Positions 1 through 40,147 of a DNA stretch of 40,147 bases are shown one piece after another. The first letter of the stretch is position 1; each line of letters begins with the position of its first letter. The translations under genes and the position numbers were made by a program. Source of the stretch: Candidatus Mailhella merdavium (lineage in GTDB: Bacteria; Desulfobacterota; Desulfovibrionia; Desulfovibrionales; Desulfovibrionaceae); the NCBI GenBank assembly GCA_019119045.1, contig DWXS01000004.1:1-40147 (forward strand). The letters are read 5' to 3'. Under the pieces are notes generated by a model. The model was not told where the DNA came from. It saw nothing but the letters and a program-made list of their open reading frames with translations, and made no database searches.

Positions 1-70
1 CCGTGTGTGACCCCAAGAAGGAGTACCTATGTTTTTCTAGGGGATCACCACAGGCTACAAGCCGATATTT

Positions 71-113
71 CTTCTTAAAAAATAAAAGGTTACAGCATGT
101 TAGCTGTAACCTT
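71..113 (-). terminator. Rho-independent terminator of tRNA-Leu
   Basis: An 11-bp perfect inverted repeat (86-96 with 103-113, AAGGTTACAGC / GCTGTAACCTT) is followed on the minus strand by a T-rich run. This is the expected layout for termination just downstream of the minus-strand tRNA-Leu gene. Confidence 0.8.
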
Positions 114-125
114 CCGAGTTCTTGA

Positions 126-212
126 TGGTGCCGAAGGGGAGACTCGAACTCCCACTCCCTTGCGAGAACTAGACCCTGAACCTAGCGTGTCTACCAATTC
201 CACCACTTCGGC
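126..212 (-). tRNA. tRNA-Leu (anticodon CAG)
   Basis: The minus strand folds into an 87-nt class II tRNA. The acceptor stem starts GCCGAAG and pairs with the 3' end CTTCGGC, and the CCA end is encoded. The anticodon stem CTAGG/TCTAG encloses the loop TTCAGGG, giving anticodon CAG. A long variable arm (about 15 nt) and the T-loop GTTCGAGTC are visible. The long variable arm and the GGTAGACAC D-loop segment are typical of tRNA-Leu, which here decodes CUG. It has its own terminator (71-113) and a likely promoter (222-250), so it is probably a single-gene transcript. Confidence 0.95.
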
Positions 213-221
213 ACGGGAGTC

Positions 222-250
222 TTTCTACCTAAACCGATATGCTTTGGCAA
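222..250 (-). promoter_or_regulatory. Probable sigma70 promoter for tRNA-Leu
   Basis: On the minus strand a TTGCCA -35 box (245-250) and a TAGAAA -10 box (222-227) are separated by 17 nt and lie just upstream of the tRNA 5' end at 212. Each box matches consensus at four or more positions. Position and spacing are good but the leader would be very short. Confidence 0.4.
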
Positions 251-731
251 GCTTTTTTTTCAAATAAAATTAAATTTAATGGTAAAAAAACCTCCAGGCC
301 GCTCCGGAGTAGGAAATACCGGCGTCTGTACCTCGTGCGTTTCCTCTGCCGGAGCAAAACCGTTGCCGCCCATTCGGTATGATCGTGCGCGGAGAACGGC
401 AAACAAGGAGCCTCTGTCGCGCTCATGACGGGCACAATTCCCCTCCCCCTCACCGACTTTTCGTAAGGCAGCCGGCCCACGGCTTTCAGGGCACACCGTC
501 CATCAGGGGAGCAGGAAGGCTCAACGGCATCGGAACATCCCGACCGTCCTCCCGATCAGTACAGGAAAAGTCTTTCTCTGGGGCAGGGCTCATATGGAGC
601 CACTGAATTCTGCTCTGACGCCAGAGAGGCGCATACTCTCTCGTGCTTCACGGCCGGCATGCGGCAGAGCTTCCCGACCTGTACGGAGCGTCGCGCCATT
701 CCCGGAACCCGGCGCCATACGGCCGAAAACA
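251..731. other. Gene-poor GC-rich spacer
   Basis: Short overlapping open frames exist on both strands, but their translations are low-complexity Arg/Pro/Ser-rich, they lack convincing ribosome sites and I recognise no protein family. An AT-rich patch at about 251-295 lies upstream of the tRNA promoter. I see no RNA gene or mobile element here. Confidence 0.5.
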
Positions 732-773
732 ATATTTCCCCATGGCTTTCATAAAAAGCGCATGGGGAAATAT
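732..773 (-). terminator. Strong hairpin downstream of pyrR, probable terminator
   Basis: A 13-bp perfect inverted repeat (732-744 with 761-773, ATATTTCCCCATG / CATGGGGAAATAT) contains further internal pairing (GCTTT/AAAGC). It lies 23 bp beyond the pyrR stop codon. On the minus strand only a short T-rich segment (TTGTTTT) follows, so termination is likely but not certain. Confidence 0.5.
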
Positions 774-796
774 GAAAACGGCGCAGTCAAAAGAAG

Positions 797-1333
797 TCAG
801 CGATTGCTCACCAGACAGACCTCGTCCCTGTCGTCGCGTTCTTCAAGAAGCACGTCGACGGTTTCGGCCCGGGAGGTTCTCACGCTTCGCCCCACATAAT
901 CGGCCTGAATGGGCAGTTCTCTGTGCCCGCGATCGACAAGCACCAGCAGCTCCACACAAGCCGGGCGGCCGTAATCGAGAATGGCTTCCAGCGCGGCGCG
1001 CACGGTACGCCCCGTGTACAGCACGTCGTCCACAAGAAGCACCTTGCGCCCTTCCAGAGGAAGAGGAATGGAAGAGGCCCCGAGCGAAGGAAAGGCCGCC
1101 AGCGAAGTCCAGTCATCCCGATACAGATTGATATCAAGAGTTCCGAGCGGAATATCCCTGCCGCATTTTTCCTTCAGCACACGGGTCAGACGGCGCGCCA
1201 GATCCCCGCCTCTGCGCTGGATTCCCACCAGCAGCAGCCTGTCCATGTCTTCGCCGTGTCTTTCCACGATCTCGCTCGCCAGACGCTCCAGCGTTCTTGC
1301 CATTTCTTCTCTGCTCAACAGTATCAGCTTCAT
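797..1333 (-). CDS. pyrR: Bifunctional pyrimidine regulator / uracil phosphoribosyltransferase PyrR
   Basis: This 178-residue protein matches the PyrR family in length. The type I phosphoribosyltransferase PRPP loop reads VLLVDDVLYTGRT around residue 95, and the N-terminal part (LSREEMARTLERLASEI) and the GIQRRGGDLARRL segment are typical of PyrR. In the family the protein makes UMP from uracil and PRPP, and in many bacteria it also binds pyr mRNA to control pyrimidine synthesis. The frame is open upstream to 1411, but the ATG at 1333 is preferred because it has a GGAG ribosome site about 8 nt upstream and gives the usual family length. No pyr biosynthetic genes are adjacent and I see no obvious PyrR-binding attenuator in the short leader, so regulatory function in this organism is inferred from family membership only. 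Confidence 0.93.
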   Translation of the reverse strand: MKLILLSREEMARTLERLASEIVERHGEDMDRLLLVGIQRRGGDLARRLTRVLKEKCGRDIPLGTLDINLYRDDWTSLAAFPSLGASSIPLPLEGRKVLLVDDVLYTGRTVRAALEAILDYGRPACVELLVLVDRGHRELPIQADYVGRSVRTSRAETVDVLLEERDDRDEVCLVSNR

Positions 1334-1386
1334 ATCAAATCTCCATGCGATGCCGGAAATGAACACCTTTACGATCCATGCCCCGT

Positions 1387-1415
1387 ATCCTACGTTTTTT
1401 CGGGGTGACAATCAA
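1387..1415 (-). promoter_or_regulatory. Probable pyrR promoter
   Basis: On the minus strand TTGATT (1410-1415) and TAGGAT (1387-1392) are separated by exactly 17 nt, each with four consensus matches. The 5' leader would be about 47 nt before the preferred start codon. Confidence 0.4.
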
Positions 1416-1438
1416 AGGCCGTTATTTCGTTTTCATTG

Positions 1439-1466
1439 TTGACAAAGCGTACGCCTGTTCTTAATT
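1439..1466 (+). promoter_or_regulatory. Probable promoter of the HesB-like pair
   Basis: A perfect TTGACA -35 box (1439-1444) is followed 16 nt later by TTAATT (1461-1466), a weak -10. It sits about 35 nt before the start codon at 1501 and is divergent from the pyrR promoter. Confidence 0.4.
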
Positions 1467-1500
1467 CAACTCCAGCATACACTTTGAATTCGGAGGAATC

Positions 1501-1827
1501 ATGATCAATCTGACTGAAAACGCCCGCAAGGAACTTGAGGCTTTCTTTTCCGACAAGCCCAAGTCCGGCATTCGCGTGTATCTCGCGGCCGGCGGCTGAC
1601 GCGGCCCTCGTCTGACTCTGGCTCTGGACGAGCCGAAAGGTGACGATACTGTAGTGGAAACGGACGGCTTTACGTTCTGCATTGAAACAGAACTTCTCAA
1701 TCGAATCGGCGGCGTAGATATTGACCTTTCCTATATGGGATTTACGGTCGAACCTCGCCAGCCCCTTGTCAGCGAAGGGGGATCGTCCTGTTCCTCCTGC
1801 GGCAGCGGCGGTTCATGCAGCATATGA
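1501..1827 (+). CDS. IscA/HesB-like protein with in-frame UGA, probable selenoprotein
   Basis: Reading from ATG 1501 (ribosome site GGAGG five bases upstream) gives 108 residues if the TGA at 1597-1599 is read as selenocysteine (residue 33). The frame then stays open for 75 codons to a TGA at 1825-1827. The whole product aligns with the neighbouring protein at 1916-2245, which has Cys33 at the UGA position (GGU-RGP against GGC-SGP). Shared segments include ARKELEAFFSDKPKS, GGFTFC/DGFTFC and IDLSYMGFT, and both end in a Cys/Gly/Ser-rich tail. A stem-loop at 1603-1635, right after the UGA, could act as a bacterial SECIS. HesB/IscA-like selenoproteins are known in anaerobes; the family is linked to Fe-S cluster handling. 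The alternative is a recent nonsense mutation (TGC to TGA). Automated annotation would probably truncate or miss this gene. Confidence 0.8.
1603..1635 (+). promoter_or_regulatory. SECIS-like stem-loop after the UGA codon
   Basis: Six perfect pairs CTCGTC/GACGAG (1607-1612 with 1627-1632), extended by CGG/CCG with a two-base bulge, close a 14-nt loop at 1613-1626. The helix starts four bases after the UGA, where bacterial SECIS elements sit. The loop does not show an obvious textbook GGU motif, so the call rests on position and stability. Confidence 0.5.
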
Positions 1828-1915
1828 TTCCTCCCGGCAGGGCCTTCCGTTCCAGTTCGTTTCCTTTTGCAACAACAACCTGCAACCATCATAAAACCGA
1901 TCTGCGGAGGGTCTC

Positions 1916-2245
1916 ATGCTGAAACTCAGCGAAAGCGCCCGCAAGGAGCTTGAAGCGTTCTTCTCTGACAAACCCAAATCCACCGTGCGTATTTATCTTG
2001 CGCCCGGCGGTTGCAGCGGCCCCCATCTGGGGCTTGCGCTTGACGAAGCCAATGATGACGACAAGGTCATCGAGGAAGGAGGCTTTACCTTCTGTGCCTC
2101 TCAGGGCCTGTGGGATCAGATCGGCGGCGTAAGCATCGATCTTTCCTATATGGGCTTCACGCTCGAACCCGACAATCCTCTCCCCGGCGGGGGCGGAAGC
2201 TGCAGCAGCGGATGCTGCGGCAGTTGCGGCAGCTGCGGACATTAA
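1916..2245 (+). CDS. IscA/HesB-like protein, cysteine paralogue
   Basis: This 109-residue protein is a close tandem paralogue of the gene at 1501. It starts at ATG 1916 with a GGAGGG ribosome site and carries Cys33 (GGCSGP) where the upstream copy has UGA. The fold expected for the HesB/IscA family is a small beta-rich domain; conserved cysteines in this protein are Cys33, the one in GGFTFC and the clustered cysteines of the C-terminal tail (SCSSGCCGSCGSCGH). The family binds or delivers Fe-S clusters or iron, but the tail differs from the canonical IscA CGC ending, so the exact role is unclear. The 88-nt gap after the first copy shows no terminator or promoter, so both are probably co-transcribed. 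Confidence 0.85.
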   Translation: MLKLSESARKELEAFFSDKPKSTVRIYLAPGGCSGPHLGLALDEANDDDKVIEEGGFTFCASQGLWDQIGGVSIDLSYMGFTLEPDNPLPGGGGSCSSGCCGSCGSCGH

Positions 2246-3005
2246 TGCCGGAGCTTTTGCCGCTGAAACGTCCCGGCAGCAGGAGCGGAGTCCTGCGAAA
2301 GACAGGTTCCCGTATTTTCTGTGACGACGCCATACCGTCATCAAGCCGGAGCGTTTTTGCGCATCCTGTCGGATAACAGACGGCAGATACCGTTCATGCG
2401 CCGCCGATCCCCCCTGTCGGCGGCGCATGTCGTTAACGCCCCCTTCTGCGGCCACAGCTCCGGCCTCCCCTGCCCCGGCAGAACGGCGTCTATGCGCCCG
2501 GCGGCAGAACGGCAACGCATACTCCGCCGGAGAGTGGAATCTTCCGACGTGCCGCGTCACCCTCCCATGTGGGGAGCATCGACAAAGCGCGATGCCCGCA
2601 GGCTGACCTCTCCCGCCTCCCCAGAAATGCGGGAGCCTTTGTCCCTGAAGAACATGAGAGAAGCGCAGCCCGGCGGAGGCTTCCCCCTGCCCGTGCCGGG
2701 ACGCCGTATCCGGAACCTCATCGAGCACAGGCCCGGCCGGATCTCCGCCCTTGTTCCGTCACAGGCCCGGCCACACGTTCGGACTCCCCTCCGGTCCAGC
2801 CTCCGAAGTACCGTATAGGGCCCCCCTACCCGAAGGCCGTTCCGTCGCGCGTTGTCCGTATGCGGCACTCTCATCTCCGTCCGCACATCATCATATTTGT
2901 GTCCCGGCCCGTTTGGATGTAGACATTAATACAGAAACACGTTTCCGGCTATGCGCCTGATCGTCTGAGCGTTTAGCGGCGTCACTTTCAGTGTTCGGAG
3001 GTTTC
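2246..3005. other. Gene-poor GC-rich spacer with one strong hairpin
   Basis: About 760 bp lie between the HesB-like pair and the zinc-ribbon gene. The open frames here on both strands translate to Arg/Pro-rich sequence with no recognisable family and no good ribosome site. A 12-bp perfect hairpin is present at 2396-2428. A short AT-rich patch around 2890-2945 could hold the promoter of the next gene, but I could not find a convincing pair of boxes. Confidence 0.5.
2396..2428. repeat. 12-bp perfect GC-rich inverted repeat
   Basis: ATGCGCCGCCGA (2396-2407) pairs perfectly with TCGGCGGCGCAT (2417-2428) around a 9-nt loop. No T-run follows on either strand. It could end transcription of the HesB-like pair with little U-tract, or stabilise the mRNA 3' end. 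Confidence 0.55.
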
Positions 3006-3458
3006 ATGATTTGTCCAAATTGCCATGCGGAAATTCCCGACGACAGTTCGGCATGCAGCAGCTGCGGAACCCCCATTCTGCGCCCCAAAGTCATCGAACC
3101 GGAAGTTCTTTCCGGCGAAGAGCCATACGGAAACATGCGCGGAGCCTACCGGGAAAATCCGGGCAACGCGCGCTTCACAAGGGTGTTCTATACGACCTTT
3201 CCTTCCGACAGGGGAATTCCTCCCGCCTGCCTGCCCACCTTTATTTCGCTGGGCCTTGCGCTGGCTGCGGCCTTCAAGTACGGCATTCTTGCGGCCATAG
3301 GATTTCTGGTTTTTGCCGGAGTCGGACGCCTCATCACCTTCTTCATGACCATACGGAACTGGATGGAAGGCAGGGCGATCAATCCCTGGGTTCTCCACGT
3401 CGCCACATGGTGCCTCTGCTGGCTGCTTGTGGCCTGGCTCTCCGGCGATCTCGGCTGA
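3006..3458 (+). CDS. Zinc-ribbon membrane protein of unknown function
   Basis: The protein has 150 residues. The N-terminus is a zinc ribbon with Cys3, Cys6, Cys17 and Cys20 (CPNC and CSSC knuckles). The rest carries about three hydrophobic segments: a pair near residues 75-115 (FISLGLALAAAF and IGFLVFAGVGRLI) and one near the C-terminus (HVATWCLCWLLVAWL). The start at ATG 3006 is chosen for the strong GGAGG site seven bases upstream rather than an in-frame codon at 2991. Such small ribbon-plus-membrane proteins are common and mostly uncharacterised. It lies 52 nt upstream of the permease start and may share its transcript. Confidence 0.75.
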   Translation: MICPNCHAEIPDDSSACSSCGTPILRPKVIEPEVLSGEEPYGNMRGAYRENPGNARFTRVFYTTFPSDRGIPPACLPTFISLGLALAAAFKYGILAAIGFLVFAGVGRLITFFMTIRNWMEGRAINPWVLHVATWCLCWLLVAWLSGDLG

Positions 3459-3510
3459 ACAGAAAATCCGGGGCTTGATTTTCCCGCAACAGACGCGCAT
3501 AGTCCCACCC

Positions 3511-4413
3511 ATGTTGAGTGCCGCTCGGAAAAAGCTTCTCATGACCATTACCTGCCTGGTACTGGTCTATATGTCGTGGGGTTCCTGCTACATCAGCGTC
3601 AAGTTCGCGCTGGAAAGCTTTCCTCCCTTTCTGCTCTGCGGCATACGCATGAGTTCCGCCGGAGCAATCCTGTACCTTGCCACCTGGCTGTACGGCGAAA
3701 GAAGCAGACCTACCCTTGCCGACTTCCGGCAAAGTCTCATTCTTTCCTTCTTCATGGTGCTTATCAGCAGCGGCTTTCTCTGCAAGGGGCAGGAAAGCGT
3801 GCCTTCCGGCATAGCCGGCATGTTTTCCGGAATGGTGCCCATCTGGATGGTCATCGGCGGCTGGCTCTTTCTGCATGAAGCCCGCCCGCGCAAACTCCAG
3901 TATGTCGGTCTGGCGGGCGGAACCTTCGGCATCATCCTGCTCAGTCTGAATCAGGGGATATCCGGCCTGACCTCCTGGTGGGGTCCTCTGTTTCTCCTGC
4001 TGGGAACGCTGGGCTGGGTTGTCGGCTCCTTTTATTCCAAGGTCCATGCGGGGGAAACGAAGCTCTCCGTCATGCGGGTCAGCGCGCTTCTCATGTTCAT
4101 CGGCGGTTTGCAGGCGCTGATCGCGGCCTTCCTTCTGGGCGAAAGCGTTTCCCTTGCGGAAGTCACGCCCAAAAGCTGGACGGCTCTCACGGCTCTGGTG
4201 CTTTTCAGCGGCATTGTGGCCTATTGCAGTTATTTCTGGCTGCTCATGAATACCCGGACGGAAGTCGCCATCTCTTTTGAATATGTAAATCCCGTCATCG
4301 GCGTGTTCCTCGGCTGGCTGCTCGGCAACGAACATGTCGGCACCATAGTGCTTACGGCCTGCGTCTGTATTGTCGGATCGGTCTTTTTCGTGGTGGCCGG
4401 CCCCAGAGACTGA
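3511..4413 (+). CDS. DMT-superfamily (EamA) permease
   Basis: This 300-residue integral membrane protein has about ten hydrophobic helices in two related halves, the pattern of the drug/metabolite transporter EamA family. Family-like features include YMSWGSCYISVKFAL in helix 1 (the EamA WG..F signature region), PSGIAGMFSGMVPIW in the first half, and SFEYVNPVIGVFLGWLL in the second. These proteins export or import small metabolites, but the substrate cannot be read from sequence. Neither ATG 3511 nor ATG 3541 has a good ribosome site; 3511 keeps the short cytoplasmic leader seen in the family. The open frame continues upstream into the zinc-ribbon gene, but that part is unlikely to be translated. 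Confidence 0.85.
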   Translation: MLSAARKKLLMTITCLVLVYMSWGSCYISVKFALESFPPFLLCGIRMSSAGAILYLATWLYGERSRPTLADFRQSLILSFFMVLISSGFLCKGQESVPSGIAGMFSGMVPIWMVIGGWLFLHEARPRKLQYVGLAGGTFGIILLSLNQGISGLTSWWGPLFLLLGTLGWVVGSFYSKVHAGETKLSVMRVSALLMFIGGLQALIAAFLLGESVSLAEVTPKSWTALTALVLFSGIVAYCSYFWLLMNTRTEVAISFEYVNPVIGVFLGWLLGNEHVGTIVLTACVCIVGSVFFVVAGPRD

Positions 4414-4926
4414 CGCTCCGCCATCCAGTTCTCCCGAGGCTTCCGGCACGACGGAAAAACTCCTCGTTCCGGCCGACATGCGCCCCCGGAGAGTCTTGAG
4501 GAGCAGCCCTGAACACTGATCCCCGCCTCCCTCCGTCGGGCTGCCGGATCTGCCGAACGCCTTGCCCCTCACAGCGTTCCAACAAACACGGCGCATCCCC
4601 AGCGCGTCATATGCGCCGCACTCCCGAGGCTCCCCCTCCCTCATCACTGACGACGGACACAGCATCGCCCCGGATGCTCCGTTCATCGCAGCCCCCATAC
4701 GCTGAAAAAGAACGGCCCGACACCCACAGAACGAACCGATGCGCTCCCACTTTTCCTGAGCGGATGAAAAACTGTTTTAAGACGCCCTTCCGGAGCAGAA
4801 CAGAGCGATTTTTTAATTTAATTATGCTCCGACCCTATTTTTTTCGCTGCGGGAGCCGATTTTTCTATTAACTTTATCGACTGAACAGACAGCGCACAAA
4901 CACCGCATGCACGAGGCAGGTCAGAG
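4414..4926. other. Gene-poor spacer upstream of the RTX-like gene
   Basis: The first 370 bp are GC-rich with no recognisable gene. The last part (about 4805-4885) is AT-rich, with T runs and a TATTAA motif near 4866, and probably holds the promoter of the gene at 4927. No clear -35/-10 pair or terminator could be assigned. Confidence 0.45.
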
Positions 4927-6471
4927 ATGCTCTCATCAGTGACAGACAGCGCGATCCTCACAAGTCAGACAGAAGCATACGCATCATCCTCCTCGGCAGC
5001 GGGGAGCCGCACGCAGCGCGGTTCCCGACAGTCCGACAGCGCAGAGTTTTCTTCCAAAGCTCTGAACCTGACCGATTTTTCCAGCCCGGTCTGGTCTGTC
5101 AACGGAAATGCTTCCTTTACAATGAGCGGCTACACCGCGCAGGGCACGCTGGTCACGCTTTCCATGGGAACACAGGGAAACGGCTCCTTCACTATGGGGA
5201 AATTTTCCCGCCAGAACAGCATGTTCAGACTCAGCGGTCAGGATACGGCGGAAGAACTGCGCATTACCTTTGAAGACGCTTCAGGAAAAATACAAAGCTA
5301 CGTTCTGGACGGGAATGCCCGTTTTGTGGAGACGGAAAACGGAGAGATCATGAAAGACGACTCCGGCCTCCTTTCCAAACGTGCGGACGGCACCGACAAC
5401 AACATGATTGTGGTGAATCTTGAGGATGACGCCGTCATAAACGGCGGTACAGGCGACGACGTCCTGTTCAACCTCGGACAAAACGCCGCGCTCAACGGCG
5501 GCGACGGCAACGACACCATCATGAGCATGGGAGACGGCGCAAGCCTTCAGGGAGGGAACGGCAACGATCTTCTGAAGGTCGTGCGGGACGTTCTGCGCAG
5601 AGAAGACGTCTCCGAAGGCCTGGGCATGGATAAGGACAGGGCCGGACTCGTGGGCTTTGAAAAAGGACAGTCCGTCTCCATGGACGGCGGGGCGGGAAAC
5701 GACATCATACAGTCGGACGTCAAGCTTCACGACTCGCAGATCAACGGCGGCGACGGCGACGACGTTCTGGACTTCGACACTCTGGTCGACAGCAGGCTTG
5801 ATATGGGAGTCGGCAACGACCGCATTTCCGCCGACGTTCTCTACGGCACAACGCTTTCAGGCGGCGACGGCGACGACAGCTTCAGCATAGGCACGGCCAG
5901 TCACTCCTCCTCGATCGACGGCGGCCGGGGCAACGATTCCTTCTCCGTTTCAAGGCTTGACGATCAAAGCATACTCCGCGGCGGAGACGGCGACGACAGC
6001 ATCAACGTTGCACTCGCCAATGCTTCTCTTATAGACGGCGGCGACGGCAACGACAGGCTTCATGTACGCAACGCGAAGGAAAGTGCGGTTCTCGGCGGAG
6101 ACGGCGACGATACGATCTGGGTGGAATATGCGGAACAAAGCCTCATCGACGGAGGCAGAGGAAACGACAGTATCCGTGTTGATGAGGCGCGCGAATCCCT
6201 GATCTCGGGCGGGGAAGGCGACGACAGTATTTCTGCGGCCGGAATAAGCAACCTGGTCGACGGCGGCTCCGGCAGCGACAGCATTGAGGCGCGGGGCAAC
6301 GCCGTGATCCTTGACGAAAATTCCGTCATCAGCAACACGACTTCCGGAAGAGAAATGAAAGATATGCTCGAAAGCATGCGCGAGGTTTTCGACAGGCTCC
6401 CGCTGAACGGAGCGGAACGCCAGAAATACGGGGCCGCCCTGCGCTATGCCGAGGAAGCCCTGCGCTTCTGA
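4927..6471 (+). CDS. RTX-like calcium-binding repeat protein
   Basis: This 514-residue acidic protein has no N-terminal signal peptide. Residues 1-45 are Ser/Ala-rich and residues 46-150 form a unique region. From residue 173 to about 455 there are fourteen GGxGxD-type units, such as GGTGDDVLF, GGDGNDTIM, GGDGDDSIN and GGSGSDSIE, the signature of calcium-binding beta-roll RTX proteins. The units are not the classical 9-residue tandem array. They recur every 18-20 residues, each followed by a non-glycine segment ending in a motif like SLIDGG. An insertion of about 35 residues separates the third and fourth units. The C-terminus (about 50 residues, ending in ALRF) is amphipathic. RTX proteins usually leave the cell by type I secretion, but no transporter genes are nearby. 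Function is unknown; an adhesin- or matrix-like role is a guess. Confidence 0.8.
   Translation: MLSSVTDSAILTSQTEAYASSSSAAGSRTQRGSRQSDSAEFSSKALNLTDFSSPVWSVNGNASFTMSGYTAQGTLVTLSMGTQGNGSFTMGKFSRQNSMFRLSGQDTAEELRITFEDASGKIQSYVLDGNARFVETENGEIMKDDSGLLSKRADGTDNNMIVVNLEDDAVINGGTGDDVLFNLGQNAALNGGDGNDTIMSMGDGASLQGGNGNDLLKVVRDVLRREDVSEGLGMDKDRAGLVGFEKGQSVSMDGGAGNDIIQSDVKLHDSQINGGDGDDVLDFDTLVDSRLDMGVGNDRISADVLYGTTLSGGDGDDSFSIGTASHSSSIDGGRGNDSFSVSRLDDQSILRGGDGDDSINVALANASLIDGGDGNDRLHVRNAKESAVLGGDGDDTIWVEYAEQSLIDGGRGNDSIRVDEARESLISGGEGDDSISAAGISNLVDGGSGSDSIEARGNAVILDENSVISNTTSGREMKDMLESMREVFDRLPLNGAERQKYGAALRYAEEALRF
5443..6280 (+). repeat. Fourteen degenerate GGxGxD-encoding repeats
   Basis: Imperfect direct repeats built around codons for GG(D/R/N)G(D/N)D recur at 54-60 bp intervals inside the RTX-like gene, with one larger gap at roughly 5580-5680. 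Confidence 0.8.
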
Positions 6472-6487
6472 TGGAATAAGGTTTTTA

Positions 6488-6516
6488 TTGACAGTTCCCG
6501 CCCGAAAAGGCATACT
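6488..6516 (+). promoter_or_regulatory. Probable tRNA-Arg promoter
   Basis: A perfect TTGACA (6488-6493) is followed 17 nt later by CATACT (6511-6516). The predicted start is about 20 nt before the tRNA 5' end. Confidence 0.5.
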
Positions 6517-6542
6517 GTTTCGGTTGCGGTAACAATACCTGT

Positions 6543-6619
6543 GCGCTTGTAGCTCAGCTGGATAGAGCGACAGCCTCCGGAGCTGTAGGCCCGGCGTTCG
6601 AATCGCCGCAGGCGCACCA
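6543..6619 (+). tRNA. tRNA-Arg (anticodon CCG)
   Basis: The 77-nt sequence folds as a cloverleaf. The acceptor stem GCGCTTG pairs with CAGGCGC (one GT pair), the D-arm contains AGCTCAGCTGGATAGAGC, and the anticodon stem ACAGC/GCTGT encloses CTCCGGA, giving CCG. The T-arm reads CGGCGTTCGAATCGCCG, and CCA is encoded. It decodes CGG arginine codons. A terminator follows immediately. Confidence 0.95.
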
Positions 6620-6631
6620 CAGAATGTTCAG

Positions 6632-6666
6632 GATGCTGCATGTACATCATGCGGCATCTTTTTTTA
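6632..6666 (+). terminator. Rho-independent terminator of tRNA-Arg
   Basis: GATGCTGCATG (6632-6642) pairs with CATGCGGCATC (6648-6658, one GT pair) around a 5-nt loop, directly followed by seven T residues. Confidence 0.9.
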
Positions 6667-6841
6667 TGTTAAAATTCGATGTTCAGATTGTGTCGCCCAC
6701 GGACTTCCCTCTGAACGACCGCCGTCCCGTATATCCGAAAAGAGGAAAAACGGCCTGAAAAACAGGCTGGTTCCACGATCCCGGAATTGCGCCAGGATGA
6801 AAATGCAGCTCGATAAGCGAAAATTTGGAGTGCGTACCGAT

Positions 6842-7285
6842 ATGGAATTTATGGAAGTCAAAGAGAATAAAAAACAATTTCTTCCCTTGTTGCTGTTGGC
6901 CGACGAACAGGAGAATATGATAGACCGGTATATTGATAGGGGAACGATGTATGTAGTAAATGATAATGGAATAAAATGCGAGTGTGTAGTAACCGACGAA
7001 GGGAAAGGTATTCTTGAAATTAAAAATATTGCAACCGATCCGGAATATCATGGTAAAGGTTACGGAAGAGCATTAATTGACTTTGTTGCTGCGAAATATA
7101 AAGGGAAGTATTCCATACTTCAAGTTGGCACAGGGGACAGTCCTTCGACCATTTCTTTTTATGAAAAATGCGGTTTCACGCGATCGCACAGTATTAAAAA
7201 TTTTTTCATAGATAACTATGATCATGAAATTTATGAATGCGGCGTTCAACTGACGGATATGATTTATTTACAGAAAAAACTATAA
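6842..7285 (+). CDS. GNAT-family N-acetyltransferase, AT-rich, probably acquired
   Basis: A 147-residue GNAT-fold acetyltransferase. The acetyl-CoA-binding motif A is clear (IATDPEYHGKGYGRALIDFV), followed by the typical ISFYEKCGF segment. The frame is open to ATG 6797, but 6842 gives the length and N-terminus I expect for this subfamily (MEFMEVKENKKQFLPLLLLA) and has GGAG about 11 nt upstream; 6851 is also possible. The family transfers acetyl from acetyl-CoA to an amine; the substrate is unknown. The gene is rich in AAA, AAT and TTT codons, unlike its GC-rich neighbours, and the protein resembles GNATs I recall from low-GC Firmicutes. It sits just after a tRNA gene, so horizontal transfer is likely although I see no integrase or att repeats. 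Confidence 0.85.
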   Translation: MEFMEVKENKKQFLPLLLLADEQENMIDRYIDRGTMYVVNDNGIKCECVVTDEGKGILEIKNIATDPEYHGKGYGRALIDFVAAKYKGKYSILQVGTGDSPSTISFYEKCGFTRSHSIKNFFIDNYDHEIYECGVQLTDMIYLQKKL

Positions 7286-7610
7286 GTCTCCAGAGAGTGT
7301 TTACGGGCTAATGATCTGGCAGAATTTATGTTCCATGAAATTACATGAACGAAAAAACCGTCATATCAAAACTGTCAATCAACTGCCCCCTCGCGGTCGG
7401 CCCGCACAGGAAAAAGCCATGAACATCCCCCTGTATACGTCGGGGCTTTCGATACCGGCCATGGCAAGATTTTTTAATCAGCGTACCAGACAACAATACG
7501 TTCAACATAGCCCAAAAATAAACTTCCCCGCGCTTAATGCCGAGGGCCGCCGGAACCTGTCTTCCGGCGGCCCTCGGGGTCTTCTTTTCCGCGCGGCTCA
7601 GATTCCGGAT
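7286..7610. other. Spacer with a convergent terminator hairpin
   Basis: This lies between the convergent GNAT and methyltransferase-kinase genes. The only clear signal is the hairpin at 7541-7590. An open frame at 7311-7616 has no family resemblance or ribosome site and runs through the hairpin. Confidence 0.5.
7541..7590 (+). terminator. Strong intergenic terminator hairpin
   Basis: CGAGGGCCGCCGGA (7541-7554) pairs perfectly with its complement at 7563-7576 around an 8-nt loop. On the plus strand it is followed by GGGTCTTCTTTT. It probably ends plus-strand transcription, and the stem may also serve the convergent minus-strand gene. Confidence 0.6.
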
Positions 7611-8747
7611 TTATGACAGCTTTCTGCCTTCCTTTTTCCCCAGATAGACATAGTGCATGAATCCCGAGCTGACCTTTCCTTCCTGAACGGCCTTTGCCAC
7701 ATCCGGATTGACCCGGAGATAGGCCTCTTCGTCAAATCCGTATATTCTTTCGAGGTGTCTGATATACCCCTCGACATCCTCGCGCGAGGGAGCGGCAAGC
7801 TGTCTGGAGGCGCGCATGGCGGAATACACGGCCATGTCGACGACATAAAATCCATGTTCGTGAAAAAATGATAAAAATTGCAGGTGGTATTCCGCAGGCA
7901 CATAACCGTCATAGACAAAGCTCCGATGCTGCGAGGCCTGCATGACGCCCCCGGCAAACTGGGCAAGCAGCCCGGCGCGGCAGATATCCATGATGAGCGC
8001 GGCCTTGTCCGAACAGAAATTTTCCCGCAGAAAAGCGGCAAGTTCGGCGGAACACTCCGCCTCTCCGGACGAAATCCGACTCAGCAGAGCATCGCCCGAA
8101 ATGACGGAAAGTTCCTTGTTGAATATGGAGCGGGCCAGCGAGCTTTTCCCCGAGCAGGAGGCCCCTATGAGCATAATGGCCAGAGGTTTTCTGCGCGAAA
8201 TATGCACAACGTAGCGGGGAAGAGGATCGCCCGCCTGCTCGACGCTTTTGCCGATAAGCTTATATGCGTAGGGGGCAAGCATGGAATGCAGTTTCGTCCA
8301 GGTGGGGAAGTAGCGGGAATCCTTATGCCGCTGAACCTTGACAAAGCTGTCTTCCTCTCCGGGGGCAATCCCCAGCTCCAGCACCAGCACGCCGTCCGGA
8401 GCAAGATGTTCCACAAGCTGCGCCACCATCTTTTCCTGATCCTCGGCATAATGCAGGGCAGACAGAAAGAGTATGACGTCATATGTGCCGGAGCCCAGAT
8501 CCTGCCAGTCCCCATATCGAAATTTGCAGGAAGGAAACCACTTTTTGGCCTCCCTCAGAAAATCGGGATTTCTGTCTATTCCTTTAACATAAGCCGCCTG
8601 TTTATAGGCAGCCCAGCCGCAGAAAAAGCCCGTGTTGCACCCTACGTCCAACACTCTTTTTCCTTTCAGATCAGGAAGAAAAAGCGAACAGAGTTTTCCC
8701 ACACTGTCGGAATCTCCGGCCTGCCACGGAAAAGACTGATAAGACAT
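7611..8747 (-). CDS. Fused SAM methyltransferase / P-loop kinase
   Basis: This 378-residue protein has two enzyme domains. Residues about 1-185 are a class I SAM-dependent methyltransferase with motif I VLDVGCNTGF at 32-41, an acidic GIDRNPDF motif II and VILFLSALHYAED as motif IV. Residues about 188-320 form a P-loop domain with Walker A GASCSGKSS at 195-203, resembling small nucleoside- or zeta-toxin-like kinases. The last 40 residues read FDEEAYLRVNPDVAKAV then FMHYVYLGKKEGRKL. This is a short motif I know from proteobacterial surface-polysaccharide and RTX-type proteins. Together they suggest modification of a sugar, nucleotide or polysaccharide end group, but this is inference. An AAGGAG site lies about 12 nt upstream of ATG 8747. 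It stands alone, with no glycan cluster nearby. Confidence 0.75.
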   Translation of the reverse strand: MSYQSFPWQAGDSDSVGKLCSLFLPDLKGKRVLDVGCNTGFFCGWAAYKQAAYVKGIDRNPDFLREAKKWFPSCKFRYGDWQDLGSGTYDVILFLSALHYAEDQEKMVAQLVEHLAPDGVLVLELGIAPGEEDSFVKVQRHKDSRYFPTWTKLHSMLAPYAYKLIGKSVEQAGDPLPRYVVHISRRKPLAIMLIGASCSGKSSLARSIFNKELSVISGDALLSRISSGEAECSAELAAFLRENFCSDKAALIMDICRAGLLAQFAGGVMQASQHRSFVYDGYVPAEYHLQFLSFFHEHGFYVVDMAVYSAMRASRQLAAPSREDVEGYIRHLERIYGFDEEAYLRVNPDVAKAVQEGKVSSGFMHYVYLGKKEGRKLS

Positions 8748-8782
8748 ATAACTATGACTCCTTCTTGTTGAAAAATTCGTCC

Positions 8783-8811
8783 AATATATCCCGACCCATA
8801 TTTATATGCAA
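8783..8811 (-). promoter_or_regulatory. Probable promoter of the methyltransferase-kinase gene
   Basis: On the minus strand TTGCAT (8806-8811) and TATATT (8783-8788, five of six consensus bases) are separated by 17 nt. They lie in an AT-rich region about 35 nt upstream of the start codon. Confidence 0.45.
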
Positions 8812-9478
8812 TCGAAGCATGGAAACATCCATGAAATGAACACATTTACCCGTATACCATGAATATGATACAGTATGCTTACTGACATATTGCATTGAAT
8901 CTATGCGTTTTGAAAATTTAACTTCCTGTTTATGCAGAATCAACAGCATGGGCAGGAATGTCCTGCTGCGCATGCATATGTCTCTCTGTCCGGCATGCTG
9001 TTGAAAACAGCGGCTGAACACACGGAACGCATGCGTTCTTATATAAGAATTCCCTTCTGCTGACAATTTGAAAGAGAGCGACATTGCTTTTCAAGTTTCC
9101 GGAGTCTGAACCATCTCCGTAAAAAACAGTGTTCTCCACCCGGAATACGGTGCGGCGAAATTTGCAGAAAAACTATTCCGCCCTTCCCGACATTTTTAAC
9201 TTTAATTAATATTAAATAGTCTGTCCGAACTCTCTCCGGAACGGCAACAAGGCGGATAACATCCGGAAAATTCACCGTTCCGATCCGGGGCGGCTCCGAA
9301 CCTCTAACGCTGCCGGAGGAGCGGACAAGCCCCTCCCGACTCAATCCGAAACTCTTAACCATCTTACAAAAAAATTATTTTATTTCATCACATTACTGCA
9401 TACCGCACAGCAACTGTGAGGAGCGGCATACCCTCCCCCGGCGGATGATGGACGCTCTGATAAGCTGTCGTGCCAACC
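8812..9478. other. AT-rich spacer between the kinase gene and the dcw operon
   Basis: Divergent intergenic region. AT-rich tracts occur at about 8830-8930 and 9190-9225 (TTTAATTAATATTAAATAG) and at 9363-9395. No gene is recognised. A 110-residue minus-strand frame ending at 8752 looks spurious because it overlaps the likely promoter at 8783-8811. Confidence 0.4.
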
Positions 9479-9530
9479 TTGACACTAAGCAGTTTTTGGA
9501 AGATTGTGGGAAAAAGTGGTAGGAAGTGGT
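9479..9530 (+). promoter_or_regulatory. dcw operon promoter with MraZ operator boxes
   Basis: A perfect TTGACA (9479-9484) precedes three direct boxes GTGGG (9506-9510), GTGGT (9516-9520) and GTGGT (9526-9530) at an exact 10-bp period, ending seven bases before the mraZ start codon. MraZ is known to bind GTG-containing direct repeats with this spacing upstream of its own gene. The -10 element (about 9502-9507) is weak and overlaps the first box, so MraZ binding would cover both the transcription start and the ribosome site. Confidence 0.7.
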
Positions 9531-9537
9531 TTGAAGT

Positions 9538-10014
9538 ATGTATTTTCGCGGTCGTTCTTCCCGCAGTCTGGACGCAAAGGGGCGCATCATGCTCCCTCCC
9601 GAATATCGGGAGAGTCTCGCCGCACGGGGATTGAAAGGCCCGGAAGGGGAAGCTGCTTCTCCACGCTTCATGATCACGACGTATGACGGCTGCCTTGTCG
9701 CATATCCGTGGGCGGACTGGATCGAGCTGGAAGAAAAATTTGCCCGTCTGCCCAACCCCTCCCCCGCAGCACGAGCTTTCCGACGTCTGATCATAGGCGG
9801 AGCGGAAGAACAGGAACCGGACGCGCAGGGGCGCATCCGGCTTTCTCAGGATCACCGGGAATATGCAGGAATTGAAAGGGAAGCGGTGATCATGGGATTG
9901 ATAAACAGATTTGAGATATGGAACCCGGCACGCCTCAAGGCTTCCCTTGACGAACAGAATCTGGAAGACGTTACCGGGGAACTGGCCGCAAGCGGCATAG
10001 ATTTCGCTCTATAA
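9538..10014 (+). CDS. mraZ: Transcriptional regulator MraZ
   Basis: First gene of the dcw cluster, 158 residues. The protein shows the two SpoVT/AbrB-like half-domains of MraZ: FRGRSSRSLDAKGRIMLP near the N-terminus and PDAQGRIRLSQDHREYAGI in the second half, each with the conserved DxxxR DNA-binding motif. MraZ forms a ring-shaped oligomer that binds direct GTGG-type repeats and represses the dcw operon. Such repeats lie immediately upstream (9506-9530) and overlap the only plausible ribosome site (AGGAAG). The start ATG 9538 matches the family N-terminus. It is followed 16 nt later by rsmH. Confidence 0.95.
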   Translation: MYFRGRSSRSLDAKGRIMLPPEYRESLAARGLKGPEGEAASPRFMITTYDGCLVAYPWADWIELEEKFARLPNPSPAARAFRRLIIGGAEEQEPDAQGRIRLSQDHREYAGIEREAVIMGLINRFEIWNPARLKASLDEQNLEDVTGELAASGIDFAL

Positions 10015-10030
10015 GCATTTTCCGAACGCC

Positions 10031-11056
10031 ATGCACGCTGTCACTGCTGAAAACGCAACTCATGTGTCCGTTCTGCTGCGCGAGGTGCTTGAAGCCCTCG
10101 TCACGCACCCCGGAGGCCGTTATCTCGACGGAACTCTGGGTCTTGCCGGACACTCTTCCGCCCTGCTGGAAAAAGCGGGCGAAACGGCCGAACTGTGCGG
10201 GCTGGATCGCGATCCGCAGGCACTTGCCCGGGCGGAGGAACGTCTTGCCCCCTACGGAAAACGCTGTCACCTCTTTGCGCTCGAATATGCCTCCTTTGAG
10301 GAGGCTCTGGACACTCTGGGCTGGAATCAGGTGGACGGCGCCCTGCTGGATCTGGGCGTTTCCTCTCTCCAGCTGGACGTTGCGGAACGCGGCTTCAGTC
10401 TGCATGAAGACGGGCCGCTGGACATGCGCATGGACATGGGGGAAGCCTTGATGAACGGACGGCGCAGGGAGGCTCTGCCCCATACGGAAAGCGCGCGAAC
10501 CTTCGTCAACAGAGCGGACTTCCCCACGCTGAAACGGGTCATAGAGGATTACGGCGAAGATCCTCAGGCCGGACGCATAGCCCGCGCCATTGTGGACGCG
10601 CGCGCGACTTCCCCCATAGAGACGACCCGACAGCTGGCGGAAATAGTCTGGCACGCCTACCCGCCCAAATGGCGCGCCACGGCGCGCAACCATCCGGCCA
10701 CACGCACCTTTCAGGCCATACGCATGGTCGTCAACGACGAGCTGGGCCAGCTTGAGCATTTTCTTGATCGGATTCTGTCCCGTCTTGCTCCTGGGGGAAG
10801 GCTTGCGATCATCTCCTTCCATTCGCTGGAAGATCGCATCGTCAAGCAGCGTTTCAAGCTCTGGAGCAGCGACTGCATCTGTCCTCCGCATCTGCCCCGC
10901 TGCGTCTGCGGACACAGAGCGGAAGTGCGCGTACTTACCAGAAAGCCCATACTCCCCTCACAGGAGGAACTCACCCTCAATCCGCGCTCCGGCAGCGCAA
11001 AGCTGCGGGTTGCGGAAAAACTGCCCGAGCCGCCCCGGCAGGAGGCTGGGGTATGA
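10031..11056 (+). CDS. rsmH: 16S rRNA (cytosine1402-N4)-methyltransferase RsmH
   Basis: 341 residues, the normal length for RsmH (MraW). It methylates N4 of C1402 in the decoding centre of 16S rRNA using SAM. Visible motifs include THVSVLLREVLEAL at the N-terminus, the SAM motif YLDGTLGLAGHS, DGALLDLGVSSLQLD, RGFSLHEDGPLDMRMD, NHPATRTFQAIRMVVN and IISFHSLEDRIVKQ. A cysteine cluster (CICPPHLPRCVCGH) near residues 285-298 is a common variant in this protein. It has no obvious Shine-Dalgarno sequence at ATG 10031. Its TGA overlaps the ATG of ftsL (ATGA), implying translational coupling. Confidence 0.97.
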   Translation: MHAVTAENATHVSVLLREVLEALVTHPGGRYLDGTLGLAGHSSALLEKAGETAELCGLDRDPQALARAEERLAPYGKRCHLFALEYASFEEALDTLGWNQVDGALLDLGVSSLQLDVAERGFSLHEDGPLDMRMDMGEALMNGRRREALPHTESARTFVNRADFPTLKRVIEDYGEDPQAGRIARAIVDARATSPIETTRQLAEIVWHAYPPKWRATARNHPATRTFQAIRMVVNDELGQLEHFLDRILSRLAPGGRLAIISFHSLEDRIVKQRFKLWSSDCICPPHLPRCVCGHRAEVRVLTRKPILPSQEELTLNPRSGSAKLRVAEKLPEPPRQEAGV

Positions 11057-11346
11057 AAAAGAACAATACCCTCGGGGCGGGCGGCTGGATGCTCGGCCTT
11101 GTGCTTTCCCTGCTGTTCAGCATGGTGCTCGGGGTCGCTCTGATCTGGCTCAGTATCGACAGAAACGATACCGCCTACTCCATCCACAAACTGCAACAGC
11201 GGGTGGAGGAAACACGAAGCCACGTCAACAAGCTTGAAGTAGAACGCGACAGCCTGCTTTCTCCCTATGTTCTGGGCAAAAAGGCGGAGGAACTCGGCAT
11301 GGGTATGGCCGATCCCGGTCAGGTTCGTCGCCTGGAAATACAGTAG
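11053..11346 (+). CDS. ftsL: Cell division protein FtsL
   Basis: 97 residues. A short cytoplasmic start is followed by one membrane segment at about residues 12-33 (MLGLVLSLLFSMVLGVALIW) and a predicted periplasmic coiled coil (IHKLQQRVEETRSHVNKLEVE). This is the bitopic layout of FtsL, which joins FtsQ and FtsB to activate FtsWI. Sequence conservation in this family is low, so the assignment rests mainly on topology and on its position between rsmH and ftsI. It overlaps rsmH by four bases and is followed seven bases later by ftsI. Confidence 0.85.
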   Translation: MKKNNTLGAGGWMLGLVLSLLFSMVLGVALIWLSIDRNDTAYSIHKLQQRVEETRSHVNKLEVERDSLLSPYVLGKKAEELGMGMADPGQVRRLEIQ

Positions 11347-11353
11347 GTACGCC

Positions 11354-13612
11354 ATGCGTTCGGGTTCTTCCATTTCGACACGCAGTTCCGGCCGGGGTTC
11401 ATCGTCCCGTCGGCTTCATGCCAACCAGCGCAGACCTTCCGGAGCAAAAGACTCCGGAAAGACCGTCGAGCAGCGGGACTGGCAGACCTTGCGTTTTCAG
11501 ATTGCAGCAGTTCTGTTTGCCGCAATCTGGATCGTATTGTGGGGGCGCGCCTTTTACGTTCAGCTCATCATGGGGCCGGAACTGGCCGAACAGGCCATGC
11601 GTCAGCATACCTACACCGAACTTGTGGAAGCGCGCAGAGGAACCATCTATGACCGCAACGGTCAGGTTCTGGCCCGCAGCGTACAGGTTCGCTCCGTCTA
11701 TGCCAATCCCCGTGAAATACGGGATCCCAGACAGACGGCTCTTGCCCTCGCGCCCATTCTGGGGCTGGAAGCCTCTTCCCTGCAGAAGCAGCTGGAAAAG
11801 GATCGCTCCTTCATCTGGATCAGCCGTAAAATCGACGACGCCACGGCAAGCGCGGTACGCAAGGCGGCCCTTCCCGGAATAGGTCTTTCGCGGGAGTATG
11901 AACGGGTCTATCCGTACAAGCACCTCGCCGGGCAGCTGCTCGGCTTTGTCGGTCTGGACAATGTCGGTCTGGAAGGCGTCGAGCGTTCGTTCAACGAAGT
12001 TCTGGCAGGAACCTCGCAGAAAAACGTCGTACAGCGGGACGGCACGGGCCGCGGCTTCTATACCGACAGCGCAAGCGCGGCGCAGGGCAAGGATCTGTAT
12101 CTCACGCTGGACGTACAGATTCAGTTCATTGCGGAAGAAGTCATTGCGGAAGCCGTGCGGGAAGCGCAGGCAAAATGGGGCGGAGTGCTTATTTCCGACG
12201 TGGAGTCGGGAGAAATTCTGGCCTGGGCGCAGTATCCCTTCTTCAATCCCAATACCTTCCGTCTTTCCACGCCGGAAGAATACCGCAATCGCCTCGCCGC
12301 CGACGCGCTGGAACCGGGCTCGACGCTCAAGCCCTTCCTCATGGCCGCCGCGCTGGAAGAAAACATCGTCACTCCGGACACCATATTTTACTGTGAAAAC
12401 GGCACCTGGCAGACCAACAAGATCGTCATAGGCGACGACGGTCGCGCCTACAAGGATCTGCCCGTTTCCAAGCTGCTGACCTATTCGAGCAACATAGGCA
12501 TGGCAAAGCTCGCCCTCGAGGTCGGCGCGCAGACCTACCGCACCTACCTGACAAGACTCGGCTTCGGCCAGAGAACGGGCATAGGCATAGGCGAAAGCAA
12601 GGGTATTCTGCATCCCATTCAGGACTGGATGGAAGTCAACCTGATGTCCGCCGGATTCGGCCAGAGCCTTTCCGTGACGGGCATCCAGATGCTTCAGGCC
12701 TGGACGACGCTGGCCAACGGCGGAGTATTCCGTCCGCTGCGCCTTGTCCGCGACGAAACGGGCAGGGAGCATCTGGCAAGCCAGCGCGTGTTCAGTGCCA
12801 AGACGGCGGATGAAGTCATGCGCATGCTCATCGACGTCGTGGACGGCGACGGCACGGGAACCCGCGCGCGCATTCCCGGCATCCGCGTCGCCGGCAAGAC
12901 GGGCACGGCCCAGAAGGCGGACCCTCACGGCAAGAACGGCTACGGAGAAAAACGTCTCGCCTCCTTCGGGGGTATCGTTCCGGCCGATAAGCCGCGCTAT
13001 GTCATCTGGGTCATGCTTGACGAACCGACAACCATCACCTACGGCGGCAGACTGGCCGCGCCGGTGTTCCAGAAAGTCGCAAGCCGCGTCCTCGCATACG
13101 GCGGCTACCTGCCGGGAGTGGTGTTCGCCACGGCGGAAGACGCCGCCTCCGCCTCCTCCCGGACGGCCAGACCGGCAAAGCCCTCGAAAGTGAGGGAAGG
13201 CACCAGCCCCGACGTCACGGGCATGAGCCTGCGCCGGGCCATGGAACGCTTTGCCGTTGCCGGAGCCGTTCCAGAAGTCCGGGGACAGGGTCTGACGGTA
13301 TATCACCAGCAACCGGATCCCGGAGAAGCTCTGCTGGAGGACGGCAAGCCCCGGCCCTGCGTCGTCTGGATGTCGCAGGAAGCCTATGAAAGCGATCTGC
13401 GCAAGGCCCAGGCACAGGCGGCGGAAAAAAAGAACGCGGCCGCACAGGCCCCCGCCGCAGCCAAAGGATCGGGGGAAACGGCGTCATCAGCGCAGGCAAC
13501 ACTTCTGGAAACGGCGGAACGGGACAATCTCGTCCCCCTCCCGCAGACAGGCGGGGAAACAACGCGACGTACTGCACAGGACGCCGCAGCATCCGGAAAC
13601 AGCTCCCGGTAG
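11354..13612 (+). CDS. ftsI: Septal peptidoglycan transpeptidase FtsI (PBP3) with a C-terminal PASTA domain
   Basis: 752 residues. A basic cytoplasmic tail is followed by a membrane anchor at about residues 47-68, a pedestal domain (RRGTIYDRNGQVLARS) and a transpeptidase domain. Active-site motifs are S323-TLK326, S378-S-N380 and K515-T-G517. The C-terminal part (residues about 617-675, DVTGMSLRRAMERFAVAGA and so on) is a single PASTA domain. An Ala/Lys-rich low-complexity tail follows. FtsI crosslinks septal peptidoglycan with FtsW. PASTA domains are unusual on Gram-negative FtsI outside delta-proteobacteria. The frame opens further upstream inside ftsL, but ATG 11354, with an AGGT site, gives the normal N-terminus. 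Confidence 0.95.
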   Translation: MRSGSSISTRSSGRGSSSRRLHANQRRPSGAKDSGKTVEQRDWQTLRFQIAAVLFAAIWIVLWGRAFYVQLIMGPELAEQAMRQHTYTELVEARRGTIYDRNGQVLARSVQVRSVYANPREIRDPRQTALALAPILGLEASSLQKQLEKDRSFIWISRKIDDATASAVRKAALPGIGLSREYERVYPYKHLAGQLLGFVGLDNVGLEGVERSFNEVLAGTSQKNVVQRDGTGRGFYTDSASAAQGKDLYLTLDVQIQFIAEEVIAEAVREAQAKWGGVLISDVESGEILAWAQYPFFNPNTFRLSTPEEYRNRLAADALEPGSTLKPFLMAAALEENIVTPDTIFYCENGTWQTNKIVIGDDGRAYKDLPVSKLLTYSSNIGMAKLALEVGAQTYRTYLTRLGFGQRTGIGIGESKGILHPIQDWMEVNLMSAGFGQSLSVTGIQMLQAWTTLANGGVFRPLRLVRDETGREHLASQRVFSAKTADEVMRMLIDVVDGDGTGTRARIPGIRVAGKTGTAQKADPHGKNGYGEKRLASFGGIVPADKPRYVIWVMLDEPTTITYGGRLAAPVFQKVASRVLAYGGYLPGVVFATAEDAASASSRTARPAKPSKVREGTSPDVTGMSLRRAMERFAVAGAVPEVRGQGLTVYHQQPDPGEALLEDGKPRPCVVWMSQEAYESDLRKAQAQAAEKKNAAAQAPAAAKGSGETASSAQATLLETAERDNLVPLPQTGGETTRRTAQDAAASGNSSR

Positions 13613-13621
13613 GGATACGCC

Positions 13622-15112
13622 ATGGCCATGACATTGCAGGAACTTTGCCACAGCATCAGAAAGAACCCCCGCGCTCTTCGGACCGATTCCAGGAAGGTGG
13701 AAGCGGGAGATATTTTTGTAGCCCTGCCCCCAGCCGCCCGCGTCGGAGCGGACGTTGCCGATCAGCGCGCAGACCACATTCAGGACGCCCTGCGCCGGGG
13801 TGCGGGAATCGTCGTTGCCGATCCCGCCTTTGCTCCGCTCCTTGCTTCCGCCGCGGAGGACGGCAGCCGGAATTGCGGATTTCTCCCCGTATCCGACACC
13901 CGCGCCGCACTAGGACGGCTGGCTGCGGCAAATTTCGGCACGGAACATCTGCCCTTCCCCGTCATCGGCGTAACGGGCACGAACGGCAAGACGACCTGCG
14001 CCTATCTGCTGGAACATGCGTGGAAATCCCGCGGTGCGAGAGTCGGCGTTCTCGGCACGGTCAGCTATCGCTGGCCGGGACATGAAGAAGCGGCGCCCCT
14101 CACCACGCCCGGCTGTCTGGAAATTCACGAATGTCTGGCCGCCATGCGCAGGGCGGGCGTCGACGCGGCCATTATGGAAGTGTCCTCCCATGCGCTGGAT
14201 CAGAACAGAATTGCCGGTGTGGAGTTTGCCGGAGCCGTGTTCACCAATCTGACGCAGGATCACCTCGACTACCACGACGGGATGGAAGACTATTTTTCCG
14301 CCAAGAAAAAACTTTTCACCTCCGTCCCCAGAGCGGACAAGGTCATGGCCGTCAATGCCGACGATCCTTACGGCCGACGTCTTCTTGCGGAAATTCCCCG
14401 CGCCGTTCCCTTCGGTTCCGCAGGAAACGCCGACGGCGGACTCTGCTGCGAGGTGCTTTCCGACACGCCTGCCGGCATGGAACTGCGCCTGAGCTGGCAG
14501 GGAACGAGCTGGCCGCTCAACAGCCCTCTTGTGGGAAAACACAACGCGTCCAATCTTTCCGCAGTCATTGCGCTGTGCCTGCAGATGGGATTTACGCCCT
14601 CCGATTTTTCCTGCTTTCACGACTTCTTCGGAGTATCCGGCCGTCTGGAGCGCATTCCCGTACCGGAAACGGGCAGGGGCGCAGGCGTGGGCATATTCGT
14701 GGATTACGCGCACACCCCCGACGCGCTCACCCGCGCGCAGGAGGCTCTGAGAGACGCCGGTTTCTCGCGGATCATCACCGTGTTCGGCTGCGGCGGAGAC
14801 AGAGACCGCACCAAGCGGCCGCTCATGGGCAAATCCGTCGCGAGCGGCAGCGACATCGCCATACTGACCTCCGACAATCCGCGCACGGAAGATCCGGAAC
14901 GAATCATGGACGACGTCATGCCCGGTCTCGCCGGGGGGAAGGATATACACCGCGAAGCGGATCGGCGCAGGGCTCTTGCGCTCGCGCTTGAACTTGCCAG
15001 ACCCGGCGACGCCGTACTGGTGGCGGGAAAAGGGCACGAGCCGTATCAGATCATCGGCACCGTCAAACATCCTTTCAGCGATCAGCAAACACTCCGGGAG
15101 CTTTTGCAGTGA
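13622..15112 (+). CDS. murE: UDP-MurNAc-tripeptide synthetase MurE
   Basis: 496 residues. The enzyme adds the third stem-peptide residue to UDP-MurNAc-L-Ala-D-Glu in the cytoplasm. The ATP loop is GVTGTNGKTT (Lys123). Other Mur-ligase motifs are EVSSHALDQNRIAG, NLTQDHLDYHDGMEDY, GKHNASNLSA and IFVDYAHTPDAL. The substrate-selecting motif is D418-N-P-R421, which predicts meso-diaminopimelate as the added residue, as in most Gram-negatives. It lies nine bases after ftsI, and its stop overlaps the murF start. Confidence 0.97.
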   Translation: MAMTLQELCHSIRKNPRALRTDSRKVEAGDIFVALPPAARVGADVADQRADHIQDALRRGAGIVVADPAFAPLLASAAEDGSRNCGFLPVSDTRAALGRLAAANFGTEHLPFPVIGVTGTNGKTTCAYLLEHAWKSRGARVGVLGTVSYRWPGHEEAAPLTTPGCLEIHECLAAMRRAGVDAAIMEVSSHALDQNRIAGVEFAGAVFTNLTQDHLDYHDGMEDYFSAKKKLFTSVPRADKVMAVNADDPYGRRLLAEIPRAVPFGSAGNADGGLCCEVLSDTPAGMELRLSWQGTSWPLNSPLVGKHNASNLSAVIALCLQMGFTPSDFSCFHDFFGVSGRLERIPVPETGRGAGVGIFVDYAHTPDALTRAQEALRDAGFSRIITVFGCGGDRDRTKRPLMGKSVASGSDIAILTSDNPRTEDPERIMDDVMPGLAGGKDIHREADRRRALALALELARPGDAVLVAGKGHEPYQIIGTVKHPFSDQQTLRELLQ

Positions 15113-16554
15113 GCATGACGATAAGGGAAATGGCGCAGGCCGCCGGCGCGGAACTCATTCTGCCCGAAGCCGCGCAGCAGCATACGGCCGGCAGGGAAGT
15201 TCCCCTTGTCTGCCACGACAGCCGAGACGTGATCCCGGGTTCGCTTTTCGTCTGCATACGCGGCGAACACAGCGACGGTCACGACTTTGCCGCGCAGGCC
15301 GTGCAGTCCGGTGCGGCGGCCCTACTGGCGGAACGCTCTCCCTTCGACGGCCTTCCGCCCGTGCCCCTGCTTCTGGCAGAGGCCCGGGATTCCGTGCGCG
15401 CCCTCGGACGCATGGGGAACGCCTGGAGAAAGCGGTACTCCGGCCCCGTCGTCGGCATTACCGGCACGGCGGGAAAAACGACGCTCAAGGAAATACTCGC
15501 GCACACACTGACGGCCGTACGGGGAGGAACGGGAAAGGTCGCCCGCAATCCGCTCAATCTGAACACGCAGATCGGCCTGCCCGAATCCATGCTGGCCGCA
15601 AAGGGAGACGAGGATTTCTGGGTCATGGAGGCCGGCATCAGCAATCCCGGCGACATGGACGAACTCGGCCCCATCATGGAACCGACTCTGGCCGTCATCC
15701 TCAACGCGGGGGCGGGGCACAGTCTCGGGCTGGGCGATGCGGGCTGCGGCGGCGCGGCGCATTACAAGTCGCGTCTGCTGAAATACATTACCCCGGGAGG
15801 AAGCGCGCTCGTCAGCGCGGACTATCCGGATCTGGTTCGGGAAAGTCAGGCCGTCCGCGGGGATATCATCCGTTTTTCCACCGCAAGACGGGATGTGCCG
15901 TATCATGCGCGCTATCTCGGTCTGACAGCGGAAGGGAAAAGCCGCTGTCTGCTCTGGCTGGACGGGCACGAACTGGAAGCGGAAAGCTGCCTTTCCGGCC
16001 CCTTTGCTGCGGAAATCATGATTGCGGCGGGAGCAGCCGCGCATCTTCTCGGCCTGAAGGATGAAGAAATTCTCTCCGGGCTTGCCTCGGCACAGCCTGC
16101 CGCCCAGCGTTTCAACCGCCGCGAATGTGCCGGATGGACGCTGCTGGACGATACCTACAACGCCAACCCTCTCTCCTGTTCGCGCATGATCGAGGCCACG
16201 GCCGCCCTGCGGCGCGAGGGAGAAAAACTTGCCTTCGTCATGGGGGAAATGCTCGAACTCGGCAACCTTGCCGAAAGCTCCCACGAAGAGCTGGGAACGG
16301 CCCTGGCTGAAGCAGGCGCCGACGCCGTCTTCTGGATCGGCGGATACGGCGACGCCGTTTTCCGGGGCCTGGAAAAGGGCGGCTTTCAGGGCCGCTTTAC
16401 GGCATTGAACGCGCATGAGGACTTTCTCCCCGCATTTTCCGCGTGGGAGGAAACATACCGCGACGGAAACTCCGGGATAGTCCTGTTCAAGGGATCACGG
16501 GGCAATCATCTGGAAAAACTGGTCAAGGTCTTTGAGGAAGCCCATGCTTTATAA
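15109..16554 (+). CDS. murF: UDP-MurNAc-tripeptide:D-Ala-D-Ala ligase MurF
   Basis: 481 residues. It adds D-Ala-D-Ala to UDP-MurNAc-tripeptide, the last cytoplasmic step before MraY. Motifs: [14 protein letters not shown] in the N-terminal domain, the ATP loop [10 protein letters not shown], the ligase motifs [14 protein letters not shown] and [12 protein letters not shown], and [22 protein letters not shown] 15109 overlaps the murE stop and has GGGAG eight bases upstream; ATG 15115 is the alternative. Its 3' end overlaps mraY by 11 bases. Confidence 0.95.
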
Positions 16555-17620
16555 TCTGCTTGTCCCGCTCAGCACGGATTTCGGTGCGCTCAATGTGTTC
16601 CGCTACATTACGTTCCGGGCCTCCGTCGCCATGGCCTTTGCCCTGATCCTGACCATCGCGGTGGGGCCGCGCTTCATCGCCGTACTGCACAAGCTCAAGT
16701 TCGGCCAGTACATTCATGAAGATGTGCTTGCCCACATGAACAAGGCGGGCACGCCGACCATGGGCGGACTGCTGATTATGTTCGGCACGGTGGTTTCCAC
16801 CCTGCTGTGGGCCGATATCACCAATTTTTACATTCTGCTCATGCTCTTCGTCTTTGTGGGCTTCGGCATGGTCGGACTGGTGGACGACTGGATGAAAATC
16901 CGCTTCCACCACAACCGAGGACTGAGTCCCCGGGCCAAATTTCTGGGGCAGCTTGTCGTCTCCTGCATTTCTCTGGCCCTGCTGCTCAACAATCCCGAAT
17001 ATTCCACCCGGCTTTCCGTTCCCTTCTTCAAGGGCTTCATGCCCGATCTCGGCATATTCTATCTGGTGTTCGCCTGCGTTGTCCTCATAGGCTCGTCCAA
17101 TGCGGTGAATCTCACCGACGGGCTGGACGGACTGGCCATTCTGCCCGTCGTCATCTGCGCCGGGGTCTACATGGTGTTCCTCTATGTGGCCGGGCACGCC
17201 CAGTTTGCCCAGTATCTTCAGTTCCCCTTTGTGCCGGGCGTGGGCGAAGTGGTCATTTTCTGCGGCGCGCTCATGGGCGCGGGGCTGGGCTTCCTCTGGT
17301 ACAACGCCCTTCCCGCGCAGGTTTTCATGGGCGACGTCGGTTCCCTCAGTCTGGGCGGAGCCATAGGCTTCATGGCCGTGCTGTGCAAGCAGGAACTTAT
17401 CCTGATCCTCGTGGGAGGACTTTTCGTCATTGAAACACTGTCCGTCATTCTTCAGGTAGCCTATTTCCGTTATACGGGAGGGCGCCGTCTCTTCCTCATG
17501 GCTCCTCTGCATCACCATTTTGAAAAGAAGGGACTGCCGGAATCCAAAATCATCGTGCGTTTCTGGATTCTCTCCGTACTGTTCGCTCTGGCCGCCCTTT
17601 CCATACTCAAACTTCGCTGA
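16544..17620 (+). CDS. mraY: Phospho-MurNAc-pentapeptide transferase MraY
   Basis: 358 residues with about ten membrane helices. It transfers phospho-MurNAc-pentapeptide to undecaprenyl phosphate to form lipid I at the inner face of the membrane. Family motifs are [21 protein letters not shown] (catalytic acidic pair), [28 protein letters not shown] and [14 protein letters not shown] 16544 is favoured over an upstream TTG by a GAGGA site seven bases upstream. The start lies inside the end of murF. Confidence 0.97.
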
Positions 17621-17649
17621 ACGTTTCCAGCGTCTCCACGGAGGCTGAT

Positions 17650-18966
17650 ATGACCTGTAATCCCGCGCTGCTCACCCCCATCAATGCCGATACCGCCGCA
17701 ATCGTCGTAGGCGGCGGACGCTCCGGCAGAGCCGCCGCAAAACTGCTGCGCCGTCTCGGAGCATCCGTCCGGCTGCTGGAAAAAGATCTTTCCGTCCTTC
17801 CGGAAGACTTCACGGCATGGGCCGCATCCTCGGGAGTGGAGATTCTGGGCGGGGAACACAAGCCGGAATATTTTCTGGACGCGGACATTCTCATTCCGAG
17901 TCCGGGCGCGGCCGTCTCCACAATCCGCCCCCTGCTGACCCCCGGCGAAGAGCCGGAAATCATGGCGGAAACGGAACTGGCCTGGCGTCAGCTTGAAGGA
18001 GAACCCGTTCTTGCCGTCACCGGAACCAGCGGCAAGACGACCACAACCAGTCTGTGCGCCGCCATGCTCGAAGCGCAGGGGCTTGATGTCTTTCTCGGCG
18101 GAAATATCGGCACGCCGCTTTCGGAATATGTGCTGGCCAGAGCGGAAGGACGCCCGAAAGCGGATGCGCTGGCTCTAGAACTTTCCAGCTTCCAGTTGCA
18201 GACCTGTACCACGCTGCGCCCGAGGGTGGCTCTTCTGCTGAATATTTCCGCCAATCATCTCGACTACCACCGGGATATGAAGGAATATATCGAATCCAAG
18301 ATGCGCCTGTTCCGCTGTCAGGATGCCTCCTGTCTCGCCGTGTTCGGCCCCGGTCTGCGCGGCCTGCCGGAACATATGAACGTCAAGGCGCGCGTCGTCT
18401 ATTTTGATCCTGATTCCGGCCGCTTTCCCGACATGCAGCTCATCGGCCCTCATAACCATGCCAATGCCGAAGCAGCATGGCAGGCCTGCCGGGAATTCGG
18501 CGTCACGCTGGAAAACGCCCGCCGCGCCGTAAAGGAGTTCAAGTCCCTTCCGCACCGGCTCGAGCGCATCGCGGAAAAAGACGGCGTATTGTATGTCAAC
18601 GACTCCAAATGTACCACTGTCGAAGCCCTCAAGGTGGCCCTCGCCTCCTTTGACCGCCCCGTACTGCTGATGGCGGGCGGCAAATTCAAGGGCGGCGATC
18701 TGGAAGGGCTGGCCCCGCTGCTGAAAGAACATGTGAAGGCGGTAGGCCTGTTCGGAGGCTCGCGGGATATTTTTGAAAAGGCCTGGGGCACGCTGCTGCC
18801 GACAAGCTGGGATGAAAATCTTCACAAGGTTCTGACCAGACTGCGCGGCATGGCGAAGCCCGGCGACGTGATCCTGCTTGCTCCGGCCACCTCGAGTTAC
18901 GATCAATATAAAAATTACCTTGAACGCGGCGACGACTTCAGACGCGCCGTCGGGGAACTGAACTGA
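17650..18966 (+). CDS. murD: UDP-MurNAc-L-Ala:D-Glu ligase MurD
   Basis: 438 residues. It adds D-glutamate to UDP-MurNAc-L-Ala. The N-terminal nucleotide-binding domain has VVGGGRSGRAAAKLL. The ATP loop is [14 protein letters not shown], followed by ELSSFQLQT, NISANHLDYHRDMKEYI, SLPHRLERI, VNDSKCTTVEALKVAL and LMAGGKFKGGDL. A strong GGAGG site precedes ATG 17650. Only two bases separate its stop from ftsW. Confidence 0.97.
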   Translation: MTCNPALLTPINADTAAIVVGGGRSGRAAAKLLRRLGASVRLLEKDLSVLPEDFTAWAASSGVEILGGEHKPEYFLDADILIPSPGAAVSTIRPLLTPGEEPEIMAETELAWRQLEGEPVLAVTGTSGKTTTTSLCAAMLEAQGLDVFLGGNIGTPLSEYVLARAEGRPKADALALELSSFQLQTCTTLRPRVALLLNISANHLDYHRDMKEYIESKMRLFRCQDASCLAVFGPGLRGLPEHMNVKARVVYFDPDSGRFPDMQLIGPHNHANAEAAWQACREFGVTLENARRAVKEFKSLPHRLERIAEKDGVLYVNDSKCTTVEALKVALASFDRPVLLMAGGKFKGGDLEGLAPLLKEHVKAVGLFGGSRDIFEKAWGTLLPTSWDENLHKVLTRLRGMAKPGDVILLAPATSSYDQYKNYLERGDDFRRAVGELN

Positions 18967-18968
18967 AT

Positions 18969-20150
18969 ATGGCCTACATGACGACTTCTCCCTTTCTCAG
19001 CTCCGCTTCCGGAAGCCGTGCCGCCCGGAACACGCTCCGCACCCCTGCCCGTGCGCCGGAGGCTCCCGGCCCCATGGACTGGTGGCTGGCGGCCGTCGTT
19101 CTGACGCTGCTGTGCATCGGCCTGCTCATGGTGCTGTCCACCAGCGGCGTCATCGGCGAGCGTCTGGCGGGAGACAAGTATCTGTTCTTCAAGCGTCAGC
19201 TCGTGTTCACGGCCATAGGGAGCGTGGCGCTGATCATTGCGGCCCGCTTGCCCCGCCGCTTCATCGACGGCCTTGCCTATCCTTCGCTCTTTCTGGCCTT
19301 TCTTCTGCTTCTGGCCTGCATCACGCCCTTCGGACTCCGGGTCAACGGCGCAAGCCGCTGGATACCCGTCGGGGGCTTTTCCCTCCAGCCCATGGAATTC
19401 GCGCGCATCGCGCTGGTTCTGTATCTTGCCTATTTCATGAGTACCAAGCAGGATCTGGTAAAAACCTTCATCAAGGGCGTGATTCCGCCCTTTGCCGTGA
19501 CGGGCGTCCTCTGCTGCCTGCTGCTGCTCCAGCCGGACTTCGGCGGAGCCATGGTCATGATCACGCTGCTGTTTTTCATGTGTCTGGTCGGCGGAACCCG
19601 CTTTCTCTATCTGTTTCTGACCATCGCTCTGGCTCTGGGTTCAGCCGCGATGCTGGTCATGGTGTCCCCCTACCGTATGCGGCGTCTGCTGGCCTTTCTC
19701 GATCCCTTCAAGGACGCGCTGGATACCGGCTATCAGCTGGTGCAGTCGCTGTACGCCCTGGGGAGCGGCGGCCTTTTCGGGCTGGGCATGGGCAACAGCA
19801 TGCAGAAAATGCTGTATCTGCCCGAAGCGCACAACGACTTCATCATGGCCGTGGTCGGGGAAGAGCTGGGCTTTGTCGGCATAACGCTGATCATGTTGCT
19901 TTTTGCCATGCTCTTTGCCCGCTGCTATCGAATCATCATGGGACAGAGCGTCCTGCGCGACCGCCTCACCGCTTTCGGGATCACGCTGGTCATCGCGCTG
20001 GGCGCGGTACTCAACCTCGCCGTAGTTCTCGGCATGGCTCCGCCCAAAGGCGTGGCGATGCCCTTTCTCAGCTACGGCGGCAGCAGCCTCATTGCCAGCA
20101 TGATCTGTGTGGGCCTGCTGCTGAACTATTCACGAACGTCGCGGGAGTAA
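18969..20150 (+). CDS. ftsW: Septal peptidoglycan polymerase FtsW
   Basis: 393 residues. A cytoplasmic leader of about 35 residues is followed by about ten membrane helices of the SEDS family. FtsW polymerises lipid II into septal glycan strands together with FtsI. Conserved SEDS features: DKYLFFKRQLVF, VNGASRWIPVGGFSLQP, LLLQPDFGGAMVMI, YQLVQSLYALGSGGLFGLG, EAHNDFIMAVVGEELGF and MPFLSYGGSSLIASM. The start at ATG 18969 is two bases after murD. A long second frame through this gene, continuous with murG, is a shadow. Confidence 0.96.
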   Translation: MAYMTTSPFLSSASGSRAARNTLRTPARAPEAPGPMDWWLAAVVLTLLCIGLLMVLSTSGVIGERLAGDKYLFFKRQLVFTAIGSVALIIAARLPRRFIDGLAYPSLFLAFLLLLACITPFGLRVNGASRWIPVGGFSLQPMEFARIALVLYLAYFMSTKQDLVKTFIKGVIPPFAVTGVLCCLLLLQPDFGGAMVMITLLFFMCLVGGTRFLYLFLTIALALGSAAMLVMVSPYRMRRLLAFLDPFKDALDTGYQLVQSLYALGSGGLFGLGMGNSMQKMLYLPEAHNDFIMAVVGEELGFVGITLIMLLFAMLFARCYRIIMGQSVLRDRLTAFGITLVIALGAVLNLAVVLGMAPPKGVAMPFLSYGGSSLIASMICVGLLLNYSRTSRE

Positions 20151-20155
20151 ATTCT

Positions 20156-21280
20156 ATGGCTTTGCGCGTCATTCTTACCACCGGAGGTACGGGCGGACAT
20201 ATTTTCCCCGCGCTGGCCGTGGCCGAGGCCCTGAAAAAACGTCTGCCGGATACGGAAATTCTCTTCATCGGCGGACTGTACGGCCCGGAATCCGAACTGG
20301 CGGCCCGGGCGGGGCTTGAATTCTACGGACTTGCCGTCCGCGGCATGCTCGGGCGGGGACTCAGGGCCCTGCCGGCTCTGGGCGCAATGCTCAAGGGCAT
20401 TGCGCAGGCCAGAACCCTGATCAGGGAACGCCGTCCCGACGTGGTCATGGGCTTCGGCGGCTATGCCGCCTTCGCCACCGTGTTCGCCGCCTTCACCCGG
20501 GGCCTGCCCACCGGCATACACGAACAGAACGCCGTTCCCGGCGCGGCCAACCGTCTTCTGGGCAAGGTTGTGCGCAAAATCTGCCTTTCTCTCCCTGATC
20601 TCGGGCACGCCTTCCCCGCCGCAAAATGCGTCATGACGGGGAACCCCATACGCGCCGATATTGCCGAACTGGGCAAAAGCGGCGTCCGGGAAGCCCTGCT
20701 GAAAAAAAAGGCCGGAAGGGAACGGCGTCATCTGCTGATCATGGGAGGAAGCCAGGGAGCCCGCGCGCTCAACTCGCTGGGCATCACCATGCTTGCCAGA
20801 CTGCGGGATGCCGGCGTGGATATTCTGCATCAGACGGGAACAAAGGATCTGGATCGGGTGCGCGCGGCCTACCGCAGCCACGGTTATGCGACGGAAGATG
20901 TGGAGGCGATGGTTCTTCCCTTCATCCATGACATGGCCGCCGCCTATGAATGGGCGGATCTGGCCCTGTGCCGGGCAGGAGCCACCTCGCTGGCCGAACT
21001 TGCGGCCACGGGCACGCCTTCCGTCCTCGTCCCCTTTCCCTATGCCGCCCACGATCACCAAACCGGCAATGCCAGGGCCATGCGCAATGCCGGCGGCGCG
21101 CTTCTGGTGCCGGAAAGCGAAATGGAAGAACTCAACATGTCGGAAATGATCCTCTCTCTCCTGAACGATCATGAGCGTCTGCGGATGATGAGCGACGGCG
21201 CCCTCACGCTGGCCCGTCCTCAGGCTGCGGAAAGCGTGGCAGAAGAAATCCTCGCTCTGGCGCGGCTCAGGAACGCCTGA
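20156..21280 (+). CDS. murG: Lipid II-forming GlcNAc transferase MurG
   Basis: 374 residues of the GT-B glycosyltransferase fold. MurG adds GlcNAc to lipid I to make lipid II on the cytoplasmic face. Motifs: [19 protein letters not shown] near the N-terminus, [14 protein letters not shown]-type substrate loop [16 protein letters not shown], the UDP-GlcNAc site [10 protein letters not shown], and [15 protein letters not shown] with the [14 protein letters not shown] segment. ATG 20156 is used because the ribosome site GGGAG overlaps the ftsW stop five bases upstream. Confidence 0.97.
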
Positions 21281-21312
21281 AACACCCTTCTTCCGCAAGG
21301 ACGGATGTTCGA

Positions 21313-22695
21313 ATGAATTCCAAAATCAAAGCCATACACATGATCGGTATCGGCGGCTCGGGCATGAGCGGCATAGCTGAAGTGCTGCTGAATCTCGGCT
21401 ACAAGGTACAGGGATCGGATATTGCAGAAAGCGCGACGGTGCGGCAGCTCCGGCAGCTCGGCGCGGATATCCACATCGGACACGCGGCCGAAAACCTCGG
21501 CAATCCGCAGGTCGTCGTGCGTTCCTCCGCCGTGGGAGACGACAATCCGGAAGTCATGGCTGCGCGCTCCCGGGGAATCCCCGTCATTCCCCGTGCGGAA
21601 ATGCTGGCCGAACTGATGCGCCTGCGCACGGGCATCGCCGTTGCGGGAACCCACGGCAAAACAACGACGACATCGCTCACCGCGTCCATCTTCAAGGCGG
21701 CGGGCCTTGATCCTACCGTGATCATCGGAGGGCTGCTCAACGCTTACGGAGCCAACGGCCACCTCGGGGAAAGCGAATACATCATCGCCGAGGCCGACGA
21801 ATCGGACGGCTCCTTCCTCTGCCTGTTCCCCATCATCAATGTAGTCACCAATGTGGATTATGATCACATCGATCACTACGGCACGCAGGACGCCATCGAC
21901 GACGCCTTCGTCGCGTTCATGAACAAGGTTCCGTTCTACGGGGTCAACGTGGTGTGCGCCGACGATCCCGGCGTTCGCCGTCTTCTTCCCCGCGTGAAAC
22001 GCCCCGTGCTTACCTACGGCTTCGGACAGGACTGCGCCATCCGGGGCGAAATCATGGAATGTGCCGCCAGCAGCTGGTTCCGCGTCTTTCTGAAGGATTC
22101 CCGGGGTGTGGAAAGCGAATTCGCCGAAGTGGAACTCGCCCAGCCCGGCCGTCACAACGTTCTCAACGCCCTTGCCGCCATCGGCGTGGGCCTTCAGGCC
22201 GGCATAGATCCCCGCGACTGTGTGGCCGGGCTTGCCGGATTCAGCGGCGTGGGGCGGCGTTTCGAGCGCAAGGGAGAAAAGAACGGCATCACGATCATCG
22301 ACGACTACGGCCACCATCCGGCGGAGATTGCCGCCACGCTGGCAACCGTGAAGCAGGTGTTCCCGGGACGGCGCGTGGTCATGGTGTTCCAGCCGCACCG
22401 CTTTACCCGCACGCAGGCTCTTTTCGGCGAATTCTGCCAGAGTTTCGAAGCCGTGGACAAGCTTTTCCTTGCCGAAATATATCCGGCTTCGGAAAAGCCC
22501 ATTCCCGGCGTGAGCGGCGCCAGCCTCGCTCAGGGCATACGTCAGGTTTCGCGCACGGACGTTACCTTCATGCCCGGTTTTGACGCCATTGTCGAAGCCC
22601 TGAAAGACGAACTGAAGCCCGGCGACGTTCTGATCACCCAGGGCGCGGGCAGTGTGACCACGGTAGGCCCGCGCGTTCTGGCAGGCATGGAGTAG
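21313..22695 (+). CDS. murC: UDP-MurNAc:L-Ala ligase MurC
   Basis: 460 residues. It adds L-alanine to UDP-MurNAc. Motifs: [17 protein letters not shown] at the N-terminus, the ATP loop [66 protein letters not shown] and [12 protein letters not shown]. The 32-bp gap after murG is the largest between murD and murB but shows no terminator. The ribosome site is AAGGA, somewhat far from the ATG. Confidence 0.97.
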
Positions 22696-22699
22696 TCAG

Positions 22700-23608
22700 G
22701 TGAACATTCTCCGACAAGGGCATTCCTCTCCTCTGGCCGAACTCACCACGCTCCGGGTGGGGGGCTGCCCCGTGGCCGAAATACGTCTGGACACGGCGGA
22801 AGATTATGAAGGCCTGTCCACGCTCCTTGAGCAGGAAGGCTTTCCCGTCCGGGTACTCGGCGGCGGCAGTAACCTGCTTGTCCGGGAGGGCAGTCTGCCC
22901 TTTGCCGTTCTGCGCCCTATGAACGGAGCGGGGCAGACTCCGGAAGCCATCGGGCCGGACCCGCTTGCTTCAGGAGAGGAACGTATGCTCATCCGCGCAG
23001 GCGCGGGACTGCGCATGCCCGCCCTGCTCTCATGGTGCGCGGCGCACGGCCTGTCCGGTCTGGAAGGCCTGATCGGCGTACCTGGCAGACTGGGCGGCGC
23101 AACGGCCATGAATGCCGGCGCCTACGGCTGTTCCTTTGCGCCTCTGCTGCGGGAACTGACCGTCTTCACCCCTGAACAGGGACTTCACCGTGTCGCGGAA
23201 AACGGATGGAACTGCGCCTACCGGCATTTTTCGCTCAGTGAGCCGTGCGCCTGGTTCCTCGTGACGGACGCGCTTCTTTCCCTGCCCGTCAAAAGCCCGG
23301 AAGAAGTGCGCTCGCGCATGAAAGAGAATCTGTACCGCAAAAAATCAACGCAGCCGGTCACGGCCCGCACGGCCGGATGCGTTTTTAAGAACCCGGACGG
23401 GGAATCCGCCGGAAAACTGCTGGAACAGGCGGGAATGAAGGGCAGAACAAAAGGCGGCATGAAATTTTCCGAAAAGCATGCCAACTTTCTCGTCAACGAA
23501 GGCCGGGGCAGCTATGCGGCCGCCCGGGAACTCATTGCAGAAGCGGAAGAGCGCGTAGCCCGCACGTCGGGCATAACTCTTGAAATGGAAATCATGGTGT
23601 GGTCATGA
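22700..23608 (+). CDS. murB: UDP-N-acetylenolpyruvoylglucosamine reductase MurB
   Basis: 302 residues, FAD-dependent. It reduces UDP-GlcNAc-enolpyruvate to UDP-MurNAc. The FAD-binding segments are VRVLGGGSNLLVREG and GVPGRLGGATAMNAGAYGC. The catalytic region reads TAGCVFKNPDGESAGKLLE, so the proton-donor serine of E. coli MurB is a cysteine here, a variant known in some type II MurB enzymes. The C-terminal segment KFSEKHANFLVN is typical. It starts with GTG 22700 behind GGAG. Its stop overlaps the ftsQ start. Confidence 0.95.
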   Translation: MNILRQGHSSPLAELTTLRVGGCPVAEIRLDTAEDYEGLSTLLEQEGFPVRVLGGGSNLLVREGSLPFAVLRPMNGAGQTPEAIGPDPLASGEERMLIRAGAGLRMPALLSWCAAHGLSGLEGLIGVPGRLGGATAMNAGAYGCSFAPLLRELTVFTPEQGLHRVAENGWNCAYRHFSLSEPCAWFLVTDALLSLPVKSPEEVRSRMKENLYRKKSTQPVTARTAGCVFKNPDGESAGKLLEQAGMKGRTKGGMKFSEKHANFLVNEGRGSYAAARELIAEAEERVARTSGITLEMEIMVWS

Positions 23609-24510
23609 GTATTTTTTCCCCTCGTGAAAAACACGGCAAGACCCGCAACCGTTATATTCCGGCCAAGCAGTCCGCGATATCGAAAAACCGTTTGCGCATG
23701 GCAAAAACGGGGGCATTGTCCCGGAATGCCGCTGCGGCGGCAGCAAATTCCGCCCTTCTGCCCTCTCTGCAGGGGCGGGTGGAGCTGCGCAGACTGGGGG
23801 CCTGGTTCTGCACGCTCGGCTGCGCCGCTCTGCTGTGCGCCTCTCTCGGCTTCGGCCTGTACAAAACCTATCAGTTCTGTACGGAGAGCGATTATTTCAA
23901 GGTCAGTCGCATAGATATCAGGGGATTAAGCCAGCTTACGGCGGAAGATGTCCTGACCATAAGCGGACTCAAGGAAGGAGATAACAGTCTTTCCGTCCGC
24001 ATTGCAGATATGGAGGCCAAACTTCTGCAAAACCCCTGGATTGAAGCGGTTTCCATTCGTCGCGAACTGCCGGACGCCTTTGTCATCAATGTCAGGGAGC
24101 GGGTTCCGCAGTTCTGGATACTGAAAAACGGAACGCTTCACTATCTTGATCAGAACGGTCTGCTTATCGCGCCTGTGCAAAGCGAGAATTTCCGTTCTCT
24201 TCCGACGCTGGACATAGGCCCCGGAGGCGAAGACGCCATTCCCTATCTCGGCGACTTCATGACGCAACTGAAGGAAAAAGGTCTGCCCTTTGATCTCACG
24301 CAAATCTCATGGTTACGCATCAGCGCAGGAAAGGGATTCGAATTGTACTGGGAAAATAAGCATCTTTCTCTAAGTATCGGTATCGAAAACTGGCAGGAGA
24401 ATCTGAAACGGCTCGCTCTGGTCATAGACGATATGGAAAAACGCAAGGAAATCAGCAAAACACGGGAAATATGCGCGGCAGATGGACAGGTCTGGCTGCA
24501 CAAGGCATGA
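23605..24510 (+). CDS. ftsQ: Cell division protein FtsQ
   Basis: 301 residues. A basic cytoplasmic tail of about 70 residues precedes one membrane segment (LGCAALLCASLGFGLY). A POTRA domain follows (FKVSRIDIRGLSQLTAEDVL, then NPWIEAVSIRRELPDAFVI) and then the FtsQ beta domain. FtsQ recruits FtsL and FtsB to the division site. ATG 23605 overlaps the murB stop (ATGA), and a GTG lies two codons upstream. No ddl gene precedes it, unlike in E. coli. Confidence 0.92.
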   Translation: MSIFSPREKHGKTRNRYIPAKQSAISKNRLRMAKTGALSRNAAAAAANSALLPSLQGRVELRRLGAWFCTLGCAALLCASLGFGLYKTYQFCTESDYFKVSRIDIRGLSQLTAEDVLTISGLKEGDNSLSVRIADMEAKLLQNPWIEAVSIRRELPDAFVINVRERVPQFWILKNGTLHYLDQNGLLIAPVQSENFRSLPTLDIGPGGEDAIPYLGDFMTQLKEKGLPFDLTQISWLRISAGKGFELYWENKHLSLSIGIENWQENLKRLALVIDDMEKRKEISKTREICAADGQVWLHKA

Positions 24511-24690
24511 TTTTCCTGCGCCGTTATTGAGAATTCATCTCGAAATCCTCTAGACAATTTCTTGAAATTATGATGAATTTTTTACCTCATAAGACTGAAG
24601 AACTATACGGAAAAATCCGTACTCCGCGTGCCGGATCAGATAGTTCTCTTCGGCAGACAACATTTGTGATCGCTCCCCTGGAGGAACAGC

Positions 24691-25929
24691 ATGTCCAAAT
24701 CCGAACTCATCGTCGGCCTTGATATAGGCACTACCAAGATCTGCTGCGTGGTAGGCGAGGCTTCGGAGGACGGAACGATGAATATCGTCGGCGTCGGAGA
24801 AAGCCCCTCTACAGGTCTGCGGAAAGGTGTCGTCGTCAACATTGAACAGACCGTGCAATCCATCCGCAAGGCGGTGGATGAAGCGGAGCGCATGGCCAAC
24901 TGCGAAATACGCTCGGTCTATGCCGGAATCGCCGGAGGTCACATCAGGGGAACCAACTCTCACGGGGCCATTCCCCTCAAGGACGGCAAGGAAGTGGACG
25001 CCCGCGATGTCGAAAGAGTCATCGAGGCGGCCAAGGCCGTGGCCATACCTTCCGGCAGCGAAGTCATCCACATTCTTCCCCAGGAATACATTGTGGACGA
25101 TCAGCTCGGAATTTCCGATCCCATCGGCATGTCCGGCTACCGGCTGGAGGCTCATGTCCATATCGTCACGGGAGCCATTACGTCCGCGCAGAACATCATC
25201 CGTTCCTGCAAGAGAAGCAACCTTGAAGTTTCCGACATCGTGCTTGAGGCTCTGGCCTCTTCCAAGGCCATTCTCACCGACGAGGAACGGGAAATCGGCG
25301 TGGCCATCGTCGACCTCGGCGGGGGCACCAGCGATATTGCGGTATTCACCAACGATTCCATCAAGCATACCGGCGCGGTTGCGCTGGGAGGCCAGAACCT
25401 CACCAGCGACATAGCCTTCGGGCTGCGTACGCCCGTTGCCTCGGCGGAGAAGATAAAAATACGTCACGGCTGCGCCATGGCACAAATGGTACGCCCGGAG
25501 GAAACCATCGAAGTGCCCAGCGTCGGCGGGCGTTCATCCCGGTATCTCTCCCGCCAGCTTCTTGCGGAAATATGCGAACCGCGCATGGAAGAGATTCTCA
25601 CGCTCGTGGATCAGGAACTGGAACGGTCGGGGTACAAACGTCAAATCGGGGCGGGAGTCGTCCTCACGGGCGGCACGGCCCTCATACCCGGATGTCAGGA
25701 ACTGGCGGAGCAGGTCTTCAACCTGCCCACCCGTCTCGGCTATCCGCGCAGGGTCGGCGTATTCAAGGACAAGGTCAACAATCCCAAATACGCGACGGCC
25801 ATAGGGCTTCTTTTCTACGGAGCGGAAAAAGAGGGCGCGGAACCGGAGTTCCGCGACAGCAACAACGAAACCAACGTATTCAACGACATCATTTCCCGTA
25901 TGAAGAAATGGTTCCTGGATATCAAATAA
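24691..25929 (+). CDS. ftsA: Cell division protein FtsA
   Basis: 412 residues, an actin-like ATPase that anchors FtsZ to the membrane. Motifs: LIVGLDIGTTKICCVVGE (phosphate 1), AIVDLGGGTSDIAVF (phosphate 2), VVLTGGTALIPG (adenosine motif), and a C-terminal amphipathic helix SRMKKWFLDIK used as membrane anchor. ATG 24691 has GGAGG nearby. The 180-bp gap before it is AT-rich around 24550-24595 (for example TTGAAA at 24562) and may hold an internal promoter for ftsA-ftsZ. Confidence 0.97.
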   Translation: MSKSELIVGLDIGTTKICCVVGEASEDGTMNIVGVGESPSTGLRKGVVVNIEQTVQSIRKAVDEAERMANCEIRSVYAGIAGGHIRGTNSHGAIPLKDGKEVDARDVERVIEAAKAVAIPSGSEVIHILPQEYIVDDQLGISDPIGMSGYRLEAHVHIVTGAITSAQNIIRSCKRSNLEVSDIVLEALASSKAILTDEEREIGVAIVDLGGGTSDIAVFTNDSIKHTGAVALGGQNLTSDIAFGLRTPVASAEKIKIRHGCAMAQMVRPEETIEVPSVGGRSSRYLSRQLLAEICEPRMEEILTLVDQELERSGYKRQIGAGVVLTGGTALIPGCQELAEQVFNLPTRLGYPRRVGVFKDKVNNPKYATAIGLLFYGAEKEGAEPEFRDSNNETNVFNDIISRMKKWFLDIK

Positions 25930-25959
25930 GGCAAGCGACGGAAATTCAGGGGGGCATCC

Positions 25960-27249
25960 ATGGAAGTGCATATCGATACAGAAGAACAGGCCGCGAAAAT
26001 CAAGGTCTTCGGCGTCGGAGGCGGCGGCGGAAACGCCATTCAGAATATGATCAACTCCAATCTGGAGGGAGTGTCCTTCATCTGCGCCAATACCGATGTT
26101 CAGGCATTGGCCCGTTCCGGGGCGGAACACAAAATCCAGCTCGGCAAGGAACTGACCAGAGGCCTCGGCGCAGGCGCGAAGCCGGAAATCGGTGCAGGCG
26201 CGGCGGAAGAAAGCCTTGACGCCATTCGTGAAGCCATCGGCGATGCCGACATGGTTTTCGTCACCGCAGGCATGGGCGGCGGCACGGGAACCGGCGCGGC
26301 TCCCGTCATTGCCAAGGCCGCCAAGGAAAAAGGCGTGCTGACCGTAGGCGTGGTCACCAAACCCTTCCACTTTGAAGGCGACAAGCGCATGAAGGCCGCC
26401 CTGAAAGGGATTGAGGAACTGCGCCAGCATGTGGACAGTCTGGTGACGATTCCCAACGACCGCCTGCTTGCCGTTGCGCCCAAGAATGCCAAATTCAAGG
26501 AAATGCTCAAAAAAGCCGATGACGTGCTGTATGCCGCCGTGCGCGGGGTGACGGATCTCATCACAAAGCCGGGCATGATCAACGCGGACTTTGCGGACGT
26601 GCGGACCGTCATGAGCGAACAGGGCATGGCCCTCATGGGCGAAGGCGTCGCCTCGGGGGAAAACCGTGCCGTCGACGCCGCAAAGAAAGCCATTTCCAGC
26701 CCGCTGCTTGAAGACATCACCATAAGCGGAGCCAAGGCCATTCTGGTGAACATCACCGCCAACGACGAAATGGGCATGGATGAATTCAACAGTGCGGCAA
26801 GCTTCATCCGCGACGCGGCCAAAGGCCCGAACGGCGAAGATCCGAATATCATCATCGCCATGTCCGAAGATGAAAACTGCGGCGATGAAATGCGCATCAC
26901 CGTCATTGCCACAGGCATTGAACCTGCTCCGGCGACGACCCAGACGAACGGCGGCGCAACGGTGACGACTCTGCCGCCCAAAGCCCGCCAGGAAGCGGCT
27001 GCTCCCGCCCCCCAGCCGACGTTCCGCCCCGCGCCTCAACGCTCGGCCGTGCCTCCGGAAGTGCCGCGCCAGAGCAACAGCCTGTACAGCGGATACGACG
27101 AACAGGATCGCTCCATTCCCACCTACCTGCGCATAAAGGAACGCATGCAGGCTCAACAGGCCGCCCGTATGCACAATCCCGGCACGGAAGACTTTACCTT
27201 TGAAGACGAAAGCGAGGTTCCCACCTTCATTCGCCGTCAGGCCAACTAA
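25960..27249 (+). CDS. ftsZ: Cell division GTPase FtsZ
   Basis: 429 residues, the tubulin-like protein that forms the Z ring. Motifs: FGVGGGGGNAIQNMI, the tubulin signature GMGGGTGTGAAPVIAK, TKPFHFEG, NDRLLAVAPK and the T7 loop region INADFADVRTVM. A Pro/Ala-rich linker of about 100 residues follows, and the conserved C-terminal peptide EVPTFIRRQAN binds FtsA. A GGGG-rich ribosome site precedes ATG 25960. The gene is followed directly by an intrinsic terminator and closes the dcw operon. Confidence 0.98.
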   Translation: MEVHIDTEEQAAKIKVFGVGGGGGNAIQNMINSNLEGVSFICANTDVQALARSGAEHKIQLGKELTRGLGAGAKPEIGAGAAEESLDAIREAIGDADMVFVTAGMGGGTGTGAAPVIAKAAKEKGVLTVGVVTKPFHFEGDKRMKAALKGIEELRQHVDSLVTIPNDRLLAVAPKNAKFKEMLKKADDVLYAAVRGVTDLITKPGMINADFADVRTVMSEQGMALMGEGVASGENRAVDAAKKAISSPLLEDITISGAKAILVNITANDEMGMDEFNSAASFIRDAAKGPNGEDPNIIIAMSEDENCGDEMRITVIATGIEPAPATTQTNGGATVTTLPPKARQEAAAPAPQPTFRPAPQRSAVPPEVPRQSNSLYSGYDEQDRSIPTYLRIKERMQAQQAARMHNPGTEDFTFEDESEVPTFIRRQAN

Positions 27250-27265
27250 CTCCCCCATGCAAAGC

Positions 27266-27297
27266 AAAAGGCCTTCCCAGGAAGGCCTTTTTAATTT
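27266..27297 (+). terminator. Rho-independent terminator of the dcw operon
   Basis: AAAAGGCCTTC (27266-27276) pairs with GAAGGCCTTTT (27281-27291) around CCAG, and the stem runs directly into a T-rich tract. It lies 17 bases after the ftsZ stop. Confidence 0.93.
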
Positions 27298-27598
27298 TAA
27301 TATCATGAAATGATCCTGCCGGAACCGGAACAGTATACATCAAGCATTACTGCATACGGAACATCATTATCATCGTTTTGTACGATACATGTATCATACT
27401 TCAGATTCATATATACTTCGCATACAACAGATATTCTAATACTCCCTGTTTGAAGACGGACGCGAAGCTTCCCCGGCTCGTCCGGCGGCAACTTGACAAC
27501 ATGTGCCCTGACGACGGAAACGCTTTTCCGGAGGAAGTTTTTATGCACAAAAGGGGTAGTTAAAACTTCCTCATGCTGAAACTTCAGGAGTTCGTTCC
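27298..27598. other. AT-rich spacer with a palindrome upstream of the MFS gene
   Basis: No gene is recognised. It contains a perfect 12-bp palindrome GATACATGTATC at 27384-27395 inside a longer near-palindrome at 27380-27399, which could be an operator. A TTGACA occurs at 27493-27498 but without a good -10 at the right distance. Confidence 0.45.
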
Positions 27599-28848
27599 AT
27601 GGCTGTCGTACAGGACACGCTTCAACCCGGTATGAAGCGTTCTCTTCTTTTTCTTTCCATTCTCTGCTTTGCGCTTGCCGACGTGCGGGACGGACTGGGT
27701 CCTTTTCTCGGAGTTTTTCTGCAATCAAAGGGCTGGACGCCGGATACCATAGGTCTGGTCACCTCGCTGGGAGGCTTTGCCGGCATGCTTGCGGCCGTGC
27801 CCACCGGCGCGCTTGCCGACGCGACGCATCACAAGCGTCTCTTCCTTGCCTTTGCCTCCGGAAGTATTGTGGTCCTCTCCCTGCTGGTGCTTCGCGTACC
27901 AACCTACGGCGTGGCAGCCTTTTCTCAGGTGACGCAGGGTATCATGGCGGCCGCCATTGCTCCCCTCCTCTCCGGCATTACGCTGGGTATGGTGGGCTTC
28001 AGACATTTTTCCGCCCGGCTGGGACGCAACGAAGCCTGGAACCACGCCGGAAACGCCTCTACGGCTCTTGCCGCCGGACTCCTCGGGTATTTCTGGGGTA
28101 TTGCAGCCGCCTTTCTGGTCATGTTCATCATGGGGATACTGTCGATATCCTGCGTTCTCGGCATACGCTCCGAACATATCGACTATAATACGGCACGAGG
28201 CCGCCTTTCCGAGGCAGACAAAAGCTCGGAATATTCCGCTGTCTGCAAAAAAATCTGCACCAAAACCCTGCCCTCCTCTGTTTCGGCCTGACGCTTCTTT
28301 TCTTCCATCTCGGCAACGCCTCGCTGCTCCCACTGCTCGGCCAGTCCGCAGTGGCGCGCTTTGATGTCAACCCCGCCGTCTATACGGCAAGCACAGTTCT
28401 CATTGCCCAGTGCGTCATGATCGGAACCGCGCTTCTGACGGCACGGGCAGCTCAGAAATACGGCTACGGCCCGGTGCTGTGGTGTGCCCTTGTCGCCCTC
28501 CCCGTGCGCGGCCTGATCGCCTGTTTCTGGAATTCTCCCTGGTGTCTCATTCCCGTTCAGATACTCGACGGCATAGGGGCGGGAATCCTCGGGGTCGCCA
28601 CCCCGGGAATCGTGGCCAACATCCTCAGGGGGACAGGGCACGTCAATCTGGGGCTGGGCTTCGTCATGACGCTTCAGGGCATCGGCGCAGCCTCAAGCGC
28701 GGCCTACGGCGGACTTTTTGCACACCATATAGGCTTCCAGTGGGCCTTTCTCGCTCTGGCGGGCGCAGCGGGAATATCTCTTCTCATCCTGACGGCGGGA
28801 CTGCGCTTTTCCGGACTTCGCGCCGCGCTTGACGCGACGAGGGACTAA
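27599..28848 (+). pseudogene. MFS transporter interrupted by a frameshift at an A7 run
   Basis: From ATG 27599 (ribosome site AGGAG) the first frame encodes about 215 residues of a major facilitator protein: five or six membrane helices, with LADVRDGLGPFLGVFL and GALADATHHKRL (the loop 2-3 motif). It then runs into a stop at 28289-28291. The second half is in the -1 frame. It can be read back through 28255 as NPALLCFGLTLLFFHLG and continues to the stop at 28848 with about six more helices (VLWCALVALPVRGL, LDGIGAGILGVATPG). One extra base in the run of seven A at 28247-28253 would restore a protein of about 415 residues, the usual MFS length. It may be a real pseudogene, a sequencing error in the homopolymer, or slippage. 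Substrate unknown. Confidence 0.8.
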
Positions 28849-29646
28849 GCCCGAGACAGGGCATATGCAGAGAAGGATTGCCGAGGTCATATGCGACCAG
28901 CCCCCTGTCCGAACGCTCCGCCATGCAAAAGACAGGAACCTTGCGTTCACTAAGCCCATATCCGCGCAGACGGCGCATCCTTCAAAAAAACTGAAGGGCC
29001 GCTGCAAAAGCCCTGTCGCCGGAAACCGGACACCGAGCCGGAATTCGCCGATACCGAAAACTCTCCGGCATTCCCCGGCCGGACACAAGCCCCGGCTCCA
29101 GCCCTTCGGTCATCCGGATACATAAACTTCCGTCAGGACAGCAACAGAGGAACAGGCAGGCTCCGTTACTGAAAAACAGACCTTCAGCCATGCCCAGCAC
29201 TATATAGATTCAATATACCGTATACCCCACCTTATCCCCCGGAACAGTACGGCTCCGGGAACCGGAAAAGAAAAACGCACGGCAACCTGTCAATCGGAAC
29301 ACCTGCCCGGCCGAGAGCGTTTTGCTCCTGAGCATATTGCCCGCCCAGCCCCCAGTATTCTGACCCGCAGCTCTCACGCCACCGCAGAAGCCCGACGCCT
29401 TAAGTGAACTGCTGCTCCGCGTCACGGCGGCATTTCGCCCTGGGCGACTTTGCAGAGCGTTTCGGAAACGAAACGCTCCCCAAGGCCATCTCCCCCCTGC
29501 GCCGGATTATCCGGCCTTAACCGGCGCATCGAAAAAGAAATCGGTCATTTTCCGGAAACCCCGGAGGATGACGAAAAAAGGGCCTCCAGAACATGCCTTA
29601 ACGGCAGCCGAGGCCCGCAATATTTTTCTTCACCTGCGAAGTATAG
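28849..29646. other. Gene-poor spacer rich in inverted repeats
   Basis: About 800 bp. Open frames on both strands give Arg/Pro/Ser-rich translations with no family resemblance. Inverted repeats cluster in the second half: a 10-bp stem with a GAAA loop at 29455-29478, an 8-bp stem at 29498-29528 (TGCGCCGG/CCGGCGCA), and a short stem near 29551-29566. An AT-rich patch lies at 29200-29226. No known RNA family was recognised. Confidence 0.45.
29455..29478. repeat. 10-bp perfect hairpin with GAAA tetraloop
   Basis: GAGCGTTTCG (29455-29464) pairs perfectly with CGAAACGCTC (29469-29478) around GAAA, a stable GNRA tetraloop on the plus strand. No T-run follows. It could be part of a structured RNA or a protein-binding site. 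Confidence 0.55.
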
Positions 29647-30273
29647 TCAAAAAGTCTCAATCTCCCCCTGATAGGGCGGCCCGTCATAGTTGAGGACGCG
29701 ACGCAGTACGGCGTCGTCGAACACCTTGCGATCCGCCTCGGTCATGGGACGGCCTAAGCTCATCAGACACAGGGGGTGATAATGCGGCACGCTTCCGAAG
29801 GAAGGATGCATGAACAGACCTTTTTCTCCGCCGTTGAAGATAAAGCCCTGCCGTTCATAAAAGCCCTTGCGTCTGCGGGCCAGATCCGTCACGGGAGGAT
29901 CTATTTCCAGCACGGTCAAAAGCTCAGGCCCGGCGCGATGTTCGAGCCAGGTCTGAAGAATTCTGCCGCCGATGCCTCCGGATCTGCGCGCCGGATGCAC
30001 TGCAAGATGTTCAAGATAACAGATATCCGGAAAAAGCCAGAAGCAGAAAAGTCCGACAAATTCGTGCGAGGTTTCGAACTTGTCGTCCGCCTTTCTTTCA
30101 GTCCCGCAATCGCGGGGCATGGTCACGGCAAGACAGTGGTAGGCAGGATCGGAAAGAATTCTGACCTGTTCATCCCATGAACGGCGTTCCTCCCGGGGAA
30201 AGCTGCCTTCATAAAGATTCCAGAAATCCGCCGTCAGGGGATCATCCGCTCCGACGATACGATGAAAATTCAT
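29647..30273 (-). CDS. GNAT-family N-acetyltransferase
   Basis: 208 residues. The GNAT acetyl-CoA motif reads YLEHLAVHPARRSGGIGGRIL around residues 90-110, followed by the motif B region GFYERQGFIFNGG. The N-terminal part FWNLYEGSFPREERRSWDEQ resembles GNAT proteins annotated as general acetyltransferases. The substrate is unknown. No clear ribosome site precedes ATG 30273, but the short ORF ending at 30297 lies only 23 nt upstream and has a strong one, so the two are probably co-transcribed and perhaps translationally coupled. GC content matches the rest of the genome, unlike the GNAT at 6842. Confidence 0.82.
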   Translation of the reverse strand: MNFHRIVGADDPLTADFWNLYEGSFPREERRSWDEQVRILSDPAYHCLAVTMPRDCGTERKADDKFETSHEFVGLFCFWLFPDICYLEHLAVHPARRSGGIGGRILQTWLEHRAGPELLTVLEIDPPVTDLARRRKGFYERQGFIFNGGEKGLFMHPSFGSVPHYHPLCLMSLGRPMTEADRKVFDDAVLRRVLNYDGPPYQGEIETF

Positions 30274-30296
30274 GGCAGAGATATTCGGCCAGTATA

Positions 30297-30392
30297 TTAA
30301 TGAGTATCAAAATCGTTGGGATTGGTCTTCTTGATGTAATAGAGCGCGCAGGTAACAGCGGCTATTCCGATGAAAAAGATGACGAAATCCAT
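30297..30392 (-). CDS. 31-residue single-span membrane peptide
   Basis: A short reading frame: ATG at 30392-30390, TAA at 30299-30297, 31 codons. It has a strong ribosome site, AAGGAGG, seven bases upstream. The peptide begins MDFVIFFIGIAAVTCALYYI, a single membrane span, and ends in a polar tail (KKTNPNDFDTH). The near-perfect ribosome site and the clean membrane-plus-polar-tail design argue that it is real. It lies 23 nt upstream of the GNAT gene on the same strand. I do not recognise a family. Confidence 0.6.
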   Translation of the reverse strand: MDFVIFFIGIAAVTCALYYIKKTNPNDFDTH

Positions 30393-30563
30393 GGCGACGC
30401 CTCCTTGTGAAAAGCCCTGTCATCCGGAGAATTCTCCGTATGTTTTTCCATTCCCGTTCCGCCCATGATAACGGCAAGAGGTTTGCCGCGCAAGATATTT
30501 TCCTGTCCTGCTCCGGAAACGGAAACGCCGCGCGGGGAACAGGCTGCAGAAGCATAAAATGGA
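30393..30563. other. Divergent spacer
   Basis: Together with the nfnA leader this makes 367 bp between the short membrane peptide and nfnA. Promoters for both directions are expected here; only the plus-strand TTGACA at 30564 could be pointed to. No gene recognised. Confidence 0.35.
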
Positions 30564-30593
30564 TTGACAAAATGCTGACGCCGGTGAAATTTT
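30564..30593 (+). promoter_or_regulatory. Possible nfnA promoter
   Basis: A perfect TTGACA (30564-30569) is followed at 18 nt by an AT-rich AATTTT (30588-30593). The -10 match is poor, but the AT-rich block and position upstream of a palindrome support a start near 30600. Confidence 0.35.
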
Positions 30594-30607
30594 AACGATA
30601 CCCTCTT

Positions 30608-30623
30608 ACGGGAAATTTCCCGT
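30608..30623. promoter_or_regulatory. 16-bp perfect palindrome in the nfnA leader
   Basis: ACGGGAAATTTCCCGT is fully self-complementary and lies just downstream of the possible promoter and about 135 bp before nfnA. It looks like a site for a dimeric regulator. It does not match the Rex or FNR consensus as I know them. Confidence 0.5.
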
Positions 30624-30759
30624 GGGAAACCATACGCCGAATACCGCAAGAGCGCATCAGCAGCCGACATTCCGAAATACTTCGGGGGCGGGAACATCCC
30701 GGCAGGAGTTCCGGCGATGGTCGAACCGATAAAGGTTTGAAACAAGGCAAGGAGTCCAT

Positions 30760-31623
30760 ATGCCTACTACCATTCTGCACAAGGAAAAACTTATCCCCGG
30801 CAGAACCAGCAAACTTGTTCTGGATGCGCCGCAAATAGCCGCCACGGCCAGGCCGGGACACTTCGTCATGCTGCGCGTCGACGAGCATGGCGAACGTTTT
30901 CCCCTGACCATCGCCGATACGGATCCCGAAAAAGGCACCATCACCATTGTGTATCTGGTCATGGGAAAATCGACGACCATTCTGGAAGAACTCGGCGAAG
31001 GAGACGTCATTCTCGACGTATGCGGCCCCCTCGGAAAAGCGACGCACATTGAAAAACTTCCCGCGCCCAAAAAGGTTGTCTGCGTCGGCGGCGGCACCGG
31101 CGTCGCCGCCATGCACCACATTGCCAAGGGCCATCACAAGGCGGGGAATTACGTCATCGCCTGCATAGGCGCGCGCAGTCGCGATCTGTTGCTGTTCTAT
31201 GACGAACTTTCCAAATTCTGCGACGAGGTGCTGGTCTCCACCAACGACGGCTCCTTCGGTATGCAGGGCATCGTCACGGATCCGCTGAAAGACCGTCTGG
31301 AAAAAGACAAGGATATTGAGGAAGTCGTGGCTGTGGGGCCTGTGCCGATGATGCAGGCCGTGGCGAAGCTGACGGCTGATTTCGGCGTGAAGACGACCGT
31401 CAGCCTCAATTCCCTGATGGTGGACGGCATGGGCATGTGCGGAGCCTGTCGCGTCAGCGTGGGAGGAGAAACCAAGTTCACCTGTGTGGACGGGCCGGAA
31501 TTTGACGGTCATCAGGTCGATTTTGCGGAGCTGAGCAAACGTCTTTCCGCATTTCGCAGTCAGGAAGCGCTCTCTCTCGAACGTCACAAGGCGGAACATG
31601 CCTGTCAGTGCGGAGCGCACTGA
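30760..31623 (+). CDS. nfnA: Ferredoxin:NADP oxidoreductase small subunit NfnA (sulfide dehydrogenase beta-like)
   Basis: 287 residues. N-terminal FAD-binding barrel with RFPLTIADTDPEKGTITI, then an NAD-binding domain with VVCVGGGTGVAAMHHIA and VVAVGPVPMMQAVAKL. Near the C-terminus is a [2Fe-2S] cluster motif, MCGACRVSVGGETKFTCVDG. This is the small subunit of the NfnAB complex, which couples NADH and reduced ferredoxin to NADP+ reduction by electron bifurcation; the same family was first called sulfide dehydrogenase. A C-terminal HACQCGAH tail adds two further cysteines. AAGGAG precedes ATG 30760. The partner nfnB lies 212 nt downstream, an unusually large gap for this pair. Confidence 0.88.
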   Translation: MPTTILHKEKLIPGRTSKLVLDAPQIAATARPGHFVMLRVDEHGERFPLTIADTDPEKGTITIVYLVMGKSTTILEELGEGDVILDVCGPLGKATHIEKLPAPKKVVCVGGGTGVAAMHHIAKGHHKAGNYVIACIGARSRDLLLFYDELSKFCDEVLVSTNDGSFGMQGIVTDPLKDRLEKDKDIEEVVAVGPVPMMQAVAKLTADFGVKTTVSLNSLMVDGMGMCGACRVSVGGETKFTCVDGPEFDGHQVDFAELSKRLSAFRSQEALSLERHKAEHACQCGAH

Positions 31624-31835
31624 TTTCGGACCGGGTTCTCTCATTGCGGCATGACCACGAGTCCGCTGCATGCAGTTCTGCCGCAAAGCTCCCCCGCAGG
31701 AGGAAACTTTTTCGAACATTAATTGCCGCCTCTGCCGGAGCATACGGAACAGGCATGCGGGCGGAGGCATGAGCGAGCATTCCTCTGCGGTTCTTCGCCG
31801 GCGGACACGCCAACCAATTTCCCAAGGATTCAACG

Positions 31836-33248
31836 ATGGACGAAAAGAAAACTTTCGGCGCCAGGATTCCCCGTACGGACATGCCCTGTCAGGCTCCTGC
31901 CGAACGAGTTAAAAATTTCAAGGAAGTCGCGCTGGGCTATACTCCGGAAATGGCTGCGGCCGAAGCCTCGCGCTGCCTTCAGTGCAAAAAGCCCCTGTGC
32001 CGCACGGGTTGCCCCGTGGAAGTGCGCATCCCGGAATTCATTGCCAAAGTTGCGGAAGGAGACATCAGGGAAGCCTACCGCATTCTGCGCAGTACCAACA
32101 GCCTGCCCGCCGTATGCGGCCGCGTCTGCCCGCAGGAAAAACAGTGCGAAGGTTCCTGCATTCTCGGCAAAAAGGGCCAGCCTGTGGCTATCGGCCGACT
32201 TGAACGCTATGTGGCGGATCATGCCATGGCGGGCGCCTGCGACACGGATAAGGGTTGCGCCGCACCCCGCCCCGACGTCAGGGTTGCCTGCATAGGTTCC
32301 GGGCCTTCCTCGCTCACCTGCGCCGGCTATCTTGCCGCTCTGGGAGCGAAGGTCACGATTTTCGAAGGTCTGCACGAACCGGGCGGCGTGCTTATCTACG
32401 GTATTCCTTCCTTCCGTCTGCCCAAGGACGTTGTGGCCCGGGAACTGGACAACCTGCTCGCTCTTGACGTGGATATCCGCACCAACTGGGTCGGCGGGCG
32501 TACCGTGGAAGTACGGCAGCTTCTGGACGAAGGATACGGCGCAGTCTTTATCGGCGTCGGCGCGGGTCTGCCGCAGTTCCTCAACGTCCCCGGAGAAAAC
32601 CTCATCGGCGTGTTTTCCGCCAACGAATATCTTACCAGAACCAATCTGGGCAGAGCCTACGAATTCCCCAGCTACGACACGCCCAACTATCCCGGCAGAC
32701 ATGTCACCGTATTCGGAGCCGGAAACGTGGCCATGGACGCGGCCCGCACGGCCATGCGCATGGGCGCGGAAAGCGTGCAGATTGTATACCGCCGCACCAG
32801 AGCGGAAATGCCCGCCCGCGGGGAAGAAATCGAACACGCTCTTGAAGAAGGCGTCACGCTTGTGGAACTGTCCGCGCCGCTGCGCTTTGTCGGCGATGAA
32901 AACGGCCGTCTGTCCGCCGTGGAACTCCAGCGCATGGAACTGGGCGAACCGGATGCCTCCGGCCGCCGCCGTCCCCGCCCCGTAGAAGGCGCGATCTCCA
33001 CGCTGGAAACGGATCTGGCCATCATCGCTCTGGGCACGCGCCCCAACCCGCTGCTTCTGGAAGCAACTCCGGAACTCGCGCTGAACGCAAAGGGCTATAT
33101 CGTGGCGGATGAAAAAACCGGCGAAACATCCATCCCCAACGTCTTTGCCGGCGGCGACATCGTTACCGGCGCGGCTACGGTCATTCTGGCCATGGGTGCA
33201 GGTCGCAGAGCCGCACAGGAAATCGCCCGCCGTCTCGGCCTTGAATAA
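31836..33248 (+). CDS. nfnB: Ferredoxin:NADP oxidoreductase large subunit NfnB (glutamate synthase small-chain-like)
   Basis: 470 residues. N-terminal iron-sulfur domain with CLQCKKPLCRTGCPVEVRI and CGRVCPQEKQCEGSC, then an FAD domain (VACIGSGPSSLTCAGYLA, EPGGVLIYGIPSFRLPK) and an NADPH domain (VTVFGAGNVAMDAARTAMR), and the closing FAD motif NVFAGGDIVTGAATVILAM. Annotation pipelines often call it glutamate synthase small chain (GltD/GltA), but with NfnA adjacent and no large glutamate synthase chain nearby, the NfnB role is more likely. ATG 31836 has AAGGA nine bases upstream. Confidence 0.88.
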   Translation: MDEKKTFGARIPRTDMPCQAPAERVKNFKEVALGYTPEMAAAEASRCLQCKKPLCRTGCPVEVRIPEFIAKVAEGDIREAYRILRSTNSLPAVCGRVCPQEKQCEGSCILGKKGQPVAIGRLERYVADHAMAGACDTDKGCAAPRPDVRVACIGSGPSSLTCAGYLAALGAKVTIFEGLHEPGGVLIYGIPSFRLPKDVVARELDNLLALDVDIRTNWVGGRTVEVRQLLDEGYGAVFIGVGAGLPQFLNVPGENLIGVFSANEYLTRTNLGRAYEFPSYDTPNYPGRHVTVFGAGNVAMDAARTAMRMGAESVQIVYRRTRAEMPARGEEIEHALEEGVTLVELSAPLRFVGDENGRLSAVELQRMELGEPDASGRRRPRPVEGAISTLETDLAIIALGTRPNPLLLEATPELALNAKGYIVADEKTGETSIPNVFAGGDIVTGAATVILAMGAGRRAAQEIARRLGLE

Positions 33249-33266
33249 AACGGCAAGGAGCGCAGC

Positions 33267-33551
33267 ATGGTGAATATCGACGACGTGAATTTCAGCCTCG
33301 TCTTCAACCGGAATGAGAAAAAGGTACTCAAGGCTCTTGCGAAGGTTGTCAGTCACGGGCTGGGAGCATCCTACGCTCCCAATCTGACGGAAAAGGACTA
33401 TCAGGACATATATGCCCTTGCGCTGAACAGACTGCCGGCCCGCTACTGCCAGAAAGGCACCATTGTGGTCGGCGAACCCGTACGCGAAGCCGATGTGGAG
33501 GAAGCCGTGCGCGACGCCTTCGATACCGTCATCAGGCGCCCCAAGGAATAA
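33267..33551 (+). CDS. ComFB-like late competence family protein
   Basis: 94 residues. The C-terminal half contains YQDIYALALNRLPARYC, the recognisable core of the ComFB family (short proteins first described in Bacillus competence, and found in many bacteria as possible signalling-related proteins). In cyanobacteria, ComFB-type proteins have been reported to bind cyclic dinucleotides. The gene lies 18 bases after nfnB with an AGGAG site and is probably co-transcribed. What it does here is unknown. A strong hairpin follows immediately. Confidence 0.75.
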   Translation: MVNIDDVNFSLVFNRNEKKVLKALAKVVSHGLGASYAPNLTEKDYQDIYALALNRLPARYCQKGTIVVGEPVREADVEEAVRDAFDTVIRRPKE

Positions 33552-33557
33552 ACAGGA

Positions 33558-33585
33558 CGGGACGGCAGGATGCCCTGCCGTCCCG
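33558..33585. repeat. 12-bp perfect hairpin after the ComFB-like gene
   Basis: CGGGACGGCAGG (33558-33569) pairs perfectly with CCTGCCGTCCCG (33574-33585) around ATGC. There is no T-run, so it may be a U-poor terminator, an attenuator or an mRNA-stabilising structure between this gene and the PHP phosphatase. Confidence 0.6.
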
Positions 33586-33627
33586 CCGCTTACGTCCGCA
33601 ACGCGGATTTCAGCGGAGTACCACAGT

Positions 33628-34473
33628 ATGATTTATGCGGATCTGCACACGCACACCCTGTATGCCCACGGCAACAATACCCCGAAGGAAATGTACGAAG
33701 CGGGCAAAAAGCGTGGCCTCATGATCCATGGCTTTTCCGAACACTCTCCCCGTCCGCTCGGCTACGACTACCCCAGCGAGTATCGTGAAAAGCTTGCTGC
33801 ACACTTTGCGGATTATGTGCGCGAAGTACGGGAACTTGCCGAACAGGCTCCCCGCGACGGGGGCAGAGAGGTGCTGCTGGGTCTGGAAATGGACTGGCTG
33901 GAAAACGAAATTCCTTTTCAGCAGCAGGTTCTGGCCGGGGAACATTTTGATTATGTCATAGGCGGAATACATTTTCTCGGAACATGGGGCTTCGACGCCT
34001 CTGCGGAAGACTGGAAGCAGCTTTCCGCAGAAGGCAGGGAAGAATGCTATGCCCGCTACTATGCCACCATGAAAAAAATGGCGGAATCCGGTCTGTTCGA
34101 CATTGTAGCCCATCCGGATCTGATCAAGATTTTCACGGTGAACGAATTTCATGCCTGGCTGGAAAAGCCGGACAGCATGTCTCTGGTGCGGGACGCGCTG
34201 CGCGCGGTGAAGAATGCCGGCATGGCCATGGAAATATCGTCGGCCGGACTGCGCAAACCCTGCGGGGAAATATATCCCTGCGGAAAAATCGTCGAAGCCG
34301 CCGCCGAGCTGCATGTTCCCATTACGTTCGGATCAGACGGACACTGCGTCAACACCATTGCCACAGGTTTTGAGGAACTTTCCCGCCATGCCGCGGCCGC
34401 AGGTTATACGCAAAGCCTGGTCTTTCACCGCAGAGAGGACGGCTCGCGCGAAGTGCGTTCCCTTTCGTTCTGA
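33628..34473 (+). CDS. PHP-family phosphatase, HisJ/histidinol-phosphatase-like
   Basis: 281 residues of the PHP metal-dependent phosphoesterase fold. Metal-binding motifs are DLHTHTLYAHGNN (His7, His9), GFSEHSPRP, GLEMDW, VIGGIHFLG, DIVAHPDLIK and FGSDGHCV. This order is that of HisJ/HisK-type histidinol-phosphate phosphatases, which perform the penultimate step of histidine synthesis. No other his genes are nearby, so a different phosphate ester is possible. GGAG lies about ten bases upstream of ATG 33628. Confidence 0.83.
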   Translation: MIYADLHTHTLYAHGNNTPKEMYEAGKKRGLMIHGFSEHSPRPLGYDYPSEYREKLAAHFADYVREVRELAEQAPRDGGREVLLGLEMDWLENEIPFQQQVLAGEHFDYVIGGIHFLGTWGFDASAEDWKQLSAEGREECYARYYATMKKMAESGLFDIVAHPDLIKIFTVNEFHAWLEKPDSMSLVRDALRAVKNAGMAMEISSAGLRKPCGEIYPCGKIVEAAAELHVPITFGSDGHCVNTIATGFEELSRHAAAAGYTQSLVFHRREDGSREVRSLSF

Positions 34474-34519
34474 TCCCTGCGCATTGTCCCGGACACCTTT
34501 CTTCTTTCAGATTTCCGCC

Positions 34520-36097
34520 ATGTCTACACCGCTTGTCAGTCTCCGTCAGGTCACGGTCACCCTGCAGGGCGTGCGCGCCCTGGATCACATGGATTTCGAT
34601 CTGTATCCCGGCCGCCATATGGCGCTGCTCGGGCCGAACGGCTCGGGAAAATCAACGCTGCTCCGGCTTCTGCGCGGCGAGGCCTGGCCCGATCAGCGCA
34701 ACGGCGGCACGGTCACCTGGTATGATCCCCGATCGATCGACGAACAGGGCAATATCAGACCGGACACCACGCCTCTGACGGGCCGCTCCATGTGCGCCAT
34801 TGTCTCCCCTTCCCTTCAGGAACTGTACATGCGGCAGGGCTGGCATGTTTCAGGCGAGGAAGTCATCCTCTCCGGTCTGCATGACGGATACATGCTCTAC
34901 GGCGATTCCACGCCGGAGGAACGCAAGGCCGCCCACGCGCTGGCCCGCGAACTCGGTGCGGCCGCGCTTCTGGGACAGGACGCCTCCACGCTTTCCCAGG
35001 GGCAGTTACGCCTGCTGCTTCTGGCCCGTTCGCTCCTCCGGCATCCTGTCATTCTGCTTCTGGACGAGGCAACGGAAGGGCTGGACAACGAGGCGCGGGC
35101 AGCCTTTTTCCGTGCGCTCGAAGCCGTCGCAAAGGCGGAAAACGCGCCAACCATCGTACTCACAAGCCATTATACGGACGCCGACCTGCCGGATTTCTGT
35201 CGCATCGTCGGCCGTATGGAAAGCGGCAAACTGGTCGAACTGTGCGATCGGGATATTTCGGACTGTCTGCCTCCCGATACGCCTTCTCCGGCCTTTCTGT
35301 CATCTGGAGAACTGCCCCCGCAGAGGGAAGAAGCTTCCTGCGGCGTGGGCTTTTCCTTTCAACATGCAACCGTATTCCTTGATCGGCAGGAAGTGCTGCA
35401 CGATATAAACTGGACGGTGGAACCTGGTCAGCAGTGGCTGCTGGCCGGCGGCAACGGCGCGGGCAAATCCACCCTGCTGCGCGTCCTGATGGGCGAAGAA
35501 CCCGTTGCCGCAGGGGGAAGCCTGCGCAGATATCTTGCCGTTTCCAACGCAGAAGGCACGGCGCGGACAGAACGCGAACTCTCGACGCTTTCCGAAATAC
35601 AGCATCATATCTGCCTTGTGTCCGATCGGCTTCAGGCTCTCTACACTCATGACGACAATGCGCTTCAGGTTACCCTCAGCGGCTTGGATGGAACAATCGG
35701 CGTTCACAGGGACTTTTCCGATGCGGAGCAGACGCGGGCCATGCACTGCCTGCGTCTGACGGGCATGGACGGCCTTGCAGGGCGTCGCTTCAGGACGCTT
35801 TCCACCGGTCAGGCGCGCCGTGTGCTTCTGGCCCGGGCCATGGCGGGTGCGCCTTCGCTCATGCTTCTTGACGAACCCTTTTCCGGGCTGGACGCAAGCT
35901 CTCGTCAGAGCATGATGGCTCTGATTGCCATGATGATGCGCAGCGGTATGCAGATCATTCTGATCAGCCACCGCGAGGACGATATTCTTCCGGGAATGAC
36001 CCATAGGGCAATCATGCGCGACGGCCGCATGATCCGCACGGAAGTGCTGTCGCCCCGCAACTGCGGCCGGGCAGAGATTTGCGGCCCGCAGAGCTGA
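34520..36097 (+). CDS. Double ABC ATPase, ModF/PhrA-like
   Basis: 525 residues with two complete ABC nucleotide-binding domains and no membrane segment. Domain 1: Walker A GPNGSGKST, signature LSQGQLRLLLLARS, Walker B VILLLDEATEGLD. Domain 2: Walker A GGNGAGKST, signature LSTGQARRVLLARA, Walker B LMLLDEPFSGLD, switch His in LISHRED. The layout matches ModF, a molybdenum-locus ATPase of unclear role, rather than importers. No permease or binding protein is adjacent. The frame is open upstream into the PHP gene, but ATG 34520 begins the normal ABC N-terminus (STPLVSLRQVTVTLQGV). It has no strong ribosome site. Confidence 0.82.
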   Translation: MSTPLVSLRQVTVTLQGVRALDHMDFDLYPGRHMALLGPNGSGKSTLLRLLRGEAWPDQRNGGTVTWYDPRSIDEQGNIRPDTTPLTGRSMCAIVSPSLQELYMRQGWHVSGEEVILSGLHDGYMLYGDSTPEERKAAHALARELGAAALLGQDASTLSQGQLRLLLLARSLLRHPVILLLDEATEGLDNEARAAFFRALEAVAKAENAPTIVLTSHYTDADLPDFCRIVGRMESGKLVELCDRDISDCLPPDTPSPAFLSSGELPPQREEASCGVGFSFQHATVFLDRQEVLHDINWTVEPGQQWLLAGGNGAGKSTLLRVLMGEEPVAAGGSLRRYLAVSNAEGTARTERELSTLSEIQHHICLVSDRLQALYTHDDNALQVTLSGLDGTIGVHRDFSDAEQTRAMHCLRLTGMDGLAGRRFRTLSTGQARRVLLARAMAGAPSLMLLDEPFSGLDASSRQSMMALIAMMMRSGMQIILISHREDDILPGMTHRAIMRDGRMIRTEVLSPRNCGRAEICGPQS

Positions 36098-36203
36098 AAT
36101 CCGCAGAGGGCTGGACACGGAAACGTTCTTGGGCGATTATAACGCGCTACCGCCAATATCAGCGCCAGCGGCGCGTTCCTCTGAACCGACAAGGATAACA
36201 TGT

Positions 36204-38078
36204 ATGAGCAATCTACTGGAAAACGCACCGGGTAAAAAAGTCCTCCTCATGGGCAATGAAGCTCTGGTACGGGGCGCCTATGAAGCCGGACTCAATTTTG
36301 CCTGCTCCTATCCGGGGACTCCTTCGTCCGAAGTTGGCACACTGCTTTTCAAACTCCAGGCCCGTGCGCCCTTCCGCATGGAGTTCGGAGCCAATGAAAA
36401 AGTCTCCATGGAAGCCGCCGCAGGCGCGGCCATGGCCGGTTTGTACAGCCTGACTTCCATGAAGCACGTCGGGCTGAACGTGGCCGCCGATCCGCTCGGC
36501 ACTTTGACCTATATCGGCGTCAAGGGCGCGCTGGTCATCTACAATGCCGACGATCCCAGCCTTTTTTCCAGCCAGAACGAACAGGATAACCGTCATTACT
36601 GCCGCCTGTTCGGCCTGCCGCTCTTTGAACCCTCCTCCGCTCAGGAAATGAAGGATATGACCGTCGCGGCATTCCGGCTCTCGCACGAGCTGGGTATGCC
36701 CGTCATGCTGCGCTCCACAACCCGCGTGGCGCACCTGCGCGGAGTGGTCGAACTGGGTGAAGTCACGCCTCCGCTCAGCCCCGTTCATGTGGAAAAGGAT
36801 CACTCCACCGTCAGCCTGCCCGTCAACGCGATACGAATGCACCGGGAACTTCTGGAACGTCTGGAGCAGGCCCGTTCCCGCAGCAATGCCTCGCCCTTCA
36901 ATTTTACGCGCGGCCCGGAAAACGCTCCCTTCGGCATCGTCGCAAGCGGTATCGGCTACGCCTATGCGGCAGACGCCGTAAGCTCTCTGGGGCTGGAACA
37001 TCAGGTTGCTATCTTCCGCCCGGGTCTGAGCTATCCTGAACCGGACGAAGCTCTGCTTGCCTTCCTGCGCGGCAAGAAAAAGGTGCTGGTGGTGGAAGAG
37101 CTGGAACCGATTATGGAAAATTTCCTCCGCGCTCTCGCACAAAAAGCAGGCGTCAGCGTGGAAATCGGCGGAAAAGGCGTCGCCAGACTTTCGCCTCTTT
37201 ACGAATATGATTCCGAAATCGTGCGCGAAGCCGTGGCAAGTTTCTTCAACGTCGACTGCTCGCCCGCTCTTCCCCCGGATCTGACAGACCGTCCGAAACT
37301 GCCCGTCCGTCCGCCCAACCTCTGCCCCGGTTGCCCGCACAGAGCCTCCTATTATGCGGCCAAAAAAGCGACCGCCGGACAGGATGTTCTTTTCCCCAAC
37401 GACATCGGCTGCTATGCGCTCGGCTTCGGCGCGCCCCTGCGCATGGCCGATACGATTCTGTGCATGGGGGCATCCGCCTCGCTGCCGTGCGGACTGGAAC
37501 AGGCGACAAAACATACGGGGCAGAAACTCCTGTCCTTCATAGGGGACAGTACCTTCTTCCACTCCGGTATGACGGGGCTGGCAAACGCCGTCTACAACGG
37601 CCATAAGTACACTCTGGTCATCCTCGACAATCAGGTGACGGCCATGACGGGCCATCAGCCCTCCTTTGCCATAGATCCGGAAAATGACGAACGCGCCGCA
37701 ATGGCCGGACTCACGCCCATTGATGCGGAAGCGGTGGTGAAGGCTCTGGGCGTCAGTCATGTTCAGGTAGTCAAGCCCTCCAATCTCAAAAAAATGGAAG
37801 CGGCGGTTCGAGAGGCTCTCGATTACGACGGCCTTTCCGTCATCATCGCCCGCGAACCCTGCCCCCTGCACCATAAACGGCAGGGCGACAGGAAAAAGCA
37901 TCCTGTATTCGCCGTGGATCAGGAAAAATGCGATCAGTGCCGCATCTGCATCAGAGAATACGGCTGTCCGGCCTTCCAGCCGGAAGGCGAGCGCATTACC
38001 ATCGACCCCACCCAGTGTTCCGGCTGCGCCGTCTGCGTACAGGTCTGCCCCCGGCAGGCAATACGGCCCAAAAAATAG
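36204..38078 (+). CDS. iorA: Indolepyruvate:ferredoxin oxidoreductase alpha subunit IorA
   Basis: 624 residues. IorAB oxidatively decarboxylates aryl pyruvates such as indolepyruvate to the aryl-acyl-CoA and passes electrons to ferredoxin. Features: the pyruvate-oxidoreductase N-domain with SYPGTPSSEVGTLLF and EFGANEKVSMEAAAGA, the TPP-binding region GDSTFFHSGMTGLANAVYN, a CPGCPHRASYY segment, and two C-terminal [4Fe-4S] motifs, CDQCRICIREYGCP and CSGCAVCVQVCP. ATG 36204 is chosen for the AAGGA site nine bases upstream; the open frame begins earlier. It is followed 93 nt later by iorB. Confidence 0.95.
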   Translation: MSNLLENAPGKKVLLMGNEALVRGAYEAGLNFACSYPGTPSSEVGTLLFKLQARAPFRMEFGANEKVSMEAAAGAAMAGLYSLTSMKHVGLNVAADPLGTLTYIGVKGALVIYNADDPSLFSSQNEQDNRHYCRLFGLPLFEPSSAQEMKDMTVAAFRLSHELGMPVMLRSTTRVAHLRGVVELGEVTPPLSPVHVEKDHSTVSLPVNAIRMHRELLERLEQARSRSNASPFNFTRGPENAPFGIVASGIGYAYAADAVSSLGLEHQVAIFRPGLSYPEPDEALLAFLRGKKKVLVVEELEPIMENFLRALAQKAGVSVEIGGKGVARLSPLYEYDSEIVREAVASFFNVDCSPALPPDLTDRPKLPVRPPNLCPGCPHRASYYAAKKATAGQDVLFPNDIGCYALGFGAPLRMADTILCMGASASLPCGLEQATKHTGQKLLSFIGDSTFFHSGMTGLANAVYNGHKYTLVILDNQVTAMTGHQPSFAIDPENDERAAMAGLTPIDAEAVVKALGVSHVQVVKPSNLKKMEAAVREALDYDGLSVIIAREPCPLHHKRQGDRKKHPVFAVDQEKCDQCRICIREYGCPAFQPEGERITIDPTQCSGCAVCVQVCPRQAIRPKK

Positions 38079-38171
38079 CACGGTCCGCTCGTTCCCGAAC
38101 ATCCGGACATGCGCATTTCGATACCAGAAAAGCCTGCCTGCCTGAAAAAGGCCGAACCGGAGGAAATCTCA

Positions 38172-38774
38172 ATGAATACGCTGAAAATATACGTTGTGGG
38201 CGTGGGAGGCCAGGGTAACGTCCTCGCCTCGAAGCTTGTCGGGGAAGCGGCAATGGCCGCGGGAGTCCCCGTTGTTCTGAGCGAAACGCACGGCATGGCC
38301 CAGCGCGGCGGCGTCGTGGAATCCACCGTTGTCCTCGGAGGCGCGCTCAGTCCCACCATCGCGGACGGCTGCGCGGACATCCTGCTTGCCTTTGAACCCC
38401 TGGAAGCCGTACGCGCACTGAACAAGGTGCGTAAGGACAGTCTGATCATCACCTCCACCTCCCCGCTGAAACCCTTTTCTCCTTCAGGAGACGACAAGGC
38501 ATACCCTCCTGTTCCGGAACTGCTTGCCTACCTCAAAAGCAAGTGCGACAGGGTCCTGGCCTTTGACGGACGGGAAATAGCTCTGGAGCAGGGCAACGCC
38601 CTCGGCCTGAACATGGTCATGCTGGGCGCGCTGTATGCCTCCGGCATCATGCCCATACAGCCCGAAGACCAGAAAAAGGCCATTGCTTCCGGCACAAAGG
38701 AAGCTTTTGCCCAAAAGAATCTTGCCTGCTTTGACGCCGGACTCCGGGCCGGTCTTGAAGCCGCACGGCAATAA
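38172..38774 (+). CDS. iorB: Indolepyruvate:ferredoxin oxidoreductase beta subunit IorB
   Basis: 200 residues. This is the gamma-type domain of 2-oxoacid:ferredoxin oxidoreductases, with YVVGVGGQGNVLASKLVGEA at the N-terminus and VVLSETHGMAQRGGVVESTV. It pairs with IorA. ATG 38172 has a strong GGAGG site nine bases upstream, preferred over the in-frame ATG at 38109. Confidence 0.94.
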   Translation: MNTLKIYVVGVGGQGNVLASKLVGEAAMAAGVPVVLSETHGMAQRGGVVESTVVLGGALSPTIADGCADILLAFEPLEAVRALNKVRKDSLIITSTSPLKPFSPSGDDKAYPPVPELLAYLKSKCDRVLAFDGREIALEQGNALGLNMVMLGALYASGIMPIQPEDQKKAIASGTKEAFAQKNLACFDAGLRAGLEAARQ

Positions 38775-38823
38775 ACAACAGCCGGCTCACGGCCGTTATC
38801 TTCCACGGGGCGTCCAGCGAGAT

Positions 38824-39585
38824 ATGCCGACCTTCCTTACCCGCACTCTCCCGATCGCGGCATTGCTCCTTGCCCTGTCCATCGGCATGGACGCCCCTTT
38901 TCCTTTTCTCTCTGCGGCCCGCGCCGCTCCAGCTTCCACAGAAGAAGTCGCCCCTCCTCCGCCCCTCGTCCTGCGGACACCTTCCGATTTTGTGAAAATA
39001 ACAGCCGGGGACGGCACGCTCTTTGAAGAAAATGCCCGTCAGCTCGGAGATCGGGGCACGCTCCTCCGTCTCTTTCTTCCGGAAAATCAGGCGCATTTCT
39101 ATGAAGAAGGCAAAAACCACGCCCTGACCCGGCAACTTGTCGTTTATACCATGGAAAAAAAGGACAAGGCTGCCTTCGAAACAGAAGAGGTCGCGCTGCT
39201 CGGAAGAATTCTGGAAGAAAGCTTCAGCTCCTTCGGAAAGATACCGGAAGAGGCACAGCATGACAGCCTCGCTCTGGAAGAAGCCCTCCTTCAGGCAGCC
39301 CATAAGGGACGCAATATTCTTATAGACACACGAACAACGGAAAATCTGCGTCTTTTTCAATACCAGCTTGTCTACTCCCTTTCCTCCGGTCAATCCGATG
39401 ACGGGAGCGACGACAGCATGTGTACGAGTCTGACGACCGCCATGATGCTGGTGCGCGGACATATCGTGTTTATCTGCGCCAGCTCCATCAATACCCAGTC
39501 GCCCCTCTATGAAGACGCGACATGGACGCGCGACGTTGTGGATAAATACATGGCCACGCTGATGGCGGACAATAAGAAGAACTGA
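38824..39585 (+). CDS. Secreted or periplasmic protein of unknown function
   Basis: 253 residues. The N-terminus is a signal peptide (TRTLPIAALLLALSIG followed by AARAAPAST, likely cleavage after the AAR-A-A region). The mature part begins with a Pro-rich stretch and then a polar domain with no recognised motif; FLPENQAHFYEEGKNHALTR, TMEKKDKAAFETEEVALLG and SSGQSDDGSDDSMCTSLTTA are typical segments. It has two cysteines in the C-terminal third. No strong ribosome site precedes ATG 38824. It lies 49 bases after iorB on the same strand. Confidence 0.65.
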   Translation: MPTFLTRTLPIAALLLALSIGMDAPFPFLSAARAAPASTEEVAPPPPLVLRTPSDFVKITAGDGTLFEENARQLGDRGTLLRLFLPENQAHFYEEGKNHALTRQLVVYTMEKKDKAAFETEEVALLGRILEESFSSFGKIPEEAQHDSLALEEALLQAAHKGRNILIDTRTTENLRLFQYQLVYSLSSGQSDDGSDDSMCTSLTTAMMLVRGHIVFICASSINTQSPLYEDATWTRDVVDKYMATLMADNKKN

Positions 39586-40147
39586 CACTCGCAAGATCGG
39601 GGGGTTCCGACCTCGTCCGGACGCTCCTCCCGCTCTCCACAAAAAAACGGAGAGCGTCTGCCCAAAAGTCCCGCGACAACACACCCGAAAAGCGTTGCCC
39701 TTATTTCCAGCAAAAGGCGTACAAGGCTGTCGCCTTTCCCGTCGCTTTCCTGTCTCATAAAAAAATTCGCTCCCACATATCGCAGGCGTTGCTCAATGCG
39801 GATCGGGTATTTCCGTATTTTTCACGCATGATCAGGATATTTTTGTCCAGAAAAATGCCCTTTCTGTGGCAACATGAGGGAAACAGCCATTCCTCCACTG
39901 AAACTTCGCCCACAAAATATCTATAGAGTTCCGGTACTGTACTTAAAGAATTTCCTAAGGATGAGAATACATATCCGGCCTTCTGCCCTGCGCGCGAAAA
40001 AAAAGCTACCGGAACAACCTTTCCTGAGAGACACATCTCGTATTATTCTCTTTCTTCATGCCGGATACTCACACTTTTTTTATACGAAAAAATTATTAAT
40101 TATTGTATGCAAAACTTGAAGATTTTTTCTTTTTTCATACATAATCA
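39586..40147. other. Mostly AT-rich window end without a clear gene
   Basis: An 8-bp hairpin CGCTCTCC/GGAGAGCG occurs at 39631-39656 without a T-run. From about 39750 the sequence becomes AT-rich. Two open frames, 39755-40036 (minus) and 39874-40119 (plus), overlap each other; neither translation is recognisable. A gene beginning beyond 40147 may use promoters in the AT-rich end. Confidence 0.35.

Follow-up and report, generated by a model that had tools for sequence, protein, structure and literature searches.

An in-frame TGA in the first of two tandem genes, at the codon where the second gene has a cysteine, raises the question of whether it specifies selenocysteine (Sec) and, if so, why a Sec and a Cys version of one protein should stand side by side. 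The genes lie in a 40,147-nucleotide stretch of DNA from the gut sulfate reducer Candidatus Mailhella merdavium (contig DWXS01000004.1, positions 1 to 40,147; hereafter the window) and encode IscA/HesB-family paralogs. The Sec copy (copy 1, 1501..1827, + strand, 108 aa) starts with ATG at 1501, has the TGA at 1597-1599 as codon 33 and ends with an ordinary TGA stop at 1825-1827, and the Cys copy (copy 2, 1916..2245, + strand, 109 aa) starts with ATG at 1916, has TGC at 2012-2014 as codon 33 and ends with TAA at 2243-2245. The alignment of the TGA with Cys33 of the paralog, which an earlier note on this DNA had pointed out, is therefore exact. Each gene is preceded by a GGAGG ribosome binding site, assigned from sequence (1492..1496 for the Sec copy and 1906..1910 for the Cys copy, both + strand), and the protein cores are 67% identical. 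The closest named locus is that of Candidatus Mailhella excrementigallinarum (L135), whose first protein is 94% identical to copy 1.

One answer would be that copy 1 is a broken gene, owing to a nonsense mutation or an assembly error. The 75 open codons that the earlier note had counted past the TGA are present, but because 75 codons also stay open in 5.1% of draws of random sequence of the same composition, the open frame is weak evidence alone. L135 keeps the TGA of copy 1, and comparison of the two genes gave a dN/dS of ~0.06 both before the TGA (dN 0.028, dS 0.47, 32 codons) and after it (dN 0.029, dS 0.48, 55 codons); the stretch behind the TGA is under purifying selection. The genome itself (3.0 Mb, 87.8% complete) contains all four components of the Sec machinery that the earlier note had proposed to look for: a tRNA-Sec (selC; 82.9 bits, anticodon TCA), selA and selB (595 and 346 bits), and selD (G000:C30:463-1413). 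The selD gene has one in-frame TGA, so the selenophosphate synthetase is probably a selenoprotein as well.

To follow codon 33 through the order, 169 copies were extracted from 87 genomes, which were chosen among those with matches and are not a random sample. At this position 77 copies have TGA, 83 have Cys (TGC or TGT) and nine have other residues, so that 160 of the 169 have U or C there. No copy has a TGA elsewhere inside the domain, the remaining TGAs being at the very end of the hits; the column of codon 33 is the sole internal TGA column.

The stem-loop that had been claimed behind the TGA is present as a predicted bacterial SECIS hairpin inside the reading frame, GGCUC[UGGAC]GAGCC (1620..1634, + strand), with GGCTC at 1620-1624, the loop at 1625-1629, GAGCC at 1630-1634 and 20 nt from the TGA to the stem. 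Its support is comparative; the folding energy of the window hairpin is ordinary (z -0.59, with 53 of 200 shuffles as good, and z -0.32 against synonymous recoding). The core CTCTGGAYGAG was found in 75 of 76 Sec copies, at the same distance from the TGA in 74, versus one of 83 Cys copies; copy 2 of the window is without it. This count covers 76 of the 77 Sec copies, one having too little flanking sequence, and the single Sec copy without the core has one loop base different. Where Ala-Leu-Asp-Glu is encoded, GCT CTG GAY GAG is used in 75/75 Sec copies versus 1/45 Cys copies, whereas codon use elsewhere in these genes predicts ~2%. With G-U counted, all five stem pairs form in the 75 motif-bearing Sec copies, pair 5 being G-C in 64 and U-A in 11, and pair 4 G-C in 67 and G-U in 8. 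Sec copies also fold better than their synonymous recodings, with a mean z of -1.14 (n=76) versus -0.41 for Cys copies (n=83; p 3e-5).

The named loci overlap the genomes of the order set, so the two tallies are not independent; among them the core is present in 56 of 57 Sec rows and in 5 of 69 non-U rows. Four of these five are true Cys copies, and the fifth is taken to be L206, a partial hit with its Sec outside the counted range. The sole Sec row without the core, L154 (1580-1640), reads GGCCC[UGGAC]GGGCC, a double change from U-A to C-G that keeps the pair at the cost of replacing Glu44 with Gly. The contig of L154 is labelled Betaproteobacteria and is perhaps mis-binned, because the protein is Desulfovibrio-like. 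Proline at position 45 is found in 92% of Sec copies versus 32% of Cys copies (genus-weighted), a bias that would fit a demand of the RNA. An Rfam search of window positions 1400-2300 returned only two matches (E 0.69 and 0.84), both far under the gathering score. The constant GCT CTG GAY GAG behind the TGA could help annotators to separate Sec from Cys copies. The earlier remark that ordinary gene callers would miss or truncate copy 1 holds only in part, as NCBIfam has a model of the Sec family (NF038090).

On these comparisons, copy 1 has a conserved bacterial SECIS just behind its UGA, and the TGA at 1597-1599 (+ strand) very probably encodes selenocysteine 33, with SelB on the 1620-1634 hairpin presumably directing its insertion. 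The earlier note had held that a genome without Sec machinery, or relatives with TGC/TGT in the same copy and no conserved stem-loop, would point to a nonsense mutation; the machinery and the conserved stem-loop are both present. Nothing beyond the TGA itself speaks for a broken gene, and the sharing of the TGA with L135 and across the order, the SECIS, the machinery and the dN/dS of ~0.06 past the TGA leave that explanation practically no probability; we regard it as refuted.

The assignment of both proteins to the IscA/HesB family was borne out by profile searches and by structure prediction. Copies 1 and 2 scored 101.1 and 98.2 bits against NCBIfam NF038090 (IscA_HesB_Se; curated cut-off 85), and 29.8 and 31.3 bits against PF01521 by hmmscan (cut-off 26.3). 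We found nothing that would exclude the two copies from NF038090, the name of which suggests a Sec-linked subfamily; both U33 and C33 fit the GG(U/C)xGP site of the family (our reading rather than a published definition), and their tandem pairing is a difference of arrangement, not of sequence. With TIGR01911 (HesB_rel_seleno), under which two reviews file HesB-like selenoproteins in the passages concerned (PMC13188914, PMC9312934), the scores were 36.6 and 42.7 bits, under the cut-off of 66.35; it is a related subfamily of which the copies are not members, sharing with them the UxGP/CxGP motif, of which the UxGP form is given for HesB-like selenoproteins in one of these reviews (PMC13188914). 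The IscA, SufA and ErpA models, where they matched, scored far under their cut-offs. An AlphaFold2 model (pLDDT 82.9, the tail 94-108 under 50) has a predicted IscA/SufA fold, the top Foldseek hits being 1x0g, 1r94, 2d2a and 1s98, with E down to 2.6e-7 and TM scores on the query of 0.54-0.68 for the nine hits at E <= 0.001.

We reasoned that residue 33 would correspond to the cysteine that serves A-type Fe-S carriers as the first cluster ligand. A phmmer alignment places Cys33 of copy 2 on the cysteine of the GGCSG site of 1nwb, and all 36 aligned rows share Cys97, Cys100 and Cys106; the tail with these cysteines is modelled at pLDDT <50, so that the geometry of a cluster site is unseen in the model. 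The A-type carrier ligand motif, which we take to be C-x63-CxC, agrees with the spacing between U/C33 and C97, but the tail here is CxxC and not CxC. Residue 33 and Cys97, Cys100 and Cys106 are the likely ligands, and copy 1, its Sec33 supplying a selenolate at the first position, would most likely bind and hand over an Fe-S cluster (or iron), as homology and fold suggest. In E. coli, A-type carriers take clusters from a scaffold and deliver them to targets (PMC2682760). The window proteins have in common with E. coli IscA, SufA and ErpA the fold, the PF01521 domain and the first ligand position, and differ from them in the Sec of copy 1 and in the CxxC-type tail. Searches of the genome with NF038090 and TIGR00049, which detect carriers in 8 of 14 control genomes, E. 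coli among them, returned only the two copies as A-type carriers. PF01521 as a genome query found neither copy and is too lossy here, so that the lack of further carriers is seen with these two models only, in a genome that is 87.8% complete. A Pfam scan of ten window ORFs identified no isc or suf genes.

Lists of HesB-like selenoproteins date back to 2006 or earlier; the tables of Zhang et al. 2006 include them for D. vulgaris and D. desulfuricans along with two Sec-to-Cys events, and a figure legend describes a remnant SECIS-like structure in the Cys copy of Desulfitobacterium hafniense (PMC1794560). These proteins and DVU_1382 of Desulfovibrio vulgaris (PMC1914089) are, like copy 1, IscA/HesB homologs with Sec; the parts of those papers that concern them mention neither a neighboring Cys copy nor a common pairing, and the pairing with a fixed SECIS across genera is added here. 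The function of the HesB-like selenoprotein of M. maripaludis was called not clear in a passage published in 2024 (PMC11097638). In the passages we found on HesB/IscA-type proteins, DVU1382 and Desulfovibrio selenoproteins the pairing is not described, which is weak evidence of absence. The selenoprotein itself is a normal member of a known family, and what is new is the regular occurrence of the Sec/Cys couple and its origin on several occasions.

The earlier note had treated the side-by-side Sec and Cys genes as exceptional, but the arrangement is regular. Sec and Cys copies are neighbors on one strand in 56 of the 71 extracted Desulfovibrionaceae genomes, picked among those with matches, and in 13 genus codes. 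The 57 Sec/Cys junctions include 47 with Sec first and 10 with Cys first, 54 of them within ~400 bases. Loci titled Mailhella have Sec then Cys in 9 of 11; in the other two, L138 and L147, the copy behind Sec is without the cysteine, as is a copy in G120. In Solidesulfovibrio (g7) loci, for example L193:2512-2814, a third, degenerate paralog follows the Sec/Cys pair, its site being occupied by Ala, Glu or Asp. At the phylum level, NF038090 matched at least 111 of 197 genomes. Among the matches listed, most outside Desulfovibrionaceae carry a TGA, its position within the match being unchecked, and TGA/non-TGA neighbors occur in G172, G173, G237, G260 and G303, so that such neighbors appear in other families of the phylum too.

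Whether the couple arose on a single or on multiple occasions was assessed with a tree of 160 copies, built on 87 columns and containing many open forks; left out of the 169 were six degenerate third paralogs of g7, two copies of G048 and the G060 fragment. The Sec/Cys label requires 24 changes on this tree, nine of which are forced by starred branches. Constraining the Cys copies to one clade was rejected (p-AU 8.8e-6 for 21 tested copies of a reduced set and 6e-64 for 19 Desulfovibrionaceae copies, the long G115 Cys row being left out). A single ancient duplication with unbroken descent is thereby rejected under the model used, on 87 columns only, and because the Cys copies are not one clade the couple appears to have arisen or been renewed repeatedly. 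In 54 genomes with one copy of each kind, the Sec and Cys proteins of the same genome are 62% identical on average, and between genera Sec-Sec identity is 53% and Cys-Cys identity 46%. Where residues are identical, the codons agree in 52% of cases if both copies come from one genome, in 50% if the second is from a congeneric genome and in 43% if it is from a different genus; copies of one genome are hardly closer in codons than genus mates, which argues against recent gene conversion, whereas an older conversion would look similar to repeated duplication. In much of genus g3 the Sec and Cys copies form separate groups, so pairs persist through speciation. We favor repeated duplication, with one daughter changing from Sec to Cys.

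The machinery is widespread in the order: selA is above the cut-off in 133 of 150 genomes, and selB is above it in 7 of the other 17 and not in 10. Six genomes without selA and selB that are at least 98% complete (G091, G112, G126, G134, G137 and G140) have no TGA copy, and five of them keep a Cys copy. In the tree, the Cys copies of G112, G126 and G140 are placed among the Sec copies of their genus, and that of G137 among Cys copies (moderate support). Of the remaining four genomes without selA and selB, G030 and G070 have non-TGA copies only and G043 has no match. In the fourth, G060 (82% complete), a TGA copy lies at the edge of a contig and counts against the selenocysteine reading. Lineages that lost the machinery seem to have responded in two ways, some by replacing Sec and others by discarding the Sec gene. 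L144:502-810 lies in a 1.4-Mb Desulfovibrio genome where selA was not found; its TGT, with an intact hairpin behind it, is the relic of a recent replacement of Sec by Cys. In G126 the hairpin behind the TGT deviates at one base. L167:1246-1557 has TGC with an intact hairpin in a genome with selA, so replacement occurs even where Sec can be made. G105, the only congener among the 150 order genomes, has selA and selB and a Cys copy only, and so can do without a Sec copy. G062 and G142 resemble G105 in having selA and selB and no clear Sec copy, G142 giving a partial match with TGA (23.8 bits).

The pair has a probable promoter (1439..1466, + strand), recognized by its conservation and consisting of TTGACA at 1439-1444, a 16-nt spacer and TTAATT at 1461-1466. 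The sequence TTGACAAA is invariant in 13 aligned upstream regions of Mailhella and near relatives, with a T/A-rich stretch at the -10 distance; a consensus promoter scan, whose -10 rule this stretch does not satisfy, did not report 1439-1466. Among 52 first junctions under 450 nt, TTGAC[AT] occurs within 130 nt upstream of the pair in 49, versus 124 of 2910 random 130-mers. Between the copies it occurs, additionally or instead, in 19 of the 52, including all sampled junctions of g5, g6, g7, g15 and g19; one shared mRNA is therefore not general, and at these junctions the second copy may be expressed independently. The window and 11 of its 12 aligned loci have the box in front of the Sec gene alone; the exception, L162:1501-2287, is a very similar Sec/Cys pair with a second TTGACAAA box between the genes, which looks as though gene and promoter had been copied together. 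For the group of the window we infer one bicistronic mRNA with the Sec gene first, and the likely operon of the earlier note gains support from the spacing and the single conserved promoter box. No intrinsic terminator was found in 1330-2450. By eye, an inverted repeat of the GGGGAG/CTCCCC type with no T run after it is present between the genes of L136, L137, L139, L140, L143 and L145 and absent from the window; it is possibly an element of mRNA processing or stability.

Our reading as a whole, which we hold to be likely, is that copy 1 is a genuine NF038090 selenoprotein and copy 2 its Cys partner, in this genus probably on the same mRNA, and that the pair has re-arisen and serves distinct roles rather than backup. 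Both copies would probably come from a Sec ancestor by tandem duplication, one daughter losing the Sec codon and the SECIS, and the couple, having arisen or been renewed several times, would usually be kept. The likeliest reason for keeping it would be different clients or cluster properties, or a mixed dimer, rather than replacement at low selenium. A stricter version strikes us as rather doubtful: the two proteins, one with a selenolate and one with a thiolate ligand, would work only together, as a Sec/Cys heterodimer or as the two steps of a relay, would make up the whole A-type carrier set of these anaerobes, and would have been re-created several times by duplicating the Sec gene and converting one daughter to Cys. 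If this were true, the exchange of S for Se in one subunit would tune the affinity or redox potential of the carrier. The division of labor by selenium supply, with the Cys copy standing in for the Sec copy when selenium is scarce, has a precedent in Methanococcus maripaludis, where HrsM represses Cys isoforms of methanogenesis enzymes at adequate selenium in a transcriptional switch (PMC11097638, in the passages on this switch). There, as here, one organism has Sec and Cys forms of one protein, but the window genes, unlike those repressed by HrsM, appear to share one promoter. The Cys copies kept by five of six near-complete relatives without selA and selB, and the box between the copies at 19 of 52 junctions, also agree with a backup. 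The Sec gene nevertheless comes first at 47 of 57 junctions, and in the one-promoter layout of the window and 11 of its 12 aligned loci poor selenium would give less Sec product and perhaps, through untranslated mRNA, less Cys product, the opposite of a backup, as polarity from an undecoded UGA would, if it had any effect, reduce expression of the downstream Cys gene. The copies also differ beyond the site, Tyr at position 78 being found in 93% of Sec versus 32% of Cys copies (genus-weighted). The one-promoter layout would be better explained by separate roles or a mixed dimer, and a backup appears unlikely.

Exchange of Sec for Cys is a real process in the family, as L144 and L167 in other Desulfovibrio attest, and the couple could be a passing stage in which a tandem duplication is followed by takeover by the Cys daughter and departure of the Sec gene. 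Besides these two replacements, G105, which kept the Cys copy only, is what this course of events would leave behind. The Sec copies, however, are the better conserved of the two, both in identity between genera (53% versus 46%) and in mean core entropy (1.26 versus 1.58 bits), and genus-level groups in the tree suggest long persistence of both copies under separate purifying selection. Most phylum matches listed outside Desulfovibrionaceae carry a TGA, at unchecked positions, and the Sec-Cys order is kept in 9 of 11 loci titled Mailhella. The "snapshot of exchange" proposed in the earlier note is thus a poor fit for the window locus, G105 notwithstanding, and we give a passing stage only a slim chance. 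The dozens of species with adjacent Sec and Cys copies, the replacements, the fossil SECIS and the Sec-less relatives offer natural matched comparisons that could show what selenium contributes at an Fe-S ligand position.

Upstream of the pair lies a divergent phosphoribosyltransferase gene (797..1411, - strand, PF00156), the product of which we take to be PyrR-like. A homolog, again divergent, is the first upstream gene in 7 genera. Recurring neighbors of the pairs, presumably PyrR-like, argB-like and hslVU-like to judge by their sequences, were considered as functional operon partners, but look like synteny (annotated neighbors only). Elsewhere in the window, 4927-6471 (+ strand) encodes a 514-aa protein with many GGxGxD-type repeats, which Pfam matches to RTX calcium-binding repeats below the threshold, and 11267-22695 (+ strand) contains division and cell-wall genes, with Pfam matches to a penicillin-binding transpeptidase, Mur ligases and an FtsW/RodA-family protein.
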